From contig CP051242.1 in the NCBI GenBank assembly GCA_017795005.1, positions 3,650,119 to 3,714,118 on the forward strand: a stretch of DNA of 64,000 nt, given 5' to 3'. This stretch comes from Balneolaceae bacterium (lineage in GTDB: Bacteria; Bacteroidota; Rhodothermia; Balneolales; Balneolaceae). Under the pieces are notes generated by a model. The model was not told where the DNA came from. It saw nothing but the letters and a program-made list of their open reading frames with translations, and ran no database searches. A program made the position numbers and the translations under genes. Within the stretch, counting starts at the first letter, position 1, and every line of letters starts with the position of its first letter. Of the stretch, positions 1 to 64,000 are shown one piece after another.

Positions 1-1227
1 GGGGTTCAAAAAATTGAAGTGGCCGGCTCACTACGCCGTGCTAAAGAAACAATTGGCGATATTGATATCCTGATTGCTGCTGAAGAACAATACATCTCAC
101 ATTTATTTGATGTATTTACATCTCATGAAAGAGTTACAGAAATATTAGGAAGAGGTGACACCAAAAGTTCTGTACGAACTAAAGAAGGCCGGCAGGTAGA
201 TCTTAGAATTGTAAAGCCTGAAAATTTTGCTGCTGCTCTCATGTATTTTACGGGAAGTAAAGAGCATAATGTAGTTATGCGCTCCAGAGCCCGTGAACGA
301 AAAATGAGTCTAAATGAATATGGCTTGTATGATCTTTTTGAAAATGGTGAAACGAATTGGGATGCTCCTCACCCTTTTCAGACTGAATCTGATATATACA
401 AACTCCTGGGTTTAAATTGGGTTCCACCGGAACTAAGAGAAGATCGTGGGGAGTTTGATATCTATGAAGATCAGGAAAAATTATCGCTGGTTACCGGTGC
501 TGATATCCGAGGCGTAATTCACGCTCATAGTACCTGGAGTGATGGTAAATTTTCGATCAAAGAAATGGCAGAAGCCTGTATTGAGCGGGGATATGAATAC
601 CTGGGAATTACCGATCATTCTAAAACAGCCGCCTATGCCGGTGGTCTTTCTGAGGACGAAGCCAAACAACAATGGGAAGAAATTGATCAACTGAATGAAG
701 AGTTTAAGGGCGCCGGAAAGAACTTCATTATCATGAAAGGCATTGAGTCAGATATCCTTGCTGATGGAAGCCTGGATTATTCGGATGATATTCTGGAAGG
801 CTTCGACTTTATAATTGCCAGTGTGCATCAGACATTGGATATGCCCAGAGATAAAATGATGGAGCGATTTCGAAATGCTATTAAAAATCCATTCACCCGA
901 ATGATAGGTCATCCTACCGGACGATTACTTCTAAAAAGGAATGGAAGCGACATCGACCTGAATGAACTCGTTGCTTTAGCTGCTGAACATAACACCTCTA
1001 TTGAAATTAATGCCAATCCGCTTCGCCTTGATTTGGACTGGAGTTTTGGAAATAAAGCTAAAGAAGTACACCTTATGACTTCCATTAATCCGGATGCTCA
1101 CAGCATTGATGGCATCGACTTAATAAAGTATGGAGTTATGATCGCAAGAAAAGGGAAGTATGAAAAAGAGCGGGTTCTCAACACTAAAAGCGCTGAAGAA
1201 GTAATGGAGTTTTTTAGGGCACGATAA
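1..1227 (+). CDS. polX: DNA polymerase/3'-5' exonuclease PolX, 5'-truncated by the window edge
   Basis: Family X DNA polymerases fill short gaps during base excision repair; bacterial PolX adds a C-terminal PHP phosphoesterase/exonuclease domain. The frame is open from base 1 (GVQKIEVAGSLRR), so the start lies outside the window and 408 residues are visible. About 160 residues (helix-hairpin-helix and finger region) should be missing compared with the usual length near 570. The palm nucleotidyltransferase motif GDIDIL lies near residue 20, with a third acidic residue in QVDLRIV. The PHP domain begins near residue 170 with IHAHSTWSD, followed by GITDHS and later IGHPTGR and EINANP, which supply metal ligands. 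It ends about 120 bp before an unrelated secreted-protein gene. The GTG at base 19 is only an internal Val codon. The identification is firm. Confidence 0.95.
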   Translation, partial: GVQKIEVAGSLRRAKETIGDIDILIAAEEQYISHLFDVFTSHERVTEILGRGDTKSSVRTKEGRQVDLRIVKPENFAAALMYFTGSKEHNVVMRSRARERKMSLNEYGLYDLFENGETNWDAPHPFQTESDIYKLLGLNWVPPELREDRGEFDIYEDQEKLSLVTGADIRGVIHAHSTWSDGKFSIKEMAEACIERGYEYLGITDHSKTAAYAGGLSEDEAKQQWEEIDQLNEEFKGAGKNFIIMKGIESDILADGSLDYSDDILEGFDFIIASVHQTLDMPRDKMMERFRNAIKNPFTRMIGHPTGRLLLKRNGSDIDLNELVALAAEHNTSIEINANPLRLDLDWSFGNKAKEVHLMTSINPDAHSIDGIDLIKYGVMIARKGKYEKERVLNTKSAEEVMEFFRAR

Positions 1228-1348
1228 ATTACATACTTAATGTTTAGCACCTGTAAAAATTAAATTATTCTATCCATATCCCCCGTTATGGGTGAATGAT
1301 TTTTATGATTAAGGCTATAAATTGCAAAGAAACTATATTTAAAAATAA

Positions 1349-1885
1349 ATGAAAAAAACTCTCTCTTTTCTTTTTCTTATCGTATTCGTCTCGCAATCAT
1401 CTATTTCACAAACTACTTATCCACTAGCATCCGATATTAACTCTCCCGAAGCTATTGTTAAAGCTGCTTACGAAGCTATTAAACGAGCGCCGGGTGAAAA
1501 ATATAATTGGGAAAGATTTAATTCACTATTTATTGATAAGGCAATCCTTACCCCAAATTCTGAACAAACCGGTGGACAGTTTCGAGTTATTTCTCCTAAA
1601 GAATTCATACAGTGGATAGACCAAGCATCTACCATAGGAGGGTCTAATGATAAAGGATTTTCAGAGGAAGAAATAAGTAGCAAAATAGAAATATATGGCG
1701 ATATAGCTCATGTATTCAGTACTTATCAAAAACGTTTTTGGAACGAAAGCCAAATTCTAGGAAGAGGGATCAATACATTTCAGTTGATTTACAGAAATAA
1801 TCGATGGTGGATTACAAGTATTGCCTGGGATGAAGAAACAGGAGCCGGACCAATTCCGGGACGATATCTTCCTAAGTCAAATTGA
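1349..1885 (+). CDS. secreted NTF2/SnoaL-like domain protein
   Basis: This is a 178-residue protein with a signal peptide (MKKTLSFLFLIVFVSQSSIS, cleavage near residue 20). The mature part has the layout of a small alpha+beta cone fold: an N-terminal helix (EAIVKAAYEAI), a middle section, then strands DIAHVFSTYQKRF and FQLIYRNNRWWITSIAWDEE. The last pattern, a Trp-rich strand ending in WDEE, is common in SnoaL-like/DUF4440 proteins of this lineage. I see no catalytic residues that allow a reaction to be named. The next gene starts 10 bases after its stop, so the two are probably co-transcribed. The fold is inferred from pattern only; the protein could be a plain lineage-specific secreted protein. 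Confidence 0.7.
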   Translation: MKKTLSFLFLIVFVSQSSISQTTYPLASDINSPEAIVKAAYEAIKRAPGEKYNWERFNSLFIDKAILTPNSEQTGGQFRVISPKEFIQWIDQASTIGGSNDKGFSEEEISSKIEIYGDIAHVFSTYQKRFWNESQILGRGINTFQLIYRNNRWWITSIAWDEETGAGPIPGRYLPKSN

Positions 1886-1895
1886 GGTACCCGCG

Positions 1896-3122
1896 TTGAG
1901 CAAAATTATAATTCTCACTACGTCATTCATTGTTGTAATTGGTATAACAACAACACAGTGTTCATCAAACCCGCTTGAAAGTGATACAGTAAAAACCACT
2001 CCATTGGATTCAATTGCCACTCTTTCCTTTACTGATCAATCGTCGGCACTTTTACCCGTCAATGATCTGAGGTTTAACTCAATGGATATGGAATCAGCAG
2101 ATATTAACAAGGATGGTTATCCGGATATAATAATCGCAATGGAATATCAAAGGAATATCATTTTAATAAATGATAGCACCGGAAAATTTATTAATCGCTC
2201 GGAGCATTTATTTAGCCCTTGGCCTGTACATGATAGCGAGGATATTGCTATTTCTGATTTTAATTCAGATGGCCGTTTAGACCTCTATTTTGCTACCGAA
2301 GATGATATTACTGATGAATATTATCTTCAAAGTCTGGATGGAAAGTTTATTTTAAGTAATGATCTAATCCCTAGAATGAGTACTTCCAATGCAGTCTTAT
2401 CGATTGATATAAATAATGATGAAGCACCGGATTTAATTCTTGGGAATCAGGGACAGAACTACATGTTTTTAAATCAGGGAGATGGTTCATTTAAAGATGT
2501 AACCAAAGAAAGACTCCCTATTTCTAAAAAAACTACTCAGGATATTGAAGCCGGAGATATCAACGGTGACGGCTATGTGGATCTGATTTTTGCAAATGAA
2601 CAGAATAATGAGGTTTTGATAAATAATGGACTGGGGTTCTTTAACGATTCCACAGATAAATTTTTATCATTTCCCAACCTTAATGAAGAGACAAGAGAAG
2701 CCGATTTAGGAGATATTGACGGAGACGGAGATTTAGACCTGTTTTTTGCTAACGTCTTATTTCAGGTTGGAGAATATACCTTTAACAGGCTCTTAGTTAA
2801 CAAAGAGAACAAGTTTTTTGAAGAAGCCGATGGAGATGTATTCGAAAAAAACAGCAATAATATTTCTGTTGACATAGATTTTGCCGATATAGATAATGAC
2901 GGGGATTTGGATATTTTTATTGCAAACGGCTTTGGTACTCCACAAAAAGTATTTGCAAACTTGAATGGTAAGTTTATAAATGCAACTTCTAAATGGCTCC
3001 CGGAAAACCTGAATACATTTAATGCCATTGATGTAGAAGTACTGGATATTAATGGCGATGGGAAGCTTGACATTTATTACTCAGTTTTTCAAGGCTCTGA
3101 TGTTGTATTAATTCAGGATTGA
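1896..3122 (+). CDS. FG-GAP/VCBS repeat surface protein, probable lipoprotein, TTG start
   Basis: A 408-residue exported protein built from FG-GAP repeats, a seven-bladed propeller type with calcium-binding loops. At least seven loops of the form D-[IF]-[DN]-x-D-G-x-x-D are visible: DINKDGYPD, DFNSDGRLD, DINNDEAPD, DINGDGYVD, DIDGDGDLD, DIDNDGDLD, DINGDGKLD. I placed the start at TTG 1896 because a GAGG motif (1884-1887) lies 8 bases upstream and translation from there gives a clean signal sequence (LSKIIILTTSFIVVIGITTTQC). The in-frame ATG at 1821 would add 25 polar residues and overlap the previous gene by 65 bases. Cys22 suggests lipidation, although Gln at -1 is unusual. Such proteins act in adhesion or surface display; the actual ligand cannot be told. 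Confidence 0.82.
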   Translation: MSKIIILTTSFIVVIGITTTQCSSNPLESDTVKTTPLDSIATLSFTDQSSALLPVNDLRFNSMDMESADINKDGYPDIIIAMEYQRNIILINDSTGKFINRSEHLFSPWPVHDSEDIAISDFNSDGRLDLYFATEDDITDEYYLQSLDGKFILSNDLIPRMSTSNAVLSIDINNDEAPDLILGNQGQNYMFLNQGDGSFKDVTKERLPISKKTTQDIEAGDINGDGYVDLIFANEQNNEVLINNGLGFFNDSTDKFLSFPNLNEETREADLGDIDGDGDLDLFFANVLFQVGEYTFNRLLVNKENKFFEEADGDVFEKNSNNISVDIDFADIDNDGDLDIFIANGFGTPQKVFANLNGKFINATSKWLPENLNTFNAIDVEVLDINGDGKLDIYYSVFQGSDVVLIQD

Positions 3123-3161
3123 ACTAGAACTTTTGTGATGTTATTGGTAGCTGTTCATAAC

Positions 3162-3464
3162 TTACAGCTTGTATTTCTTCCTGAAATATTCCGACACACC
3201 TTCATCCATTTCTTCTAATGCCAACCCTTCTGATTTTGGGCTTTTATATTTGTTCCTGCCTTTTATCTTACGAGGGTCTTTTTTCTGTACTTTAATTTTT
3301 ACTGTTCCTGGCATTTCAATTTCAAGATCAATCATGTCTCCTGGCTTCAAATGAAGTTGGTTTTTGATTTTTTTAGGGATGGTTACCTGACTTTTGGATG
3401 TAATAATAGCCGTAGATATAATCCTTACTTTTCTTCCTTGATGTAAGGAGTTTATATTCTCCAA
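3162..3464 (-). CDS. AbrB/MazE/SpoVT-fold DNA-binding protein
   Basis: A 100-residue protein whose first half carries the swapped-hairpin AbrB fold: STAIITSKSQVTIPKKI (strand, then the conserved QVTIPK) followed by LKPGDMIDLEIE. The second half is Lys-rich (KKDPRKIKGRNKYK), then acidic, ending in SEYFRKKYKL. Proteins of this class are either solitary transition-state regulators or antitoxins of PIN/MazF toxins. No toxin gene is adjacent: downstream is the convergent FG-GAP gene and upstream, 27 bp away on the same strand, is the GH5 glycosidase. It may be the last gene of the 8.4-3.2 kb minus-strand run. The DNA-binding role is well supported; the target is unknown. Confidence 0.82.
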   Translation of the reverse strand: MENINSLHQGRKVRIISTAIITSKSQVTIPKKIKNQLHLKPGDMIDLEIEMPGTVKIKVQKKDPRKIKGRNKYKSPKSEGLALEEMDEGVSEYFRKKYKL

Positions 3465-3491
3465 AATTTAAAAGCAAAATTATAGATCAAA

Positions 3492-5468
3492 CTATTTAAT
3501 CAGCATCATACTTTTTCGCTGAATATTCTGACCTGAAGTAAGTTCATAAAAGTATAATCCGGAAGCTAATCCAGTTGCATCAAAACTTATTGTATGAGTT
3601 CCAGCATTTTGGAAAGTATTCATCAGAATTGCTACTTCTCTACCGAGTGAATCAAATATTCTTAGTGTAGTTTGATTGGCCTGATTCAGTTCAAAATAGA
3701 TGTTTGTAACAGGATTAAATGGGTTTGGATAATTCTGATGTAACTTAAAACTATTCGCCTTTTCAATTTCTTCTTCATTTGAAATTTGGACACCCAATCC
3801 CTGAATTCTGATATTATCAAACCAGAGCTCAGTATCTGCTAATGAACCTGACTCTGAAACTATCTGAAGCACATCAACTTTAGTCCAGTCAAAATCTCCT
3901 TGTGGATTAAACCACATATTTTCATCCCAGCTTCCCATTTCTGTAAAACTTGATAGCGGAATAACCAATTCCTGCCATTCACCGTCCCAGGTTATATCAT
4001 TACTTCCTATCCTTATATTCATTCTCCATGGCCGGTCGCCTGCTTCCTGAGTTTTTGTATCAATAAACCTCAGATCAAACGTATTCTCGTTAAATCCCCT
4101 GATATCAAATGCCAGTTCATAATTATTTTCTACCAACAAGCTTAGATCTTTATCCGGTCTGAAATCAAACCCAATATGTTCATATTGAGCGGCCCCAGTC
4201 CAATAGATACTGAACTCTCCATCACTTACAGACTCCTGATTAAACAAATCCAGAGTTCCTGTGTTGGCATTATGTGATCCGGTAACTCCTGATGCTGTAT
4301 AATCAAAATACAGAGCGATATTCCCGGTATCGGGTTTTGCTATAAATTCGGTTTGTGGTGGAACATTAAACCCAAGCGCTTCAGCCAACGGAACATTGAT
4401 ATCATGATTAAATAACTCGTTTGAGCCAGATTCAAAGATTCCGAATCCACCCTGATAATCCCAAATTGTCCAACTAATCTCATGTTCAGAAAGATAGTCT
4501 GATACTACTCCATACCATTCAACTCTTGAGTCGTTATCGCTGTTAGGTGAATATATTCCGAATTCACCACAGAATACTTTTACACCACGGGTTTCTGCGA
4601 AGTCGATAGCTATATCCAAATACTCCCGGACTTTAGCTGCGTTTCCTTCATTTTGATAATTATTGAATGCACCCTGAATCCATGTTCCATTTAGTGATGA
4701 AGGAAATGATGGCATTTCAGCTGCATCATATGGAAATGGAATCCCACCCAAGTCTTCCATAGAAGGAGTTGTCCAGGTAGCTCCCTGATGAGTTAATACA
4801 AAAGGGTCGTAAAAGTGGAAGGTATAAATAAGATTATCATCCTCATATTCCGGCATAAATTGTAGGCTGCGTAAGCCATTAAAATCTGATGGACCAACAA
4901 TGATTGTATGTGTAGAGTCTACCATTCTTATTGCATTGATTACATCAAGTTGAATTGCATTCCAGGCTTCATTTGAAATACCATGTGGCTCATTTAATAC
5001 TTCATAATAAATAAACTCAGATCTTGAAGAATAATGCTCTGCCATTTGTGTCCAAACAGGGACTAAAATATCACCAATATTCGGATCGGTACTCTCACTT
5101 GGGTCGAAGGTGTGATTGTCCAGAATTAAATGCATTTCAAGCTCTTCTGCCCAGTCAACAGCCTGATCGAGAAAAAAATAGAATAAAGAGTCTACTTTAT
5201 AATCCGGAGCAGGACCAACCATCGCATGTAAATTAATGGGTAGCCGAATGATGTTTGCTCCTAAGCTTTGAATATTCTCAAAATCCTTTTTTGTGTATTT
5301 AGAGAAATCAATTTGTTTTGGGGATGAAGCCTGAAACCAGTTTGTCAGATTTACTCCGTTGGTAAACGGTACTTCATGTGCACTTTTAGTGGTGCTGGAT
5401 TGAGCATTAATACCGCTATTGATACCAATACAAATTCCGATAAGTACAACTATCTTTTTCATGATCAT
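3492..5468 (-). CDS. secreted glycoside hydrolase family 5 enzyme with type IX sorting domain
   Basis: A 658-residue secreted endo-glycanase. A signal peptide (MIMKKIVVLIGICIGINSG, cleavage after INAQ near residue 23) precedes a GH5 (beta/alpha)8 barrel up to about residue 355. The acid/base Glu is in YEVLNEP (near 160) and the nucleophile Glu in CGEFGIY (near 302), with RLPINL and LDNHTF on other strands. A beta-sandwich of the carbohydrate-binding type follows (about 375-575), ending ELWFDNIRI. The last 85 residues are a type A sorting domain: HQNYPNPFNPVTNI, LRIFDSLGREV, SGLYFYEL and a final MMLIK. I chose the start at 5468 because it leaves a 4-bp gap from the upstream stop; the in-frame ATG at 5507 would overlap the permease gene. 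The likely substrate is a beta-1,4-glucan or mannan, not decidable here. Confidence 0.92.
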   Translation of the reverse strand: MIMKKIVVLIGICIGINSGINAQSSTTKSAHEVPFTNGVNLTNWFQASSPKQIDFSKYTKKDFENIQSLGANIIRLPINLHAMVGPAPDYKVDSLFYFFLDQAVDWAEELEMHLILDNHTFDPSESTDPNIGDILVPVWTQMAEHYSSRSEFIYYEVLNEPHGISNEAWNAIQLDVINAIRMVDSTHTIIVGPSDFNGLRSLQFMPEYEDDNLIYTFHFYDPFVLTHQGATWTTPSMEDLGGIPFPYDAAEMPSFPSSLNGTWIQGAFNNYQNEGNAAKVREYLDIAIDFAETRGVKVFCGEFGIYSPNSDNDSRVEWYGVVSDYLSEHEISWTIWDYQGGFGIFESGSNELFNHDINVPLAEALGFNVPPQTEFIAKPDTGNIALYFDYTASGVTGSHNANTGTLDLFNQESVSDGEFSIYWTGAAQYEHIGFDFRPDKDLSLLVENNYELAFDIRGFNENTFDLRFIDTKTQEAGDRPWRMNIRIGSNDITWDGEWQELVIPLSSFTEMGSWDENMWFNPQGDFDWTKVDVLQIVSESGSLADTELWFDNIRIQGLGVQISNEEEIEKANSFKLHQNYPNPFNPVTNIYFELNQANQTTLRIFDSLGREVAILMNTFQNAGTHTISFDATGLASGLYFYELTSGQNIQRKSMMLIK

Positions 5469-5472
5469 CTTT

Positions 5473-6549
5473 TTAATACTCAATCCGGTTTCCAAGCAAA
5501 TAACCATAAGGCTTTAGTTCATCGATTTCCTCAAAGATGACTCTTAGTATTCCAATTAGTGGGACGAAGAGAATCATTCCTGAAATACCCCAAACCTCTC
5601 CACCAATAATCAAAGCGAGCATCGCCATAAAGGGATTAATAGATACCTTCGAGCCAACGATTCGTGGAGATATAAAATTACCTTCCAGAAACTGAACCGC
5701 TCCAAATACCGCAATTACTAACACTGGCTGTAGCAGAGAATCACCTAAAAGAAAGGCAAAAAGTAATGGAGGGAGTGCTCCAATAATAATCCCGATATAA
5801 GGAATTACTGCCAACAAGGAAGCAAATACTCCAAAGAATATGGCATGTTCCATTCCAATAAGAAGCAAACCGGTTGTATTTAGTACTGCCAGAATTCCTA
5901 TTACCGTAAGCATACCTACCAAATAGTTCTGAGTAACTTCCTGAACATCCAGCAACACTTCATCGATTTGGCTCTCGCCATCTCTTTGCTCAAATAGTTT
6001 CCTGAAAAATGTCTGATACATCTCTTTGTAATAAAGCATAAAGAAAATGAAAATGGGAAGCAGTGACATCAAGGTAAAAGCACTGGTAGTTGCTCCCAGA
6101 AAAGAACTGATATACGCCCCGCTGCTATCAATGACGTTTGTAAGTCCCTGTTGCAAATAATTGGTTCGTTGTTCCTGAGATAAGCCTACCGTTTCTTCAA
6201 GAAAACGAATGCCATCAGCAGTGGTGTCCTTTAGACGTTCTGTAACCTCCGGAATTCTCTCCGAAAACTGAACAAACTGAGCTGATATCAGAGAGATAAT
6301 TCCGGCAAACACTACCAGAACCAAAAGTATGGTAAGAATTATGCTGAATGCTCTTCCAAGCTTCCAGCTTTCCAGTTTATTTACAATAGGATTCAACAAC
6401 ATGGAAAGGAAGGCAGCAAATGCCAATGGCATAAGAATGAACTTCCCATAGCTCATGATTACAAAAAGCAGGGAAAGTCCGCCAAGGGTTACGGCAGCTT
6501 TCATCCAAAAGGGGTATTCCCGAACAGTTTTAATGGGGTGGTGTTTCAT
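5473..6549 (-). CDS. AI-2E family transporter (PerM/YdiK-like permease)
   Basis: A 358-residue inner-membrane protein of the AI-2E transporter (formerly UPF0118) family. Two N-terminal hydrophobic helices (LGGLSLLFVIMSYGKFILM, FSIILTILLVLVVFAGIIS) are followed by a long amphipathic periplasmic stretch (residues 95-150). A C-terminal bundle carries the family signatures LLAVIPYIGIIIGALPP and FISPRIVGSKVSINPFMAMLALIIGG. Members are reported as autoinducer exporters, sodium/proton exchangers or solute exporters, so the substrate cannot be assigned. Its ATG overlaps the TGA of the DUF4153 gene by 4 bases, so the two are translationally coupled. The GH5 gene follows after 4 bp. Confidence 0.9.
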   Translation of the reverse strand: MKHHPIKTVREYPFWMKAAVTLGGLSLLFVIMSYGKFILMPLAFAAFLSMLLNPIVNKLESWKLGRAFSIILTILLVLVVFAGIISLISAQFVQFSERIPEVTERLKDTTADGIRFLEETVGLSQEQRTNYLQQGLTNVIDSSGAYISSFLGATTSAFTLMSLLPIFIFFMLYYKEMYQTFFRKLFEQRDGESQIDEVLLDVQEVTQNYLVGMLTVIGILAVLNTTGLLLIGMEHAIFFGVFASLLAVIPYIGIIIGALPPLLFAFLLGDSLLQPVLVIAVFGAVQFLEGNFISPRIVGSKVSINPFMAMLALIIGGEVWGISGMILFVPLIGILRVIFEEIDELKPYGYLLGNRIEY

Positions 6550-8366
6550 TGTTTTTCTTTGATGAGAATATCTGCAGTAAATTCTGTTAATGGTGATTCT
6601 TCTAAAAACTCACCTTTTAAAGAAATAAATAAGATTGCAATTTTTAAATCTTCGTTTTCCTCTTTTAAAATCATTAATTCCCGAGGAATATTTCCTGCAT
6701 CATACGTTTTTATATTGTGGTCTTTAACTGAAATAGCAATGTCTTTCAGTGTAAATTCTATTTTCTTTTCCCCGAGTCCTTTCTTTATTACAAAAGAGTC
6801 TTGAATAAAATCATACTCAATCTTCCATTCTGAATTTTTATAATTCAATAAAATAGAATCAGAATTAGTGGAGAAACCTTTTCTAGACAATAATATATCG
6901 TATTCAGAGACATCTAAAATAATAGGCCTTACTATTGAAAAGTAATATGATGTTTGCTCTTTGGCATCAACATCAACATTTTGCCATCTTCCTACATAAT
7001 CAAGCTTCATTAGCTTAAATATATCCTGCGCGTTTGTTATCGAATCAGATGGTATTTCTTCAAAATAAGTTTCGAAATATTCAGTTCCATGAGTTTCTGC
7101 TACATAATTCGTTACTGAACTCAACTCTTTTCTTTGTTCAAAGGGAATTTCTTTTTCGCTGTTTTGTGCTTTTTTATTTTGATCCAGGTAGCCATACTCA
7201 TTCAAAACCTCTTCAAATCTTTCTAACTGACTTCTTTCAGAAACAGCAAATGCCCCCAGTGGACCAAAGGAAACTGCCACAACGATAAGGCATAAAGTCA
7301 TCGGGATTATTTTAATACTCTTGGCTTTACTGAAAATGAAGTAGACAACTATGCCCGTTAACCAAACTCCCAGTGTTGCTACATAAAACCGGTTCACAGT
7401 TACCCCATATTCCGAAATGCGAACCCAGATCGAAAACATTAATAACCCAATTAACGGGATAAGAGCCAGATAATATCCTTTTGAATAAATCCTGATCCAG
7501 TTGTGATCTTTACTTTCCCGAATTGGATACAGAAGTAGTAAGGAAAGAATCCCTGCAATAGAAAAAGTAAGTACCAGATTTGAAACCCAACCATTGGGCA
7601 ATTCCCATTCCAGAATAATCTTTCCCAGATATAAGTATAAAATAAAAATATAAGCAGTGACCAGCGGTATCAGAACAAACTGTGCAAATACTTTTAACCC
7701 TTTCGGAAATATTGTTTTGCTCGATTGGATGTCTTCCTTTTCAGGTACACCGGTAAGAAAAAACCAGGTGTTAAAAATCCCACCTAAAAACAGAAATAAT
7801 TGAAAGTATCTTTCCTCTTTAATATCAAGTTCAAGCAGGTTATCCAAAGCCAATATTGCGATACTTAATCCAACAAAAAGAACCCCGGAGTACAATACTG
7901 ACACCAAAATTCTTAAAAACAGGCTTTTATTGTATTCCCAAAACTGATCAACTTTTCCTGATTCAATAAAAGGAGCGAAAGCAACAAACAGATGTGCAGC
8001 AAGAAAGAATAAAAAGTACCGATACCAAACTTCATAAGGTCCTTCTATTAATCGGTCACCAAGAAGTACCCAATACAATACTAAAAGTCCCAGACCAAAA
8101 AATCGAATGGTATATTTTACTATTAAAGACCAGTTTCTTTGTTCAAGGAACGTTGTCAGACCCATTTGAAACGAAACACCAAGGGCTGAGACAAATGCCA
8201 ATGCCAAGATTCTGGGAAACTCATCCTGTTCAGAGTAGTCTAGTCCCGCAAGCCAGAACGCTGATACCGTTCCGACAACAGAGACGAACAGTACAAAAGG
8301 GAATCGCTTATAAATTCGAAGCAAAGCTGCTCCAATCTGATCAAAGGAAGGAAGTGAGAATTTCAT
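6546..8366 (-). CDS. DUF4153 domain-containing membrane protein
   Basis: A 606-residue integral membrane protein matching the DUF4153 pattern: roughly 11-12 hydrophobic helices in the first 390 residues, starting with PFVLFVSVVGTVSAFWLAGL, and a soluble C-terminal part of about 200 residues (from ERSQLERFEEVLNEYG) that should face one side of the membrane. No catalytic motif is visible and the family has no assigned biochemical role. It is the first gene of a coupled set, with a 4-base overlap into the AI-2E family permease. The histidine kinase gene ends 59 bp upstream, so a longer transcript is possible. Confidence 0.85.
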   Translation of the reverse strand: MKFSLPSFDQIGAALLRIYKRFPFVLFVSVVGTVSAFWLAGLDYSEQDEFPRILALAFVSALGVSFQMGLTTFLEQRNWSLIVKYTIRFFGLGLLVLYWVLLGDRLIEGPYEVWYRYFLFFLAAHLFVAFAPFIESGKVDQFWEYNKSLFLRILVSVLYSGVLFVGLSIAILALDNLLELDIKEERYFQLFLFLGGIFNTWFFLTGVPEKEDIQSSKTIFPKGLKVFAQFVLIPLVTAYIFILYLYLGKIILEWELPNGWVSNLVLTFSIAGILSLLLLYPIRESKDHNWIRIYSKGYYLALIPLIGLLMFSIWVRISEYGVTVNRFYVATLGVWLTGIVVYFIFSKAKSIKIIPMTLCLIVVAVSFGPLGAFAVSERSQLERFEEVLNEYGYLDQNKKAQNSEKEIPFEQRKELSSVTNYVAETHGTEYFETYFEEIPSDSITNAQDIFKLMKLDYVGRWQNVDVDAKEQTSYYFSIVRPIILDVSEYDILLSRKGFSTNSDSILLNYKNSEWKIEYDFIQDSFVIKKGLGEKKIEFTLKDIAISVKDHNIKTYDAGNIPRELMILKEENEDLKIAILFISLKGEFLEESPLTEFTADILIKEKQ

Positions 8367-8425
8367 TATTCTGAATTGTTTATCCAGCTATACGGTAAGG
8401 AAAAAAAACTGACCGGACAATTATC

Positions 8426-9997
8426 TCAGGAGGCCAATTTCATTTTAAGCTTAAACATCGTATCTCCGGGCTTGGAATCCATTTCCATCTCAGCATGTAA
8501 CTGGCGGGCAAGGGTTTTGATGATCGTCATTCCCAGACTCTTACTTTTCCTTTTCTCCTGATCTTCTACTTTAAACCCAACACCATTATCAGTAACCCTT
8601 AATTCAAGTACATCACCTTCTTTTACCAAATGGACTTTGATATCCCCTTCCGTTCTGTCGATGAATGCATGTTTGTAGGAATTAACTAGTAACTCATTTA
8701 ATAGCAGACCTAATGGAATGGCCTTATCCATTTCCATTTTTTGACCACTCGTATCTAGATGAATATTGATTTTTTTACCGGTTGTATTAAATGTGGTATT
8801 AATCGATTTACATAAGCGATCCAGATATTCCTGTAGATTCACCTGTGAAAAATTCTCTGTTTGATATAAAGTCTCATGTATGTAGGCCATTGATTTTACT
8901 CTCGACTTCGAGTCACTTAAGATATGCCTGACTTTAAGCTCTTCTGTATTCATATATTGCAGATCAAGAAGTGCAGTAACAACCGCCAGATTGTTTTTTA
9001 CCCTATGGTGAATTTCTTTTAACAATACCTCTTTTTCTGAAAGTGAATGCACTAATTCTTCTTCAATTTTCTTCAATGACAGAGTCTTTTCATCCACTTT
9101 CTTTTTTAGTTCCCTGTTCCAGCTTCCGATTAAAAATACTGCTCCTAAACCAACACACAGAACAATCCAGATTGAAACCCAGGTAATTATTTCAAAAGAC
9201 TCGAGTGCAGAAAGAATCATTTCCGCAGATTTTTCATGCATTGCAAGCACTTCTTCAGTAACTCTTTTCTTGCCTAGATATTCCCCTGAATAAATGAACA
9301 CTGAAATGACAATAGTTACCAAAATTACAGTGCTGTAAATCCAGTTAACTGATACCTCTTTTCTTTCCGGTATTTCGAAATACTTGTCTTTAAAGCGCTC
9401 GATAGATGGAGAAAAAAGAAAAAGTAGTGGGGCAATAATTAACAGGGATTGGAGGAAAGATCCTGTCCACCATCCATTCCATAAAGTTGTTGTCTGAGCA
9501 GCAGAAAGATCATGCGATAAACTCCAAATAAAAGCACCTAATGAACTTGCAGTAGCAGATATAAAGGCCGTTATAATAAAAACCACAATACTTGCCACAC
9601 TTCTAAGACTATAATCAATAGAGAGACTATGATATACAATGGCAAAAATTGATAAACCAAAAACAAAGGATAAGGAAAATAAAATCGACCAGTAATATTC
9701 AAGATGACTGAATATCCCGATGATAAACATGGATAAAAAAATCGGTATAAAAGACCATTCAAACCCAAACCAAAAGAGTAATATCAAACTCAGAAGAAGC
9801 GGAGGGTTTAATAGAAAAATTTTAATGAGTTCGCTGCGATCAGTACTTTGACTAACCCAGTTTTCTGGTAGATTTGCAAGAGACGACCAGATAGTTCCGG
9901 ATATAATTAATACCCATAAAACTAGAGAACCTAGTACTCTTAGGCTCAACGGATCATATTTTCCCAGGATATAATCGAGATGTAAAGGCTTCCACAT
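8426..9997 (-). CDS. sensor histidine kinase, MASE1-like membrane sensor with HisKA_2 and HATPase domains
   Basis: A 523-residue membrane kinase. Residues 1-205 hold about eight hydrophobic helices resembling the MASE1 sensory domain. After a further pair of helices and a short coiled coil (ELKKKVDEKTLSLKKIEEEL), the HisKA_2 dimerisation domain carries the phosphoacceptor EIHHRVKNNL near residue 329. The ATP-binding domain shows the N-box LLLNELLVNSYKHAF, the G1-like DNGVGF and the G2-like SLGMTIIKTLARQL. HisKA_2 kinases usually respond to light, redox or metabolites. No response regulator gene is adjacent, so the partner must lie elsewhere. Downstream is the DUF4153 gene. The kinase call is firm; MASE1 rests on topology. 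Confidence 0.9.
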   Translation of the reverse strand: MWKPLHLDYILGKYDPLSLRVLGSLVLWVLIISGTIWSSLANLPENWVSQSTDRSELIKIFLLNPPLLLSLILLFWFGFEWSFIPIFLSMFIIGIFSHLEYYWSILFSLSFVFGLSIFAIVYHSLSIDYSLRSVASIVVFIITAFISATASSLGAFIWSLSHDLSAAQTTTLWNGWWTGSFLQSLLIIAPLLFLFSPSIERFKDKYFEIPERKEVSVNWIYSTVILVTIVISVFIYSGEYLGKKRVTEEVLAMHEKSAEMILSALESFEIITWVSIWIVLCVGLGAVFLIGSWNRELKKKVDEKTLSLKKIEEELVHSLSEKEVLLKEIHHRVKNNLAVVTALLDLQYMNTEELKVRHILSDSKSRVKSMAYIHETLYQTENFSQVNLQEYLDRLCKSINTTFNTTGKKINIHLDTSGQKMEMDKAIPLGLLLNELLVNSYKHAFIDRTEGDIKVHLVKEGDVLELRVTDNGVGFKVEDQEKRKSKSLGMTIIKTLARQLHAEMEMDSKPGDTMFKLKMKLAS

Positions 9998-10072
9998 GAT
10001 AACTTCCCCGTGGTAATTTGACCCTTATTATGACTAAAAAATGTCAGAAATCAAAAGAAATATTAAGATTTT

Positions 10073-10819
10073 CTAATAATTTAATCTTTTGACTTCATTC
10101 CCCATTGTATCGTATTCGATCCACAAACCCGATTCTACTCCGTTTTTATATTGTCCCTCTGCTCGTAGTTGTCCATTTGGGTGCCATCTTTTCACGACTC
10201 CATCCCTGATCCCATTTCTATAAATAGGAAACAAAAAACGTGGGGATCCATTGGCATAGTATTGCATAATGGATGAATCAGTTCTTGTACTGTAATAGTT
10301 TAACTCACCATCAAAGTTGAAGTAGTAACTGATACTGTCATTGTAGATTGTTCTTATATTACCGGTAGCAATGTTTCTAGTTTGAGTCTCTCTTCCATCC
10401 CAGGTTATTGATAGTGCTCCAGTATTGGTCCATGCTTTTCCAGTATTAGAAATATAATTTCTATCCATAGCCAATTGCCTGTTTGGGTGCCAGTAACGTA
10501 ACCGATGGATTTTACCTTCTTCAAAAATGGCTTCAATATTATAAATACCCCAATGATAGGTTCTGATAAATCCAGAATAAGGTTCCTTTGATTTTCGATT
10601 TACTAAGGTCAGGTCATGATCTAACACGTCGTATACTGTCATACTATTCATGTTCAAATCACTAATAAAAAATTCTGTCGGAACAGGGTTTCCTTCCTGA
10701 TTTATGAAATACAACTCAGGATATCCATCCAAAAAATAATGATCCGGTTTCGGATCCTCTTCACAACCCATAGATACTATCGTAGAAAGAACAATACTAT
10801 AAATGAGCGATGTTCTCAT
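10073..10819 (-). CDS. MORN/YwqK-type repeat lipoprotein
   Basis: A 248-residue protein with a lipoprotein signal (MRTSLIYSIVLSTIVSMGC; the Cys is residue 19). The mature part contains MORN_2-like repeats of the YwqK type: RLRYWHPNRQLAMDRNYISN, MQYYANGSPRFLFPIYRNG and KRWHPNGQLRAEGQYKNG, then GLWIEYDTMGNEV. These short beta hairpins form an elongated sheet. Databases sometimes label YwqK relatives as antitoxins from Bacillus work, but a lipidated envelope version without a toxin neighbour gives no reason for that role. It starts 6 bp after the cyclophilin stop and is probably co-transcribed with it. The function is unknown. Confidence 0.8.
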   Translation of the reverse strand: MRTSLIYSIVLSTIVSMGCEEDPKPDHYFLDGYPELYFINQEGNPVPTEFFISDLNMNSMTVYDVLDHDLTLVNRKSKEPYSGFIRTYHWGIYNIEAIFEEGKIHRLRYWHPNRQLAMDRNYISNTGKAWTNTGALSITWDGRETQTRNIATGNIRTIYNDSISYYFNFDGELNYYSTRTDSSIMQYYANGSPRFLFPIYRNGIRDGVVKRWHPNGQLRAEGQYKNGVESGLWIEYDTMGNEVKRLNY

Positions 10820-10825
10820 TTCTTT

Positions 10826-11701
10826 TTAGTTATATGAATAGCCAAATTCAGATTCTATTTTCCCCTTTTCTATTTCTTCAACCCGAACGGTCATCATAAT
10901 TTTATCTATTGGTCGGTCTGCTGCCCCTTTCTCCTGAACGGCTATGGAATCAACAATTGCCAAACCCTGAATTACTTCTCCGAATACTGTGTAATTTCCA
11001 TCAAGTGGCGGGTATCCTCCAATGGTATTATAAATTTCTCTTTGCTCCTCTGAATATGTTCTTGGGATGAAACCCTGAGTAGCAATCGGTTCTACTTCGG
11101 CCAGTATTGCCTGAACACTATCAATTCTTCCAGCTGCCTGATTTCGTTGTAATGCCGCAAGAATGTGTGAGTTTTCAGGAGCAAGACAATATTCTCGCAC
11201 AAGGTTTTGACGCTCAGCATTATTCATACTTCCAAGCATTTGATCAAGCTGCATACTAGGAATTATATCGCCATGAACTATATAAAATTGGGATCCACTG
11301 GATTTTCTTTCGGGGTTTTGTTGATCACCTAAACGGGCAGCAGCTAATGCACCTTTTTTATGAATAAATTTAGAATTGAATTCGGCATCAATGGTATAAC
11401 CAGGACCTCCCTGACCATCGTTAAATGGAATTTCATCTTTTGAATTCGGGTCTCCTCCCTGAATCATAAAGTTTTCTATTACTCTGTGAAAACTTGTGCT
11501 GTCATAAAACCCTTCTTTTGCCAGCTTTAAGAAGTTTTCTTTGTGTAGAGGAGTTTCATCATATAGAACTACATAAATATCACCAAAATCAGTACCTATA
11601 ATTGCAATTTCATCGGTATCTGGTACTTGTTCTACTTTTTCTGATTTATTGCAAGCAAAAAAAACAGTGATCAGCAGAAAGTAAATGGAAAGTTTTTTCA
11701 T
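10826..11701 (-). CDS. cyclophilin-type peptidyl-prolyl cis-trans isomerase, lipoprotein
   Basis: A 291-residue periplasmic or surface prolyl isomerase. I took ATG 11701 because translation from it gives a lipoprotein signal (MKKLSIYFLLITVFFAC), whereas the upstream ATG at 11806 would add a basic leader overlapping the divergent epimerase gene. Cyclophilin landmarks are in order: FLKLAKEGFYDSTSFHRVIENFM, IQGGDPN, a GPGYTIDAEF segment, GSQFYIVHG, and YTVFGEVIQGLAIVDSI. Between GSQFYIVHG and the final part there is an insertion of about 75 residues (EYCLAPENSHILAAL to the YNTIGG region), which is typical of Bacteroidota-lineage cyclophilins. It helps fold exported proteins. The MORN lipoprotein gene follows in the same transcript. 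Confidence 0.92.
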   Translation of the reverse strand: MKKLSIYFLLITVFFACNKSEKVEQVPDTDEIAIIGTDFGDIYVVLYDETPLHKENFLKLAKEGFYDSTSFHRVIENFMIQGGDPNSKDEIPFNDGQGGPGYTIDAEFNSKFIHKKGALAAARLGDQQNPERKSSGSQFYIVHGDIIPSMQLDQMLGSMNNAERQNLVREYCLAPENSHILAALQRNQAAGRIDSVQAILAEVEPIATQGFIPRTYSEEQREIYNTIGGYPPLDGNYTVFGEVIQGLAIVDSIAVQEKGAADRPIDKIMMTVRVEEIEKGKIESEFGYSYN

Positions 11702-11718
11702 TGAGTAGTAGTATTTAA

Positions 11719-11726
11719 TAAGTTTG
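11719..11726 (+). promoter_or_regulatory. candidate -7 element TAAGTTTG upstream of the epimerase gene
   Basis: TAAGTTTG matches the Bacteroidota primary sigma factor -7 consensus TAnnTTTG and lies 65 bases before the epimerase ATG in the 90-bp divergent region. A TTG triplet at 11701-11703 could serve as a weak -33 element, with slightly short spacing. This is a sequence match only. Confidence 0.35.
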
Positions 11727-11791
11727 GATAGATATTTTGTGCGCCTGATAGTACGAAATACCTCACTTTTAATCTTCTTAAAAAGTTTATT

Positions 11792-12193
11792 ATGCATATC
11801 GACCATATCGGAATTGCTGTAAAAGATCTGGAAGCTGCCATTAAAACCTATGAAGCTATACTCAATACAACTTGTGATAAGCGTGAAATTGTTATCTCCG
11901 AAAAAGTAGAAACTGCTTTTTTTCAGACAGGAGAATCAAAAGTAGAGTTACTAGGTGCAACAGGACCTGATTCAGTTATTGCAAAATATGTTGATAAAAA
12001 AGGAGAAGGGCTTCACCATGTCGCTTTTGAAGTTGATGACATATTTAAAGAATTGCAACGATTAAGAGATGAAGGTTTTACAGTCCTCAATGAACAGCCT
12101 AAAAATGGAGCTGATAATAAGTTGGTAGCATTTGTGCATCCAAAGGATAATTGTGGAGTTTTGGTTGAGTTATGCCAATCTTTGAATAATTAA
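11792..12193 (+). CDS. mce: methylmalonyl-CoA epimerase
   Basis: A 133-residue single-module VOC protein, the usual size for methylmalonyl-CoA epimerase, which interconverts the (R) and (S) forms of methylmalonyl-CoA in the propionate/succinate pathway. The first half opens with HIDHIGIAVKDLEAAI, whose His is a metal ligand. It continues through VELLGATGPDSVIAKY. The second half has GLHHVAFEVDDI (His ligand) and ends in GVLVELCQ (Glu ligand). The cytoplasmic role and single-domain length match the family closely. It stands alone here, divergent from the cyclophilin gene; methylmalonyl-CoA mutase is not in the window. Confidence 0.92.
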   Translation: MHIDHIGIAVKDLEAAIKTYEAILNTTCDKREIVISEKVETAFFQTGESKVELLGATGPDSVIAKYVDKKGEGLHHVAFEVDDIFKELQRLRDEGFTVLNEQPKNGADNKLVAFVHPKDNCGVLVELCQSLNN

Positions 12194-12478
12194 CTCAACA
12201 AACATTTAGCTACCTATCTATGCGGCTTATCGATCTTTTCAAGATATTTCTTTATCAAAAAATGTATCTTGCTCATTAATTGGAACTTCGGAATAATCAG
12301 GTGGAAATTAAATTTGAGACTGTTTCATCAAGAGCTTACCTCAATTGTTAGTTTTCGAATACACTATTTTAAAAGCTTAAGGAATATTGCTTTTCTATCA
12401 AGAGAAGTTGAGCGATTAGCTATAACTCATAAGCTACTTCATGTCAATCTAGCCAACTATGTTAACTGTTAGGAGATA

Positions 12479-13651
12479 ATGCTTTCTACCTTTTTTGAAA
12501 TACTATTAAACGATTTACAAAATGCACCCGTGTTCTATTACATCTATTGGGCATTTGGATTAGTGTATTGCCTTATTATAGGTTTTTTGACTATTGGATT
12601 TATAAAGAATAAAAAGACCGAAGAAATTGAAAACCCATCAATACCAATAACAATTTTAGTTTCTTCAAGAAATGAAGAAAAAGATCTTCCGAAATGCATT
12701 GAGTCTTTAAAAGCAATCAACTATCCAAAAGATTTACTTCAAATAATTCTTGTAAACGATCGCTCTGACGATAGTACTGGAAATATAATTAACAGAGCCG
12801 CTAAAGAAAGCAAGAATATATTAGCATTAAATACATCAGACTTCCCTGACGTTGGATTAGAAGCTAAAGCAAGAGGAGTAAATTGTGGAATGAAAAAGGC
12901 CAAAGGTGACTGGGTATTTATTACTGACGCAGATGCTGAAGTAGACCCTCAATGGATAACTCATTCACTTAGCCAAATAGATAAAGATACAGGAATGGTA
13001 GGTGGGGCTTTGGAAGTTAAACCACTGGGAATATTAGGTATGGTTGAAAGAATTAGTTGGGCTTTTGTTCAAATGTTTAACCTCGGAATGTCAGGCTGGG
13101 GAGTTCCTTTCATCTGTGTTGGACCTAACATGGCTATTAGACGTGATATTTATGAAAATTACGGAGGATTAGAATCGGTCGATTTTACGGTTGCAGAAGA
13201 CCTTGCCCTATTTACTATGGTCAAAGAATCAGGAAAAAAAATTATTACTTTCGCTAGTAAAGAAACTAAGGTTTTATTGTCTCCCGTCCCAAGTTTTAAA
13301 CATCTGATAAGTCAGCAAAGAAGGTGGTTTGGTGGTGGAATTGAGATTGGTAAAGATTATTTATGGATTTTGTATCTGTCTTTTTGGAGTGGGTTTTTTA
13401 TTAATTCATTTTATTTATTTGGCTGGTTGGCTTCACCTGCTATTTTCTTATCTATCTGGGTAATAAGAATACTTACTGATATTGTTTTTTTAACAGTTCA
13501 AAAAAGAAAACTTGGTTTGAATACCCATTTACGATATCTGCCGATATTGGCTATCTATTCACTTTTCATATTTATGTATCTACCGTTATCATTCTTATTT
13601 TCAAGAAAAATACATTGGATGGGTGAAGGATATAGTATAGACTATGAATGA
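12479..13651 (+). CDS. family 2 glycosyltransferase, membrane-anchored
   Basis: A 390-residue processive-type GT2 enzyme. An N-terminal membrane helix (residues 17-42) precedes a GT-A domain starting ITILVSSRNEEKDLPKCIESL. Motifs are NDRSDDST (first Asp set), TDADAEVDPQW (the DxD-type metal site), EDLALFTMV (catalytic ED) and QQRRWFGG (Q/RxxRW of processive enzymes). Two to three C-terminal membrane helices follow. A good ribosome site, AGGAG, sits 4-5 bases before ATG 12479. The Wzi-like barrel gene starts 57 bp downstream, which suggests surface polysaccharide or glycolipid assembly. The donor and acceptor cannot be inferred. Confidence 0.9.
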   Translation: MLSTFFEILLNDLQNAPVFYYIYWAFGLVYCLIIGFLTIGFIKNKKTEEIENPSIPITILVSSRNEEKDLPKCIESLKAINYPKDLLQIILVNDRSDDSTGNIINRAAKESKNILALNTSDFPDVGLEAKARGVNCGMKKAKGDWVFITDADAEVDPQWITHSLSQIDKDTGMVGGALEVKPLGILGMVERISWAFVQMFNLGMSGWGVPFICVGPNMAIRRDIYENYGGLESVDFTVAEDLALFTMVKESGKKIITFASKETKVLLSPVPSFKHLISQQRRWFGGGIEIGKDYLWILYLSFWSGFFINSFYLFGWLASPAIFLSIWVIRILTDIVFLTVQKRKLGLNTHLRYLPILAIYSLFIFMYLPLSFLFSRKIHWMGEGYSIDYE

Positions 13652-13708
13652 TAATTAATCCTTTGTACCAGTTGTTATTTAATCATTTCATTTTCCAGAT
13701 CTATTTTT

Positions 13709-15418
13709 ATGATTCGAGTTTTTATTTTTGTGATAATTACAGGTTTCTTTTCATCCTATGTATACGCACAGGCTTCATTAGTACCATCTCATCATCCTGT
13801 TTATGATTGGCTGTATCATCAAAGAATTTCTGGAAGTATTCCTTCATACAATTATGAATCCTTACCTTTAAAAAGAAATGAGATTCTTGTTCTGCTTAAA
13901 AAAGTTGAACGCTCAAATAAGCTCAGTTCTACCCAAAATAAAACACTTCAAAGTTACATAAGAGAGTTTGATAGTAGTTTGATCAAAGAGGAAAGAACTC
14001 ATAAATATTTTGCTTCGAGGGATAGTGTAGGAACAGAAATAGATTGGGAGTCTCTGAAATGGAAAGATGATCAGGAATTTCATCTCATCAATTTGCATGG
14101 AGATGAACATATTGCCTGGCTTGATTTAGCAATTGGGAACAGAGCTATGTCTGTTAGTGATGGTGATAATTCATATTCTAGTACAATAAGTGTTATAAAC
14201 AGAGCAAGACTCGTAGCCGGATATAAATCAACGTTTGGACTTCATTTTGGGTATGACTTTGTTACACCTTCACTCTCGAACATCGAGACTTTTTTTTATG
14301 ATAACTATTATTCTTCAAACTGGTGGATATGGCGTAGGCAAGTATCGGGAGAAAAAGTTGGCAATAACTTAAGTCATCTCGAATCATATGCCACCTATTC
14401 TCCTTTTAATGCTATGGACTTATCCATTGGCAAAGGCAATCTGAAAATTGGAACCGGAGACAATAATAATCTCTTGTTTTCGAGGAATTCGATACCCACA
14501 ACTTGGTTAAAATTGAATGTAGGTAATCGTTGGGTGAAATTTGTGATGGTACATGGAACTCTCAGTTGGCCTACAGTAACAATTCAGGATCCGAATTATT
14601 CGAATCTTACCACAAAAAATGCTCCTCAACGATTTGTAAGACTTAATCAGCTAAAATTTCAGCCTTTTGAATGGGTTGATTTTCACTTTTTTGAAATGAT
14701 CAATTATGGCAATAGGGGTTTTGAAGTTGACTACCTACATCCATTTAATATTTTATCCATGGCTCAGGGATATTTACAGGATCAGGATAATACTATGGGT
14801 GGCGGAATGATTGTATTGAGACCTTTCTTAGGTTTAGAAATGAGTGCCGAAATCCTTATCGATGATATGTTAGACCCATCAGAAATTTTCAGAATAACAC
14901 GTCCTGAAATTAGTAGATTTGGCCGAAAATTTACCCTTCAAGCGGCTCCATCTTCAGATTTCAGAATTTTTAGCGAATACAATAAAATTGATCCCTTTGT
15001 CTACTCCCATCCTTATGGATTAAATGCTCATACTCAATTTGAAACATCACTTGGATCTCAGTTGCCCCCGAATTCTGATAAAATCACTTTTGGCGGCAGA
15101 TATCTTTTAAAATACAGATCATGGATTGATATACGAATGAGCCGGGTCCGTCATGCTAAAAGTATTTATGATGAAGACGGTAACTTGCAATTCAATGCAG
15201 GGGATAACGTAAATGTTGGAAGAAATCAAGGTGAAGATGCTTCATGGCTTTTCCTTGATGGCGACTCACACCGATGGTTAGAACTGGAGATTGACGCCAG
15301 TTGGGAAATAAGACGAGCCTGGGTCTTAAAGTCACGATTTGAAAAAAGATGGATGCAAACCGGAAATCAATTAAATGACCTTCAAATTTTTTGGCTTGAT
15401 TTGATTATTGGTATGTAG
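13709..15418 (+). CDS. Wzi-like capsule assembly outer-membrane protein
   Basis: A 569-residue exported protein with a signal peptide (MIRVFIFVIITGFFSSYVYA). The N-terminal part after cleavage, SHHPVYDWLYHQRISGSIPSY, followed by the helical segment KRNEILVLLKKVE, is the pattern seen in capsule assembly Wzi family proteins. The rest is a run of alternating amphipathic strands with many aromatics at strand ends, as in a large beta barrel, and the chain ends in a strand without a sorting domain. Wzi proteins bind capsular polysaccharide at the outer surface. The family 2 glycosyltransferase just upstream fits that role. The assignment to Wzi rests on the N-terminal pattern; other barrels are possible. 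Confidence 0.72.
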   Translation: MIRVFIFVIITGFFSSYVYAQASLVPSHHPVYDWLYHQRISGSIPSYNYESLPLKRNEILVLLKKVERSNKLSSTQNKTLQSYIREFDSSLIKEERTHKYFASRDSVGTEIDWESLKWKDDQEFHLINLHGDEHIAWLDLAIGNRAMSVSDGDNSYSSTISVINRARLVAGYKSTFGLHFGYDFVTPSLSNIETFFYDNYYSSNWWIWRRQVSGEKVGNNLSHLESYATYSPFNAMDLSIGKGNLKIGTGDNNNLLFSRNSIPTTWLKLNVGNRWVKFVMVHGTLSWPTVTIQDPNYSNLTTKNAPQRFVRLNQLKFQPFEWVDFHFFEMINYGNRGFEVDYLHPFNILSMAQGYLQDQDNTMGGGMIVLRPFLGLEMSAEILIDDMLDPSEIFRITRPEISRFGRKFTLQAAPSSDFRIFSEYNKIDPFVYSHPYGLNAHTQFETSLGSQLPPNSDKITFGGRYLLKYRSWIDIRMSRVRHAKSIYDEDGNLQFNAGDNVNVGRNQGEDASWLFLDGDSHRWLELEIDASWEIRRAWVLKSRFEKRWMQTGNQLNDLQIFWLDLIIGM

Positions 15419-15479
15419 TTTCAACCAGATTCACTTTTGAATTGAAGTAGGGGCTTAAACCCCGTAACTTAATTTTATT

Positions 15480-15553
15480 CGAGGCGTGGCGTAGTCCGGT
15501 AGCGCACTCGGCTGGGGGCCGAGGGGTCGCAGGTTCAAATCCTGTCGCCTCGA
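15480..15553 (+). tRNA. tRNA-Pro (anticodon GGG)
   Basis: A complete 74-base cloverleaf: acceptor stem CGAGGCG paired with CGCCTCG and discriminator A; D arm with GTAGTCCGGTAGCGC; anticodon stem CTCGG/CCGAG with loop CTGGGGG, giving anticodon GGG (Pro codons CCC/CCU); T arm GCAGG-TTCAAAT-CCTGT. The 3' CCA is not encoded (CTA follows). It sits alone between the Wzi-like gene and the 3' end of the convergent barrel operon. Confidence 0.97.
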
Positions 15554-15584
15554 CTAGTTTACTTTCTAAGAGTTCATGTTAACT

Positions 15585-17255
15585 CTAAAAACTTATCCCA
15601 ATCGAATATTTCAAAAGTAGATCAGGTACCGCTAGAACGGTAAATCCGACATCTAGTTTATCAAAAATAGTATACTGCCTACCCATTGAAAAAGACTGTG
15701 GTATAATACCATCAAGATTAGATCTCAATCCATCGTTATTTACAGTTACTATTCCTTCCCCTAATACTATACTGCCCCCTATTCTGTAGTGCGAGTTTTT
15801 GTAACCCGTAAGCCCACTTAGAGCTTGAAATAAGAGACCATCAATATCCAAAAAAAGAAGTCTGACCGGTAATACCCTGCCAAACTGAACGGCATTATCA
15901 TATTTCTCTCTCATGTCAAAATCGAAGCCTATTCCAAATCCATTGCTCAGATTTTTACCTATCGTATGCCCTCCATTCGTGAATGAAAGCTCTCCAAAGT
16001 ATCTGGAATAGTTAATAACCATTGTATGCCGCCTCAATGCAAAGTCAAGGCCAACAGTAAGTGATGAGGGCAGACTCAGTTTACTGTCTTCAACAAGAGA
16101 AGAAATATTCCTTTCTGTGGTAAGATTGGGCTTATTTGTTTGTAAGCTATCCAGGGCTACATCAATATTACCTTGTAAAACATCGTCTCCCGAACCTACC
16201 AGAAAAACCGGAAGAAAAGCACTTGCTGTACTATTTTCACTTTTCAGATTGAAATTAGGAACCTGATCATATACTAAAGAAAGCCGCAATTCTTTATCTA
16301 ACTCATAATAAGCCCCCACTTTTATTCCGTACTCTGTTGCCTTAAAGGTTCCATCAGCATTCATAAAAAATGCATTCGACTCTCCCGCATCATAATTTAG
16401 GTTTGGATCATCCGGGTTATTGAAATAACGTTCGTCAGCACCCCCAACAACCACCATCCCGGAAAGATCTGCCTGGACACGTCTAATGTTGTCTACCTGA
16501 TATCTGGTGAAAGTTCCACCAAGTCCAAGTTTTTTGAATCTTTTATCGATTAGCTTTGTGCCCATCCCAACCGAAAGTGTGTTCATTTTAAAACTCATTT
16601 GGGTGAGAAGAGAGATATTCATTAACACATCAAAACGAATAGCAACTTCGTCTGTTCCTTGTTCCTGAGCCAGCTTTGCAGTCAGTCCGGTAATACCCAT
16701 ATCAAAATTAACAGATGCCGGGTAAGAGTAAGCTCCTGCTATCACCGTTTTGTTATTTATTGGAGCTGCAAATGCTGCAGAGGATACATCACTTCGAAAA
16801 CCTATATCAAAATCACGGACTTGAGTTGCCTGTATATAGGTCTCTGGAAACTGGGTCCAGTTTTCTTCATTTGAAAACTCATCATCTACTGCACTTTCAA
16901 TTTCGTTATTAATGGTACTTCTTAAGCTTGAATTTATTCCTGGAGTCATTGCAGTTCCAATACCAACCCGACTATCAAAAAGAACCTGGCCGTTTGTCAT
17001 AAAACCAAGCATTGCGGGATTTAAATGGATATTCAGAGCGCCGTTGTTTACTCTAGAGCTAATAAGCCCACCCATACTTCCGGAACCCAAACTGCTACCT
17101 ACAGTATTCAGATTTAATCCGAAATTTACATCCATATATCCGCCCCGAAATAAATGTAACTCACTAGGATTTGTATCCTCTTCCTGTGCCAGTATACTTG
17201 TAGAGCTAATAGCAATTGTTAATGTGATCAGTATGTAGAAGGCTATTTTCTTCAT
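15585..17255 (-). CDS. outer-membrane beta-barrel protein, third gene of the giant-protein operon
   Basis: A 556-residue exported protein with a signal peptide (MKKIAFYILITLTIAISSTS, cleavage after ILAQ). The mature chain is a succession of amphipathic strands. Near the N-terminus it contains NIHLNPAMLGFMTNG, the NPA-type turn seen in FadL/PorV/DUF5723-like barrels, and the last strand ends LLLKYSIGISF with a terminal Phe, typical for barrel assembly. I do not recognise a named family. It begins 8 bp after the stop of the PorV-like gene, the second gene of an operon that starts with the 2382-residue surface protein. This suggests a joint role in secreting or anchoring that protein, which is inferred from context alone. 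Confidence 0.8.
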   Translation of the reverse strand: MKKIAFYILITLTIAISSTSILAQEEDTNPSELHLFRGGYMDVNFGLNLNTVGSSLGSGSMGGLISSRVNNGALNIHLNPAMLGFMTNGQVLFDSRVGIGTAMTPGINSSLRSTINNEIESAVDDEFSNEENWTQFPETYIQATQVRDFDIGFRSDVSSAAFAAPINNKTVIAGAYSYPASVNFDMGITGLTAKLAQEQGTDEVAIRFDVLMNISLLTQMSFKMNTLSVGMGTKLIDKRFKKLGLGGTFTRYQVDNIRRVQADLSGMVVVGGADERYFNNPDDPNLNYDAGESNAFFMNADGTFKATEYGIKVGAYYELDKELRLSLVYDQVPNFNLKSENSTASAFLPVFLVGSGDDVLQGNIDVALDSLQTNKPNLTTERNISSLVEDSKLSLPSSLTVGLDFALRRHTMVINYSRYFGELSFTNGGHTIGKNLSNGFGIGFDFDMREKYDNAVQFGRVLPVRLLFLDIDGLLFQALSGLTGYKNSHYRIGGSIVLGEGIVTVNNDGLRSNLDGIIPQSFSMGRQYTIFDKLDVGFTVLAVPDLLLKYSIGISF

Positions 17256-17263
17256 TTCATCTC

Positions 17264-18247
17264 CTAAAAACTGATTGAAAAACTTAGTCGTTGAGAATCC
17301 TGTATCGGATCAATGACGTAGGCAAAATCCGATTGAAGCCGAATCTTTCCTCCTAGGTTTATATCAAGACCTGTCCCTAAGGTTATTTTATCATCATCAA
17401 GTGCATTTACCCCTTGTTCGGTTCCTGCTCTTAACATGAGGATTTTTACGAATCTTGCTTCCATTCCTACCCGAACCCAGTTCGTTCTTTCATCAGACAT
17501 AGCTGGTTGATAGTCAGCTGCGAGCAAAACATTCTTGCTTACTTTAAAGGAAGATCCAAATATTACTTCCATCGGCATACCCTCTTCATATTTCCCTCTC
17601 GAAGTATACTCCGTACTTCTTGTTTGGCTATTCCAATCTATAGGTGCCCAGGCATCCCTTATCATAACTCCGAATTGAACTTCTTTTGTAGGATGAAACA
17701 TCAGCCCTAAGTCAAGGCCATATCCATTTGCATCACCATGCACCTGTTGACCTAAGCCGGCTGTTATTTCATCGTCATCAAATACTATATAGTTATCTGG
17801 ATTGAGAGTATTGTTACCAAAACTTGCATTCCTGTATTTTACGCCAACTCCAAAGCTGAATAAGTATGTTCTGAAACCATACCCAGCATGAACCGAGAGT
17901 TCCTGCATTGCTTCATCACCAGAAGAAATAAGGGTAAATCCTATGGAATGACCTTCGATTGGAATCGGAATCAACACAGTTCCGTAATTATATGTGATAA
18001 GTCCTAGCTGATCGATTTGTGAAAAACCAGCCTTAAACTCAGAAGTTTGACTTAAACCTGCAGGATTCCAATAGGTGCTATTCTCGTCATCTGCAAGACC
18101 AACAAATGCGAATCCCATTGCAACGGGTCTGGTTCCGAAACCAACATCAACAAATGAACCGGGAATATTTGATAACTCCTGCCCTTTTATAGAAAAGGGT
18201 AGTGTCATCAGTAGTATAACCACGAAAAGTATATTAGGTGTTTTCAT
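17264..18247 (-). CDS. PorV/PorQ-like outer-membrane protein
   Basis: A 327-residue exported protein with a signal peptide (MKTPNILFVVILLMTLPFSI, cleavage after KGQ). It has the hallmark opening of PorV/PorQ (UPF0164) barrels: FVDVGFGTRPVAMGFAFVGL, then ENSTYWNPAGLSQT, a FadL-like N-terminal hatch. Later strands include GLDLGLMFHP and VRVGMEARF, and it ends RLSFSISF with a terminal Phe. PorV carries type IX cargo from the translocon to the attachment complex, and PorQ belongs to the same family. This copy is sandwiched between a giant putative type IX cargo gene (6 bp upstream) and another barrel gene (8 bp downstream), so it may be a cargo-specific carrier. The family call is good; the cargo role is inference. 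Confidence 0.82.
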   Translation of the reverse strand: MKTPNILFVVILLMTLPFSIKGQELSNIPGSFVDVGFGTRPVAMGFAFVGLADDENSTYWNPAGLSQTSEFKAGFSQIDQLGLITYNYGTVLIPIPIEGHSIGFTLISSGDEAMQELSVHAGYGFRTYLFSFGVGVKYRNASFGNNTLNPDNYIVFDDDEITAGLGQQVHGDANGYGLDLGLMFHPTKEVQFGVMIRDAWAPIDWNSQTRSTEYTSRGKYEEGMPMEVIFGSSFKVSKNVLLAADYQPAMSDERTNWVRVGMEARFVKILMLRAGTEQGVNALDDDKITLGTGLDINLGGKIRLQSDFAYVIDPIQDSQRLSFSISF

Positions 18248-18253
18248 AGTTCA

Positions 18254-21200
18254 TTATTTAATTAATACCACTTGCAGAAGTTTGGCAACTTCGCCCTGTT
18301 GATCTTTCGCTTTAATCTGGATCACATAACGACCGTTTCTTGCCATTGTACCGCTATCTGTTAATCCATCCCAGATAATTTCTTTTGTACTTGATGTGGA
18401 TCCATATCTACCAGGTTGCTGGAGGTCATCTTCCAGTATAGTTCGAACCAGTTCACCTCTGATATTGTATATATGGATATTCACTTTTGCTGGAGGAAAG
18501 GCCGTATCCAGCCAGTATCCGATTTTGACCGGGGCCACATCCGGCGAAAAAGGACTAGGTAGAACTGCAGCGTATTGGATACCAATGGGTTCGTTTTCTG
18601 CCAGAACAGCGAATTGTCCTAATTGTTCTATTTGAACTGTACCTGCTGTATTTGTGCTTTTCTGCTTTAAGCTATTTTGCAGAACTTCCCATTGCAACGT
18701 TGTAAAGTTAAACCTTGCTATTTCTCTGGTACCTGTACTAAGTTCAAGAGTAGAGTCGACTGGTAGTGTAAGTTGAGCTGGTTTTTTTAGGTCGCTACCA
18801 GAAAATGATAAAATAAAAATCTGATCACCGACGGTATAACTTGTGTTCGTTCCCTGGGCAAATACAAACTTTTTAGTAGCTGGAGGTGACGTTTGTCCTA
18901 GAGAAAGTTGGGATGGAATATCTACAGACCCTTCTTCAACTGTAAGTTCCAGCCCATTAGCATCTGATAATACGTAAGCTTCATCCGGTTCAATCCTCGC
19001 AGTTAATTCAACCACTTCAGAAATCCCTGAAATTCCCGAAAGCTCATCTGTTAGCTGAACCTGAAAAGAGCCTATCATTGAATTACTAGAGGCTTCAAAA
19101 ACGCCCCGAACATCAATATCCCCTGCTGATTGAGGTATTACTTCCCATATTAAAGACTCTCCCAGAATGATAGATCCACCTGATGTATCAATTGCAGAAT
19201 AACTAAATAACGATGACGCACTGTTGGAAACCTGTTTTCCTGGAATTCCTACATTTATTTCTTCCAAAGGAATATCTACTACTTCTAACTCTACCGTTCT
19301 ATCAATTACTGAACCATCAAGATTTGCAGATACTTTTATCTGATAGGTTCCTTCTTCAGCCGCTTCCAAAGTAATGGAGGTTTCCTCCTGACCTGAAAGA
19401 ATAATCCCATTTGTATTACCAAGAACAGACCATGTAACTGTTCCTGTAGGATTTTCCCCTTCAAATCTTTCTTCGAGTGATTTATTAATTCCATCACGGA
19501 CAAATAAATCTAGTTTGTAGGTTTCTCCCGCCCTTAATTTTTGCCCATTAATTGTAGGAGTAACCCTAATATTTGTTAGGATTCCACTAGCTAATGGAAC
19601 TATAGAAGTCTCCTCACTTAAGTACGTATTGGAGCGATTTAAATCCTGAATAGAAGTATAAAAAGTCACCTCTTCGATAGTGCCGATTGAAGGGATATAT
19701 GCACGTAAAGTATCTCCAACTTTCGTCATATTTACCCTGTTGAACTGACCCTCTGAATCTCGCTTATAAAATAAAAATCCTGTTGTAAACAGATTACTGT
19801 AGCCTTCCCTATTTACAACATCCACTTTAGTGTCTTCATCAGCTAATATTTGCTCAACCTCTAATTGAGTATATGGCAAGAATACTGATCTGTTTAAAGT
19901 TGTAGTATCAGATTCTAATTCGATTCGAATCGTATTTTGCGGGTATAAATAACCTTCTTTTGCAACACTAACTAAATAGGATGCTTTTCTTAGGTTTTCT
20001 GAAGAGATGAAAGCACCATCATTTCCAGTGATTTCGCTTGAGGATTCTCCTCCGGAAATCCCAAAAGTAACCTGTGCACCTGGTATTGGATCAACCCCAT
20101 CTGTTACCGTTAATTCAATCTGACCACTAGGTAATATAGTGTTCGGAACATTAACTCTTGTCCCAATTAAATCGGGTGTTATTGTAACCAGATAACTTTT
20201 ACTAAAAACGCCTTGACTTACTTTGACCTGATAAATTGTAGTATCGTTGGCTCCGGATTTAATGGGCAAACTTGCAAACCGAAATCTACCATTGCTATTA
20301 GTAACAGTATTTAATGTACTTGTAGAAATAGCACTTACCTCAACTCCTTCCACACCTTCATCTTTAAAGGTAACCAATCCACGTAAGTCTACAGATGCCT
20401 TGGAAAGTAAAATATCTTCAGCGTCAAAATTCTGACCTGCTGTAATCTCAACATCTAATGTGTCATTAATGAAGCCGGTTTTAGATGCAACAATAGAATA
20501 TGTGCCGGGAGCTAATGCGTTAACAGTATACCTTCCCGAGCTATTAGTTGTAGTTTCGAATGATTGACCCGTAGCATTAAATATAACAGCGATATTTGCA
20601 GCATTTACATTGCTGGTAGTTTCACCTGTAACAGAGGTAACTAACCCTGTTAAGTTTGAATTATTTGCTGTTAATATAAATTCAGTTGAAACGGAATCTC
20701 CGGAACTGAGAGACACATCTTTTGACTCTGGGCTTGCAGTAAATCCATCTTTTACCGGCCTGACTACATAAAAAGTAGTTGCCTGAATTTGACTGAACCT
20801 GGCAATACCCGATTGTCCTGTTTTTTTATTCAAGATGATGCTGGTATCTACAGAGATAATAGTTACATCTACATTTGATACCCCTACCCCATTTTCATCA
20901 TTAACTTTAACATCTAATGTTGCAATATTCGCAATGGAGTTAAAATTCACTGTTGATGAAGTCTCTATTCCTAAAGAAACTATTGAAGAAACTCCAGGAG
21001 TAAAAGTATACCCTGTACGTTGTGGCTCTATTTTGTAATCCCCTTCTCCAAGAAACTCAAACCTATAGCTCCCATCTTCTTCAGAGGATCCTAGTTCAAG
21101 AATTTCATTTGTGTTTGCATTCAGTAGCTTAATTGTTACATCCGAAATCTCAACGTTACCAGATAGAGATGACTTCCGCACTCCAACTCTGAGTTCTTCT

Positions 21201-24200
21201 TCTAATCTTACTTCTGAAGCTCCTGATTGAACCCGAAGTGTTGTTTCACCATTTTCATACCCATCCCTGTAAATATCGGTCATGATTTCATACGTAATTC
21301 CGGTTTCGATATTTTCGAATATGAACTCACCAGAATCATTGGTCTGAGTAGACAATGATTGATTTGAAGAAACTGCCAATACTACAGACCTGAATGGTAA
21401 TGTATCTCCATTAGGATCTGTAACTGTTCCAAGTATTCTTCCACTATTTGGTACAAGGTCAACATTAACCGTACCTGAAGTGCTTCCTGGGTTTATAGTA
21501 ACTTGAGAAGTATCAGATCTAAACCCTTCTTTACTACTAATAATCTGATATGTACCTGTTGACAGATTTGAAACTGAAAATGCTCCCGAGGCATTAGTTA
21601 CGCTAAAACCTGATCCCCGATCTCCGGATATAGAAACCTCAACGTCTTTTATAGAGTTATTTGTAGTACCATTTTTTATGGTTCCATTTATTGTAACATT
21701 ATTAGCTATCAGGTTATCAACTATAATATCTGTTCTGTTAAGATTTAACTCTGTGATAGTTGTAGCTGTTCCCCCATCTGAAGTATAACCTGTCTTGGAA
21801 GCTGAAACTGTATAATTACCTAATTCCAGGGAATTCAAAGAATAATTACCAACCCCTGTAGTTACCGCTGTATATTCGTTACCATTTTCATTTCTTGCCG
21901 TTACCGTAGCCTCAGATAATACTACTCCATCCTGGTCTCTTATGGTTCCCGAAATAGAACCATTTTTAGGAATCAATGTCTGATTAACAGTAACAAAATC
22001 ACCGTCAATTACAGTTCTCGAAAGGTTTTTATCAATAAATCCTGATCTGGTAATTTGGATAGAGTATGTTCCACCTATTAAGCCTGTGACGGTAAATCCA
22101 CCATCCTGATCACTTACAGCACTGGCGCCACCACCTCCTTGTCGTGTAATATTAATAAAAGCTTGTTCTACCCCACTTCCTTCTGAATTAGAAACTGTTC
22201 CGCTAAAAAACACAAAGTTTTCATTTGTCGTGAAATTCAGGCCGCTTACGTTTTGACCTATACTTAAGGATGTTAATTTGCGAACCGTTGTATACCCAGC
22301 CTTTGTCATTTCTAAAGTGTAACTATCCGGACTTAACCCAAGTAAATATGTTCCATCCGATTTTGAGACTGTACTGTCTACACGATCTCCGTTCGAAGTT
22401 ATAGCTACTACCTTTGCATTTGCTAAAACTGACTGGCCTGTAACAAAAATGGTACCGGAAACAGAACTTGGATTTGCAGCAAGTTGGTAATTCCTTGATA
22501 CTGTTTGCTCGGGAATAAGTTGGTTGGTTACTTCCGATTTAGTTTTAAAACCGTCTTTAGAAATTGTAATTCTGTAAGTTTTTCCGGCAGGTAGACTAAA
22601 TGCGTAATTCCCATTTAATTGTGTAAACGTACTTTGATTAAAAGATTCTCCGGAGCCTTGGCTAACTGTTACTGTAGCATTTCTTAATGGGTTTATCCCG
22701 TCTGTCACAGTTCCTTTTACTGTAGTTAGGTTTTTAACTAGAGCGAAGTTTTGATTTACCAGCTTTTGACCTGCGCCAATTGTCAGGGTATTAGTTGAGT
22801 CTGATATAAAGCCAGACTTCATTGCTTTTATATACCAGCTACCGGATTGGATATTAAAAGCATATTCCCCATTTAAATTACTGGTTAAAACTACTATTTT
22901 AGAACTTCCTGCATTTACTGCTATTAATGATGTATTTGATAGTGGTTCTCCACCAGATGTTACCTTACCTGAAATTGTACCTGCATTAGGTGTCATTTGA
23001 AAGTTGATACCAGTTAGATTCTGGCCAGCGTTTACGTTTACAGATCTCGGACTTGGAGAAACTAGGCCTGTTTTGGAAACTGTAATTGTATGAGTTCCTG
23101 TAGGTACACTTATCTTGTAGAAACCACTACTATTAGTTGTTGTTGTTCCAACTCCTGGTATGGTTACTATTGCAGCGGAAACTCCATTCCCATTTGGTAA
23201 TGTTACTGTTCCGGATAACGAACTTGGATTCGGGATTAATTCAAAATCCATTCCTGAAATAGTCTCCCCGATAGCAATTCCTATAACTAACTCTCTTTCC
23301 TGATTAGAAGTATAATTTGTCTTCGTTGCCTGAATAGTATATGAGCCACTTTTCTGACTCAATATGTACTGCCCATTTCTACCGGTAACGGTAGTAATTG
23401 CAGCACCTACATTAGGTACTGCGCGAACCTCAATGCCCTCAAAAGGAGCTGTGCCAACTGAACCATCTTCATTGGTAATTCTTTCTCTAACAAAACCTGT
23501 TACCTGATTAGCATTACCAGTTAAACTAAAGTTTTGGTTTTGAAGTACATCACCTGTTGAGAGTGATATTTCCTTATTAGAAGGTCTGATAAAACCCACT
23601 TTCTGAACTGAAAGGGTCCAGTTTCCACTTGCTACAGTAAATTGAAAAAATCCTGAACCATTAGTTTTGGTCTCATAAGATCTATTTCCATTGCTAATAG
23701 TAACATTTGCTCTTTGAACAGATTGTCCGTTTTCATTGAATACAGTTCCTGATACCGTAGCCTGATCGTTTGTTAGTACAAATGCATTAGATAATTCCTT
23801 TTGTTCATTTACCCCTACTGTTACGCCTCTCGTAGACGGACTTATATATCCAGACTTTGAAGCACTAATAGTATATGAGCCACTATTTAAAAAGCTTGAA
23901 AATTCACCATTGATATTTGACCTTTCTGTTTTGCTTTCCTCATCACCTATTTTAGTAAATACAATCAAAGCATTTTCTACAGGCTCATCATTTTCATCAA
24001 GTACTTTTCCTTTTACTGAAGATGGTAATGGATTTAATTTAAGAGTAAAATTTGTTCTACTGTTATTTCTAACGGTGGCTTCGATAGTCCCATCTTCGTA
24101 CCCTTTTTTTACCGCCTTAAATTCATAAACACCGGCAACCAAACTATCTGCAAGTGATTCATTTATCACAAAAAAAGGAGTAGATGGTGTAACCCCACCT

Positions 24201-25402
24201 GAGATTGCTCTTGCTGTAAGTTCAACACCCACTAAACCAGAATTATCAGAACTATTTTGAATTCGGGCATTAAATTCACCTGTTTCAATTCTGTAAGCAA
24301 AAAATCTACTGTTACTAGTTGTTCCTCCCCCACTGGAGTTATTCGTTACCACATTCCATTGATAGGTTCCATTTTTTAGATTCTCAATTGCAGGATATTC
24401 TATACTTGTATTCGTCGAAGTACTAGACCAAATGGGAACAGTAACATCAATCCCCTGTTGTTTTACTATCTCCAATAGATTTATGGTATAGTTTGATGCT
24501 TCTGCTACCCTAGACCAACTAAATGTGATTGACTCTTCTGAAAAGAAAACTTCATTAGGGATTGGAAATGATAAATTTGTTTTTGGAACTGCATTTGGAT
24601 CACTAAAAGTAAAAGGAACAATACCTCCAAAAACCGGGCTTGTGTAAACGGCATTCGACTCGTCGTATACATTGAGAACTGTATAACTATACTCCTGACC
24701 TGAATTTAATGGTGATGCTTCGTCCTGATATGTAGACTCATTATTTATAGCTCCATATTCAGCTGTAATTTCTTTTGTTATGTACTGCCAAACTATTGTT
24801 GCTCCTTCAATACTTATATTTCCGGATTCATCTTCAATAATATCAAAGGGAGTACTGGACACAATTACCAAATAGGCCGGAACACCTGAGACAGAAGACC
24901 ATTGAAAGGTTGGTGTTGGATTAGTAATAGAACCTCTTGGTGCAATAATTGATGGGGCTTCACTAGCTTCAATTATCAGTACTATTTCATTGGAATATTC
25001 AATATTTCCCGGGTTATTTTGCTGATCTGACTGTATATCTGAAGTAGATCTAAATATTGAATTTGTTATCCTCGCATAATACCGACCAGCGCCAAGGTTG
25101 ATGTTATCTGGCATTAAATCGCTACTTGTTCCTGAGACATCTACTTCAAGTACATTGTAGCTATTTGAAGTACGACCGATAACCAGTTTAGCACCTGTCC
25201 CAGATAAATTTAGATTTGAGCCATTTAATTGACTCCAGGTTAATCTAAATTCCTTGTTTTTCTTAAGTAACAATTTGGCTTCATATCCACCATTATCATT
25301 TTCCACTTTGGCAGGCTGAAGTAAAAAAGTTTGTGCATTCCCAGAGAGAGCAATAAATAATGCACAAATAATAAAAAGTATAATTCTTTTTAAAGCACCC
25401 AT
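18254..25402 (-). CDS. giant secreted protein with about 17 carboxypeptidase-regulatory-like repeats and a FlgD-like C-terminal domain
   Basis: A 2382-residue exported protein. A signal peptide (MGALKRIILFIICALFIALS, cleavage after GNAQ) is followed by about 355 residues with fibronectin/Ig-like sections (PTFQWSSVSGVPAYLVIVSS; ITFSWSRVAEASNYTINLLE). Then come about 17 tandem modules of roughly 85 residues (380-1845), each with the pattern xxSGTVxxxxGxxVxxAxVxI, TxxxGxYxxxxxxGxYxIxxSKxGY and a linker NPSS or NAGT. These are carboxypeptidase-regulatory (CnaB-like) beta sandwiches. A region of bacterial Ig-like sections (about 1845-2290) precedes a C-terminal FlgD-like domain: PSPFSPD, IYNIRGELVRTI, WDGLTDSGTMARNGRYVI and a final VVLIK. 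That ending resembles type IX cargo. It is probably a long stalk or adhesin. First gene of an operon with two barrel genes. Confidence 0.88.
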   Translation of the reverse strand: MGALKRIILFIICALFIALSGNAQTFLLQPAKVENDNGGYEAKLLLKKNKEFRLTWSQLNGSNLNLSGTGAKLVIGRTSNSYNVLEVDVSGTSSDLMPDNINLGAGRYYARITNSIFRSTSDIQSDQQNNPGNIEYSNEIVLIIEASEAPSIIAPRGSITNPTPTFQWSSVSGVPAYLVIVSSTPFDIIEDESGNISIEGATIVWQYITKEITAEYGAINNESTYQDEASPLNSGQEYSYTVLNVYDESNAVYTSPVFGGIVPFTFSDPNAVPKTNLSFPIPNEVFFSEESITFSWSRVAEASNYTINLLEIVKQQGIDVTVPIWSSTSTNTSIEYPAIENLKNGTYQWNVVTNNSSGGGTTSNSRFFAYRIETGEFNARIQNSSDNSGLVGVELTARAISGGVTPSTPFFVINESLADSLVAGVYEFKAVKKGYEDGTIEATVRNNSRTNFTLKLNPLPSSVKGKVLDENDEPVENALIVFTKIGDEESKTERSNINGEFSSFLNSGSYTISASKSGYISPSTRGVTVGVNEQKELSNAFVLTNDQATVSGTVFNENGQSVQRANVTISNGNRSYETKTNGSGFFQFTVASGNWTLSVQKVGFIRPSNKEISLSTGDVLQNQNFSLTGNANQVTGFVRERITNEDGSVGTAPFEGIEVRAVPNVGAAITTVTGRNGQYILSQKSGSYTIQATKTNYTSNQERELVIGIAIGETISGMDFELIPNPSSLSGTVTLPNGNGVSAAIVTIPGVGTTTTNSSGFYKISVPTGTHTITVSKTGLVSPSPRSVNVNAGQNLTGINFQMTPNAGTISGKVTSGGEPLSNTSLIAVNAGSSKIVVLTSNLNGEYAFNIQSGSWYIKAMKSGFISDSTNTLTIGAGQKLVNQNFALVKNLTTVKGTVTDGINPLRNATVTVSQGSGESFNQSTFTQLNGNYAFSLPAGKTYRITISKDGFKTKSEVTNQLIPEQTVSRNYQLAANPSSVSGTIFVTGQSVLANAKVVAITSNGDRVDSTVSKSDGTYLLGLSPDSYTLEMTKAGYTTVRKLTSLSIGQNVSGLNFTTNENFVFFSGTVSNSEGSGVEQAFINITRQGGGGASAVSDQDGGFTVTGLIGGTYSIQITRSGFIDKNLSRTVIDGDFVTVNQTLIPKNGSISGTIRDQDGVVLSEATVTARNENGNEYTAVTTGVGNYSLNSLELGNYTVSASKTGYTSDGGTATTITELNLNRTDIIVDNLIANNVTINGTIKNGTTNNSIKDVEVSISGDRGSGFSVTNASGAFSVSNLSTGTYQIISSKEGFRSDTSQVTINPGSTSGTVNVDLVPNSGRILGTVTDPNGDTLPFRSVVLAVSSNQSLSTQTNDSGEFIFENIETGITYEIMTDIYRDGYENGETTLRVQSGASEVRLEEELRVGVRKSSLSGNVEISDVTIKLLNANTNEILELGSSEEDGSYRFEFLGEGDYKIEPQRTGYTFTPGVSSIVSLGIETSSTVNFNSIANIATLDVKVNDENGVGVSNVDVTIISVDTSIILNKKTGQSGIARFSQIQATTFYVVRPVKDGFTASPESKDVSLSSGDSVSTEFILTANNSNLTGLVTSVTGETTSNVNAANIAVIFNATGQSFETTTNSSGRYTVNALAPGTYSIVASKTGFINDTLDVEITAGQNFDAEDILLSKASVDLRGLVTFKDEGVEGVEVSAISTSTLNTVTNSNGRFRFASLPIKSGANDTTIYQVKVSQGVFSKSYLVTITPDLIGTRVNVPNTILPSGQIELTVTDGVDPIPGAQVTFGISGGESSSEITGNDGAFISSENLRKASYLVSVAKEGYLYPQNTIRIELESDTTTLNRSVFLPYTQLEVEQILADEDTKVDVVNREGYSNLFTTGFLFYKRDSEGQFNRVNMTKVGDTLRAYIPSIGTIEEVTFYTSIQDLNRSNTYLSEETSIVPLASGILTNIRVTPTINGQKLRAGETYKLDLFVRDGINKSLEERFEGENPTGTVTWSVLGNTNGIILSGQEETSITLEAAEEGTYQIKVSANLDGSVIDRTVELEVVDIPLEEINVGIPGKQVSNSASSLFSYSAIDTSGGSIILGESLIWEVIPQSAGDIDVRGVFEASSNSMIGSFQVQLTDELSGISGISEVVELTARIEPDEAYVLSDANGLELTVEEGSVDIPSQLSLGQTSPPATKKFVFAQGTNTSYTVGDQIFILSFSGSDLKKPAQLTLPVDSTLELSTGTREIARFNFTTLQWEVLQNSLKQKSTNTAGTVQIEQLGQFAVLAENEPIGIQYAAVLPSPFSPDVAPVKIGYWLDTAFPPAKVNIHIYNIRGELVRTILEDDLQQPGRYGSTSSTKEIIWDGLTDSGTMARNGRYVIQIKAKDQQGEVAKLLQVVLIK
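19875..24275 (-). repeat. coding tandem repeat region: about 17 carboxypeptidase-regulatory-like modules
   Basis: Within the giant surface protein, about 17 consecutive units of 255 bases encode modules starting with forms of SVKGKV, TVSGTV, SLSGTV, TISGKV, SVSGTI, SISGTI, VTINGTI, RILGTV and SLSGNV. Most contain a central GxY/GxF turn and K-x-GY/GF. The units are clearly related in protein but diverged in DNA, so this is an old repeat expansion. Boundaries are approximate. Confidence 0.8.
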
Positions 25403-25669
25403 TAGCAGTGAAAAACTCTTTCTTATTTAATTTACCGTCCCCTCTGCTTTCCTCCAATATTAGTCAAAATGATCCATAAGCAATAACCAAATTTTATCTC
25501 CACTCTTTTTTTTTAAGGCTAGTTTTTTAAAAAAAATTTTTTAAACCCTTAATTATAATTAAAACAATGATATAAATTGATTTTTTTAATAATAGTTTAA
25601 AATAATTAATATTAAAATTTTTTAATATTATAAAAATTTAATATATTTGGCGCAGAACAATTATCTCCT
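25403..25669. promoter_or_regulatory. 267-bp divergent, extremely AT-rich control region with a -7 element at 25642-25649
   Basis: This region separates the giant-protein operon (leftward) from the small secreted-protein gene (rightward). From about 25505 to 25648 it is almost pure A/T, with runs of T and A and several near-palindromes such as TTAATATTA and AATTATAATT. It ends in TATATTTG (25642-25649), an exact match to the TAnnTTTG -7 consensus, 20 bases before the TTG start at 25670. The A/T block could act as an UP-like or bendable element or a nucleoid-protein binding site. The match and composition are visible; the role is inferred. Confidence 0.6.
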
Positions 25670-26077
25670 TTGAAATTAATTATCTACATATCGTTTTTAA
25701 TCTTCTGCTTATCAGAAACAACCATTTTTGCTCAAGGTAGCGTAAATGCAACAATGAGAGTTTCTGCAACAATTGTGAGCGGAGTTACTCTTAATAATGT
25801 TGAGTCAATCAATGTGAATTTAGAAGAAGAAAATCAGGCAACCAGTAGTTTTGATTTTGTTACTCCTAAGTACCTTGATTCTCTTGTTGATATTGAAAAC
25901 TTGATAGTTCTTAGAAATGAATTCGGGGGTGAGATTAAAATTAACTCTCAAAGCCAACATACTATCGATGAAGGTACACATCGGGTTGATCTCAATACTG
26001 AAGTAGCTTCTGTTGAAAAGGACAAGTTTAAAGGACATTATCAAGGAAACTTAGTAACAACTATCAATTATCTTTAA
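25670..26077 (+). CDS. small secreted protein, possibly DUF4402-like
   Basis: A 135-residue exported protein starting at TTG. The signal peptide (TTG-encoded Met, KLIIYISFLIFCLSETTIFA, cleavage after FAQ) precedes a short beta-rich mature domain. This begins SVNATMRVSATIVSGVTLNN and ends GHYQGNLVTTINYL. The start (variants of ATIVSGVTLNN) and the end (GxYxGxLxxTINY) recall DUF4402 and fimbrial-type small beta domains, but the match is by eye. An upstream ATG is absent, and TATATTTG sits 20 bases before the TTG, which supports this start. It is divergent from the giant surface protein operon and followed by a clear terminator, so it is a single-gene unit. The function is unknown; a pilin-like or surface role is possible. 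Confidence 0.65.
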   Translation: MKLIIYISFLIFCLSETTIFAQGSVNATMRVSATIVSGVTLNNVESINVNLEEENQATSSFDFVTPKYLDSLVDIENLIVLRNEFGGEIKINSQSQHTIDEGTHRVDLNTEVASVEKDKFKGHYQGNLVTTINYL

Positions 26078-26097
26078 AGAAATTTATTCTGTACCCC

Positions 26098-26133
26098 AAG
26101 CCTCAATCGGATGAAACCATTGAGGCTTTTTTT
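26098..26133 (+). terminator. rho-independent terminator
   Basis: AAGCCTCAAT and ATTGAGGCTT form a perfect 10-bp stem with an 11-base loop, followed by a run of T. It lies 20 bases after the stop of the small secreted-protein gene. Confidence 0.9.
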
Positions 26134-26165
26134 GTATACCTTCCTTTGAACTAAAGTATTGTACC

Positions 26166-26525
26166 ATGTTTAAAGGATTAAGAACAGTAATCTACCCAGC
26201 TCCAGATATTCAAAAAGCAAAATCCTGGTATACAAAAGTTACTGAGGAAGAGCCCTATTTCGATGAGCCTTATTATGTCGGTTTTGATATAGGAGGATAT
26301 GAACTTGGTCTACAACCTGACAGAAAACCCGGAAGTCAAGGTAGTATTGTCTATTGGGGCGTAAGTAATATTCATAAGGCGTGGAAAAGGCTTATAGAAC
26401 TTGGGGCAAAACCAGACGAAGAAATTATGCATGTAGGAGGGGAAGTTTATGTAGCTACAGTTATTGACCCGTTTGGTAACTTACTCGGTATAATTCAAAA
26501 TCCTAATTTTGAAGCCCGCACTTAA
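26166..26525 (+). CDS. VOC superfamily protein (glyoxalase/bleomycin-resistance-like)
   Basis: A 119-residue cytoplasmic protein with the paired beta-alpha-beta-beta-beta modules of the vicinal oxygen chelate fold. It opens LRTVIYPAPDIQKAKSWYTK, a pattern of glyoxalase-like domains, continues with YYVGFDIGGYELGL, and the second module contains VYWGVSNIHKAWKRLIELGA and VATVIDPFGNLLGIIQNP. The first ligand position is Tyr-Pro rather than His, as in many non-glyoxalase I members, so the reaction cannot be named. It sits between two terminators and so forms its own transcript. Confidence 0.85.
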   Translation: MFKGLRTVIYPAPDIQKAKSWYTKVTEEEPYFDEPYYVGFDIGGYELGLQPDRKPGSQGSIVYWGVSNIHKAWKRLIELGAKPDEEIMHVGGEVYVATVIDPFGNLLGIIQNPNFEART

Positions 26526-26526
26526 C

Positions 26527-26560
26527 AAAAAAAGCCATACCCAAAGGCATGGCTTTTTTA
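26527..26560. terminator. bidirectional terminator between the VOC and cold shock genes
   Basis: A stem of AAAAAAGCCAT and ATGGCTTTTTT around the loop ACCCAAAGGC. The A run on one side and T run on the other make it usable from both strands, which suits the convergent genes on either side. Confidence 0.88.
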
Positions 26561-26577
26561 TATGATCTAATTTAAGT

Positions 26578-26787
26578 TTATTGAAGTCTGTATACATCAA
26601 CAGCACTTAAACCTTTAGGAGTTTCTGAAATAGTAAATTCTACCTCTTCTCCATCAGCTAAGCTTTCTTCATAACCTAGATTTTCAACATTGTTACGGTG
26701 AACAAATACATCTTTGCCACCATTTTCCGGCTTAATAAATCCAAATCCTTTTTCGCTATCAAACCATTTAATCTTTCCGTATTCCAT
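26578..26787 (-). CDS. cold shock protein, CspA family
   Basis: A 69-residue single cold shock domain. It has both RNA-binding motifs: KGFGFIKPE (RNP1) and DVFVHRNN (RNP2), preceded by GKIKWFDSE. The length and the C-terminal GLSAVDVYRLQ fit CspA-type RNA chaperones that melt mRNA structures. On the minus strand it is followed by the bidirectional terminator. About 250 bases without a gene lie upstream of it, room for the long 5' leader that csp genes often have. Confidence 0.96.
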   Translation of the reverse strand: MEYGKIKWFDSEKGFGFIKPENGGKDVFVHRNNVENLGYEESLADGEEVEFTISETPKGLSAVDVYRLQ

Positions 26788-27039
26788 TATAATAAATATG
26801 TGTATTGAGCCCTCAGGTACAGTTAAAGTGCTTATTAAGCAACACTTTGTAATCGATTCGGCTGTGGGTTAAAAAATTAGTTAAACAAACTAGAGAAGGG
26901 AAAACAAATACTGTACTATAGTTACCGATTCCTGACCTTTAACTTGCGCTATAAGGTCCCCATTATTTGAACCAATACCAAATTTTGGTCATTAGACTTA
27001 TTTTAATGTAAAATTGTAATTAACTACTATGTTTATCAC

Positions 27040-27885
27040 ATGGACGACGTAATACAAAGTTTTGAAGGATTCTTTATATCAATTAAGGAATCCGCCCCTT
27101 TGATCGCATTGGGACTATTCATCCTTGCTCTTTTCATTTTTCTTGGACTAACAACCGGGAGAGGAGTTAAAAAAATCCTAGAGCGTACCAGCACATCACC
27201 TAAAAGAATAATTCTGATAAGAAGATTTACCCGATGGTTCTTTTATCTGGTTGGTATTACAATCTCTTTGCAAATTATGGGTCTGACCAAAGCCGCTTCG
27301 GGGTTACTCGCTGCTGGAGGAATCTTAACGGTAGTGCTTGGTTTTGCTTTTCGAGAAATAGGTGAAAATTTATTAGCAGGCTTATTCATGTCCTTTAGTC
27401 GCTCCTTTGATGTAGGAGATTTAATTGAAAGCAATGGTATTGTGGGAGTTGTCAAAACCATCAACATAAGAGATGTTCATGTTCGTGCAGGAGATGGAAT
27501 TGATATTTTTATTCCAAGTGCAATCATATTTAAAAACCCACTAAACAACTACACTAAAGATGGTCTGAGACGGGGAAAATTTACTCTTGGAATCGATTTT
27601 AGAAATGATTCCAGAAATGCCAGAAAACTTATTCTGGAAGCCATAAAGAAAGTAGATGGTGTTTTAAGTGATCCTGCACCCAGTGTTCAGATTGCTAATT
27701 TCACTGCAAACTACATCGAATTGGAAATTTTCTTTTGGATAAACACGTTTTCGGACTTTTCGAGTCTGGGAGATGTTAAAACTCAGGTTATGGAAACTTC
27801 AAAAGAACAGCTTATCGAAAATGATTTCACTGTAAGTTCCGAAGTAAGTACAGCAGTAGAAATTTTAAATACTGACACAGAATAG
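27040..27885 (+). CDS. small-conductance mechanosensitive channel, MscS family
   Basis: A 281-residue inner-membrane channel. Three hydrophobic helices: LIALGLFILALFIFLGLTTG, FTRWFFYLVGITISLQIM and the pore-lining AASGLLAAGGILTVVLGFAF, which has the Gly/Ala spacing typical of MscS TM3. The beta domain follows with SRSFDVGDLIESNGIVGVVK and IPSAIIFKNPLNNYT, then an alpha/beta C-terminus. It lets solutes escape on hypo-osmotic shock. It is followed by the AlaDH/PNT-like gene after 6 bp, in the same direction. Confidence 0.95.
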   Translation: MDDVIQSFEGFFISIKESAPLIALGLFILALFIFLGLTTGRGVKKILERTSTSPKRIILIRRFTRWFFYLVGITISLQIMGLTKAASGLLAAGGILTVVLGFAFREIGENLLAGLFMSFSRSFDVGDLIESNGIVGVVKTINIRDVHVRAGDGIDIFIPSAIIFKNPLNNYTKDGLRRGKFTLGIDFRNDSRNARKLILEAIKKVDGVLSDPAPSVQIANFTANYIELEIFFWINTFSDFSSLGDVKTQVMETSKEQLIENDFTVSSEVSTAVEILNTDTE

Positions 27886-27891
27886 ACATAT

Positions 27892-29289
27892 ATGTTTAAA
27901 AAAATTGGCCTTGCTAAAGAAATTGAATCACCTGAAAATCCGGGAGCCCTCGAAAACCGGGTTGCACTCATCCCTAAAGACGTTAATAAACTCGTAAAAT
28001 TTGGCTGTGATGTTTTTGTAGAATTCGGTGCAGGCGAAGGTGTTGGTTTTCCTGATGACGAATATGTGAAAGCAGGGGCAAATCTTCAAAGCAATGAAAA
28101 GCTATATCAAAATAAAGATCTGATTATCAAGTTTAAAGGACCGGCAATGGAAAGCATTCCTTTAATGAAACCGGGCTGCACCCTGTTTTGTATGGCTCAC
28201 TTTAGCTCTTTTCCTGAAAGAGCAAGATTACTAGAAGACTCCAAAATTAATGTTGTTGCAATGGAGTATGTAGTTCAATCGCCTGAAAAACTTCCCAAAG
28301 AGTTAGTTTTGGGACTAATGGCTGCTGATAATTGTGTTGAGGTCGATCTTCGAAGAGCGGGAGTTGATATGGACGAATTTCATGTAATTGGTTACAGTGA
28401 TCGTATGAGTGGTGTAATTCGCCGACTTATGAACCATGCACCATCAAGCTTAACTCTACATCCTGTTACTGTTTCCTTAAATGAAATAGGAGAACTATCA
28501 CCTAACACAGTAATAGTTTATGATTCGAGCTTTTTTAATGATGAACGAAATCTGATTAAAGATCTGGAGACCAAAGGTGCAAGACATTATGATGTCCACC
28601 CCTTTGTAGAAGATCATGGAAGAGAAGCATTAAAATATTACCGTCATGTAAACCCTGCTCCAAAATTTGGAAAACGGAAAATTGAAGCATTACACGAAAC
28701 CGGACGAGCCGGTGCACGGTATGGGTTAAAGCTTTTGAACGAAATAAGCCCAAAACAAAAGCCTGCTTCTCAAGCTACTGCTGTAATTTTAGGGTATGGA
28801 AATGTGGGCATGGGTGCTATTCATGAATGTTATGATGCCGGTGTTAAAGCAATAAAAGTGCTTGGAAAGGCTCAGACAAAAAAAGGTGTTATTGAAGAGT
28901 ATTTGAAGGACGCTGATCTCATTGTTAATGGAGCTGAACAACCTCCTCATCTAAGAGGAGTTAATTACCTGGTTACCCGTGAACATTCTAAATCTCTTCT
29001 ACAAAAAGGAACGGTTGTTATTGACCTTGTTGGAGGTAGTGCAACTAACCGTAGCGCAGTAGAAAATGTGATTGAATGTACGTATCTGACCGATCCTTAT
29101 TTTGAGGAAGATGGGATACTTTTTTCAGCACTTTGGGGATGGCCAATGATGGGATTTATGAGAGAAACAGCCATCAAGTACAGTGGACAAATTGTCGATA
29201 TTCTATTAGGAGAGGACCAATTCATAGATGGATTAGCACACTTGACTCCAGGAGTTCAGCAAGCACTTGTTTGTGGCAAGTATAATTGA
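27892..29289 (+). CDS. AlaDH/PNT-family NAD(P)-dependent oxidoreductase, specificity unknown
   Basis: A 465-residue cytoplasmic enzyme with the two-part alanine dehydrogenase/transhydrogenase architecture. The N-terminal domain has ALENRVALIPKDVNKLV (like the E.RVAL.P motif), VEFGAGEGVGFPDDEYV and LIIKFKGP. The nucleotide-binding part has AVILGYGNVGMGAIHECYDAG, a Rossmann GxGNVG. It is longer than alanine dehydrogenase (about 370), and the middle portion (PVTVSLNEIGELSPNTVIVYDS) is unusual. Saccharopine dehydrogenase or lysine-pathway relatives are alternatives. It follows the MscS gene by 6 bp and precedes the porin pseudogene by 2 bp. Confidence 0.8.
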   Translation: MFKKIGLAKEIESPENPGALENRVALIPKDVNKLVKFGCDVFVEFGAGEGVGFPDDEYVKAGANLQSNEKLYQNKDLIIKFKGPAMESIPLMKPGCTLFCMAHFSSFPERARLLEDSKINVVAMEYVVQSPEKLPKELVLGLMAADNCVEVDLRRAGVDMDEFHVIGYSDRMSGVIRRLMNHAPSSLTLHPVTVSLNEIGELSPNTVIVYDSSFFNDERNLIKDLETKGARHYDVHPFVEDHGREALKYYRHVNPAPKFGKRKIEALHETGRAGARYGLKLLNEISPKQKPASQATAVILGYGNVGMGAIHECYDAGVKAIKVLGKAQTKKGVIEEYLKDADLIVNGAEQPPHLRGVNYLVTREHSKSLLQKGTVVIDLVGGSATNRSAVENVIECTYLTDPYFEEDGILFSALWGWPMMGFMRETAIKYSGQIVDILLGEDQFIDGLAHLTPGVQQALVCGKYN

Positions 29290-29291
29290 GT

Positions 29292-30446
29292 ATGCTAAGA
29301 TCAATCATTCTTTTTTGTAGTGCTATTCTTACCCATGAGCCTATATAGTCAGGATAGAAAAGCCCTGTTTCAAAATGTTGAGAGCAGTTTTACATATACT
29401 GGTGATATCTTTACTAACATAAGTGGAGGACTGGAAACCGGAGTCCGTTACATGGACAATATTGATGTAGAGGTTGGTTTCGACATAAAAGGGCTTTCAT
29501 TCTACTTCTATGGATTGTGGAATCAGGGTAAAAGCATTTCTGAAATTGTGGTGATATACAAACCCTCTCGAATATTGACAGTGATAATTCCTGGCGATTA
29601 TATGAAGCCTGGTTAAGAAAAAATTACCTTCTGTTAGAAGTTCTTTTCTTTTTGGTTTATATGATTTGAGCTCGGAATTCAATGTGGTAAATACTGGAGG
29701 ATTATTTCTAAACAGTTCACATGGAATTGGTCCTGATTTTTCATCATCCGGTATTACAGGTCCTTCTTTTTTTCCTTTAATCTCAGTTGCTGTACGACTT
29801 AAGATTAATCCTGTTAAAGGAGCTTTATTGAAATTTGCCTTGCTTGATGCTATTCCTTCCAACCCTGATAATACTTCAGGAACAACAGTCTACTTAAGAG
29901 AATCAGAAGGTGCGCTATTGGTATCTGAATTTTCTTTTTTACATCAATCAGAGAACCTTCTTGAAAGAGGTACAAACAAAAATACTCCATTTCGTTTTGT
30001 TGTTGGGGGGTAGAAGTACACAGTTGAACGTAATGGGTGGCTGGGAGAACCTGAATCTGATCATGGGGTATATTCAATCGTTGAACTTGTATTCTCAAAC
30101 GGGATTGCAATTTTTACCAGAGCTGGAGCAGCAAATCGGGATATAAATCGCTATAACTACTATTTAGGTACAGGATTAATTATACTGGTTTCTTAAAAAA
30201 CCGCCTTAATGATATTATTGGACTTGCCTTATCGCTACCAGTAAATAGTGATGATTTTATTCTCACTGAAGAAAGGAATGGAAATGATTTCTCGAAAAAT
30301 GAATCAGCCATTGAATTACCTATCTCTTCGTAGTATCTGATAATGTAAGCTTTCAATTCGATTCCCAATATATTCAAAACCCTAATCAGGCACCGGGTAT
30401 TGAAAACGCTATAGCACTAGGTTTAAGAAGTATTTTCAGCTTCTGA
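29292..30446 (+). pseudogene. frameshifted carbohydrate-selective porin (OprB-like) pseudogene
   Basis: Reading across frames restores one porin of about 385 residues. Pieces: MLRSIILF(F)VVLFLPMSLYSQ (signal peptide), FTYTGDIFTNISGGLETGVRYMDN, then GDIQTLSNIDSDNSWRLYEAWL, FGLYDLSSEF, LFLNSSHGIGPDFSSSGITG, FALLDAIPSNPDN, GALLVSEFSF, FTRAGAANRDINRYNYYLGTG, FLKNRLNDIIGLALS and a final DSQYIQNPNQAPG. These are OprB family landmarks in the correct order. Lesions: a T6 run (29311-29316) needing T5; a lost base near 29550; a shift near 29632; an in-frame TAG at 30011-30013 (probably Trp); a lost T near 30180; and a shift near 30320. It starts 2 bp after the oxidoreductase gene, so it was probably co-expressed. 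Sequencing error alone is unlikely with so many lesions. Confidence 0.88.
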
Positions 30447-30448
30447 GT

Positions 30449-31324
30449 CTAAAGTCCAAATATTCCACTTCTGTCCAAAGCGAAGTAGAATTTTTGATTA
30501 TTTATAACAGGAAAAGTATCAAAATCTCTTACAGCGGTTGCTTCTAAAATCGCAACGGTAACTGTTCGATCACCCCATACCTCATATTCTTCGCCGGGCT
30601 CAAGAATTACATTTATTACAGGGAGAACCAGAAAATTATTAAAAATTTGAACGGGTAAATCTACATTCCCGGTGTTCACGATCTTTGCATCTGTGCCAGC
30701 ATTGTATTGAGGAAAAAATGCATTCGCTTCAAATCCTCCAACAAGGACACCAGAGTCAGGATCAGACATGTCAATCTCACCATTTTCATCAAACACACTC
30801 AATTCAGCAATTAAGACTTCAAATGATGCAACAGCTTCAATGTTAGCTCCTAAATTAGATGCTCTCAATACGATTGATTGGTTGCCTCTCGGTTGAAGAG
30901 GCGCAATTGAACCATCTCCATTGGGAGACAACCCATGTGTTACTGTAACTTTTACAATATAGTTAGTCAGTATTTCATCCAAATCAAGAGATTCGAATGA
31001 AGGTATTTTATCAAAAAAAACTTTGTCTACTGTAATTCCTTCCAGCTCAGTTGAAATCGTTAGTTCAACATCTTCGGCATCAAAATCAGAGTTGTTCTTT
31101 ACAATGAAATGATAACTTTTTGTCCCTCGTATTTCATTTAGTTCAAAATCATTGGATTCCACCATTCCTGTTAAAGAAGTAGTTTCATTGATAGCTTTCT
31201 GTGAAGCGTCATCTAATGATGGTAAATATATAAATTCAAGCTCCGCCGGGGAAGGATCATTACCTGAACCAGAGCAATTAAGAATAGAAACACAAAATAT
31301 TAAGTACAGAATTTTTTTCATCAT
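30449..31324 (-). CDS. lipoprotein of unknown function
   Basis: A 291-residue protein with a lipoprotein signal (MMKKILYLIFCVSILNC, Cys 17) followed by a Ser/Gly/Asp-rich tether (SGSGNDPS). The mature part is rich in beta strands and contains NNSDFDAEDVELTISTELEG and VNTGNVDLPVQI, like the conserved-repeat or CARDB domains that decorate surface lipoproteins, plus SPNGDGSIAPL. I do not recognise the family. It is convergent with the porin pseudogene (2 bp between the ends) and divergent from the ABC operon. Surface exposure is suggested by the acidic residues after Cys, but unproven. Confidence 0.7.
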   Translation of the reverse strand: MMKKILYLIFCVSILNCSGSGNDPSPAELEFIYLPSLDDASQKAINETTSLTGMVESNDFELNEIRGTKSYHFIVKNNSDFDAEDVELTISTELEGITVDKVFFDKIPSFESLDLDEILTNYIVKVTVTHGLSPNGDGSIAPLQPRGNQSIVLRASNLGANIEAVASFEVLIAELSVFDENGEIDMSDPDSGVLVGGFEANAFFPQYNAGTDAKIVNTGNVDLPVQIFNNFLVLPVINVILEPGEEYEVWGDRTVTVAILEATAVRDFDTFPVINNQKFYFALDRSGIFGL

Positions 31325-31498
31325 AGGCTTGGCATATATCTCAATAAAACAAAAATATTTGCCTGTTGCGTTACCTAATCTTAAAACTTTCCCTTCTTTG
31401 TTTTATTTCAATTCAATTTATGCTGTAATAATTCGTGCGGTTTTGTAACTAATGCAGTATCGTTCAGCGATCATTCATTTGTACAAAATTAACACGTT

Positions 31499-32389
31499 AT
31501 GAAGCTATCCCTTTCCAATATTTCCAAAACCTATAAAAATGGTGTTAAAGCCCTCGATAATGTAACTATTGATATAGAATCCGGGATGTTCGGATTGCTT
31601 GGCCCAAATGGCGCCGGTAAATCTACCCTGATGCGCACTATCGCAACATTACAGGCTCCTGATACTGGTTCTGCTTTTCTGAATGATATTGATATAATGA
31701 ACGATCAGATTTCACTAAGAAAAGTGTTGGGTTATTTACCGCAATCATTTGGAGTATACCCTAAAATGAGTGCCCAGGATTTACTGGATTATTTCGCAAA
31801 ACTTAAAGGAATTTCAGATAAAGCAGATCGAAATAAAATTGTAACTGCCGCTTTGGAAGTGACAAATCTCTACGAAGTCCGAAGAAAAAATGTAGCGGGT
31901 TATTCGGGTGGAATGAAACAACGTTTTGGGATTGCCCAACTTCTGCTTAATGATCCTAAACTTATCATTGTTGATGAACCCACTGCCGGACTGGATCCTA
32001 CCGAGCGTCAACGTTTTCTGAACGTACTAAGAGAAATCGGGACCGATAACATTGTGATTTTCTCAACCCATATTGTGGATGATGTTAAAGAACTATGTAC
32101 CGATATGGCTATTATGAATGGCGGACGAATTCTAACGCATCAAACACCACGGGAAGCCACTCAAAGTCTTTCAGGTCAGGTTTGGACAAAGGATATTCCA
32201 AGAGAAGAACTTGAGACTTATGAAAGCCAGCATAATGTGATTTCATCAAACTTTAATGAAGATAATAGTCTAAATATCCGGGTTCACAGTATGGACAGAC
32301 CGGATGAAAGCTTCAATCCGAAAATACCGGAACTCGAAGATGTGTATTTCGTGACTCTGCATGAAGACCAAAATGCAATGGCGGTGTAA
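31499..32389 (+). CDS. ABC transporter ATP-binding protein
   Basis: A 296-residue ATPase. Walker A GLLGPNGAGKST (near residue 37), Q-loop LGYLPQSFG, signature YSGGMKQRFGIAQ, Walker B KLIIVDEPTAGLD and H-loop IVIFSTHIVDD are all intact. A C-terminal segment of about 75 residues follows the core, as in ABC-2 type drug, lipid or polysaccharide exporters. It is followed after 2 bp by the permease-peptidase fusion gene, so they form a two-component operon. The substrate is unknown. Confidence 0.94.
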   Translation: MKLSLSNISKTYKNGVKALDNVTIDIESGMFGLLGPNGAGKSTLMRTIATLQAPDTGSAFLNDIDIMNDQISLRKVLGYLPQSFGVYPKMSAQDLLDYFAKLKGISDKADRNKIVTAALEVTNLYEVRRKNVAGYSGGMKQRFGIAQLLLNDPKLIIVDEPTAGLDPTERQRFLNVLREIGTDNIVIFSTHIVDDVKELCTDMAIMNGGRILTHQTPREATQSLSGQVWTKDIPREELETYESQHNVISSNFNEDNSLNIRVHSMDRPDESFNPKIPELEDVYFVTLHEDQNAMAV

Positions 32390-32391
32390 CG

Positions 32392-35300
32392 ATGAAGATG
32401 TTTCTAAATATTTTTATTTACGAGATTAAAGCCTGGCTAAGGAGGCCTCTTTTCTATATTTATGGAGGCATCATATTTGCTCTGGCTACTTTCAGTATGG
32501 CTGCTGCAGCCGGGATTTTCGAAAGTATAACAGTAGCCATTAACTCTGTTACCATTGTTAACTCGGCATCTGCGGTGAATGCTTTGCTAAATGAGATGAC
32601 TTTATTCATTTACTTCCTGCTGCCTTCCATTGTTGGGGGTACCATTCAGAAGGATTTCAAATACGAGATGTATTCCATTACGTATTCCTATCCTTTCAAG
32701 AAATGGGAATATTTACTAGCCAAATTCTTTAGTGGTTTGGTAATGGCTCTGTTCATTGTCGTTTTTGCGGCTGTTGGAATTATTCTTGGGAGCATGATGC
32801 CGGGTACCAACCCTGATCTGCTCGGACCTTTTGTTTTCATGAACTACGTTCAGTCGTTTATTTATTATATCATCCCAAATCTTTTCTTTTATGGAGCCAT
32901 TGTATTTGGGGTAGTTACTTTTTCAAGAAGCGTGAGTGTTGGATTTATTACTGTCTTGGCTCTGGTTCTTTTACAGGGTGTTGCCGGTTCTCTTACTGCT
33001 GACCTTGATAATAAAGTACTCTCGGCAATGCTTGATCCTTTTGGTTCGGCTGCAAATCAATATTATACCGAGTATTGGTCGGTATATGAACAGAATGAAA
33101 ATCCTCTTCCATTCGGCTCCATTATCTTATACAACCGTCTACTCTGGACCGGTATTGGTTTGCTTGTTTTTGGATTTGTATATCGTACGTTCAGTTTCAG
33201 TCAGCAGGCTTTTTCATTTAGTTTTTTCAGAAAGAAAGGAGAGGCGGTTATCAAAAAGAATTTTGGAAGTATCATGGCGGTAGAACTTCCAAAAGTGCGT
33301 TTTGATCATTCCTTTGTTCAGCACCTGAAATTGTCGTGGAGTATTTCCAATACCGATCTACTTTACATCATAAAGGGATGGCCCTTTATCATAATATCGA
33401 TTATTGGTGTGTTGATTTCTCTGGTCACTATTACTGTAAGTGGTGAGATTTTTGGAACCAATACCCTGCCAGTTACCTGGCAAATGCTGATGTTACCCGG
33501 AACTTTCTTTGGGCTATTCATTAATCTTCTCACTTTTTTGTATGCAGGAATAATTCTTCATCGCAGCCGAACCTACAATGTTGATCAATTATTGTATGTG
33601 ACTCCGGTCCCAAACTGGGCGCTATTACTTTCAAACTTTTTTTCCGTTATAAAAATGCAGGCACTGTTGCTCAGTACCATTATGTTTGTTGGTATTGGAG
33701 TACAGGTTTATAACGGGTACTTCAATTTTGAACTCGGTTTATATCTTTTTGATTTATATGCGATTCAGTTTATTCATGTAGTAATATGGGCCTTACTTGC
33801 CATTTTCGTTCACACCTGGTTTAAAAACTACTATATCGGGTTTTTCCTGCTTCTGTTGGTTTCAATAGGAATTACCTTCCTCGACGGAATTGGAATTGAA
33901 CAGGCTGTGTTTAAATACAATCAAGCTCCGGGAACCCCCTACTCAGATATGAATGGCTACGGAAGCACGCTTGGACCTTACTTTGTATATAAAATATACT
34001 GGCTCATGCTCGGTGTATTTTTCTATATCCTTTCAATTCTCTTCTATCAAAGAGGATTTACCGATCGGTTTAAACAACGATGGAACCAGGCCAGAAAGGA
34101 GTTCACTCCTATTCTTTCACTGCTATTTATGTTTTCATTTGGTTCTTTCCTGTTTATTGGAGGGTACATCTATTATGTAAATAATATTGAAAATGAATAT
34201 ATCTCATCAAAAGAATCCGAAGCTCAGAGAGCGCAGTGGGAAATCAATTATGGCAAGTACGAACACATTCCACAACCCAGAATAGTTAGTTCAAAAATAG
34301 ATTTGAGGATCTATCCGGAAACCAGAAACTTCAAAGCTGAAGGAGTTTACATTCTTCAAAACAAAACTCCTTTTGTGATCGACTCCATCCATATTGATCA
34401 CAGCAGCAGCGAAACAACCTTTAGTTTTGAGGAAGAGTTTGAACTGGTGATGGAAGATGATACGATGAACTATGATATCTTCAAATTAGCAGAACCACTC
34501 CAACCAGGAGACTCACTCACCTTCTATTTTGAAGTATGGAATAAACCAAACACTATACTGAGAAATAACTCACCTATTCTTGAAAACGGAACCTTTATCA
34601 ATAACGGGCTTTTCCCGAGAATCGGATATAACCCTCAGAGTGAATTAATAGGAGAGTCTTCCAGAGAAAAATTCGGACTTCCACCCAAAGACAGAATGCC
34701 CCCTCAGACAGACAGCGCATCACTTCAGAATAATTACATTTCTTATGATGCCGACTGGATTGATTTCGAAACCACAATCAGCACTTCTCCGGACCAGATT
34801 GCTGTTGCTCCGGGATATCTGCAGGAAGAATGGGAAGAAGATGGTCGCCGGTACTTCCATTATAAAATGGATTCCAAGATGCTCAATTTCTATTCATTTA
34901 TTTCTGCCCGGTTTGAGGTAGCAAAAGACGAGTGGAATGGAATGCCTATTGAAGTTTACTACCACAAAGATCATGATTACAACATTGATCGTATGATTAA
35001 AGGGGTTAAACGAGGTCTGGATTACTACACCGAGGAGTTCAGTCCATATCAACATAAACAGGTTCGGATTCTTGAATTCCCAAGAACCAGTGGTGGATTT
35101 GCACAGTCTTTTGCTAATACGATCCCCTATTCAGAAGCTATTGGTTTCATTGCACAGGTAGATGATGAAGATGATTCTGGCGTGGATTATCCTTTCAATA
35201 TTACTGCTCATGAAGTTGCACACCAATGGTGGGCTCATCAGGTGATCGGAGCTAATGTTCAGGGTGCCACAGTAATGTCAGAAAGTATGTCTGAATACAG

Positions 35301-36051
35301 TGCACTAAAAGTATTGGAAAAGGAAAATGGCGAAGAAGAAATGCGCACTTTCCTGAAAGATGCATTGGACAGTTATTTGCTCGGGCGTTCTACTGAAGGG
35401 ATAAGAGAACGACCACTGCTTTATAATGAGAACCAACCTTATATCCATTATAACAAAGGTTCTCTGGTGTTATACGCGCTCAGCGATTATATCGGAGAAG
35501 AAAACATGAATGCAGCTTTAAGTAGATATATTGATGCCGTTGCTTTTCAGGAGGCGCCATATACTACTTCCACCGAATTTTTAAGCTATTTGGATGAAGT
35601 CACTCCGGACTCCTTGAAATATCTGCTTCATGATATGTTTGAGACTATCACGCTCTATGACAATCAGATGAAGGAATCGACCTTTAAAGAAACCGATGAT
35701 GGAAGATTTGAAATCACTCTAAACATTCAAACGTCGAAGTACGCTAACAGTCCCCAGGGCAGGAGAATTTATAAAGACGAAAACGGGGATAGTCTTTCCG
35801 TTGAAGTGGAAGGTTTATCCAAACCAATACAGTCACTCCCCTTACAAGACTGGATTGATGTAGGAGTTTTCGGAACCGATGAAGATGGAAATGAAACAGT
35901 GCTTTATATGAAGAAGCACAAATTTGATGCTATTGAATCGACCATAACCATCACCGTTGATGAAGTACCCACTTCTGCCGGAATTGATCCCTATAACAAG
36001 CTTATTGATACCGTTTCAGGAGATAATAGGAGACCTTTGAAGGAGGGGTAA
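32392..36051 (+). CDS. ABC-2 permease fused to an M1-type metallopeptidase domain
   Basis: A 1219-residue fusion. Residues 1-600 hold about 12 membrane helices in two ABC-2 permease halves (first helix PLFYIYGGIIFALATFSMAAA; second half begins near 320 with IIKGWPFIIISIIGVLISLV). The extracytoplasmic C-terminal part (about 620-1219) has an M1 peptidase fold with the zinc motif HEVAHQWW near residue 941; the expected Glu ligand is in VMSESMSEY. YIHYNKGSLVLYALSDYIG carries the likely catalytic Tyr. The exopeptidase GAMEN-type motif is not visible; the equivalent place reads SGGFAQSFANTIPYSE. The neighbouring ATPase should power it. It may couple export with peptide trimming, or use the peptidase fold for binding. 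The fold and fusion are clear; the activity is inferred. Confidence 0.9.
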   Translation: MKMFLNIFIYEIKAWLRRPLFYIYGGIIFALATFSMAAAAGIFESITVAINSVTIVNSASAVNALLNEMTLFIYFLLPSIVGGTIQKDFKYEMYSITYSYPFKKWEYLLAKFFSGLVMALFIVVFAAVGIILGSMMPGTNPDLLGPFVFMNYVQSFIYYIIPNLFFYGAIVFGVVTFSRSVSVGFITVLALVLLQGVAGSLTADLDNKVLSAMLDPFGSAANQYYTEYWSVYEQNENPLPFGSIILYNRLLWTGIGLLVFGFVYRTFSFSQQAFSFSFFRKKGEAVIKKNFGSIMAVELPKVRFDHSFVQHLKLSWSISNTDLLYIIKGWPFIIISIIGVLISLVTITVSGEIFGTNTLPVTWQMLMLPGTFFGLFINLLTFLYAGIILHRSRTYNVDQLLYVTPVPNWALLLSNFFSVIKMQALLLSTIMFVGIGVQVYNGYFNFELGLYLFDLYAIQFIHVVIWALLAIFVHTWFKNYYIGFFLLLLVSIGITFLDGIGIEQAVFKYNQAPGTPYSDMNGYGSTLGPYFVYKIYWLMLGVFFYILSILFYQRGFTDRFKQRWNQARKEFTPILSLLFMFSFGSFLFIGGYIYYVNNIENEYISSKESEAQRAQWEINYGKYEHIPQPRIVSSKIDLRIYPETRNFKAEGVYILQNKTPFVIDSIHIDHSSSETTFSFEEEFELVMEDDTMNYDIFKLAEPLQPGDSLTFYFEVWNKPNTILRNNSPILENGTFINNGLFPRIGYNPQSELIGESSREKFGLPPKDRMPPQTDSASLQNNYISYDADWIDFETTISTSPDQIAVAPGYLQEEWEEDGRRYFHYKMDSKMLNFYSFISARFEVAKDEWNGMPIEVYYHKDHDYNIDRMIKGVKRGLDYYTEEFSPYQHKQVRILEFPRTSGGFAQSFANTIPYSEAIGFIAQVDDEDDSGVDYPFNITAHEVAHQWWAHQVIGANVQGATVMSESMSEYSALKVLEKENGEEEMRTFLKDALDSYLLGRSTEGIRERPLLYNENQPYIHYNKGSLVLYALSDYIGEENMNAALSRYIDAVAFQEAPYTTSTEFLSYLDEVTPDSLKYLLHDMFETITLYDNQMKESTFKETDDGRFEITLNIQTSKYANSPQGRRIYKDENGDSLSVEVEGLSKPIQSLPLQDWIDVGVFGTDEDGNETVLYMKKHKFDAIESTITITVDEVPTSAGIDPYNKLIDTVSGDNRRPLKEG
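36041..36046 (+). promoter_or_regulatory. strong ribosome binding site (AGGAGG) for the TTG-started DUF2971 gene
   Basis: AGGAGG lies inside the last codons of the permease-peptidase gene, 9 bases before TTG 36056. It is one of the best Shine-Dalgarno matches in a window where most genes have weak ones, and it fixes the TTG start and suggests translational coupling. Confidence 0.7.
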
Positions 36052-36055
36052 ATTT

Positions 36056-36877
36056 TTGAGCATCCCTGAAAAGCTTTATAAATATCATTCTTTCGATGTT
36101 CAGTCAATTTCTAATCTGAAAAATCAGAAAATCTATTTCTCAGACCCGACTTTGTTTAATGATCCTTATGATTGTGCTTTAGATTTTAAGCTTAAACAGT
36201 TAGAAATAGATGACTATGAAAAACTATTAGAATACTATATTCCGAATAGAGATTTTCCTTTAGTACAAAAAGAAGCTCTAGAACAAGTTCTAAAAAAACT
36301 AAAGGAAGGAGAATCAATTGAAAGATTTCCAGCTCTTAGAAGTATTGAAGAAAGTTTAAAAGCTAGTTTGTTAAAAATCAGAGAGCTTAATTTCATGAAA
36401 ACAGGAGTATCATGCTTTTCTGAATGCAAAGATGATATCCTAATGTGGTCTTATTATGCAGACGGACATAAAGGTTTTTGCCTTGAGTTTGAAACCAGTT
36501 TTGATCCTTTTAAAAGAGCAATGCCTGTTAAGTATCGACAGGAATTCCCCGAAATGGAAATCACGAAAATACTCTGGGATAAAAACCCTGAAATTACTTT
36601 CGAACCATTATTAACAAAATTTGTTGATTGGAGTCATGAAAAAGAATACCGTGTTTTTCATCAAGAAAGTGGAGTTGCATTTGGGTATCCGAGTGAATCC
36701 TTGACAGGTATATATTTCGGTCCTGAAATAAAGTTTGAGCATATTGAAATAATCGCATTAATTCTTAGAGGACAAAACCCAAGCGTAAAATTGTATCAAG
36801 GGCATAGATCTAAAGAAAAATTCAAAATTGATTTTGAAGAGGTGTTCTATACTTCTTATTTAGAAAGAATGAATTGA
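36056..36877 (+). CDS. DUF2971 domain-containing protein
   Basis: A 273-residue cytoplasmic protein with the DUF2971 landmarks: LYKYHSFDVQSISNLKNQKIYFSDPTLFNDPYD at the N-terminus, GVSCFSECKDDILMWSYYADGHKGFCLEFE in the middle and WSHEKEYRVFH before IYFGPEIKFEHIEII. Homologues are scattered in bacteria and sometimes lie near defence or mobile genes, but the biochemical function is not established. The start is TTG 36056, fixed by an AGGAGG site 9 bases upstream. It lies 4 bp after the ABC-M1 fusion gene and looks coupled to it. No signal peptide or membrane helix. Confidence 0.88.
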   Translation: MSIPEKLYKYHSFDVQSISNLKNQKIYFSDPTLFNDPYDCALDFKLKQLEIDDYEKLLEYYIPNRDFPLVQKEALEQVLKKLKEGESIERFPALRSIEESLKASLLKIRELNFMKTGVSCFSECKDDILMWSYYADGHKGFCLEFETSFDPFKRAMPVKYRQEFPEMEITKILWDKNPEITFEPLLTKFVDWSHEKEYRVFHQESGVAFGYPSESLTGIYFGPEIKFEHIEIIALILRGQNPSVKLYQGHRSKEKFKIDFEEVFYTSYLERMN

Positions 36878-36879
36878 TA

Positions 36880-36986
36880 CTAATCAATCCCCAGAATCTT
36901 CTTATTCGTTTCTTCATCCACTAAACCGCCTGCAAAATCATCGAAGGTTTTTTCTGTTACGTTGATGATATGAACATCGATAAACG
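36880..36986 (-). pseudogene. 3'-end fragment of a sugar phosphate isomerase/epimerase paralogue
   Basis: The minus strand encodes the last 34 codons of a TIM-barrel isomerase: FIDVHIINVTEKTFDDFAG, GLVDEETNKKILGID and a TAG stop at 36880-36882. It aligns without gaps with the 3' end of the intact isomerase gene at 38201-38304: 7 differences in 104 bases, four of them silent. Homology stops at 36987, immediately before an unrelated hairpin element. It is a truncated copy, not an open gene. Confidence 0.85.
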
Positions 36987-37017
36987 AAAACCTTTAAAGG
37001 AAGTAGTAGCCAATTAC

Positions 37018-37159
37018 CTGTCCCACTTTGGAGAGGGACAGAGTCAAAACTTGTTTTGGCTCAGGGAGAGGAACGTGGAGCTTCGTATTCCATCGCAGCC
37101 ACTTTCCTCCCTCTGATTTCATACGAGTATGAAATCTGTCTCCCTCCAGCGGGAGACAG
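37018..37159. repeat. chain of five consecutive hairpins in an intergenic element
   Basis: Five inverted repeats follow each other almost without spacer. (1) CTGTCCC/GGGACAG, 37018-37041. (2) GAGTCAAAAC/GTTTTGGCTC with one G-T pair, 37041-37062. (3) TCAGGGAGAGGAACGTGG (37061-37078) against CCACTTTCCTCCCTCTGA (37101-37118), three mismatches. (4) GATTTCATAC/GTATGAAATC, perfect, 37115-37136. (5) CTGTCTCCC/GGGAGACAG, perfect, 37136-37159. It has no T tract, so it does not look like an ordinary terminator. It lies between the truncated isomerase copy and the 3' end of a lipoprotein gene. Confidence 0.8.
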
Positions 37160-37182
37160 AATTTGGGCACATTAAGAATAAG

Positions 37183-37968
37183 CTAGAAACAACTCACATT
37201 GTCACCATTCTCATCCCAGCACACCTGCTCCTGATCAGAGTTAAGGTAGTAACCTGTACCCGAATCTGTATTCCAGTAAATGGTGCTTGTAGAAGAATTA
37301 TCATCGGAAATTGTGAGGGTATTATCTGGTAAATTCTTCTCGTAGGTAAAACCTGAAAACGAACTTTCTCCGAATGTGATTTCGAATGTTGCTTCTGATT
37401 CACTTTCGATATCCCAGGTGTAGCTCATAACAGGAGTACTTTGCTCACCTCCGAAATCATAAAAATTCCACTGCCCACCATTGGAGGTATTTTTTACAAA
37501 GCCATCAATAAACTTGTAATTATCAAATGAGAGTTCCCCATTCGAAGCAGACAAATACATTGCCCAATCGGTTTGGGCTACTTTAACTTCTGCTGTAAGT
37601 CTAATAGTTACCGAAGCACCTGCACCCGCGCTGGTATAGCTCCATGTCCAAACTCCGTTTTCTAATTCTGCATTAACTCCCTCAGCTGAAGCCGTGAAGG
37701 TAGTTGGTAATGAACTGAAGCCCGTCATGATTGCTTCAACAGCAGCTGTTAGAGATGCTGCAATCATAAAATTCTCTCCGGTCTGACTTTCTATTTTATT
37801 TAGAACCTTTGCTTTGAAATAGTCAAACTCTGGGATGCCATCCTCAAGGTTTGGTATCTCTGGAGCAAGTTCACCTTCTACTCCGGTACCTGAATCGCTA
37901 CAGGAAGTAATAAAAAAACTGACTACTAGTAACAGAAATAGATAATTCTTAGATATAAGATATTTCAT
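37183..37968 (-). CDS. lipoprotein of unknown function
   Basis: A 261-residue protein with a lipoprotein signal (MKYLISKNYLFLLLVVSFFI, lipobox ITSC, Cys 23). The mature part starts SDSGTGVEGELAPEIPNLED, then a helical segment with a small-residue pattern (MIAASLTAAVEAIMTGFSSL), then strands with many aromatics (GVWTWSYTS, NGGQWNFYDFGG). No family is recognised. The last ten residues (CWDENGDNVSCF) hold two Cys that could form a disulfide. Upstream are 229 bases without a gene before the isomerase gene. Downstream is the five-hairpin element. Confidence 0.68.
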   Translation of the reverse strand: MKYLISKNYLFLLLVVSFFITSCSDSGTGVEGELAPEIPNLEDGIPEFDYFKAKVLNKIESQTGENFMIAASLTAAVEAIMTGFSSLPTTFTASAEGVNAELENGVWTWSYTSAGAGASVTIRLTAEVKVAQTDWAMYLSASNGELSFDNYKFIDGFVKNTSNGGQWNFYDFGGEQSTPVMSYTWDIESESEATFEITFGESSFSGFTYEKNLPDNTLTISDDNSSTSTIYWNTDSGTGYYLNSDQEQVCWDENGDNVSCF

Positions 37969-38197
37969 GATTTTGGATTAATGAATAGTTTAATTTTTAT
38001 ATACACTTAATTGTGCATGATTTTACTAAAAAAAGACAACCTATCTTAAAAAAATTAAATGCTTTTTTAAAATCGTGTTATTCCTTACAAAAAGATGGTT
38101 TTACTTCAGTAGCCTTACATAACACCTACTCGCTGAAATCAAACCATTTGATGACACACTCTCTCTCAAAAGAAAAAATTCCTCTTTATAGTTTTAT

Positions 38198-39253
38198 TCA
38201 ATCAATCCCCAGAATCTTCTTATTAGTTTCTTCATCTACTGAACCGCCTGCAAAATCATCGAAGGCTTTTTCTGTTACATTGATGATATGAGCGTCGATA
38301 AACGGCGCTCCCTCTTCGGCTCCCTGTTGTGGAGATTTTATACAGCATTCCCATTCCATCACCGCCCAACCATCAAAGCCATACTGACTTAGTTTGGTGA
38401 AAATAGCAGCAAAATCAACCTGACCATCACCCAAAGAACGGAATCTTCCCGGACGATCGGTCCAGCCTTGGTATCCACCATACACTCCAGACTTTCCGGT
38501 TGGATTGAATTCTGCATCCTTTACATGGAACATACGGATGTATTCATGATAAAAATCAATATGCTGCAAGTAATCCAGTTGCTGAAGCACATAATGACTT
38601 GGATCGTACAGCATTTTAACCGCATCATGATTTCCGGTAGCTTCTAAAAACTTCTCGAATGTAATTCCATCATGAAGATCTTCACCGGGATGAATTTCAT
38701 AACAAACATCTACTCCTTCATTCTTGCAATGATCCAGTACTGGCATCCATCGTTTTGCCAATTCTTCAAAGGCATTTTCGATTAAACCAGCAGGACGTTG
38801 CGGCCATGGATATACAAAAGGCCATGCAAGTGCTCCGGAGAAACTTGCCATTACATCAATACCCAGATGTTTACTTGCGGTTGCCGCCCATTTAACCTGC
38901 TGTTTTGCCCACTCGGTTCTTTCTTTAGGTTTCCCATGGAGTTCTTCGGGAGCGAATCCATCGAACATCACATCGAAAGCGGGATGAACAGCAACTAATT
39001 GTCCCTGCAAATGCGTGGAAAGCTCAGATATTTCTACCCCTGCTTCATTCGCAATCCCTTTTAACTCGTCACAGTAATCTTTACTGGTTCCGGCTTTTTC
39101 GAGATCAATTACACGGCTATCCCAACTTGGTACCTGAACGGCTTTGTACCCTAATCCGGCTGCCCATTCGCAAATACTTTTAAAATTATTGAACGGCTCA
39201 ACATCGTCCATAAACTGTGCTAAAAAAATCGCTGGTCCTTTTATAGTCTTCAT
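38198..39253 (-). CDS. sugar phosphate isomerase/epimerase (xylose isomerase-like TIM barrel)
   Basis: A 351-residue cytoplasmic enzyme of the AP endonuclease 2/xylose isomerase-like barrel family. Metal-site segments are in order: DVCYEIHPGEDLHDG (Glu), MLYDPSHYVLQQLDYL (Asp/His), YIRMFHVKDAEFN (His) and GWAVMEWECCIKS (Glu). The absence of a signal peptide and the pairing with a Gfo/Idh/MocA dehydrogenase gene 139 bp upstream on the same strand fit oxidation and isomerisation of a sugar or cyclitol. The exact substrate cannot be told. Its 3' end is duplicated at 36880-36986. Start MKTIKGPAIFLAQFMDD at 39253. Confidence 0.88.
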   Translation of the reverse strand: MKTIKGPAIFLAQFMDDVEPFNNFKSICEWAAGLGYKAVQVPSWDSRVIDLEKAGTSKDYCDELKGIANEAGVEISELSTHLQGQLVAVHPAFDVMFDGFAPEELHGKPKERTEWAKQQVKWAATASKHLGIDVMASFSGALAWPFVYPWPQRPAGLIENAFEELAKRWMPVLDHCKNEGVDVCYEIHPGEDLHDGITFEKFLEATGNHDAVKMLYDPSHYVLQQLDYLQHIDFYHEYIRMFHVKDAEFNPTGKSGVYGGYQGWTDRPGRFRSLGDGQVDFAAIFTKLSQYGFDGWAVMEWECCIKSPQQGAEEGAPFIDAHIINVTEKAFDDFAGGSVDEETNKKILGID

Positions 39254-39305
39254 TACTGTATATCCTGTTTGATTAATTTTTAAAACTTCGTTCCACTTGA
39301 TGTGA

Positions 39306-39406
39306 ATTAAAAATTCAAAATTAAAGATGAAAAATTGATTTAATTACTCTCCAATTTTTCATTTTGAATTTTTCATTTTGAATTCTGTTGAGCTAGTGCT
39401 CAACAG
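39306..39406. repeat. AT-rich direct and inverted repeats with a hairpin over a stop codon
   Basis: AATTTTTCATTTTG occurs twice in tandem (39353-39366 and 39367-39380). An inverted counterpart, TTCAAAATTAAAGATGAAAAATT, lies upstream at about 39314-39336. Adjacent is a perfect 9-bp stem CTGTTGAGC/GCTCAACAG (39385-39393 and 39398-39406, 4-base loop) that spans the TAG stop of the dehydrogenase. It may act as transcript end or mRNA stabiliser between the two sugar genes. Confidence 0.65.
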
Positions 39407-40553
39407 TAACCCAGATATTCCCTTTTTCGGTGGATTCTACTACTGCATCTACCATACTCATTCCATGAACACCATCCTCGATTTCGGGATAGTCATAGAT
39501 TTCCATATTGTGTTCTTCTCCAGCGGATTTTGCTCTTAGATGCATCGCAAAGTTTCGGTAAATATTCGCAAAAGCTTCCAAATATCCTTCCGGATGTCCG
39601 GCTGGTGTCCTTGAATTAGCTTGTGCTGCTTCAGAAACATAGCCCGTTCCTGTTCGGTAAATTTCATGAGGCTTATCTCCCCAGGTAACTATCAACGAAT
39701 TAGGATCCCGCTGAGTCCAGATTACTCCACCTTTTTCTCCATAAACTCTAACCTTGATGGCATTTTCTTCCCCTGCTGATATCTGTGAAACGGAAAGAAC
39801 TCCGGGTACTCCCCCTTCAAATTCCAGTAAAGCACCGGCATCGTCATCAAGCAAACGACCTGATACTACGGTAGTTAGCTGAGAAAGTACTTTTACAATA
39901 TTCAAACCCGAAACATATTCCGCCATATTTGCGGCATGTGTTCCAATATCGCCATACGCTCCACTTTTGCCGGATCGTTTAGGATCTGTTCTCCAGGCTG
40001 CTTGTTTTTGATCAGAATCTTCCAGCTTTTCTGCAAGCCAGCCCTGAGGATACTCGACCATGATTTTCCGGATCTTTCCAAACTTGCCCGACTTAACCTG
40101 TTGCCGGGCTTCTTTCACCATGGGATATCCCGTGTATGTGTGTGTGAGGGCAAACGGCAATCCGGTTTCTTTTACTTTGTTTTGAATAGCTAACGCTTCT
40201 TCCATATTGAAACAAAGCGGCTTATCAATAATTACCGGAAAACCATGTTCCATTGCCATTATCGCCGGATCAGCATGAACATGGTTCGGAGTTACTATTG
40301 ATACAAAATCCATCCGCACATCTTCAGGAAGACCAGCTTCCGTTTCGATCATTTCTTTATAAGAGCCATATACTCGTGAGGAATCAAGGAATAGTTCTTC
40401 TCCGGTTTGTTTAGACTTCTCCGGACTGCTACTGAAAGCCCCGCAAACCAACTCGATTTGCCCATCCAGATTTGCAGCAAGTCGGTGCACCGCTCCAATA
40501 AAGGCACCTACTCCTCCACCAACCATTCCCATTCTTAATTTTCTGTTTTTCAT
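39393..40553 (-). CDS. Gfo/Idh/MocA family oxidoreductase
   Basis: A 386-residue NAD(P)-dependent dehydrogenase. The N-terminal Rossmann domain has GMVGGGVGAFIGAVHR, FVSIVTPNHVHAD and the catalytic-lysine motif DKPLCFN. The second domain carries GDIGTHAANMAEYVSG, with the expected Asp and His, and a beta sheet built around LLEFEGGVPGVLSVSQIS. Family members oxidise sugars, inositols or biliverdin. No Tat or secretion signal is seen (start MKNRKLRMGMV), so it acts in the cytoplasm. The isomerase gene follows on the same strand, with a repeat-rich 139-bp gap between, so they are probably a functional pair in sugar catabolism. Confidence 0.92.
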   Translation of the reverse strand: MKNRKLRMGMVGGGVGAFIGAVHRLAANLDGQIELVCGAFSSSPEKSKQTGEELFLDSSRVYGSYKEMIETEAGLPEDVRMDFVSIVTPNHVHADPAIMAMEHGFPVIIDKPLCFNMEEALAIQNKVKETGLPFALTHTYTGYPMVKEARQQVKSGKFGKIRKIMVEYPQGWLAEKLEDSDQKQAAWRTDPKRSGKSGAYGDIGTHAANMAEYVSGLNIVKVLSQLTTVVSGRLLDDDAGALLEFEGGVPGVLSVSQISAGEENAIKVRVYGEKGGVIWTQRDPNSLIVTWGDKPHEIYRTGTGYVSEAAQANSRTPAGHPEGYLEAFANIYRNFAMHLRAKSAGEEHNMEIYDYPEIEDGVHGMSMVDAVVESTEKGNIWVTVEH

Positions 40554-40702
40554 ATCACAAATATATTTTTTTGATCCAGTTTCAATACTTAGGAAAGTGA
40601 CTCCTTAAACCGTCGCCTAATAAATGAAGAAACCGCTAGAATTGAAAGGTGGTACCACAACTTTGCAAACATTTTTAAATACCTGTCGTAGGTTGCTTGA
40701 TT

Positions 40703-41464
40703 ATGGCAAAACCAAGTTTCAGAAAAAATTTCCGGCTTTTTTTATTTCTATTTTGGGGTTCAGTAGTAATCTGGATGATTATTCAAATGCAAGCTAAAGG
40801 GTTCAATGAATCGATACTTCAATCTGATTCTGGAATTGTAGTCAAAAACTCCTCTGACTTTATCCAATTCGTTCCTAACTCTAGTGATTCAAATATCTCT
40901 TCTACCCATATCATATTCTATCCGGGAGCTTTGGTTCAACCAGAAGCTTACGCTCCATACGCCCGAATTCTTGCAGAACAGGGATATGAGGTACTCATAC
41001 AGAAAGTTCCGTTTCGTTTAGCTTTTACAGAAGGTTTGGAGAAGTCGGTATTTACCAAAACAATCGACATTATTAATTCACATTCTGACTCTACTAAATG
41101 GGTGCTTGCCGGACATTCTAAAGGGGGTGCTATGGCGTCAGAATTCGCAGGAGAATACCCTGATAAACTATCCGGACTTTTACTTATTGGTACTTCTCAT
41201 CCAAGAAGGATTGATTTAACTAGCCTGGATATTCCGATTACTAAAGTTTATGCCAGTGAAGATGGTTTAGCGTCGGTTGAAGAGGTGCAAAAATTCTCTG
41301 GAAATCTTCCTCATCATACAAATTTTGTTTTGGTACATGGAGGTAATCATTCTCAGTTTGGATACTATGGAGTCCAGCTTGGCTCAGGTACAGCCACAAT
41401 CTCAAGAGAAAAACAACAACAGCAATTAGTGATGGCCTCTCTTGAATTGTTGTTGAACTTATAA
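40703..41464 (+). CDS. alpha/beta hydrolase, membrane-anchored
   Basis: A 253-residue protein with an N-terminal signal-anchor (LFLFLFWGSVVIWMIIQM) and an alpha/beta hydrolase domain of the PF12695 type. STHIIFYPGALVQPEAYAPYARILAEQGYEV forms the first strand and oxyanion region, and VLAGHSKGGAMASEFA holds the nucleophile elbow GHSKG. The acid is probably in YASEDGLA and the His in VHGGNHSQFGYYG. I prefer ATG 40703 over TTG 40697, two codons upstream. It stands 30 bp before the YdeI-like gene. The substrate is unknown. Confidence 0.86.
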   Translation: MAKPSFRKNFRLFLFLFWGSVVIWMIIQMQAKGFNESILQSDSGIVVKNSSDFIQFVPNSSDSNISSTHIIFYPGALVQPEAYAPYARILAEQGYEVLIQKVPFRLAFTEGLEKSVFTKTIDIINSHSDSTKWVLAGHSKGGAMASEFAGEYPDKLSGLLLIGTSHPRRIDLTSLDIPITKVYASEDGLASVEEVQKFSGNLPHHTNFVLVHGGNHSQFGYYGVQLGSGTATISREKQQQQLVMASLELLLNL

Positions 41465-41494
41465 TAAATAGGTTTTACTCTGTTTCTAAACATT

Positions 41495-42133
41495 ATGGCA
41501 GGTATGGTAAATCCTTTGTTAAAAAAACTTCAGATTAAAGAGGAGTTTTCTGTTTTGCTTATGAACTCCAATCCATCGGTACATCCGCTATTTGAAGGGG
41601 TCAGGGTTGAATATTCCGGAGTAAATAATGAAGATTATGACTCTATCATTTTGTTTACCAAAAATGAAGAAGAACTGAATGATTGGGTACCCAAGGCCTC
41701 TAAATTGCAAGGCCGGGAAGGGCAACTTTGGCTGAGTTACCCAAAGAAAACCGGTAACATAGATACTGACTTAAACAGAGATATTACCATGAACGCCCTT
41801 AAAGCGTTTGGGTTAGACCCGGTTAGATTAATATCTATGAACAAGAATTGGTCGAGTATGAGACTTGTAAAGAAGAAAGACCGAAAAAAGCCTTCAAAAT
41901 TCGGGCAGGATCCTCCCGGGGTAGATCGAAAAAATAAAACCGTTATTCCACCCGATGATTTAACTAAAGAGTTTCAGTTAAATCCTGAAGCCAACGCTTT
42001 TTTTGAATCATTGGCTTTTAGTCATAAGAGAGAATATGTGGCATGGATTCATGAAGCAAAGAAAGAAGAAACCCGACTGCGTCGGGTTAAAAAAACGATT
42101 GAACTTTTAACCAACGGAAAGAAAAAAAAGTGA
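41495..42133 (+). CDS. YdeI/OmdA-like protein with N-terminal DUF3052-like domain
   Basis: A 212-residue soluble protein. The first 130 residues resemble the DUF3052-type fold: NPLLKKLQIKEEFSVLLMN, DSIILFTKNEEEL, LWLSYPKKTG and KAFGLDPVRLISMNKNWSSMRLV. After a basic linker, the C-terminal 65 residues match the YdeI/OmpD-associated (OmdA) C-terminal helices: FFESLAFSHKREYVAWIHEAKKEETRLRRVKKTIELL. Members have been linked to bacteriocin tolerance, without a firm mechanism. The stop overlaps the GTG start of the DUF2461 gene (GTGA), so translation is coupled. Confidence 0.82.
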   Translation: MAGMVNPLLKKLQIKEEFSVLLMNSNPSVHPLFEGVRVEYSGVNNEDYDSIILFTKNEEELNDWVPKASKLQGREGQLWLSYPKKTGNIDTDLNRDITMNALKAFGLDPVRLISMNKNWSSMRLVKKKDRKKPSKFGQDPPGVDRKNKTVIPPDDLTKEFQLNPEANAFFESLAFSHKREYVAWIHEAKKEETRLRRVKKTIELLTNGKKKK

Positions 42134-42804
42134 GTCAGATTCAAAAAAGTACCTACACATTTCTTGAAGAGCTGAAAGCCAATAATAATCGGGACTGGTT
42201 TACTGAACATAAACCCAGATATGTACAGGCGCATCAGAATGTGGCCGATTTTATGGATGCTTTGATCACTGAAATGAAGAAAGTGGATCAAATCGAGAAT
42301 GAATCGGGTAAGAAATCTATGTTTCGTATTTATAACGATGTCCGGTTCTCGAAAGGTAAACCCCCATATAAGGTTCATTTTGGTGCCAGTTTAACCAGAG
42401 CCACTCGTTGGTTAAGGGGAGGTTATTATATACACTTTGAACCTGGGAATACTTTTATCGGAGTGGGATTCTGGCAGCCAAACTCAGAAGATATTAAACT
42501 GATTCGTGATGAACTTTCCCACGACTCAACTCCATTCAGAGATATTATTAACGATAGTGCATTTAAAAGTGTCTGGGGAGAACTTCAGGGTGAAACCGTC
42601 AAAACTGCTCCAAGAGGGTACTCAAAAGAAGACCCTAATATCGACCTTATTCGCTATAAAGGATTTACTTTTTCGAAAGAGTTTAATTCCGCTGATATCT
42701 TTTCTGAAGACTTTGTTTTTGAAGTAACGAAAGCATTTCTGGCTGTCCGTCCATTCTTCGATTACATGAGCGAGGTGCTGACCCGACATTTTGAGGATCA
42801 CTAA
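42130..42804 (+). CDS. DUF2461 (TIGR02453 family) protein
   Basis: A 224-residue cytoplasmic protein. DUF2461 signatures: FLEELKANNNRDWFTEHKPRY at the N-terminus, FRIYNDVRFSKGKPPYKVHFGA, GGYYIHFEPGNTFIGVGFWQP and a C-terminal RYKGFTFSKEF. The family is widespread in Bacteroidota and of unknown function. It starts with GTG overlapping the previous TGA by 4 bases. Its TAA and the TAG of the convergent S41 peptidase gene overlap over 42801-42804. Confidence 0.9.
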   Translation: MSQIQKSTYTFLEELKANNNRDWFTEHKPRYVQAHQNVADFMDALITEMKKVDQIENESGKKSMFRIYNDVRFSKGKPPYKVHFGASLTRATRWLRGGYYIHFEPGNTFIGVGFWQPNSEDIKLIRDELSHDSTPFRDIINDSAFKSVWGELQGETVKTAPRGYSKEDPNIDLIRYKGFTFSKEFNSADIFSEDFVFEVTKAFLAVRPFFDYMSEVLTRHFEDH

Positions 42805-43748
42805 TTAGTATTTAATGTAACTTTGGCAAGTTCAATTGCTTTTTCAAGTGCTTCTTCTTTTGATGTTATTATGTGTGGGACTACTCCAACGCCTTCCCAA
42901 TTTGTCTTCGTTACCGGATTAATTGCTCTGCCTCTTGGGATATTTACTATAAACCCACCTTCAAACACCGTTGGTCCCCCCGGATGTGCCCCTCCTCCAG
43001 TCACTTCACCAATAATAGTAGCTCGTTCCATATGTTTCAGATTGTAGGTGAATTCTTCTGCTGCTGAAAAAGTATAATCACTGGTTAAAACAAATACCGG
43101 GATATCAGGTTTGCGTTGAGAAGCGAAATCCGGGTTGGTCCATGTTTCTGAATAGCTATCACTGGGTCTCCAATAGAATGTGTTTAAATGAACCGGATCA
43201 TCACCAAAAATATAACTAGAAATAAAGCGGATCATTGATGGAGAGCCCCCACCGTTTTGACGCAAGTCAAAAATAAGTGCGTCCGCCAGAATTAATTCAT
43301 CCATGGCTTCTGCGGCAACTTCTTCGGCAAACCTGATGTCTGCAAAACCTCTCAAATCCAGGTATCCAATATTATTCTCCAAAAATTTAACTTCATTAAA
43401 CCCAAAATTATTCAGAGGAGCCCTTCCTCCATTTGGATCCCTGTTCATAATACTCTCAGCTCTCCCGGGATTGTAACTTACACGTATATGTTTGTCGTTT
43501 ATTACCGATTTTAAATCTTTATCAAGTATTTCTGCCAACTCCTTTTTTGTTTTGTATTGATTGTACTCACCTTTGTTTAGCTTGCCAGTCAACAATTCGT
43601 ACATCTCTTTTCCGTAATCAGGATATACATAATTCTCATTCATTAAATTTGCCAGACTTTTGACAACTGATTCTGTTACTAGAGTTTGAGCATTCAGTAT
43701 AAAAGAAACTGCTAATAATGGGAGAAGTAGTACTGTACGTTTTTTCAT
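42801..43748 (-). CDS. S41 family peptidase (tail-specific protease/IRBP-like)
   Basis: A 315-residue exported protein with a signal peptide (MKKRTVLLLPLLAVSFILNA). The N-terminal cap (SVVKSLANLMNENYVYPDYG) is the IRBP-like three-helix module. The S41 core has NIGYLDLRGFAD, LIFDLRQNGGGSPSMIRFIS, VLTSDYTFSAAEEFTYNLK with the catalytic Ser in the SAAE motif, and GEVTGGGAHPGG. No PDZ domain is present. Members of this short type cleave C-termini of periplasmic proteins or peptides; the substrate is unknown. It is convergent with the DUF2461 gene, with overlapping stops. Confidence 0.92.
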   Translation of the reverse strand: MKKRTVLLLPLLAVSFILNAQTLVTESVVKSLANLMNENYVYPDYGKEMYELLTGKLNKGEYNQYKTKKELAEILDKDLKSVINDKHIRVSYNPGRAESIMNRDPNGGRAPLNNFGFNEVKFLENNIGYLDLRGFADIRFAEEVAAEAMDELILADALIFDLRQNGGGSPSMIRFISSYIFGDDPVHLNTFYWRPSDSYSETWTNPDFASQRKPDIPVFVLTSDYTFSAAEEFTYNLKHMERATIIGEVTGGGAHPGGPTVFEGGFIVNIPRGRAINPVTKTNWEGVGVVPHIITSKEEALEKAIELAKVTLNTN

Positions 43749-43827
43749 GGAATAATTTTTTATCCCAAAACGAAAAAACTTTCCAATTGATGCGTAACAA
43801 ACAATTTTTTACAGCTGATATAACAAG

Positions 43828-45846
43828 CTATTTAATCAATGTAAGTTTTTTCGTAAACACCTCTCCGGCTACTTCAAGCTTATAGATATAGACACCGCTG
43901 GATAAATTTCCTGCATCAAATTGCACCGAATGAGATCCGGCAGAATAAGACTTTTCAGAAACCAGAGATTGTACTTCTCTTCCGGTAATATCGTACACAG
44001 TAAGATTTACAGAAGCTGTTTTAGAAAGGCTGAATTCAATATTTGTTGTTGGATTGAAAGGATTCGGGTAGTTCTGGGAAAGTGAGATTCTATTTGGAAT
44101 AGGACCTGATCCTTTTTCATTTGAGATTGGAACTGTTAAAAATGGACTTTGACCGTAATCGCTTTCATAAATTGCCTTCGCTCTTAAAGAATTTCTGATA
44201 AGATCTTCTTCATCTTCACCAAAAATTAGTGCTGTTGTGAAATAGGAAGATGTATTTTTTTTCAGAGAATAAGGACCAACTCCCATCAAAAGAAAAGGTT
44301 CATCTCCGGTGGAAAAGGATAAGGATAGAAACCGTGGATTCTCAAATTGAGTCATTGCTACCCTATTAAAAAGCCAGTCATCATTTCTTAGGTTATCTGC
44401 AGACTCATAGAAAGGTCGTGGTTTTACATCTATGAAACTAATAGGTTCGCTAAGCTCTGCTTCCAACATGTCCTGTTCTCCAAAATTTGGTTCCCCTTGC
44501 GTTGGAATCCCATCGCCTTCGCCTTCATCAGGTCCTGGGTAGAAATCAGCATTTGGACCGAGCCCATCTTTTCCAACATCATCTAATAGTGATTCGCCTT
44601 CATCTCTAGTTCCATTTCCATTTATATCGTCAAAGGCAACCCAATCCAGATCTTCATCTCCCGTCCACCAACGTTCAACCTGATAGGCAGGAAATTCTTC
44701 CAGATCAATATGCTTCTCCTGAAATAATTCCATGTTATAATTTGCTTCCAGAAATGCATCAATTGCGGTCTTTCCTTCAAGTAACTCACCCGGACCGTTA
44801 AATTTGGACTCATCAATAATTCCATCTTCGTCTTCATCAATCCCGTTATCTTGTACCGAGGAATACTCAAGTACCAACAATCCTGTATATCTTAAATGTG
44901 CAGAGGGTTGCCCGTCAAAACTAATACCCCCTCCGTTTCCGTCACTATCCCAAAAATAGATCAGGCTTTGATCATGCTCATACTCCACTTTATCAAAGCC
45001 AGGAGCAAAATGAGTTACCATTCCTGTCCAAACATTTTCAAGATCTTTCTCACTTACATTGGTTGTTCGGTACTGTGTAAATAAAATGTCTTCTGAAACT
45101 ACATCTTCGAACTGAAATGTACGCACCTCTACTTGTAGTCCTAATCCTCCTATTGATGAATCAGAAAGAACCGGCACGTATACCCCCTTTTCACTATGCG
45201 GACCTTCTATTTCAACACCATATGCATATTCCAGATCAGAAAAATCGTCCATTACATAGAACGTTTCCTCGTCTCCATTAACTAAACCACGCCCCCTGAA
45301 TCCATTCCATGAACCGGACCAACCGGCATCTGTTTCTTCTACGCGATCTGGCCAGCTTTCCGGCCAGCTTGAATCGTCATCAGAACTGGCAGGGGTTGGC
45401 TCGTTTTGTAATAAATTATTTATACGGTCTTCATTATGGAACCCTCTTAGGGGTAACCATCCCCAAATATTACCTGAGTAAGGGCTTTGCCTTAACCCTG
45501 CTTGTCGATAATTAATAATTAGAGGATTGAGTATAGTATCAGTTGCTCCTTCTCCATAATAATCAGACCACTTTGCCCTTTCTCCAGGTACCTGCGCTGC
45601 CATAAAAAACCCAAAGCCAAAGAGATGCGGACTTCCTGCATCTCTTGGATAAACTCCAAATGGTGAATCGCTCCATCTTGAATGTTCGCCATGATTCCTG
45701 AAATTGGTTTGAAATAGATTTCCTTCCAATACCCCTCTGGCAATTGCGTCTACGGTTCCACGGTATTCAATAGGTATAGTACTTTGACCGAAAATAAATT
45801 GTGGAAACAATATCAGTACAAGACTACAAATAAGAGCTTTTCGCAT
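43828..45846 (-). CDS. secreted protein with type A type IX sorting domain, function unknown
   Basis: A 672-residue secreted protein. A signal peptide (MRKALICSLVLILFPQFIFG) precedes a long acidic central part with several Asp-rich calcium-type loops (DDINGNGTRDEGESLLDD, DEDEDGIIDESKF). There is no catalytic domain I recognise; aromatic- and Gly-rich stretches suggest beta-rich structure. The last 85 residues are a classic sorting domain: LSQNYPNPFNPTTNIEFSL, VYDITGREVQSLV, SSGVYIYKLEV and KKLTLIK. It stands alone, with an 80-bp gap to the S41 gene on the same strand. It is probably a surface or secreted structural protein. Confidence 0.8.
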   Translation of the reverse strand: MRKALICSLVLILFPQFIFGQSTIPIEYRGTVDAIARGVLEGNLFQTNFRNHGEHSRWSDSPFGVYPRDAGSPHLFGFGFFMAAQVPGERAKWSDYYGEGATDTILNPLIINYRQAGLRQSPYSGNIWGWLPLRGFHNEDRINNLLQNEPTPASSDDDSSWPESWPDRVEETDAGWSGSWNGFRGRGLVNGDEETFYVMDDFSDLEYAYGVEIEGPHSEKGVYVPVLSDSSIGGLGLQVEVRTFQFEDVVSEDILFTQYRTTNVSEKDLENVWTGMVTHFAPGFDKVEYEHDQSLIYFWDSDGNGGGISFDGQPSAHLRYTGLLVLEYSSVQDNGIDEDEDGIIDESKFNGPGELLEGKTAIDAFLEANYNMELFQEKHIDLEEFPAYQVERWWTGDEDLDWVAFDDINGNGTRDEGESLLDDVGKDGLGPNADFYPGPDEGEGDGIPTQGEPNFGEQDMLEAELSEPISFIDVKPRPFYESADNLRNDDWLFNRVAMTQFENPRFLSLSFSTGDEPFLLMGVGPYSLKKNTSSYFTTALIFGEDEEDLIRNSLRAKAIYESDYGQSPFLTVPISNEKGSGPIPNRISLSQNYPNPFNPTTNIEFSLSKTASVNLTVYDITGREVQSLVSEKSYSAGSHSVQFDAGNLSSGVYIYKLEVAGEVFTKKLTLIK

Positions 45847-46001
45847 AGATATTATAGCTGGGTTTCTCTTTAAAAATAATTTCGTAATTGTATAGAATTA
45901 TTAGATATGCGACAACTATTTTTTGCCAACTTTATTAAATATCGAAACAAACTTCCGGTGCTTTCCCTTCAATAGATAAACATTAACTAACTATTTGAAT
46001 T

Positions 46002-46199
46002 ATGAAAAAGACAATTGGAAGTATTTTAGCCGGAGGTGGATTAGTTGGTATTCTATATTTTGGATATCAATATTTCCAGAATTCGGAATCATTTGAAGCA
46101 TTTGGAGCAGATATTGCTGTTAGTACGGGTGATTATGTACCCATTTTGGTATCGGCAGTAGTGATGCTTGTTGGAATTGTAATTACAAGAGTCAAATAA
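46002..46199 (+). CDS. small two-helix membrane protein
   Basis: A 65-residue protein with two hydrophobic segments: [21 protein letters not shown] and [20 protein letters not shown]. The short loop between ([19 protein letters not shown]) is mildly acidic. No family is recognised. It is the first gene of a short run: the DUF1328 gene starts 10 bases after its stop and a phospholipase D-type enzyme follows. A role in the envelope is inferred from this set; the coding assignment rests on the helix pattern and operon spacing. Confidence 0.72.
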
Positions 46200-46209
46200 G
46201 GGAGTCGTT

Positions 46210-46374
46210 ATGTTACGATGGAGTATTATATTTTTTGTTGTCGCCCTGATAGCGGCTATTCTTGGATTTGGTGGAATTGCCGGTGCGGCAGTTGGAATTG
46301 CTAAAATTTTCTTTTTTGTATTTCTTGTTCTTTTCGTTGTTTCGCTTATAATGGGTAAGAAACCCAAAGCTTAG
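46210..46374 (+). CDS. DUF1328 family membrane protein (YtjA-like)
   Basis: A 54-residue protein that matches the DUF1328 pattern closely: [20 protein letters not shown], then [20 protein letters not shown] and [11 protein letters not shown]. Both helices and the GxAGAAxGIAK motif are typical. It lies between the small membrane-protein gene and the cardiolipin-synthase-like gene with gaps of about 10 bases, so it is part of an operon. The family is implicated in stress responses in some species but has no firm function. Confidence 0.92.
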
Positions 46375-46383
46375 CATACAGAG

Positions 46384-47526
46384 TTGAACTACCAACAAGT
46401 TTTAGAACAAACAATCGGAATTCCTTTTTCTGAAGGGAATTCCGTTTCTATTTTAAAAAACGGAGATCAGATTTTTCCTGCTATGTTGGGAGCCATTGAA
46501 CAAGCATCCAACAGTATAGATTTCCTTACTTTTGTGTATTGGAAGGGGAATATTGCAACTAAATTCGCTAAAGCATTAGCAGATAAAGCAAGAGAGGGAA
46601 TCAGTGTTAGGGTACTTTTAGATGCTTATGGTGCACTACCAATGGAACAAGAGCTATTGGAACTGATGAAAGCTTCTGGTGCTGAAGTTATCTGGTTTCG
46701 TCCTTTAATAAGATGGAAAATCTGGAAAATGGATAACCGTACCCACAGAAAGATTCTTATTTGTGATGATGAAGTTGCTTTTACTGGAGGCGTAGGTATT
46801 GCAGAAGAATGGGAAGGAGATGCCCGAAACCCTTCTGAATGGAGAGATACTCATTTTAAAATTACTGGTCCGGCAGTATCCGGGATTAAATCTGCATTTA
46901 TCGAAAACTGGATCGAAGCAAATGATAATCTAGATTTAGAAGTAATTGGAGAGGATGAACTCCCCGAAACCGGAAACACATTAATTCAAACAGTTCGCAC
47001 CTCTTCTTCTGTTCGTTGGAGTGATATTGTTCTTCTGTACCAATCACTTATTAAATCGGCAGAGCAAAAACTCTGGATTTGTACCGCTTACTTTAATCCT
47101 GATAAGGCACTTATTAATCTCATATCCGAAGCCAGAAAAAAGGGTGTGGATGTTCGGATCATGATACCCGACAAAAAAACTGATCAACCCATTAGCAAAG
47201 TAATTGCCGAAGATTCATTTGAACAACTTCTGGAAGCGGGTGTAGATATTTATTATTACACTAGAACCATGCTTCATGCCAAAATCATATTGGTGGATAA
47301 TCAACTTAGTTGTATTGGATCTGCCAATTTTAACCAGCGCTCGATGTTAAAAGATGATGAGATAAACCTGGTATTGATTGATAAAAATATCAACCAGGAG
47401 CTTACCGGGCATTTTGAAGAAGATCTATCTCATACTAATAAAGTAGACCCCGAAAGATGGAAAAGGAGAAGTTTTTTCAGAAGAGCAGGCGAACGTTTTG
47501 CAAGTATCTTTAAGCAAGAGCTTTAA
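46384..47526 (+). CDS. phospholipase D-family cardiolipin synthase-like protein
   Basis: A 380-residue enzyme with two HKD catalytic motifs: HRKILICDDEVAFTGG near residue 119 and HAKIILVDNQLSCIGSANFN near 297. The N-terminal segment GNSVSILKNGDQIFPAMLGAIEQA is the usual start of ClsB/YbhO-type synthases, without the two N-terminal membrane helices of ClsA. Such enzymes join two phosphatidylglycerols, or phosphatidylethanolamine and phosphatidylglycerol, into cardiolipin. The start is TTG 46384, because the next in-frame ATG would cut into the first beta strand. The upstream gap is 9 bases from the DUF1328 gene, suggesting a membrane-related operon. Confidence 0.9.
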   Translation: MNYQQVLEQTIGIPFSEGNSVSILKNGDQIFPAMLGAIEQASNSIDFLTFVYWKGNIATKFAKALADKAREGISVRVLLDAYGALPMEQELLELMKASGAEVIWFRPLIRWKIWKMDNRTHRKILICDDEVAFTGGVGIAEEWEGDARNPSEWRDTHFKITGPAVSGIKSAFIENWIEANDNLDLEVIGEDELPETGNTLIQTVRTSSSVRWSDIVLLYQSLIKSAEQKLWICTAYFNPDKALINLISEARKKGVDVRIMIPDKKTDQPISKVIAEDSFEQLLEAGVDIYYYTRTMLHAKIILVDNQLSCIGSANFNQRSMLKDDEINLVLIDKNINQELTGHFEEDLSHTNKVDPERWKRRSFFRRAGERFASIFKQEL

Positions 47527-47536
47527 TCTTCCCTTT

Positions 47537-48811
47537 CTATTTGACTAATGTAAACATTCTTGTAATAACCTCTTCAGAGGCTTCAAGCTTGTAAATATAA
47601 ACTCCACTTGAAAGATATGAGCCATTAAAAACAATTTGATGGATACCAGATGAATACGCTTTTTCAGTGATAAGTTTTGAGACTAATCTACCAGTGATAT
47701 CATACACAGTAAGCGATATACGATCGGCTTTTTTTAAACTAAAATTGATTGTCGTAGTTGGATTAAATGGGTTTGGATAGTTTTGGCTTAGATCCAATCG
47801 ACGGTCATTCTTATTTTCAGTTTCTTCAGAATTTAAAATCTCAACAAAATTTTCGCTATTGATTAATATGATACTTTCTCCTTTTGAACTTCCTGTAATA
47901 ACACCTAATCCAAATTCAAAAACAATCAAACCACCGTGAAATGGATGATAATCATCTAATGATTTCCAAGTATTTCCCGCATCTATTGTTTTTAAAAAAA
48001 CACTATCCGCACCTATAATATAGCCAATTGAATCGCTTTCAAAACCTACATCAGAAAATGTCTCATAACCGAGTAAATCAATCGAGTTCCATGTACTCCC
48101 TTGATCCGTAGTTCTATAAAGTTTCGCTACATAAGAGTTGTATGAGTTTTCAATTACATATCCTATTGAATCAGAAACAAAATGAATATCATTAAGCACT
48201 GTATTTTCATCTTTGGTTAATTGTATCTCTTTCCAAGTTTCACCTTGATCTATGGATTTATAGATGTATTGATTACTGGTTAGTATAAAGCCAATTGAGT
48301 CAGTTACAAATTCAATATTACCAGTACTGCTAAAAACTTCATTCCATGATTCTCCACTATCAACTGTCTTTTTTATTTTTTGACCAGAAATAAATCCTGT
48401 CGAATCATTTAAAAATTCTACATCATAAAAATCCTGACCTGAAGAAACTGAAATATCAATCCAAGTAGTACCTGAATCTTCTGTTTTAAATATCTTCCCC
48501 TTTCCACCAACAACATATCCATTAAGCGAATCTGGGAAGTCAATGGAAGTAAGCCTTCCAAAACCATTGTCATCTATATATAAAACAGACTCTTCCCAAT
48601 TAATGCCTGTTTTATTTGTTTTTAATACACTTCTTGTGCGGTCAATATTATTTATTATGAAATAGATATTTCCATTTTCAGTAATTGATGCACCATACAT
48701 CCTTAAGCTATTCTGATCGTAGCTAATTTCTGACCATTGTGCATACAAATAGGAGTTAATTGAAAAAGGTATCAGAAATGCGATTATAATATTGAATAGT
48801 CTATTTATCAC
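47537..48811 (-). CDS. YCF48/BNR-like repeat protein with type A type IX sorting domain
   Basis: A 424-residue secreted protein. A signal peptide (MINRLFNIIIAFLIPFSINS) precedes a beta-propeller of YCF48/photosynthesis-assembly type repeats: SIDFPDSLNGYVVGGKGKIF, FKTEDSGTTW, VEFLNDSTGFISG, VDSGESWNEVF, YRTTDQGSTWNSI and KTIDAGNTWKSL, each with the DxGxTW turn. The sorting domain follows: LSQNYPNPFNPTTTINFSL, VYDITGRLVSKLI, SSGVYIYKLEA and MFTLVK. The protein is convergent with the cardiolipin-synthase-like gene. Propellers of this type usually serve binding, not catalysis. Confidence 0.87.
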   Translation of the reverse strand: MINRLFNIIIAFLIPFSINSYLYAQWSEISYDQNSLRMYGASITENGNIYFIINNIDRTRSVLKTNKTGINWEESVLYIDDNGFGRLTSIDFPDSLNGYVVGGKGKIFKTEDSGTTWIDISVSSGQDFYDVEFLNDSTGFISGQKIKKTVDSGESWNEVFSSTGNIEFVTDSIGFILTSNQYIYKSIDQGETWKEIQLTKDENTVLNDIHFVSDSIGYVIENSYNSYVAKLYRTTDQGSTWNSIDLLGYETFSDVGFESDSIGYIIGADSVFLKTIDAGNTWKSLDDYHPFHGGLIVFEFGLGVITGSSKGESIILINSENFVEILNSEETENKNDRRLDLSQNYPNPFNPTTTINFSLKKADRISLTVYDITGRLVSKLITEKAYSSGIHQIVFNGSYLSSGVYIYKLEASEEVITRMFTLVK

Positions 48812-48840
48812 TTAGGGATAATTAAATGTGCAATATAGTT

Positions 48841-49689
48841 TTATTGGTAGATATTAGTGAGTTCCTCGCTTATTTCCCAAAGTTGTTCAGCAGCCTCTTT
48901 GTCTAGCGCATGACTTGCAGGTGTAGTCACTTTACTGTTTTTGAAATATGCCCCGTTTACTTCTTCAACTTCATCAGAAGTTGCCAGATATATTGTTGTT
49001 TGAGCGCCTTCCTGATTTGTTTTCATAAAAGGAGCTGCAATTAACCAAAAAGCTTTTATTAAGAAAGTACTCTCCTGACCGAAATTTGAACGAATTACAC
49101 CCGGGTGTAAACAATTCGCGGTAACTCTTGTCCCTTTTAACCGATCCGCTAATTCAATTGTGAAAAGGATGTTAAATAGCTTGGAGTTTTGATATGCCTT
49201 CCAATAACTGAAATTCTTTTTCATTTGCAGATTATTTGACTTAAATCTGCCTCCTTTATGTGCATCTGACGCCACATTTATAATTCTGGCTTTTTCTGCT
49301 TCTTTAATATGATCGAGCAAAAGATTAGTAAATAAAAAATATCCCAAATGATTTACTGCGAATGTCGATTCATACCCATCAACTGTTTCATCGTAGGAAG
49401 AAGCTAAAAAACCGTGATTATTTATAAGGATATCTATTTTCTCATATGATGCTTTAATTATATCAGCTGCCTTTCTTATTTCATCCTGAATAGAAAAATC
49501 ACAAAGAACGATATCTATTCCACTGCTGGGGTATTCTGTTAAAAGTTCATTTTTTGCAGCTTCCGCCTTGTCTTCATTTCTGCATACCATCACTATAAAT
49601 GCACCTTGACTTGCTAGTTCTTTCGCTGTTTCGAAACCTATACCTGAGTTTGCCCCGGTAATCACACAGAGTTTATTGTTCATATTCAT
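48841..49689 (-). CDS. short-chain dehydrogenase/reductase (retinol dehydrogenase-like)
   Basis: A 282-residue cytoplasmic oxidoreductase. Cofactor motif VITGANSGIGFETAKEL, Asp of VLCDFS, NNHG, then INVASDAH with the catalytic Ser, and the Tyr-Lys pair in AYQNSKLFNILF. NCLHPGVIRSNFG and the length are typical of the WWOX/retinol dehydrogenase-like branch. The preference for NADP is suggested by Arg after the second strand (VMVCRNEDKAE). The substrate is unknown. It has no operon partner: 29 bp lie between it and the propeller gene on the same strand. Confidence 0.9.
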   Translation of the reverse strand: MNMNNKLCVITGANSGIGFETAKELASQGAFIVMVCRNEDKAEAAKNELLTEYPSSGIDIVLCDFSIQDEIRKAADIIKASYEKIDILINNHGFLASSYDETVDGYESTFAVNHLGYFLFTNLLLDHIKEAEKARIINVASDAHKGGRFKSNNLQMKKNFSYWKAYQNSKLFNILFTIELADRLKGTRVTANCLHPGVIRSNFGQESTFLIKAFWLIAAPFMKTNQEGAQTTIYLATSDEVEEVNGAYFKNSKVTTPASHALDKEAAEQLWEISEELTNIYQ

Positions 49690-49751
49690 ATTTGAATGTT
49701 TGTTAGTATTAAAAGGTTAACACGCACATAAACAGAAAAGGTTCGTTTTTG

Positions 49752-49759
49752 TATCTTTG
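49752..49759 (+). promoter_or_regulatory. candidate -7 element TATCTTTG for the GroES-like gene
   Basis: TATCTTTG is an exact match to TAnnTTTG, 14 bases before the ATG of the GroES-like gene. No convincing -33 element is seen. The short distance means a very short leader. Confidence 0.5.
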
Positions 49760-49773
49760 ATTTAAAAATCCAC

Positions 49774-50145
49774 ATGATTCAGGAATATCTTAACTCTATT
49801 GATAAATTTGTTGTTGTTGGTGATCGTGTACTTATCAAGCCGCGTGACATGGAAACGCATACCAGAAGTGGATTGGTTTTACCCGCTTCAGTAAAGGAAA
49901 AGGAAGAAATTCAAAGCGGGTATATTCTTAAAACAGGTCCGGGATATCCCATTCCGAATCACGATGTTGATGAAGTTTGGAAAGCTACTGAAGATACAAG
50001 GTACATTGGAATGCAGGCGACTGAAGGTGATCTAGCCATTTTTTTAAAAAGCAGATCGTTTGAGATTGAATTCGAAAATGAAAAATATCTGATTGTACCT
50101 CACTCCGCGATTTTGTTACTCATCAGAGACGAAAACGAGTTATAA
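49774..50145 (+). CDS. GroES-like co-chaperone (chaperonin 10 fold)
   Basis: A 123-residue protein, longer than the usual 95-residue GroES. The fold's first strand, VVVGDRVLIKPRD, is followed by a mobile-loop-like segment (METHTRSGLVLPASVKEKEE), a strand (IQSGYILKTGPG) and an inserted loop of about 20 residues (YPIPNHDVDEVWKATEDTRY). The roof and final strand read EGDLAIFLKSRSFEIEFE and KYLIVPHSAILLLIR. No groEL gene is nearby, so this is a paralogue, not the main groES. It may regulate the chaperonin or serve a separate protein. A promoter-like TATCTTTG lies just upstream. Confidence 0.85.
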   Translation: MIQEYLNSIDKFVVVGDRVLIKPRDMETHTRSGLVLPASVKEKEEIQSGYILKTGPGYPIPNHDVDEVWKATEDTRYIGMQATEGDLAIFLKSRSFEIEFENEKYLIVPHSAILLLIRDENEL

Positions 50146-50214
50146 AACATAACAAACGATCTTGCTTTTCTTCTGGTTGTTTGGTTGATTTCCTTCAACT
50201 AAAACAATGTACTT

Positions 50215-51123
50215 ATGGATCGTCGAAAATTCTTACTTAATACTGCGCTGGCTGGGGTCGCACTAGCACTACCTTACCGGGCTTTTTCAAATCGTTTTTT
50301 ACGGAGCGATTTTTCGACAATAAGAAGGAATGTAGGTGTATATACAGAACGTGGTGGAACGATAGGTTGGTTAATAAATAATGACGCTCTTGTAGCAGTC
50401 GACTCTCAGTTTCCGGATTCAGCAGCAAATTGTATCTCAGGACTAAAAGATCGTACAGATCGAAAAATGGACTATCTGATTAATACCCATCACCACGGAG
50501 ATCACACTGCCGGAAATATCTCCTTTAAGGATTATGCTAATCACATTGTTGCACATGAAAATGTACCCGGTTACCAAATGAAAGCAGCTGAACGGCGTGG
50601 ACAGGAAGTAGTGGCTGCTCAACTTACTGCTGATATGACTTTCACAGATAAATGGAGTCAGGATGTAGGTGATGAAACTGTACACGCTACTCATTATGGA
50701 CCTGCTCATACCGGTGGTGATTCAGTTATCTATTTTGAAAAAGCCAATATCGCACATATGGGAGACCTGGTTTTTAATCGCGCCTATCCTTATATCGATC
50801 CAGGCGCTGGTGCAAATATTGAAAACTGGGTTAAGGTTCTTCGAATTGCAGCAGATGAACTGCCTTCCGATGCGATTTACATTTGTGGACATGGAAATTC
50901 GAATTATGGAATCCAGGCTTCGAAAGGTGATGTTCTTCGAAAAGCGGATTTTCTTGAAGCACTTCTTGCATTCACACAAAACGGGATTAATGCCGGGCAG
51001 TCTAAGGAAGAAATAGCTGGTGCTGAATTCCTCCCCGGTTTTGAAGATTTTCAAGCTCCGGGCTGGGGTTTAACCTTAGAATTCAATATCAATACCGCAT
51101 ATGATGAACTCAGCTCAAGCTGA
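50215..51123 (+). CDS. metallo-beta-lactamase fold hydrolase, Tat-exported
   Basis: A 302-residue exported protein. The N-terminus MDRRKFLLNTALAGVALALP has a twin-arginine signal (DRRKFLL plus hydrophobic core). The metal motif is NTHHHGDHTAGN (HxHxDH, near residue 90), followed by HYGPAHTGGDSVIYF (second His), HMGDLVFNRAYP (bridging Asp) and ICGHGN (last His). Quinoprotein relay or cyclase-like hydrolases have this layout, and the substrate could be a lactam, ester or lactone. It stands 69 bp downstream of the GroES-like gene. The small zinc-ribbon gene overlaps its last 23 bases. Confidence 0.9.
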   Translation: MDRRKFLLNTALAGVALALPYRAFSNRFLRSDFSTIRRNVGVYTERGGTIGWLINNDALVAVDSQFPDSAANCISGLKDRTDRKMDYLINTHHHGDHTAGNISFKDYANHIVAHENVPGYQMKAAERRGQEVVAAQLTADMTFTDKWSQDVGDETVHATHYGPAHTGGDSVIYFEKANIAHMGDLVFNRAYPYIDPGAGANIENWVKVLRIAADELPSDAIYICGHGNSNYGIQASKGDVLRKADFLEALLAFTQNGINAGQSKEEIAGAEFLPGFEDFQAPGWGLTLEFNINTAYDELSSS

Positions 51124-51283
51124 TGACAAGAAGGCCACTAAACAAGCTCACCAACCAAGAAGGTGTGTTTACTGTGGTCAGCATGCTGAACTTGTTTTGG
51201 TTCATGGGCATGGTCAATGTGCAGCCTGCGGGATAAATACAGACGAATGCTGTCGTGGTGAGAATTGTGCAGTGGATCAATAG
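51101..51283 (+). CDS. small zinc-ribbon protein
   Basis: A 60-residue protein with a paired CxxC: RRCVYCGQHAEL and GQCAACGIN, followed by ECCRGENC, which adds three more Cys. This is the pattern of a small zinc-ribbon protein seen in Bacteroidota relatives, with no known function. The start MMNSAQADD overlaps the end of the hydrolase gene by 23 bases; the second Met is equally possible. It is convergent with the TamB-like gene, with the two stops overlapping. The dense Cys pattern makes it a real gene. Confidence 0.78.
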   Translation: MMNSAQADDKKATKQAHQPRRCVYCGQHAELVLVHGHGQCAACGINTDECCRGENCAVDQ

Positions 51284-54200
51284 TCGTATTGATATCTAAA
51301 ATCAATTCCGCGCCGGTTGTCATCTCCCTGAGTCATTATTAAATCCCATCGCTCCGAAAGTATATACTCGAGCATAAAAAGCGTTTTGGGAGTCGATCCT
51401 GATATCTCATTAATAATTGCAAAGAATGTACGTTCATTCAGATACCAGCCTGTTTTGATTGAAGTACCTCCTGAAGCGCCGGAGTTATCGATTTGAACTA
51501 CATCCACACCTAATTCTCTGGTTGCAAGGGCTTCAACTTCATCAAGAAGAACGTCTGTTAATAAATCTGCTGCTGACGGCCCTCCTCCACTTGCAAAAAC
51601 ACTTTGCCACGACTCTAAGGAATAACATGGTTTACTAAAAAGGGTGTAACAAACGATATCAGATTGCTCCATCTGGGGATCACTATCAAAACTAAACTCC
51701 GGATTTTGTGCCGTGCCCTGAATCAAATAATATAACTCAACAGGTTCTCCTTTCTGTCGAGTTGGAGGAGTATATCTACTTTTAATATTAAGATCAGGAT
51801 CTTCAATAGGTCCACTAAATGTAAAACCGGCTTCCTCCATAACAAAGAGTTTCCCTAAAGGACGTACATAACCACCAACCCCATTTAATGCTCCAAATAA
51901 TGCCAGCTCTCCTTTTGTTTCTTTCTGTGCATCTAACTCACCTGTTAGTTCAATTTCCATGTCCAGATAGGTTCTGTTCCTAACATAAAAATCACGTTGA
52001 ATTACAATACTCATATCCATTGCAAGAGAATCATATGGACTAAAGCTTGATACTTCTTCTCCTTCTAGCTGAACTTCTTCGATGCTATCCTCTCCAAAAT
52101 CCTGTAAATAAATAAACCCATTCCTAACAGTAATTTTACCCGTCGAAGTAGGAGTAGTAGCTCTTCCACTTAACCTGCTGTCCAGATCTATTACGATATT
52201 ATAGTCTTCTGTATTTGCCAGCCTGAATCGTTCTGCCCTTGCATTTAAATCCAACGTTTGTGGAATTATCCCTTCCATATCCACAGTACCATTTGCGTTA
52301 AAACTTCCTCTTCCACTACGTGCGACCAGTTCTTTTACTCTAAGACCTGATTGGGTAAATTCAACATCAGATCGAATTCCCTGCAATGTTATTCCCGCAA
52401 TCGGAACCGATACTTTTCCTCCGGTTAACCTCATATACCCCTTAGGAATCAAACTTTCGCTTGTTCCTTCTAACCTCACATCTGCATTTAATGATCCGGT
52501 TAACCCTCGCATATATTCCTTGTTCAGGAAGTCATTAAATACTGCCAGATTAAAGTTTTCAGTTATGATATTTACTCTGATGTTCTCCTCCTCATCCGGC
52601 AAAATCACTTGAAATGTCCTGAAATCATATTCTAATGGATAATTAATTTCTATCTGAGCTGCTTTCTGTTTAGCTGCAATGATTTCACTTCTAACCTCGA
52701 GTCCTGTTCTTAAATTATCATAGTTAAAACCAGCTTTAACCGTATCTAACCTTACTCCGGAAAGTACCGGCTGATTAAGTAAAAAATCTCCTTCGAAGTT
52801 TGGTTCGCCCGCAGTCCCTGACATAGTACCGTTAAAGCTCAAAATACCATCCGTATTTTCAATTCCGAATTCGTTCAATAATGCTTTAAAGCGCGTTAGT
52901 TCTGAGGGATTAACAACTAAACTTCCTTCTACAGGTTGATCATAAAATTCATCACCTAATTCGGACTGATCTTTAAGAACAAATGGTACGTCCAGATTTC
53001 CTTTCACCCGTTCCTGATCATCCCAGCTTAAAAGCCCAACAAGTTTTAGACGTTGTTCTACTATATCAAAACGTAAATCAAGAGAGTCAGCTTCTATGTC
53101 TCTATACTTCAATCGTATAAGATTAAAAACTCCATTACCGGTGACCTGTTCTTCGGACTGATTAAAGACTAACTCTCCTGAAAGCACACCATCGATAAAT
53201 CTTTCCCCGAAAATCACTTCCTGTAAAATTCCGAAGTCGAAATTCTTACCATCTATCCAACCATACTGTTCAACACTATCGGCGTATGGAATCGAAAATT
53301 TTAAAAACGCCCCGGTACTGGATGATAAGTCTAATGTATCTGTGCCTATGGTTTGCCCTTTAATTCTAACATTAAATGGCTTAGCCATTGTTAACTCCGA
53401 TTCATTTGTAATAAAATCAAATTGATCAAAGCGGATATCGATTAATTCTTCTGAGAAATCCATAGCAATTAAACCCTCTTGAATTAACCTTCCCCTTTCA
53501 CTACCTATCACTTCAAGGGTAAATTGACTTCTTAAGGAATCATCATTCGCCTCTCCATTTGACACCAACTGTATATCCTGCAATGATACTCCCGAAATAA
53601 CAGGTGATTCTATCTCTAGATTTGTGATAAACCCTCTCATTTCCTGCATAGTCACATCCATACTACCATTAATTCTGGATGCGGTAAATAATGTATCGAC
53701 AATTACATCGTAAAAATTAACGTTCATATTTCCTTGAAGTACTCCCGCAGTATCCTGGGTAATTCTCCCTGTTATATCCCCGGTAGCATTTAGAATTTCC
53801 ACATCAGCTAGTGGAGCTAAGGGTTGTATATCCTTCACTTTCATGTCAATTGAAAGCCAGTTTTCGGGATCTTTTTCGTCAGTAATATTCTTTCTTCCAC
53901 TAAACTGACCCTCAACAATGTCGCTATTCAATAGGCCCTCACCTATGTTGAGCACTCCATTAACCAAATTTAAAGACGCATCCAGCTTTTGAAACCTTGC
54001 CCCGTTAATAACGCTGGAATCAATATTAACAGAAGTATTTAGGCGTGCGCTTTCGGGAGTAATTCCACTTCCTTTCCCTTCAAGTACCATATTCAGATGA
54101 GTAGGGAAATCAGATAATTGATTGATTTCGGATAAATTAAAACCGCTGGTTGTCAGGTAATATTCGTAAAGGGGTTTTTCTTCCAAAAAATCGAGCGCGT

Positions 54201-55803
54201 CTACTTCAAAATCGATTCTGCTCTGATCTATAGTTACATGCCCTTCAGCTGTAACTTTATTTTCGCTGATGGTCCCCTTCAACCGGTATTGTTCAATTTT
54301 TTGATCATTGATGTAATTATTTGAAACCGATGAGAGCCTTTGGTCAAAGGGTAAATTTCTTAGTTCATCCTGACTATTCGAATTCAAAACTAAATCATGT
54401 CTACTGGTTATTGAATAAATCCAAGGCTGATCAGAAAGCTCGAAGCCTTTTCCCTCAATTCCTATTCCAAAATTCAGATTTGTTTTGATATCGGTAAGCT
54501 CGGTCCAGTATGATAAATCGAGGTTTGTAAATCGTGCCTTCAAGTTCCAACTGGCTGTATCCGAAGATATGTTATAAATCATTGGATACGCATTCATCTG
54601 CTCTTCAAATTGTGGGTGAATTGCAAAATGTCCAACTAAGTCATCGTCTTTCAGTGTTCCGCTTCCAATCACCCTATTTAAATAGTAGTTTTGGTACCTT
54701 AGCTCCATTACCGTGAAGCCCCAAATGATATCTGCTTTATCAATTTCTGATGAAATATTTCCATTTACAGTAAAGCGATATTCACCAAGTTCTGAGTCCA
54801 GCGAATCATCGGTGAAAGCTGCAATATTCAAACCTTCCCCAAAAATACCGAGCTGATATAATGTTGGTTCATCCACGAAACCAAATCCTGCCAATAACTC
54901 TAAATTAGGAGCATATTCATGATCCATTAATAACCTGAAGTTTAAACTATCCAATGTTCCTGAAACCGAAAGATTAAGTTCAAAATCTTCTTCGGGTAGT
55001 TTAGCATCCAGATAAGGTTGAATATCGGCAAGAGAGAGCGGCGAGGTTAACGCTTCAGCAGAAAAGCTGGAATCTGAAGTAGCCGCTGATGCAGATGCCT
55101 TTAACATAGACCTGCCCGATTCAATCACTAATTCCTGCAAAGTGATTATATCATCTAAAACATTTGCTGATGTTTCAATTTTAATAGGATCAGGCAATCT
55201 TCCTTCTTCTAACAAGAAACTCAATGATGATAGATTAAATTGCAGAGTATCCGTTTTACTGAAGGTGGCTACTGCATCAAGGCTCTGGATAAGTACTGAA
55301 GAATCAGGCAAGTAAGATGGAGAATACACTCTGGTGTTAATATTCCTCAAATTTATTTCCGAGAGAACAATATTAAGCGCCTCAGATTCTTCGTTTTGCT
55401 CTTTTACTAATTCCTGAACATTAAAAACGGTATCCTGCCGTTCTTCAATGTTGGAGTGAACACCAACTAGTTTTAGCTCATTAATAACATAGACGCTTTT
55501 CAAGAAGCTCCAAATATTATAATTAGCATAAAGTGTATCCGCGGTAAAAATGGTATCTGCTTGAATTACTGCAATATCAGTCAATTCTATTTCTTTCCAT
55601 AAATCACCATCCAGATTATTAATTGAAAGCGTTCCATTTAGCTGCTCATTTGCTATCGATACTATTTTACTTTTCACAAAACGATGCACCAAATCAGTTG
55701 TAAGTAAATACCTGCCTAACAACTGTACTCCAACAAAAATGGATAATACAATCAGAGAAATCCTGAGAGCTTTTAAATTTCTATGTTGCTTCTGATCTGT
55801 CAT
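51277..55803 (-). CDS. tamB: TamB-like translocation and assembly module protein
   Basis: A 1508-residue inner-membrane-anchored periplasmic protein. The N-terminal anchor is KALRISLIVLSIFVGVQLLG. The long middle is a series of beta strands as in the TamB/AsmA-like groove proteins that conduct lipids or outer-membrane proteins between membranes. The C-terminal DUF490 domain shows GYVRPLGKLFVMEEAGFTFSGPIEDPDLNI, YLIQGTAQNPEFSFDSDP, QSDIVCYTLFSKP, and the end KTLFMLEYILSERWDLIMTQGDD. The start at 55803 overlaps the TAA of the upstream TamA-like gene by one base (TAATG). The ATG at 55839 would overlap that gene by 37 bases and is unlikely. Operon with tamA, as in many Gram-negatives. Confidence 0.9.
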   Translation of the reverse strand: MTDQKQHRNLKALRISLIVLSIFVGVQLLGRYLLTTDLVHRFVKSKIVSIANEQLNGTLSINNLDGDLWKEIELTDIAVIQADTIFTADTLYANYNIWSFLKSVYVINELKLVGVHSNIEERQDTVFNVQELVKEQNEESEALNIVLSEINLRNINTRVYSPSYLPDSSVLIQSLDAVATFSKTDTLQFNLSSLSFLLEEGRLPDPIKIETSANVLDDIITLQELVIESGRSMLKASASAATSDSSFSAEALTSPLSLADIQPYLDAKLPEEDFELNLSVSGTLDSLNFRLLMDHEYAPNLELLAGFGFVDEPTLYQLGIFGEGLNIAAFTDDSLDSELGEYRFTVNGNISSEIDKADIIWGFTVMELRYQNYYLNRVIGSGTLKDDDLVGHFAIHPQFEEQMNAYPMIYNISSDTASWNLKARFTNLDLSYWTELTDIKTNLNFGIGIEGKGFELSDQPWIYSITSRHDLVLNSNSQDELRNLPFDQRLSSVSNNYINDQKIEQYRLKGTISENKVTAEGHVTIDQSRIDFEVDALDFLEEKPLYEYYLTTSGFNLSEINQLSDFPTHLNMVLEGKGSGITPESARLNTSVNIDSSVINGARFQKLDASLNLVNGVLNIGEGLLNSDIVEGQFSGRKNITDEKDPENWLSIDMKVKDIQPLAPLADVEILNATGDITGRITQDTAGVLQGNMNVNFYDVIVDTLFTASRINGSMDVTMQEMRGFITNLEIESPVISGVSLQDIQLVSNGEANDDSLRSQFTLEVIGSERGRLIQEGLIAMDFSEELIDIRFDQFDFITNESELTMAKPFNVRIKGQTIGTDTLDLSSSTGAFLKFSIPYADSVEQYGWIDGKNFDFGILQEVIFGERFIDGVLSGELVFNQSEEQVTGNGVFNLIRLKYRDIEADSLDLRFDIVEQRLKLVGLLSWDDQERVKGNLDVPFVLKDQSELGDEFYDQPVEGSLVVNPSELTRFKALLNEFGIENTDGILSFNGTMSGTAGEPNFEGDFLLNQPVLSGVRLDTVKAGFNYDNLRTGLEVRSEIIAAKQKAAQIEINYPLEYDFRTFQVILPDEEENIRVNIITENFNLAVFNDFLNKEYMRGLTGSLNADVRLEGTSESLIPKGYMRLTGGKVSVPIAGITLQGIRSDVEFTQSGLRVKELVARSGRGSFNANGTVDMEGIIPQTLDLNARAERFRLANTEDYNIVIDLDSRLSGRATTPTSTGKITVRNGFIYLQDFGEDSIEEVQLEGEEVSSFSPYDSLAMDMSIVIQRDFYVRNRTYLDMEIELTGELDAQKETKGELALFGALNGVGGYVRPLGKLFVMEEAGFTFSGPIEDPDLNIKSRYTPPTRQKGEPVELYYLIQGTAQNPEFSFDSDPQMEQSDIVCYTLFSKPCYSLESWQSVFASGGGPSAADLLTDVLLDEVEALATRELGVDVVQIDNSGASGGTSIKTGWYLNERTFFAIINEISGSTPKTLFMLEYILSERWDLIMTQGDDNRRGIDFRYQYDY

Positions 55804-57824
55804 TAGAAAGCCTGGCCGATTGTGAAATGAATATCCCATCGGGCAAACCGCCCTCCTCTGTCAATTCCGCCTGGAAATTGCTGCAAATCCTGTGAATTCG
55901 GATTTATTTTATACCCGATATCAATCCGGACTGGGCCAATTGGAGATTCATATCGAAGACCTCCACCAACTCCAAATTGAAGATTTTCAAAATTTATATC
56001 TCTAGTTCTTCTCCAAACCTGTCCCCCGTCTAAAAAAGCAGCCATTCCAAAGCCCTTTATCAAACCATTAAGACTCTTCCGGAATTCAACATTAAAGTTG
56101 AATAAAGCCCGTCCACCTACGGGTACATATCGTAAAGTTGTATCTGAAACCTCAACCCCGTCCACAGTTTCATTTGTCACTGTTTCAACAACACGTTTAG
56201 GGCCTAAAAACTGAGTTGGCCAACCCCTTACTGAGTTTGTTCCTCCCACATAATACTTCACATCCGAAGGTAGTGAATCTTGCCGGGCTGAATAAATTGC
56301 CCCTCCTCTTACACGGGTAGCAAGAACTAGACTTCTATTTATTTCGGAATATTTTCTTATATCTAATGATGCCTTATTAAAACTGAACGTTGACTCTCCG
56401 AACAACCCTGAGAATTCTAAAAATGGCTGAATAATAATCCCTCTTCTACCTCTCCGAAGATTTTTTGTGTAGTAGAGATTTAGCGCAAAAGAAGAAACGT
56501 TGTATGAGAGAAGACTATCTGGTAATACTTGCTCCACACTTTGCTGCTCTGATGTACTCCGCACATTCGATTCATCATTGATTGCAAATTCATAGGAAAA
56601 AGTTCCCGTCAGGTTTCTGCTGTATTCGTACCCAAAGGTGTTAATAATACCTGCAGTAAGAATTTCATAACTACGTTCATCGCGAAACTGATAAAAGGGA
56701 TTTATATTTATACTGCTTTTGGTATTGTATACATAAGGAAACAAATACTCAGCACTTAACTTTCTGTCATAAAAAGAATATTTAGCTGACGTACTGAATT
56801 GCTCACCTTTACCTCTCACATTTCTATAAACCCAGGTTGCCTGAGTTCTGAATGCCCTTAAAAAATTAGACTCTGTTATTTTCCCATCATCAGCAACAAT
56901 ACGATCAAAATCACCTGCTCCAAATTTAAGCTGAACAGAACGTAAAGGAAGTTCTTTAACTCTTAGAAGTACATTTACGCTTGTATCCTGAGGTTGGTCT
57001 GGAATAGAAACCAGAGCTAACCTAAACAGGTGATGTTTAAAAACTTCCCTTTGGGCATTTCTCATATCACTTTCATTAAAGTATTCCCCTGTTTTAAGCC
57101 CACTTTCCCTAACAATAAGTTCGTCAGATAGAGTAGTTTCTCCTTCCACAAAAATACTATCGAATTTAGCTCTTGGACCTGCCTCAGCAGTTATTAATAA
57201 ACTTGTTTTTTTTGCTGAAGAATCCGTCTCTGCTTCAACTTTTGTATTTGAATAAGGATACCCTAGTTGTTTTAAAGATTGTTCAAACCTGGCAATAACT
57301 TCGGTTTCTTCAATCGGTTCATAAATTCTTCCTTCCCGATAGGGTGATCTTCTTAGTGTAGAATTAAAATCTCTGTTCTCACTAATAAAGACGCTATCTT
57401 TAGATGAAGCGCTTAGATTAATTTCAATATTTTCGATTCTTATTGGCAGGTTTTCAGTTACAAAGAAGGTGACATGTTTTTTCCATTCCTTGCGCTTAGA
57501 TTCAACCTGATAGGTGACCTCAACATCGTTAAAACCTCTTCTTTGATAAAAACGCTCTATTCTTATAACATCTTTACGAATCTCTGTTTCCGACAACTTA
57601 TAGCCGCTTCTATTCCAAAAAGTTAGTTTTTTCCATACTGAGGGTTGTTCGGAAGCAATCCTTTTTTTAATCACGACGTCTTCAAATCGTTGATTACCCT
57701 CTATACTCACTTTCCAAATTCGGGCAGTTTCTTCCTCTGATTCCTGAGCAACCAGATTTTGAGAAATTATTACCCCACCTATAATGGTTAATAAAAAAAA
57801 TATGATATGTTTAGCAGGGTAGAT
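55803..57824 (-). CDS. BamA/TamA-family outer-membrane protein with a non-canonical start
   Basis: An Omp85-family barrel with N-terminal POTRA domains (RIWKVSIEGNQRFEDVVIKK; FYQRRGFNDVEVTYQ; RFEQSLKQLGYPYSNTKVE; IFVEGETTLSDELIVRESGLKTG). The C-terminal barrel carries the lid signature GGTNSVRGW and ends PVRIDIGYKINP, then WDIHFTIGQAF with a terminal Phe. It pairs with the TamB-like gene below. Upstream of the in-frame GTG at 57710 the frame stays open to a TAG at 57837-57839 and encodes a signal peptide (HIIFFLLTIIGGVIISQNL, then VAQ), yet it has no ATG, GTG or TTG. An AGAGGA site precedes ATC 57824, which I used as start. A sequencing error or mutation is an alternative. Confidence 0.88.
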   Translation of the reverse strand: MYPAKHIIFFLLTIIGGVIISQNLVAQESEEETARIWKVSIEGNQRFEDVVIKKRIASEQPSVWKKLTFWNRSGYKLSETEIRKDVIRIERFYQRRGFNDVEVTYQVESKRKEWKKHVTFFVTENLPIRIENIEINLSASSKDSVFISENRDFNSTLRRSPYREGRIYEPIEETEVIARFEQSLKQLGYPYSNTKVEAETDSSAKKTSLLITAEAGPRAKFDSIFVEGETTLSDELIVRESGLKTGEYFNESDMRNAQREVFKHHLFRLALVSIPDQPQDTSVNVLLRVKELPLRSVQLKFGAGDFDRIVADDGKITESNFLRAFRTQATWVYRNVRGKGEQFSTSAKYSFYDRKLSAEYLFPYVYNTKSSININPFYQFRDERSYEILTAGIINTFGYEYSRNLTGTFSYEFAINDESNVRSTSEQQSVEQVLPDSLLSYNVSSFALNLYYTKNLRRGRRGIIIQPFLEFSGLFGESTFSFNKASLDIRKYSEINRSLVLATRVRGGAIYSARQDSLPSDVKYYVGGTNSVRGWPTQFLGPKRVVETVTNETVDGVEVSDTTLRYVPVGGRALFNFNVEFRKSLNGLIKGFGMAAFLDGGQVWRRTRDINFENLQFGVGGGLRYESPIGPVRIDIGYKINPNSQDLQQFPGGIDRGGRFARWDIHFTIGQAF

Positions 57825-57936
57825 GATTAATCCTCTCTAGAATTAAAGAACAAAGAATAAACAGAAGTATTATTATTTAATAAGAGCAAAAAGTTAACAC
57901 TATTAATTACTATTGATAATATAAAAGGGTATAGAT

Positions 57937-59196
57937 ATGGTTAAAATAAAATTATTGATACTTGTTCCGTTTCTTTTCATCGCATGTAAATCATCTTCGA
58001 ATTTTACGGGATTTTCTTATGACCCTCCCGGAGTAACCAATACGGTTGATAAAAAAACAGAAGAAATTAAACTACGAACTATTGGAGCCGGAAGCCCTAA
58101 AGTTTGGGTTAGTAATGAGTTTGAATCTGCCAGAGCAAATGATTTCTATCAAGTTAACGTCAACACTTTTGAGGTATTAATCAAACCTGAAAATGCACCC
58201 ATAAATAATAGTCCATGGTTCGCATTTAAAATATGGAGTGATTCTGCTCAAGTAATTAACCTCAGATTAAACTACAAAGGTGGGAAGCACCGATATCTTC
58301 CTAAAGTCTCAGGTCAAAAACAGGGGGTACAATTCTCACATATTATCCGGGATGCTGCTTACGATACTTCTAATGGTAGTGTAACTTTTGGACTTCATGT
58401 TGATGAAAATCCTCAAACTGTATCAGCTCATTTTCTTGATAATACTCGTTTTTCCGACTTGATTGCAGAAATTGAAAATAATAGAAAGCCTTTCATCACT
58501 ATTGATACAATCGGCTTCTCACATCAGGAAAAACCAATAATTGAGCTTACAGCTAATGAAACTGAAATCATCAACCCGGGAGCTCTTCTTCTTTTTAGCC
58601 GACAACACCCTCCTGAAGTTCCGGGTTACAAAGCTTATCAGGCTTTTTGGAATGAGTTAACTTCTGATTCTGAATTAGCTGTTACTTTCAGAAAGTATTT
58701 TTTAATTAAGGCATACCCTATAATCAACCCGGATGGAGTCGTAAATGGACATTGGAGACATAATTTTAAAGGGATCGATTTAAACCGGGATTGGGAAAAT
58801 TTTAATCAACCTGAAACACAAGCCATTAAAAATGCTCTTTTATCTTTACAGGATGAAGGAACAGCTACCGTCTTCTATGGAATAGATTTTCACTCAACCA
58901 ATGAAAATATATTATATCCCATAAATGAAGAAGTAGTGACTTCTCCTGACAACTTAACACAGGAGTGGTCAGTGTTAATCAAAGAAGATAATCCTGAATT
59001 AAATTTTAGGAGTGAAGAGTTTGATACAAGCTCCCCTATTGCTAAGAACTGGATTTACAGAACTTTTGGCGCTGACGCAGTAACTTTTGAAGTAGGCGAT
59101 GAAGTTGATGAGAATGCCATAAGAAGCCTTGGCACTAATGCAGCTCAGTCACTAATGAAGCTATTAATTGATGAGTGGCAGAAAAGAAATGAATAG
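57937..59196 (+). CDS. M14 family zinc carboxypeptidase, lipoprotein
   Basis: A 419-residue exported enzyme. The lipoprotein signal is MVKIKLLILVPFLFIAC (Cys 17). A beta domain of about 170 residues precedes the peptidase part. Zinc ligands lie in SRQHPPEVPG (HxxE) and GIDFHSTNE (His). INPDGVVNGHWRHNFKG and DLNRDWENFNQPE contain the Arg that binds the substrate carboxylate. The general-base Glu is in VTFEVGDEVDEN. Subfamilies like this act on short peptides or peptidoglycan stems. The next gene begins 7 bp later, so the two are probably co-transcribed. Confidence 0.9.
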   Translation: MVKIKLLILVPFLFIACKSSSNFTGFSYDPPGVTNTVDKKTEEIKLRTIGAGSPKVWVSNEFESARANDFYQVNVNTFEVLIKPENAPINNSPWFAFKIWSDSAQVINLRLNYKGGKHRYLPKVSGQKQGVQFSHIIRDAAYDTSNGSVTFGLHVDENPQTVSAHFLDNTRFSDLIAEIENNRKPFITIDTIGFSHQEKPIIELTANETEIINPGALLLFSRQHPPEVPGYKAYQAFWNELTSDSELAVTFRKYFLIKAYPIINPDGVVNGHWRHNFKGIDLNRDWENFNQPETQAIKNALLSLQDEGTATVFYGIDFHSTNENILYPINEEVVTSPDNLTQEWSVLIKEDNPELNFRSEEFDTSSPIAKNWIYRTFGADAVTFEVGDEVDENAIRSLGTNAAQSLMKLLIDEWQKRNE

Positions 59197-59203
59197 CCTT
59201 TAA

Positions 59204-59653
59204 ATGAATGCACTAACCGAAGGTCTTACTAACTGGAAGCTCCGCCTTATTCTAAGTGCGCTTTTGTGCATGATGGGGCTTGCTACTATGATAAGTATGA
59301 TTCTGGGTTTGATTATACCGCTTAGTGTGTTTGACAAAACCATTGTAGCCATTGCAGTATTTATGGTTGGAGTACCAACTTATCTAATTGTTAGTCGATT
59401 AAATAGTATTGATGAACAAACGATTGCGGTGTTTATCAATGAACAGTCTAATGACTTATCGATTAATCCTGAACTACTTTTAAAAAATAACTCGGAACTG
59501 AATGATGATGATTTAAAAGAAAAGGAGCATTTGATTTCAATCTTTTCTGAAAAACCTGTTTATCAGTTTCTTCCTGATAAGCCTGTTAAGCAAGCATATT
59601 TCTTATTAATTGCTTCTTTACTAATTAGCTTATTGATCTGGTTTTTAAGTTGA
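59204..59653 (+). CDS. membrane protein of unknown function
   Basis: A 149-residue protein. Two N-terminal helices (LRLILSALLCMMGLATMISM and TIVAIAVFMVGVPTYLIV) frame a short loop. A polar stretch of about 60 residues (SIDEQTIAVFINEQSNDL to SIFSEKPVYQF) follows, then one C-terminal helix (AYFLLIASLLISLLIWFLS). No family is recognised. It lies between the M14 carboxypeptidase and the CDF transporter genes, with gaps of 7 and 31 bp, and may belong to the same transcript. Confidence 0.72.
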   Translation: MNALTEGLTNWKLRLILSALLCMMGLATMISMILGLIIPLSVFDKTIVAIAVFMVGVPTYLIVSRLNSIDEQTIAVFINEQSNDLSINPELLLKNNSELNDDDLKEKEHLISIFSEKPVYQFLPDKPVKQAYFLLIASLLISLLIWFLS

Positions 59654-59684
59654 CCTCGGTTTTGATCAGCCGTAATTTCAGGTA

Positions 59685-60614
59685 ATGGCACACGATCGTA
59701 AACACCATCATCATCATCACCCAAATATTGATGATACATCGATCTGGAAACTTTGGATATCGATTATCCTCAATCTTGTAATAACGCTGGCAGAATTTGT
59801 TGGTGGGTTACTTTCAAATAGTCTCGCTCTTCTATCCGATGCTGTTCATAATCTTAATGATACTCTATCCCTTATCATCAGTCTTGTAGCGAGAAAGATT
59901 TCAAAAAAAGGGGTAAATCAGAATAAAACCTTTGGCTACAAACGTGCAGAAATAATTGGTGCTTTTATCAATCTTATCACATTGGTAATAGTAGCTCTTT
60001 TTCTAATTAAAGAAGGGGTTGAACGCTTTTTTGATCCGCAGCCTATTGACGGTTTCACTATGTTTTGGGTTGCCATTGTGGGACTCTTCGGAAATTTTAT
60101 TACTGCTGCACTTCTTTTTAAGGAGTCCAAAGAAAACCTGAATATGCGCAGTGCATACACTCACATCCTTTCAGACGGACTTTCTTCAGTTGGTGTAATT
60201 ATTGGAGGATGGATGATCTTTAAATACGATTGGTATATCGTAGATACCATACTAACAATTGGTATTGGCGCATACATATTGTATCACTCCTATTATATGT
60301 TAAGAGAAACCATTGATATCTTGATGCAGGCGAAACCTGAAAATTTAGACCTCTCAGAATTACAGAATTCAATGCTTGATGTCGAAAAAGTGTGCGGAAT
60401 ACATCACCTTCATGTTTGGCAATTAGATGAATCTCAGGTTATGCTCGAATGCCATGTTGTAATAAATGAGGAAAATCTTTCTGAAATGGAAGAAGTAAAA
60501 TCGGGACTCAAAAAACTCCTTCATGATAAGTTTGAAATATTTCACTCCACGCTGGAATTCGAATTCGAACCCTGTGGAGCTGCTCATCATGAATTAGAGC
60601 ATCATCTTCATTAA
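59685..60614 (+). CDS. cation diffusion facilitator (zinc/cobalt/cadmium exporter, CzcD-like)
   Basis: A 309-residue inner-membrane antiporter. The cytoplasmic N-terminus holds a string of His (KHHHHHHPN). Six helices follow: the second contains ALLSDAVHNLNDTLSL and the fifth HILSDGLSSVGVIIGG, the HxxxD pairs of the zinc-selective transport site. The C-terminal domain (HHLHVWQLDESQVMLECHVV) is the ferredoxin-like metal-sensing fold, with further His at the end (CGAAHHELEHHLH). It exports Zn2+ and similar ions using the proton gradient. It sits just before the run of metal-linked secreted genes. Confidence 0.95.
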   Translation: MAHDRKHHHHHHPNIDDTSIWKLWISIILNLVITLAEFVGGLLSNSLALLSDAVHNLNDTLSLIISLVARKISKKGVNQNKTFGYKRAEIIGAFINLITLVIVALFLIKEGVERFFDPQPIDGFTMFWVAIVGLFGNFITAALLFKESKENLNMRSAYTHILSDGLSSVGVIIGGWMIFKYDWYIVDTILTIGIGAYILYHSYYMLRETIDILMQAKPENLDLSELQNSMLDVEKVCGIHHLHVWQLDESQVMLECHVVINEENLSEMEEVKSGLKKLLHDKFEIFHSTLEFEFEPCGAAHHELEHHLH

Positions 60615-60685
60615 ATCCTGTAAACCCACTTATTGTATACCTGTTTGATTAAGCATTTTGTTTAAAGAGCCCTTATTTTTGCTTT

Positions 60686-61066
60686 GTGAAAAAAGCTGGA
60701 TCCATATTACTCCTTTCGCTGTACCTTTTTTCCATGATTCAAACTCTGGTTCCAGTAATCAGTTTTCATTTTAATCATGAATACATTATGCAGCATCATT
60801 GTCTCTCGCTAACTCAACCGGAGTTAAGCGACTGTGACGGATTCTGTTATTTAAAGAAAAAGGTTGACAAACATAAGGATCATGATATGGACTCTCATGG
60901 TACTACTGTATATGTACCGAAAGTACCATTTGTCTATTTACCAGAAGTTCGTTCAGGCGGCCCTGCTTTTAACCACCTTCCCGAGATTGATATTCGTTTC
61001 TTTTACAAAGAATCCATTCCTGATGATATCTTTCCGGACGTTATTTCTCCCCCTCCGAAAGCGTAG
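60686..61066 (+). CDS. small secreted Cys/His-rich protein
   Basis: A 126-residue exported protein starting at GTG. The signal peptide is KKAGSILLLSLYLFSMIQTL, then a motif of metal-associated small proteins of this lineage: FNHEYIMQHHCLS, SDCDGFCYLKKKV and HKDHDMDSHG, with three Cys and seven His in 40 residues. These residues point to copper or zinc binding. TATTTTTG (60674-60681) fits the -7 consensus but lies only 4 bases before the GTG. It is downstream of the CDF exporter and upstream of the Met/His-rich barrel gene. The function is inferred from composition and neighbours only. Confidence 0.72.
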   Translation: MKKAGSILLLSLYLFSMIQTLVPVISFHFNHEYIMQHHCLSLTQPELSDCDGFCYLKKKVDKHKDHDMDSHGTTVYVPKVPFVYLPEVRSGGPAFNHLPEIDIRFFYKESIPDDIFPDVISPPPKA

Positions 61067-61303
61067 TCTTTTCTTAGCAGATTTATTAAGTGAAGATCAT
61101 CCTAAACTAAGAGCTGAACTATTTAAGGTCTTGTTTCATAAACTTATGTATTGGTTTTATTAAACAGTATTTCGATTTCGAACTAAGGCTCTGATCATCT
61201 TCAGGATTTCCTTGAATAAGACTGTATAACATACAGATCGAATCCTATCTATCTGCTTTTATCTAATTCGTTTAGAAAAATTTTAATTCAATCTATAAAG
61301 ACA

Positions 61304-62329
61304 ATGAAAAGACTATTTCTTTCAGCATTCTTAATGCTATTTGCTACAACGTTAACTTTTGCTCAATGGAGCTCCGGAAGGCCAGATGGCCATGCCTCAA
61401 TAAACGTAATGGGAGATCATATTCACAAAAAAGGGGAAATTATGCTTTCCTATCGGTTTATGTGGATGAATATGGATGGCAATGGAGATGGCACAGATGA
61501 AATTTCAAATTCCAGCCTTCTTCGTCCGAACGGCGGTGACTATATGGTTGCCCCTGTTACCATGCCAATGCAAATGCATATGCTTGGTGCAATGTATGCC
61601 GTTTCCGATGACCTAACCCTGATGCTTATGCTTCCCTACCAGTCTTCAGAAATGGATCACATCACTGCGATGGGGGGGGCATTTACTACTGAATCTTCCG
61701 GTCTTGGAGACATCAAACTATCCGGAATGTATAATGTGTATAAAGGCGGTAATTCCAGGTCTCATATTCAACTCGGTGTAAGTTTACCAACTGGTTCTAT
61801 TGAAGAAAAAGATGCAAATCCAATGAGTAATGGAAATGATGTTACACTTCCATACCCGATGCAAATTGGTTCTGGTACTTTTGATTTGCTTCCCGGAATT
61901 ACCTTTTTGAGTCAAACTGAACAATTATCTTTTGGGTCTCAACTTAAAGGAATAATCCGACTTGGTGAAAATGAACAAGAGTATACTTTTGGAAATAAAC
62001 TCGGTTTTATGAACTGGGTAGGTCTGAAACTTTCGGATGTATTCAGCCCACAACTAAGTCTTAATTTTTCTACATGGGGAAATATAAGTGGTGAAAGCCC
62101 TGATTTAGCAATGGCTAATGCAAATGATGTTGTTCATACCGTTGATCCGAATTTAAAAGCCGGGTCTCGTTTGGATCTTGGGCTGGGTTTAAATATCCAG
62201 GCTCCGGGGAACTTAAATGATCTTCGTTTTGGTGCTATATACGAAATCCCGGTCTATCAAAAGCTGGATGGACCTCAGATGCGAAATGCAGGCATCTTTA
62301 CTTTTGGACTTCAGTACGCAATAGATTAA
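61304..62329 (+). CDS. Met/His-rich outer-membrane barrel of the phenol-degradation MetA-like type
   Basis: A 341-residue exported protein. The signal peptide (MKRLFLSAFLMLFATTLTFA) is followed by a 13-residue His/Gly-rich section (SSGRPDGHASINV) and a Met-rich stretch (LSYRFMWMNMDGN, MPMQMHMLGAMYAV, LMLMLPYQSSEMDHITAMGG). The rest is amphipathic strands with a terminal FTFGLQYAID, as in the Phenol_MetA_deg barrel family. Clustered Met suits binding of Cu(I) or passage of copper, which agrees with the SCO and PCu(A)C genes that follow. A terminator lies right after it, so SCO and PCu(A)C may be transcribed partly by read-through. The family call is moderate. Confidence 0.75.
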   Translation: MKRLFLSAFLMLFATTLTFAQWSSGRPDGHASINVMGDHIHKKGEIMLSYRFMWMNMDGNGDGTDEISNSSLLRPNGGDYMVAPVTMPMQMHMLGAMYAVSDDLTLMLMLPYQSSEMDHITAMGGAFTTESSGLGDIKLSGMYNVYKGGNSRSHIQLGVSLPTGSIEEKDANPMSNGNDVTLPYPMQIGSGTFDLLPGITFLSQTEQLSFGSQLKGIIRLGENEQEYTFGNKLGFMNWVGLKLSDVFSPQLSLNFSTWGNISGESPDLAMANANDVVHTVDPNLKAGSRLDLGLGLNIQAPGNLNDLRFGAIYEIPVYQKLDGPQMRNAGIFTFGLQYAID

Positions 62330-62341
62330 CACTATCGAATT

Positions 62342-62373
62342 ATTCTGAGCTCAGTTATCTTTGGGCTCAGAAT
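62342..62373 (+). terminator. stem-loop terminator after the Met/His-rich barrel gene
   Basis: ATTCTGAGC and GCTCAGAAT form a 9-bp stem with a 14-base loop followed by ATTTTATTT. It ends 11 bases before the SCO gene start and makes the alternative TTG start at 62361 (inside the hairpin) unlikely. Confidence 0.75.
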
Positions 62374-62384
62374 ATTTTATTTCA

Positions 62385-62969
62385 ATGAAGTATATACAAA
62401 CAATTTTAATCATCATTATTTCGGTCATTCTTTTTAGCTGTCAATCCGGCCCAAAAGTTATTGACGATTTAAGTGATACCACCTTTCAACTTGTAAATCA
62501 GGACAGCGTAACCGTTTCTTTTCCAGATGATTATCAGGGTAAATACGTGGTTATGGGATTCATCTATACAAATTGCCCCGATATTTGCCCGTTAATTACT
62601 CAGAACCTGATCAAGATTCAGCGTGAACTAGGTTTTCCTGAAGATGTGCAATTTCTTGGTATCACCTTCGACCCTGAAAGAGATACCCCATCAGTACTTT
62701 CAGATTATAAAGAGGTTTTTAAACTAAACGATAACTTTGACTTTCTTACCGGACAACCTGAAACTGTCAGTGCTTTTATGGACAGTGTTCGGGTTCGTAG
62801 TCAGGTTTCACTGACTACTATAACCAGCGATGGAAAGGAGATCTATTTCATGAACCACTCTGATAAAATTATGGTATTGGATAAAAAATCCAGAGTAATC
62901 ATCGAGTATGGTGGTAGTATGCCTCAAGTACCCAATTTAATTATTGAAGATTTTCAGTCCTTAAAATGA
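62385..62969 (+). CDS. SCO1/SenC family copper-binding protein
   Basis: A 194-residue lipoprotein (signal MKYIQTILIIIISVILFSC) with a thioredoxin fold. Copper ligands: FIYTNCPDICPLIT (CxxxC) and MNHSDKIMVLD (His). QFLGITFDPERDTPSVL is the family signature. SCO proteins deliver copper to the CuA site of cytochrome c oxidase or act as thiol reductants in its assembly. I chose ATG 62385 because the upstream terminator hairpin covers the earlier TTG. The PCu(A)C gene overlaps by 4 bases (ATGA) downstream, a coupling that fits joint copper delivery. Confidence 0.94.
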   Translation: MKYIQTILIIIISVILFSCQSGPKVIDDLSDTTFQLVNQDSVTVSFPDDYQGKYVVMGFIYTNCPDICPLITQNLIKIQRELGFPEDVQFLGITFDPERDTPSVLSDYKEVFKLNDNFDFLTGQPETVSAFMDSVRVRSQVSLTTITSDGKEIYFMNHSDKIMVLDKKSRVIIEYGGSMPQVPNLIIEDFQSLK

Positions 62970-63412
62970 AACGTCTACTCCTCTTCACTTTTATTGGAAT
63001 TTTGATGTTCGGATGTAATTCCAATGAAAAAGAAATCCCTTCCGGAAAAATGGAACTCACAGATGGATGGGCACGCCATGGAAAAGCGGGTATGATGAGT
63101 GCCGCCTATTTTAATTTGACTAACAATACAAAAAAAGCTGATACACTGATTTCTATTTCATCCGATGTTACACACATTACTCAGATACACAAATCCTATC
63201 AAACTGAAGATGGGTTAATGGGAATGCAGGAACAGGCTTTTGTCGCTCTGCCGATCGGAAAAACAACCTCTTTTGAACAAGGAGGACTACATGTTATGAT
63301 TATTCAACCTGAACGTGATTTATCAGATGGAGACAGCGTAACTCTTACTCTAAGTTTCTCCTCCATGGATAGTTTGGTAGTTAAACTTCCCGTTAAAACA
63401 CTTTCTAACTAA
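62966..63412 (+). CDS. PCu(A)C-type copper chaperone, lipoprotein
   Basis: A 148-residue lipoprotein (signal MKRLLLFTFIGILMFGC, Cys 17) with the cupredoxin-like PCu(A)C fold. WARHGKAGMMSAAYFNLTNN opens the domain. The copper site HxMx10Mx21HxM appears in the form THITQIHKSYQTEDGLMGMQE, then GGLHVMII, with IHKS in place of the usual HEM. These proteins pass Cu(I) to SCO and on to the CuA site of cytochrome oxidase. It overlaps the SCO gene by 4 bases and is followed by a strong terminator. Confidence 0.93.
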   Translation: MKRLLLFTFIGILMFGCNSNEKEIPSGKMELTDGWARHGKAGMMSAAYFNLTNNTKKADTLISISSDVTHITQIHKSYQTEDGLMGMQEQAFVALPIGKTTSFEQGGLHVMIIQPERDLSDGDSVTLTLSFSSMDSLVVKLPVKTLSN

Positions 63413-63419
63413 AAATTAA

Positions 63420-63450
63420 AAGCCCGAACTTTTCAGGTTCGGGCTTTTTT
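63420..63450 (+). terminator. rho-independent terminator after the SCO/PCu(A)C operon
   Basis: AGCCCGAAC and GTTCGGGCT form a perfect 9-bp GC-rich stem with a 7-base loop, preceded by A residues and followed by six T. It closes the plus-strand operon. Confidence 0.92.
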
Positions 63451-63470
63451 GTCGGTCTGAGTTATTCGGT

Positions 63471-63512
63471 GTACGAATAGAAACACTATATAGAGTGTCC
63501 TATAGTTCGTAC
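63471..63512. repeat. 42-bp dyad-symmetric intergenic element
   Basis: GTACGAA (63471-63477) pairs with TTCGTAC (63506-63512). TAG pairs with CTA after a small bulge, and an inner ACACT/AGTGT stem surrounds ATATAG. It lies between the SCO operon terminator and the 3' end of the minus-strand DUF411 gene. It has no T tract. It could be an operator-like or mRNA-end structure. Confidence 0.6.
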
Positions 63513-63536
63513 GAATGCTTGTCTAAAATGGATTGC

Positions 63537-64000
63537 TTAATGCGAAGCAAAAACAGTTGTTGATCCATCTTTTGCGATCAACAAAACATCATAACTATCC
63601 GGTTCTCTGCCCGGCACTTCCATTCCTGGAGAACCAATAGGCATTCCGGGAACGGTCAACCCAATTGCTTCGGGGCGTTCTTCTAATAATCGCTGAACGT
63701 CTTCAATAGGAACGTGTCCTTCAACTATATATCCATCTACAAAAGCAGTGTGGCATGATGCCAGTTCACTTGTAATTCCATTCTCAGCTTTAATCTCATT
63801 TAAATTAGGAACAGGCTTTTCAATTACAGCGAATTCTTCCTGATTCATTTTGTCTGCCCATTTTGTACAACACATACAGCCTTCGTTCTTATACATGATA
63901 ACTTCCAGTTTACCATCTTCAGTTATCTGCTGAGTTTGTTGAGTGGCTTCTTCTCCGGGGTAAAATAATACTGCTGCAAAAATGGCTGTAAATAGCAGAC
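63537..64000 (-). CDS. DUF411 metal-binding protein, 5'-truncated by the window edge
   Basis: The minus-strand frame is open to the window edge, giving 153 visible residues; translation from ATG 63896 would omit the export signal. Upstream of that Met the frame reads LLFTAIFAAVLFYPGEE, a signal-peptide core, so the start is outside the window. DUF411 landmarks are all present: MYKNEGCMCCTKWADKM (Cys cluster), ASCHTAFVDGYIVEGHVP, RLLEERPEAIGLTVPGMP, GSPGMEVPG and YDVLLIAKDG. The family is found in copper-resistance loci and binds metal through the Cys, His and Met positions. It is convergent with the SCO/PCu(A)C operon. Confidence 0.92.
   Translation of the reverse strand, partial: LLFTAIFAAVLFYPGEEATQQTQQITEDGKLEVIMYKNEGCMCCTKWADKMNQEEFAVIEKPVPNLNEIKAENGITSELASCHTAFVDGYIVEGHVPIEDVQRLLEERPEAIGLTVPGMPIGSPGMEVPGREPDSYDVLLIAKDGSTTVFASH

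Follow-up and report, generated by a model that had tools for sequence, protein, structure and literature searches.

The window analysed here, a stretch of 64,000 nucleotides from the complete 3.75 Mb genome of a Balneolaceae bacterium, contains three open reading frames on the minus strand, separated by gaps of 6 and 8 bp and encoding proteins of 2382, 327 and 556 aa (18254-25402, 17264-18247 and 15585-17255, respectively), as a first-pass annotation of this DNA had described. The first gene of the operon encodes a giant secreted protein (orthologs 2352-2416 aa), which, like its orthologs, begins with a hydrophobic leader recognised by inspection as an N-terminal Sec signal peptide (residues 1-23; 25334-25402); cleavage is predicted before QTF, and the mature part of the orthologs starts with a conserved 'Q'. 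The leader is followed by a conserved N-terminal region (residues 24-455; 24038-25333), in which residues 24-375 have no family assignment and residues 150-375 rank second in conservation within the protein (mean identity to distant orthologs, 41%), by a stack of carboxypeptidase-regulatory-like modules (residues 456-1830; 19913-24037), and by Ig-like and pre-C-terminal domains (residues 1831-2280; 18563-19912), which are the least conserved region (28.5%). The C-terminal domain (residues 2281-2382; 18257-18562) extends from PSPFSP to the final VVLIK, matches FlgD_ig and is a long relative of the type IX sorting domains. The second gene (17264-18247) encodes a predicted outer-membrane barrel close to the PorV/PorQ family, proposed below as the cognate shuttle or anchor of the giant, and the third (15585-17255) a predicted barrel of the FadL superfamily. 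A scan for promoters and terminators found sites no commoner than in shuffled sequences. Divergent from the giant lies a gene for a small secreted protein (25670-26077, plus strand), with relatives of 36-38% identity at the same place in two other trio loci (L028 and L029) and a similar open reading frame in a third (L030); the more distant trio loci lack this gene. Elsewhere in the window, a TamB-like gene and an Omp85/TamA-BamA-like gene form a pair with overlapping reading frames in the same orientation (51277-57710, minus strand).

The repetitive part of the giant comprises 16 CarboxypepD_reg stretches (Pfam PF13620, E = 3e-149). Orthologs sharing 26-60% identity vary in length only between 2352 and 2416 residues, a spread that is itself an upper bound because the starts of the reading frames were set mechanically, and the repeat stack, 1374 residues long in this giant, measures 1345-1378 residues in the 11 orthologs examined. 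When the stack was cut into 16 slices, 14-16 of them matched the orthologous position best in giants with as little as about 34% identity; in the giants of one family (f9), at 25-31% identity, this was the case for 7-11 slices. The number of modules is held constant over the phylum, unlike in recombining repeat adhesins, and a repeat adhesin of variable copy number is ruled out by the constant length together with the module-by-module orthology. A fold search with the last 552 residues of the giant returned generic Ig chains and S-layer proteins; a match to PorU (6za2, Z 9.7) had an rmsd of 36.5 and is not taken as evidence of relationship.

The first-pass annotation had contrasted the FlgD-like end of the giant with the YPNPFNP-type sorting domains of other type IX cargos and had concluded that the giant lacks such a domain. 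This contrast does not hold in the source genome, in which 54 of the 57 FlgD_ig matches coincide with sorting domains recognised by TIGR04183. The giant has LPSPFSPD at the equivalent place (a PNPF motif occurs in 4 of 14 aligned orthologs), and its C-terminal domain aligns end to end, by profile, with ten type A domains from the window and the source genome (E = 2.5e-9), and more strongly still with the domains of PorU and of three further cargos encoded directly ahead of PorV-family genes (E = 9.8e-15). An ordinary FlgD-type fold unrelated to secretion is excluded by the FlgD_ig/TIGR04183 overlap and the end-to-end profile match, and the domain is a relative of the type IX sorting domains. 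It had no match to TIGR04183 in either the protein scan or the genome scan (threshold 23 bits) and none to the type B model (TIGR04131), and a sequence search of the PDB with the C-terminal profile found only FlgD (E = 0.19, not significant). From motif to end the giants count 101-104 residues, compared with 75-79 in the ten type A domains and 88-105 in the PorU-like group, and all giants read terminate in L[IV]K. In a published comparison, cleaved domains comprise 67-88 residues and the retained domains of PorZ and PorU 96 and 108, respectively, mostly owing to one extra hairpin, which on its own was insufficient to stop cleavage when grafted onto RgpB (PMC11285876). On these sequence comparisons, the domain of the giant is a divergent, long, non-type-A sorting domain, closer to the retained domains of the PorU/PorZ type. 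The domain is better conserved than any other part of the giant (58% identity to ten distant orthologs, compared with 28-41% elsewhere); this strong conservation could instead reflect binding to SprA rather than to a cognate barrel.

The 327-aa protein matches the PorV/PorQ family model NF033709 with 70.4 bits (E = 2e-19; curated cut-off 90), and one ortholog (L066) exceeds the cut-off with 95.6 bits. It stays far below the equivalog cut-offs for PorV (NF033710, 15.3 of 250 bits) and PorQ (NF033711, 22.8 of 220 bits), and scores 20.6 bits against the PorP/SprF family PF11751 (cut-off 22.3). Its N-terminal hatch (residues 24-66; 18050-18178), which carries the NPA motif of the FadL family, is 57% identical to distant orthologs compared with 34% elsewhere in the protein. 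A tree of the PorV family weakly supports a separation of the trio barrels from seven of the eight paralogs and places L012, a very long branch, among the trio barrels. A PDB sequence search with the profile of this barrel found only PorV (6h3i, E = 0.58, not significant).

For the 556-aa protein, which had been left as an unassigned second barrel, the predicted fold is FadL-like. Its match to Pfam FadL (PF03349) is weak (22.7 bits, below the gathering cut-off of 29.7), it matches no NCBIfam family, and a PDB sequence search with its profile found only CymD (E = 0.021, not significant). The predicted structure, of modest confidence (pLDDT 64.6), has its best Foldseek matches in FadL (3dwo, E = 2.9e-8), TodX and TbuX, and also matches BamG (9hiv) and PorV (8gl6); the NPA motif is invariant in ten orthologs. 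The model therefore indicates a FadL-type fold with an N-terminal hatch and NPA motif. Compared with FadL, TodX and TbuX, and with BamG, whose fold and NPA motif it shares, the protein is about 130 residues longer than FadL and has conserved long loops. Its best-conserved loop (residues 268-296, ...ERYFNNPDDPNLN...GESN; 16368-16454) is 53% identical between orthologs compared with 31% for the remainder, and this conservation suggests a fixed partner or ligand.

A search of 394 genomes across the phylum detected the C-terminal region of the giant in 15 (283-970 bits; best non-member 46.6), belonging to 14 genera and six families. The PorV-like protein and the FadL-type barrel were found in the same 15 genomes and in one more (G284), and each of the 15 has the gene order giant, PorV-like protein, FadL-type barrel, with the genes overlapping or within 31 bp of each other; in one (G347) the third gene is split between two contigs. 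None of the 394 genomes keeps one intact gene of the trio without the others. G284 retains fragments of both barrels and has lost the giant, so that the trio is there lost as a whole unit. The remnant (L070, 4174-5664), in which half the FadL-type barrel and part of the PorV-like protein survive, is a decaying copy. Overall, the arrangement is kept in 21 genomes of at least six families (17 complete, four cut by contig ends) and is far from chance. A family-level survey of 92 genomes found the PorV-like protein in 12 and the third barrel in ten of these, the other two loci being cut by contig ends. That the three genes form a linked unit is borne out within one phylum by this constant order, and a giant without a linked PorV-like gene, the case that would have spoken against a dedicated module, was sought in the 394 genomes and not found. 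The distribution is patchy, the trio being absent from two relatives of the same genus, and no further neighbour gene is common to the trio loci of different families; the trio loci of family f9 have a TonB-dependent receptor and a DUF4249 protein ahead of the trio (both identified by scanning a single f9 genome). Between genomes, the trio proteins co-vary in pairwise identity (r = 0.96-0.97), as is also expected of any co-inherited genes. A plasmid search with the third barrel gave no match, and literature searches returned no paper describing this trio.

The source genome depends heavily on type IX secretion (T9SS): it contains about 97 TIGR04183 sorting-domain matches, one of them in an open frame of 6596 residues (at 1580454), true PorV adjoins PorU, PorQ is also present, and SprA was found in 24 of 24 genomes tested. 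PorV-family matches occur at 12 places, one of which is PorV and another PorQ. Seven of these genes immediately follow, in the same orientation, six cargos with non-type-A domains: the giant, PorU, and four proteins of 1225, 545 (followed by two barrels), 1160 and 704 aa. Three of these sets (1225, 1160 and 704 aa) are headed by a TonB-dependent-receptor-like gene upstream, the receptor-like genes of 931 and 1047 aa being so classified by appearance only. In the protein scan the paired cargos had no TIGR04183 match or one below 23 bits; in the genome scan PorU reached 25.0 and the 545-aa protein, with its neighbours, 23.1 bits, so that the score line between type A and non-type-A domains is not absolute among paired cargos. 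Ten cargos without a following PorV-family gene scored 39.5-52.7 bits, and at the loci read no clear type A cargo was directly followed by a PorV-family gene. Same-strand sets of a TonB-dependent-receptor-like gene, a large cargo and a PorV-family barrel, in this constant order, lie at loci L009 (2903-10283), L013 (8633-15992) and L076 (7614-13913), the large cargos having a non-type-A sorting domain and otherwise only weak matches to the C-terminal domain of PorZ. At L011 (7966-11596) a 545-aa BNR-propeller protein with a PorZ-like C-terminal domain is followed by two PorV-family genes; this is a candidate PorZ-like set of the lineage.

PorU:PorV and PorZ:PorQ are known as complexes in the attachment complex of the T9SS (PMC5562754), in which PorV holds PorU and PorQ holds PorZ, both held proteins retaining their sorting domains (PMC5562754, PMC10202324). 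The trio resembles them in combining a secreted protein that has a long type IX domain (retained in PorU and PorZ) with a barrel close to the PorV/PorQ family, and the genes of PorU and PorV also adjoin in the source genome. It differs in that its cargo is a chain of modules of 2,400 residues with no match to an enzyme or propeller, its barrel falls into a separate group below the cut-offs of PorV and PorQ, and the trio always includes a second barrel, of the FadL type. For type B cargo, the cognate barrels belong to PorP/SprF and are frequently encoded alongside (PMC12618676), and SprB-SprF (PMC12618676, PMC9143113) shares with the trio a large surface protein (in the trio, a predicted one) with its own shuttle or anchor barrel immediately downstream and a domain that is probably uncleaved, whereas the giant lacks TIGR04131, the trio barrel is nearer to PorV/PorQ than to PorP/SprF, and a third gene is present. 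For type A cargo, PorV binds the sorting domains inside SprA and exits with them (PMC10994853); the giant has a homologous C-terminal domain with a P-x-P-F motif and a terminal lysine, but this domain is 22-29 residues longer, fails TIGR04183 and has a barrel of its own. A review of 2023 proposed that cognate PorV-like barrels shield the domain from cleavage, with PorZ/PorQ and the type B pairs as possible cases (PMC10202324). Among these systems, the trio is best placed as a variant of the cognate barrel-cargo pairs of the T9SS, and not PorV proper, type A or type B.

By analogy with these pairs, we consider it rather probable that the type IX system exports the giant, whose sorting domain then stays uncleaved and bound to its own PorV-family barrel. 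One-to-one linkage, together with the length and strong conservation of the domain, fits this proposal. All three proteins would be carried across the inner membrane by Sec; inside the SprA translocon, the linked PorV-family barrel, and not the general PorV, would recognise the C-terminal domain of the giant, and the giant would be pulled out together with this barrel. Against this reading, the general PorV, as the carrier of many type A domains, could in principle serve the giant too, and the PorV-like protein scores below the family cut-off. The sorting domain would not be removed but would stay on the barrel and anchor the giant on the outer surface, comparable to PorU/PorV and PorZ/PorQ. 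With about 25 Ig-like domains in near-fixed number, the giant would form a stalk or scaffold that extends outwards to a set length, estimated at about 90-100 nm from ~4 nm per domain, and the FadL-type barrel may be an obligatory partner in the same outer-membrane complex, either as a second anchor or as the channel through which a hydrophobic compound, captured by the giant, would pass. The idea of a dedicated type IX module, put forward in the first-pass annotation, was right in outline with respect to the linked unit and a dedicated T9SS partner, and wrong in regarding the sorting domain as missing. As to the carrier role suggested there for the PorV-like protein, the PorU:PorV and PorZ:PorQ precedents point to anchoring no less than to carrying.

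Should the PorV-like barrel act as a carrier only, it would shuttle the giant from SprA, PorU would cleave the domain, and the giant would be LPS-linked or released. PorU is present in the source genome, the domain of the giant is homologous to cleaved type A domains, and type A cargo is handled in this way (PMC10994853, PMC5562754). However, the domain resembles the uncleaved domains of PorU and PorZ in length and class, and a recycled shuttle needs no one-to-one coding, the known one-to-one pairs keeping their domain (PMC12618676, PMC10202324), which makes a carrier-only role unlikely. It is likewise doubtful that the trio is primarily an uptake complex, in which the FadL-type protein would be the working part, through which a hydrophobic nutrient enters, while the giant, as a surface scaffold, would capture or funnel this nutrient and the PorV-like barrel would do no more than hold the giant in place. 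The fold of the third barrel (3dwo, TodX, TbuX) with its invariant NPA motif and the TonB-dependent receptor and DUF4249 protein preceding the trio in f9 would agree with uptake, but in this phylum proteins other than transporters adopt FadL folds too (BamG 9hiv, PorV 8gl6), the two f9 genes are unlinked to the trio outside that family, and the confidence of the barrel model is modest (pLDDT 64.6).

A stalk-like adhesin, in which the modules provide reach only and the binding site lies in the N-terminal region of the giant, is possible, and we entertain it with reserve. It is in keeping with a chain of Ig-like modules, with residues 150-375 as the second best-conserved part and with type B cargo that have cognate PorP/SprF barrels and are known or predicted adhesins (PMC12618676), yet adhesin tips usually diversify and repeat numbers vary, whereas the N-terminus of the giant is conserved and its length constant; the constant length and one-to-one orthology of the modules are ill suited to the usual variable-copy adhesin. 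Adhesion would be compatible with retention on the cognate barrel, as its functional end-use. Finally, the three genes might be co-inherited by coincidence, their products having no physical interaction, since the support for the trio is genomic association and correlated divergence is expected for any linked genes; this is very improbable, because, with at least six families represented, no genome among the 394 keeps one intact gene without the other two, and any further neighbour is retained within single families at most.

The trio looks like a dedicated kit for exporting one giant protein of fixed length and for holding it on the cell surface, and the constant length of the giant calls for a structural reason. 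The trio offers a clean natural test, across the phylum, of how T9SS cargo avoids cleavage and stays on the surface, with one cargo and one PorV-family barrel that never occur apart. We tentatively suggest that there might be a further T9SS class beside A, B and C, comprising long retained domains of the PorU/PorZ type with their own PorV-family barrels, of which the trio would be the most elaborate member, uniting a giant scaffold of set length, a PorV-family anchor and a FadL-type channel in one outer-membrane machine. Because six non-type-A cargos of the source genome directly precede PorV-family genes and, at the loci read, no clear type A cargo does, pairing with a PorV-family barrel may be a general rule for one whole class of sorting domain.

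Follow-up and report, generated by a model that had tools for sequence, protein, structure and literature searches.

What kind of sequence is the 142-bp intergenic element at 37018-37159 of the 64-kb stretch of Balneolaceae chromosome analysed here (the window), and how does such a sequence spread? A preliminary description made from the letters alone had read it as a chain of five abutting hairpins, and had proposed a mobile palindromic element, a structured RNA or a recombination hot spot.

Anatomy of the window element

Scanning against Rfam resolved the element into two inverted copies of whalefall-1 (RF01762) around a 30-bp middle, both above the family's gathering score of 37 and together reproducing to the base the borders first given for it. 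In each 56-nt half a terminal hairpin is followed by an inner hairpin and then a purine tail, and the pairing of the two tails across the middle brings the number of stems to five. The features are:

37018-37041, + strand: terminal hairpin of the A unit (pyrimidine arm, loop, purine arm), from the Rfam match and the unit table
37042-37061, + strand: inner hairpin of the A unit with covarying stem, from the Rfam match and covariation
37062-37073, + strand: purine tail of the A unit, CAGGGAGAGGAA, candidate third strand, forming the central stem together with the B tail
37018-37073, + strand: entire A unit, whalefall-1 (RF01762), 58.6 bits, failing the triplex-motif scan described below
37074-37103, no strand: 30-bp middle, the position taken by a DUF559 gene in the gene-bearing genomic copy
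37104-37159, - strand: entire B unit, whalefall-1 (RF01762), 54.5 bits, matching the triplex-motif scan at 37107-37159
37104-37115, - strand: purine tail of the B unit, CAGAGGGAGGAA (letters of the - strand), mirror image of the purine arm of its own hairpin
37116-37135, - strand: inner hairpin of the B unit with covarying stem, from covariation
37136-37159, - strand: terminal hairpin of the B unit, from the Rfam match

Folding z-scores were -5.49 (+ strand) and -5.56 (- strand), and none of 200 dinucleotide shuffles folded equally well. The chain of five hairpins is the predicted fold of the - strand; it is not the minimum-energy fold of the + strand, where the two halves pair with each other. 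The likeness that had been noticed between stems 1 and 5 is real, these being the A-type and B-type versions of one unit. Rfam flags neither a tRNA nor a CRISPR at the element, and no T run follows the stems as read from the sequence, in agreement with the earlier exclusion of a tRNA, a CRISPR and a terminator. The truncated isomerase copy said to adjoin the element is also there, as ~110 bp at 36880-36990 that repeat the 3' end of the isomerase gene at 38198-38305. One stretch of a relative, G001, matches both of these copies, and the presence of the fragment beside the element looks incidental.

Dispersed A and B units in inverted pairs

The genome that holds the window (G000; 3.75 Mb, single contig) carries at least 54 whalefall-1 units over the Rfam cut-off and six weaker ones, 150 of 639 first-look candidates having been scored. 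The units fall into an A type, with terminal hairpin CTGTCCCTCC..GGAGGGACAG and tail CAGGGAGAGGAC, and a B type, with terminal hairpin CTGTCTCCC..GGGAGACAG and tail CAGAGGGAGGAC (unit table). Every one of the 26 close pairs (gap under 120 bp; one unit with a damaged tail typed by its arm) joins an A to a B in opposite orientation. Twenty-two are arranged tail to tail, like the window element, 21 of them with a spacing of 29-32 bp and the remaining one with 71 bp, and the other four are inside out, with gaps of 4 bp (two) and 49 bp (two). Across genomes, whalefall-1 was matched in 16 of 58 searched, G000 included, and over the cut-off in eight; in a wider sample, 13 of 296 genomes had matches over the cut-off, all from the same family. 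No common target was obvious by eye in the 25-bp outer flanks of the dispersed copies. The 30-bp middle was considered as a copy of the target and rejected: its inner 10 bp differ between copies, but the flanks hold no match to it (by eye).

In the two inside-out pairs with 4-bp gaps (1940163-1940281 and 2545235-2545350 of the single contig C1), the outer ends are joined and the tails point toward the host sequence; that at 1940163 is common to G000 and G001. These two pairs of the 26 fit a possible circular or tandem intermediate. At six other places on the contig (741057, 1123520, 1668126, 2110784, 3105949 and 3244122) the terminal hairpin is ~20 nt longer through a second palindrome (CCTGCCTGTCGGCAGACAGG and relatives).

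Covariation of the stems was assessed over 49 pairs in an alignment of 17 of the 22 tail-to-tail elements, leaving out four with a 20-odd-base hairpin insertion and the one with 71-bp spacing. Pairing holds in 92.1% of cells, and both sides have changed in 17 of the 49 pairs. The covariation score of 0.308 compares with 0.119 for shuffled alignments, none of 500 of which reached the observed value, and with 0.032-0.067 when partners were slid. One of the five covariation measures, the number of further pair types, showed no excess (35 vs 35.4 in shuffles). Most of the covariation lies in the inner hairpins (7/9 and 6/8 pairs); among the 17 elements the sequence of the terminal hairpins and of the central stem hardly varies. 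The preliminary description was to be given up if related genomes held no further copies and the stems no compensatory changes; with copies and changes both found, those grounds fall away.

A gene-bearing copy encodes a predicted nuclease

One genomic locus, 2721597-2722372, reads in order A(-), 49 bp, B(+), a 132-codon gene, A(-), 49 bp, B(+). The gene belongs to DUF559 (PF04480; 103.9 bits against a Pfam curated cut-off of 20.6), so that its B(+)-DUF559-A(-) core amounts to the 142-bp element with the 30-bp middle swapped for a gene. The last codons of the gene (SSL-stop) fall inside the B tail. G001 has a similar arrangement next to the same neighbouring gene, with an in-frame stop in its DUF559 copy, and altogether nine genomes of the family have a DUF559 gene within ~200 bp of a whalefall-1 match (G000, G001, G002, G005, G014, G018, G021, G028 and G032), two of these matches, in G002 and G021, falling under the cut-off. 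The dN/dS ratio was 0.09 for G000-G018, at a dS of 2.1 that is near saturation, and 0.16 for G018-G028, dS not being computable for G000-G028; by these comparisons the gene appears to be under purifying selection.

An AlphaFold model of the protein (pLDDT 88) has as its nearest folds, and nearest solved structures, NGO0050 (3hrl) and the homing endonuclease I-Bth0305I (3r3p), and a profile search likewise placed these two first. The protein also carries invariant acidic residues and is a predicted Vsr-like PD-(D/E)XK nuclease of the YcjD family. I-Bth0305I is labelled a mobile-intron protein, whereas DUF559 here forms a one-domain gene between palindromes. Another DUF559 protein, VsrA of Caulobacter, has been discussed as a mismatch-repair nuclease (PMC12907096).

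This arrangement bears on whether the units are RNA or DNA. If whalefall-1 were an expressed small RNA, the inverted pair would be two RNA genes or one long hairpin RNA. Its entry in Rfam, the matches over the cut-off and the strong covariation of the inner stems all agree with that, and Weinberg et al. (2010; PMC2864571) rate whalefall-1 as 'certainly' RNA. Hairpins in DNA would show stem covariation equally, however, and an RNA leaves unexplained why all 26 close pairs combine an A and a B in opposite orientation, as in E. coli BoxC, and why a nuclease gene stands between units. The tail moreover mirrors the purine arm, and purine-motif triplexes are reportedly not formed by RNA (Holder et al. 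2015, PMC4666352). We therefore hold a structured RNA to be very improbable; the inverted pairing and the nuclease gene suggest a DNA element, and of the three explanations first proposed the mobile palindromic element is the best supported. Both halves of the element match whalefall-1 over its full length; this family was described as a small RNA and from whale-fall DNA only (PMC2864571), but here it is a Balneolaceae repeat, usually in inverted pairs and with a nuclease gene in one copy.

The mobile DNA element could instead be a REPIN-type doublet moved by the RAYT (Y1_Tnp) of its own genome. Many dispersed inverted doublets of palindromic units are indeed the REPIN layout, the genome has five Y1_Tnp matches, and Bacteroidetes RAYTs of subclass 2.6 have atypical flanking structures (PMC6006769). 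But all five Y1_Tnp genes lie more than 12 kb from any whalefall-1 match listed, for which reason we rejected RAYT as the partner, and it is a DUF559 gene that stands beside or between units in several genera. Nor did inspection by eye of the flanks of 60 genomic matches find a fixed GT[AG]G tag at the hairpin foot. Mobilization by a RAYT is thus hardly credible, and DUF559 stays the favoured partner. With REPIN/RAYT (BIME) the present system shares the inverted palindrome doublet, one or few enzyme genes set in the same palindromes and many gene-less copies; it differs in its enzyme, which is a predicted Vsr-like PD-(D/E)XK nuclease and not a Y1 HUH transposase, and in its ends, which are of triplex type and have no GTAG tag. 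MITEs are likewise short, paired and gene-less, and derive from an element that has the same ends and codes for the enzyme (B-gene-A vs A-30 bp-B here), but neither a target-site duplication nor a transposase was found in our case.

The units resemble BoxC/PIT/TM in anatomy

Inspection of the flanks of 16 DUF559 loci revealed a shared plan, in which a hairpin with pyrimidine and purine arms is followed by a tail mirroring the purine arm. The same plan is known from E. coli, where BoxC was found in the chromosome in the 1990s, PIT elements followed in 2000 and triplex motifs in 2015 (PMC4666352). Holder et al. (2015; PMC4666352) counted 23 copies in MG1655, all of them intergenic and of types A and B, including five inverted pairs that each join an A to a B; they found no link to transposons, phages or plasmids and tied the motifs to local instability. 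The portion of that paper available to us proposes no enzyme, and the terms 'nuclease', 'DUF' and 'ycjD' do not occur in it.

The units of this genome agree with BoxC/PIT/TM in the existence of types A and B, in inverted pairs that are always A/B, and in occurring also beside a DUF559 gene, which in E. coli is ycjD; the hairpin with a mirror purine tail appears to be common to both as well. The tail-to-tail spacing is near (16-27 bp in four of the five E. coli pairs vs 29-32 bp here; PMC4666352, Table 1). Different are the sequence itself, since the window units as read do not match the E. coli consensus CCCTCNCCCN3-6GGGNGAGGGN3GGGNGAGGG, and the length, 56 nt against ~36, with an extra covarying inner hairpin. 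By its anatomy the element would thus be of the BoxC/PIT/TM kind, in what appears to be a separate sequence family. It would work like REPIN/RAYT, and the nuclease partner is the new part.

We expressed the plan as a motif scan (pyrimidine arm, loop, purine arm, linker, mirror third strand) and, before applying it to the DUF559 loci, relaxed it with the E. coli consensus and the window as guides. The scan finds the E. coli consensus and has a single match in the window, the B unit at 37107-37159; eight dinucleotide shuffles of the window gave five matches in total. Allowing a linker of up to 60, 45 of the 54 genomic units pass a tail-mirror criterion, but so do 514 of 1080 tail-permuted controls; for these units the criterion is weakly specific and partly reflects composition.

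DUF559 genes stand between opposed motifs in many phyla

Among 80 DUF559 loci picked by protein similarity with their flanks ignored, the scan, which was not fully blind in that the 16 loci inspected beforehand are among those tested, found a motif within 300 bp of the gene in 75, on both sides in 46, and in 70 of 74 outside Balneolota; the other five of the 80 had none within that distance. The density of motifs within 150 bp is 6.35 per kb upstream and 6.57 per kb downstream, falling to 0.00-0.29 per kb at 500-3000 bp. Among 87 control ORFs taken from these loci at distances above 1 kb, 7 had a motif within 300 bp. In 40 of the 80 loci, real flank pairs held a motif in 40 of 40 and shuffled ones in 6 of 400. 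The median distance from the gene is 33 bp upstream and 18 bp downstream. Orientation is strongly biased in this main set: of the 55 loci with an upstream motif inside 150 bp, the nearest is (+) in 48 and (-) in seven (p 1e-8), and of the 60 with a downstream one it is (-) in 56 and (+) in four (p 9e-13).

A Balneolaceae-side set of 41 genes, which excludes the long-frame, broken, partial or out-of-family loci L104, L111, L113, L120, L123, L126 and L127, had a motif within 300 bp in 33 and none in eight. No orientation bias was seen in this set over 0-150 bp (upstream 23(+)/19(-), downstream 16(+)/22(-)), perhaps because elements stand in tandem on both sides. In a second sample, from a phylum-wide Pfam search, 14 of 15 single-domain DUF559 genes had a motif within 300 bp, the exception lying at a contig end, and the orientation bias was weak (upstream 8(+)/2(-), downstream 8(-)/5(+)). 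The 14 control genomes of that Pfam search include an E. coli that was not flagged for PF04480, though MG1655 has ycjD. All eight DUF559 loci taken from 38 records of a plasmid collection (two of them from E. coli) have a motif within ~175 bp. On one of these, a plasmid of Photobacterium sp. GJ3 (L265), triplex motifs recur every ~150 bp downstream of the DUF559 gene, like tandem gene-less elements.

An earlier comparison of left and right 400-bp flanks, since superseded by the motif scan and covering the 69 of the 80 loci whose flanks were long enough, gave a score of at least 25 in 43 of these 69, which come from many phyla, but in just 5 of 98 control ORFs. On the Balneolaceae side, such scores were reached at 29 of 40 loci; the figure was 1 of 13 among controls and 14 of 297 among cross-locus pairs.

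DUF559 and its motifs lie in frame inside long genes

We examined 12 long frames that contain DUF559 in frame, 11 from the wider Pfam sample (L280-L283, L285, L286, L288, L291, L293, L299 and L304) and one from G001 (L145). By Pfam the host proteins are PheT (one), LeuRS (two), MetH (two), HsdR (two), HsdM (one), a type ISP restriction-modification protein, a DNA methylase, an MmeI-like methyltransferase and a GATase_5 protein. A motif lies within 300 bp of the DUF559 stretch in all 12 and on both sides in ten, the two leuS cases having one only downstream and only upstream, respectively; orientation is unbiased (upstream 7(+)/4(-), downstream 5(-)/6(+)). For example, PheT of G001 has 994 aa with the DUF559 insert, while G000 and G002 have 809 aa and 811 aa without it, and in the alignment with G000 the match ends at residue 204 and restarts at 400. 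In several of the long-frame proteins the terminal hairpins translate as low-complexity linkers, such as SPLPLGEG. Among our results, insertion of DUF559 with its motifs into unrelated conserved genes is the strongest sign of mobility.

Such insertions also invite comparison with free-standing homing endonucleases: DUF559 might cut unoccupied targets, with double-strand-break repair then copying the element in. Both the sequence and the fold of the protein are related to I-Bth0305I. Insertion in frame in pheT, leuS and metH would suit homing as well, DUF559 lying at much the same point of the protein in the two leuS genes and likewise in the two metH genes, although each two come from one family and may share the site by ancestry. 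So would the alleles seen, since no target-site duplication was visible at aligned sites, whether within the genus, at high divergence, or in E. coli. What makes homing rather unlikely to us is the dispersal of copies over sites without an obvious common target, together with gene-less copies whose two conserved ends suggest that ends, and not a target, are recognized; recognition of the ends by DUF559 remains the reading that we prefer.

Presence and absence among relatives and in E. coli

At the site of the window element itself, the preceding gene is followed in G001 by a single decayed A unit, and in G002 the scan finds no motif; 36048-38199 of the window is replaced by ~260 bp in G001 and by ~3.1 kb in G002. 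Seven further sites were compared within the genus, where divergence is high and exact borders are mostly blurred. The element is absent from G001 at 2126388, present in G001 but absent from G002 at 1940163, and present in G001 at 1165695, 1421936 and 1540552; no alignment was obtained for 1123520. At 540382, G001 (L238) has a palindrome of another family and G002 has none, so that this site is possibly an insertion hot spot.

In E. coli the DUF559 gene is ycjD (Pfam E 3e-49), located between sapF and fabI at 1351407-1351760 of MG1655, and copy 9 of Holder et al. (1351204-1351239), which our scan finds at the same place, lies ~170 bp past its 3' end. At least 80% of the ycjD region is present in 3362 of 5426 E. 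coli genomes. Other E. coli have an eefRABCD operon at this place (PMC12817139), and efflux genes were found there in the three such strains that we checked. In a sample of 60 strains spread over 5393 E. coli records, in 720 of which the number of motif places is a lower bound (at least), the 37 with their best match at ycjD have 20-37 places (median 27) and the 23 others 1-21 (median 5), all 23 still carrying some. This is the link that ycjD-driven amplification predicts, but it is confounded with phylogroup, and the ranges touch at 20-21.

Individual motif pairs vary as well. At fepB-entC, at least 80% of the query is present in 2752 of 5426 genomes, and three absent alleles are short by a net 186 bp that includes the motif pair; at hrpB-mrcB, ~117 bp are replaced by 15 bp in two absent alleles; one alx-sstT allele is short by 76 bp between two CCCTCTCCC repeats, an internal deletion; and at ygfF-gcvP, where at least 80% is present in 3018 genomes, the others sampled also lack a neighbouring stretch. 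The paired motifs are thus polymorphic in E. coli, but the absent alleles are not clean, and loss could explain part of the variation.

These alleles, in resembling deletions or replacements, would also suit passive, structure-prone triplex repeats that spread through replication slippage or recombination, with DUF559 attracted to them or policing them but not moving them. The link of the motifs to local instability (Holder et al. 2015, PMC4666352) points the same way, and a Vsr-like protein could be a repair enzyme. Yet the gene of a policing enzyme needs no place between opposed units in distant phyla, nor in frame, with flanking motifs, within unrelated genes, and E. coli strains with ycjD have more motif places, not fewer. 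We consider a passive origin decidedly unlikely and an active role of DUF559 the better account.

A model for DUF559-driven movement

In our estimate the probability is about 0.7 that the 142 bp represent a non-autonomous copy, without the gene, of a mobile DNA element driven by DUF559. The movement itself we infer; in its support stand the dispersal of the units, their A/B inverted pairing, the covariation, the association of DUF559 with the motif in many phyla, the in-frame occurrences of DUF559 and the variation in presence and absence. The complete form would read unit(+), DUF559 endonuclease gene, unit(-), each unit being a palindrome of the intrastrand-triplex type, with a pyrimidine/purine hairpin and, behind it, a purine tail as mirror image of the purine arm. 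The units would fold where the DNA is single-stranded or extruded; the DUF559 protein, as the putative mover, would bind the folded ends and cut beside them, at or near the tail, and host repair or replication might then copy or insert the element elsewhere and rejoin the ends. Gene-bearing copies would provide the enzyme in trans to gene-less ones, that of the window included.

We further think it more likely than not that this is a widespread class of bacterial mobile elements without transposase or recombinase, in which one Vsr-like nuclease (DUF559/YcjD) recognizes triplex-forming palindromic ends and so disperses both gene-bearing cassettes, some of them in frame in essential genes, and gene-less doublets that include BoxC/PIT/TM and whalefall-1, at least in Bacteroidota, Planctomycetota, Cyanobacteriota and Pseudomonadota. 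Within titles and abstract openings, a range that mostly leaves out subscription papers, we found no link of DUF559/YcjD to BoxC/PIT/TM or to whalefall-1. If correct, the model would assign a function to DUF559, whose family name still reads 'unknown', would shift whalefall-1 from RNA to mobile DNA, and would add to the ways in which short repeats reshape bacterial chromosomes one that needs only a nuclease, even through in-frame insertion in essential genes. A fixed genetic partner of BoxC would also make its origin testable in a laboratory strain.

Other DUF559 genes and palindromes of the genome

A Pfam search gave seven DUF559 matches in G000. Palindromes of a different family, which is dispersed as well, flank the tandem pair at 3491633/3492226, and five of the six weak whalefall-1 matches lie within 60 bp of copies of that family. 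The gene at 1473473 shares flank sequence with a fragment locus at 2492587, and for those at 245645 and 1830156 no palindrome copies were found in the 273 kb of genome searched. By eye, a conserved stretch like TTTTGTAAGGAAT lies a few tens of nucleotides before DUF559 genes, together with a small leader hairpin, at L064, L139, L141, L154 and L157; possibly it is the control region of the gene. The window itself holds another dispersed palindrome, at 39280-39392 between the isomerase gene and the next gene. Being AT-rich and away from DUF559 genes, it was rejected as a second DUF559-linked family; it has 16 matches at ~11 places in the genome and more in G001 and G002.
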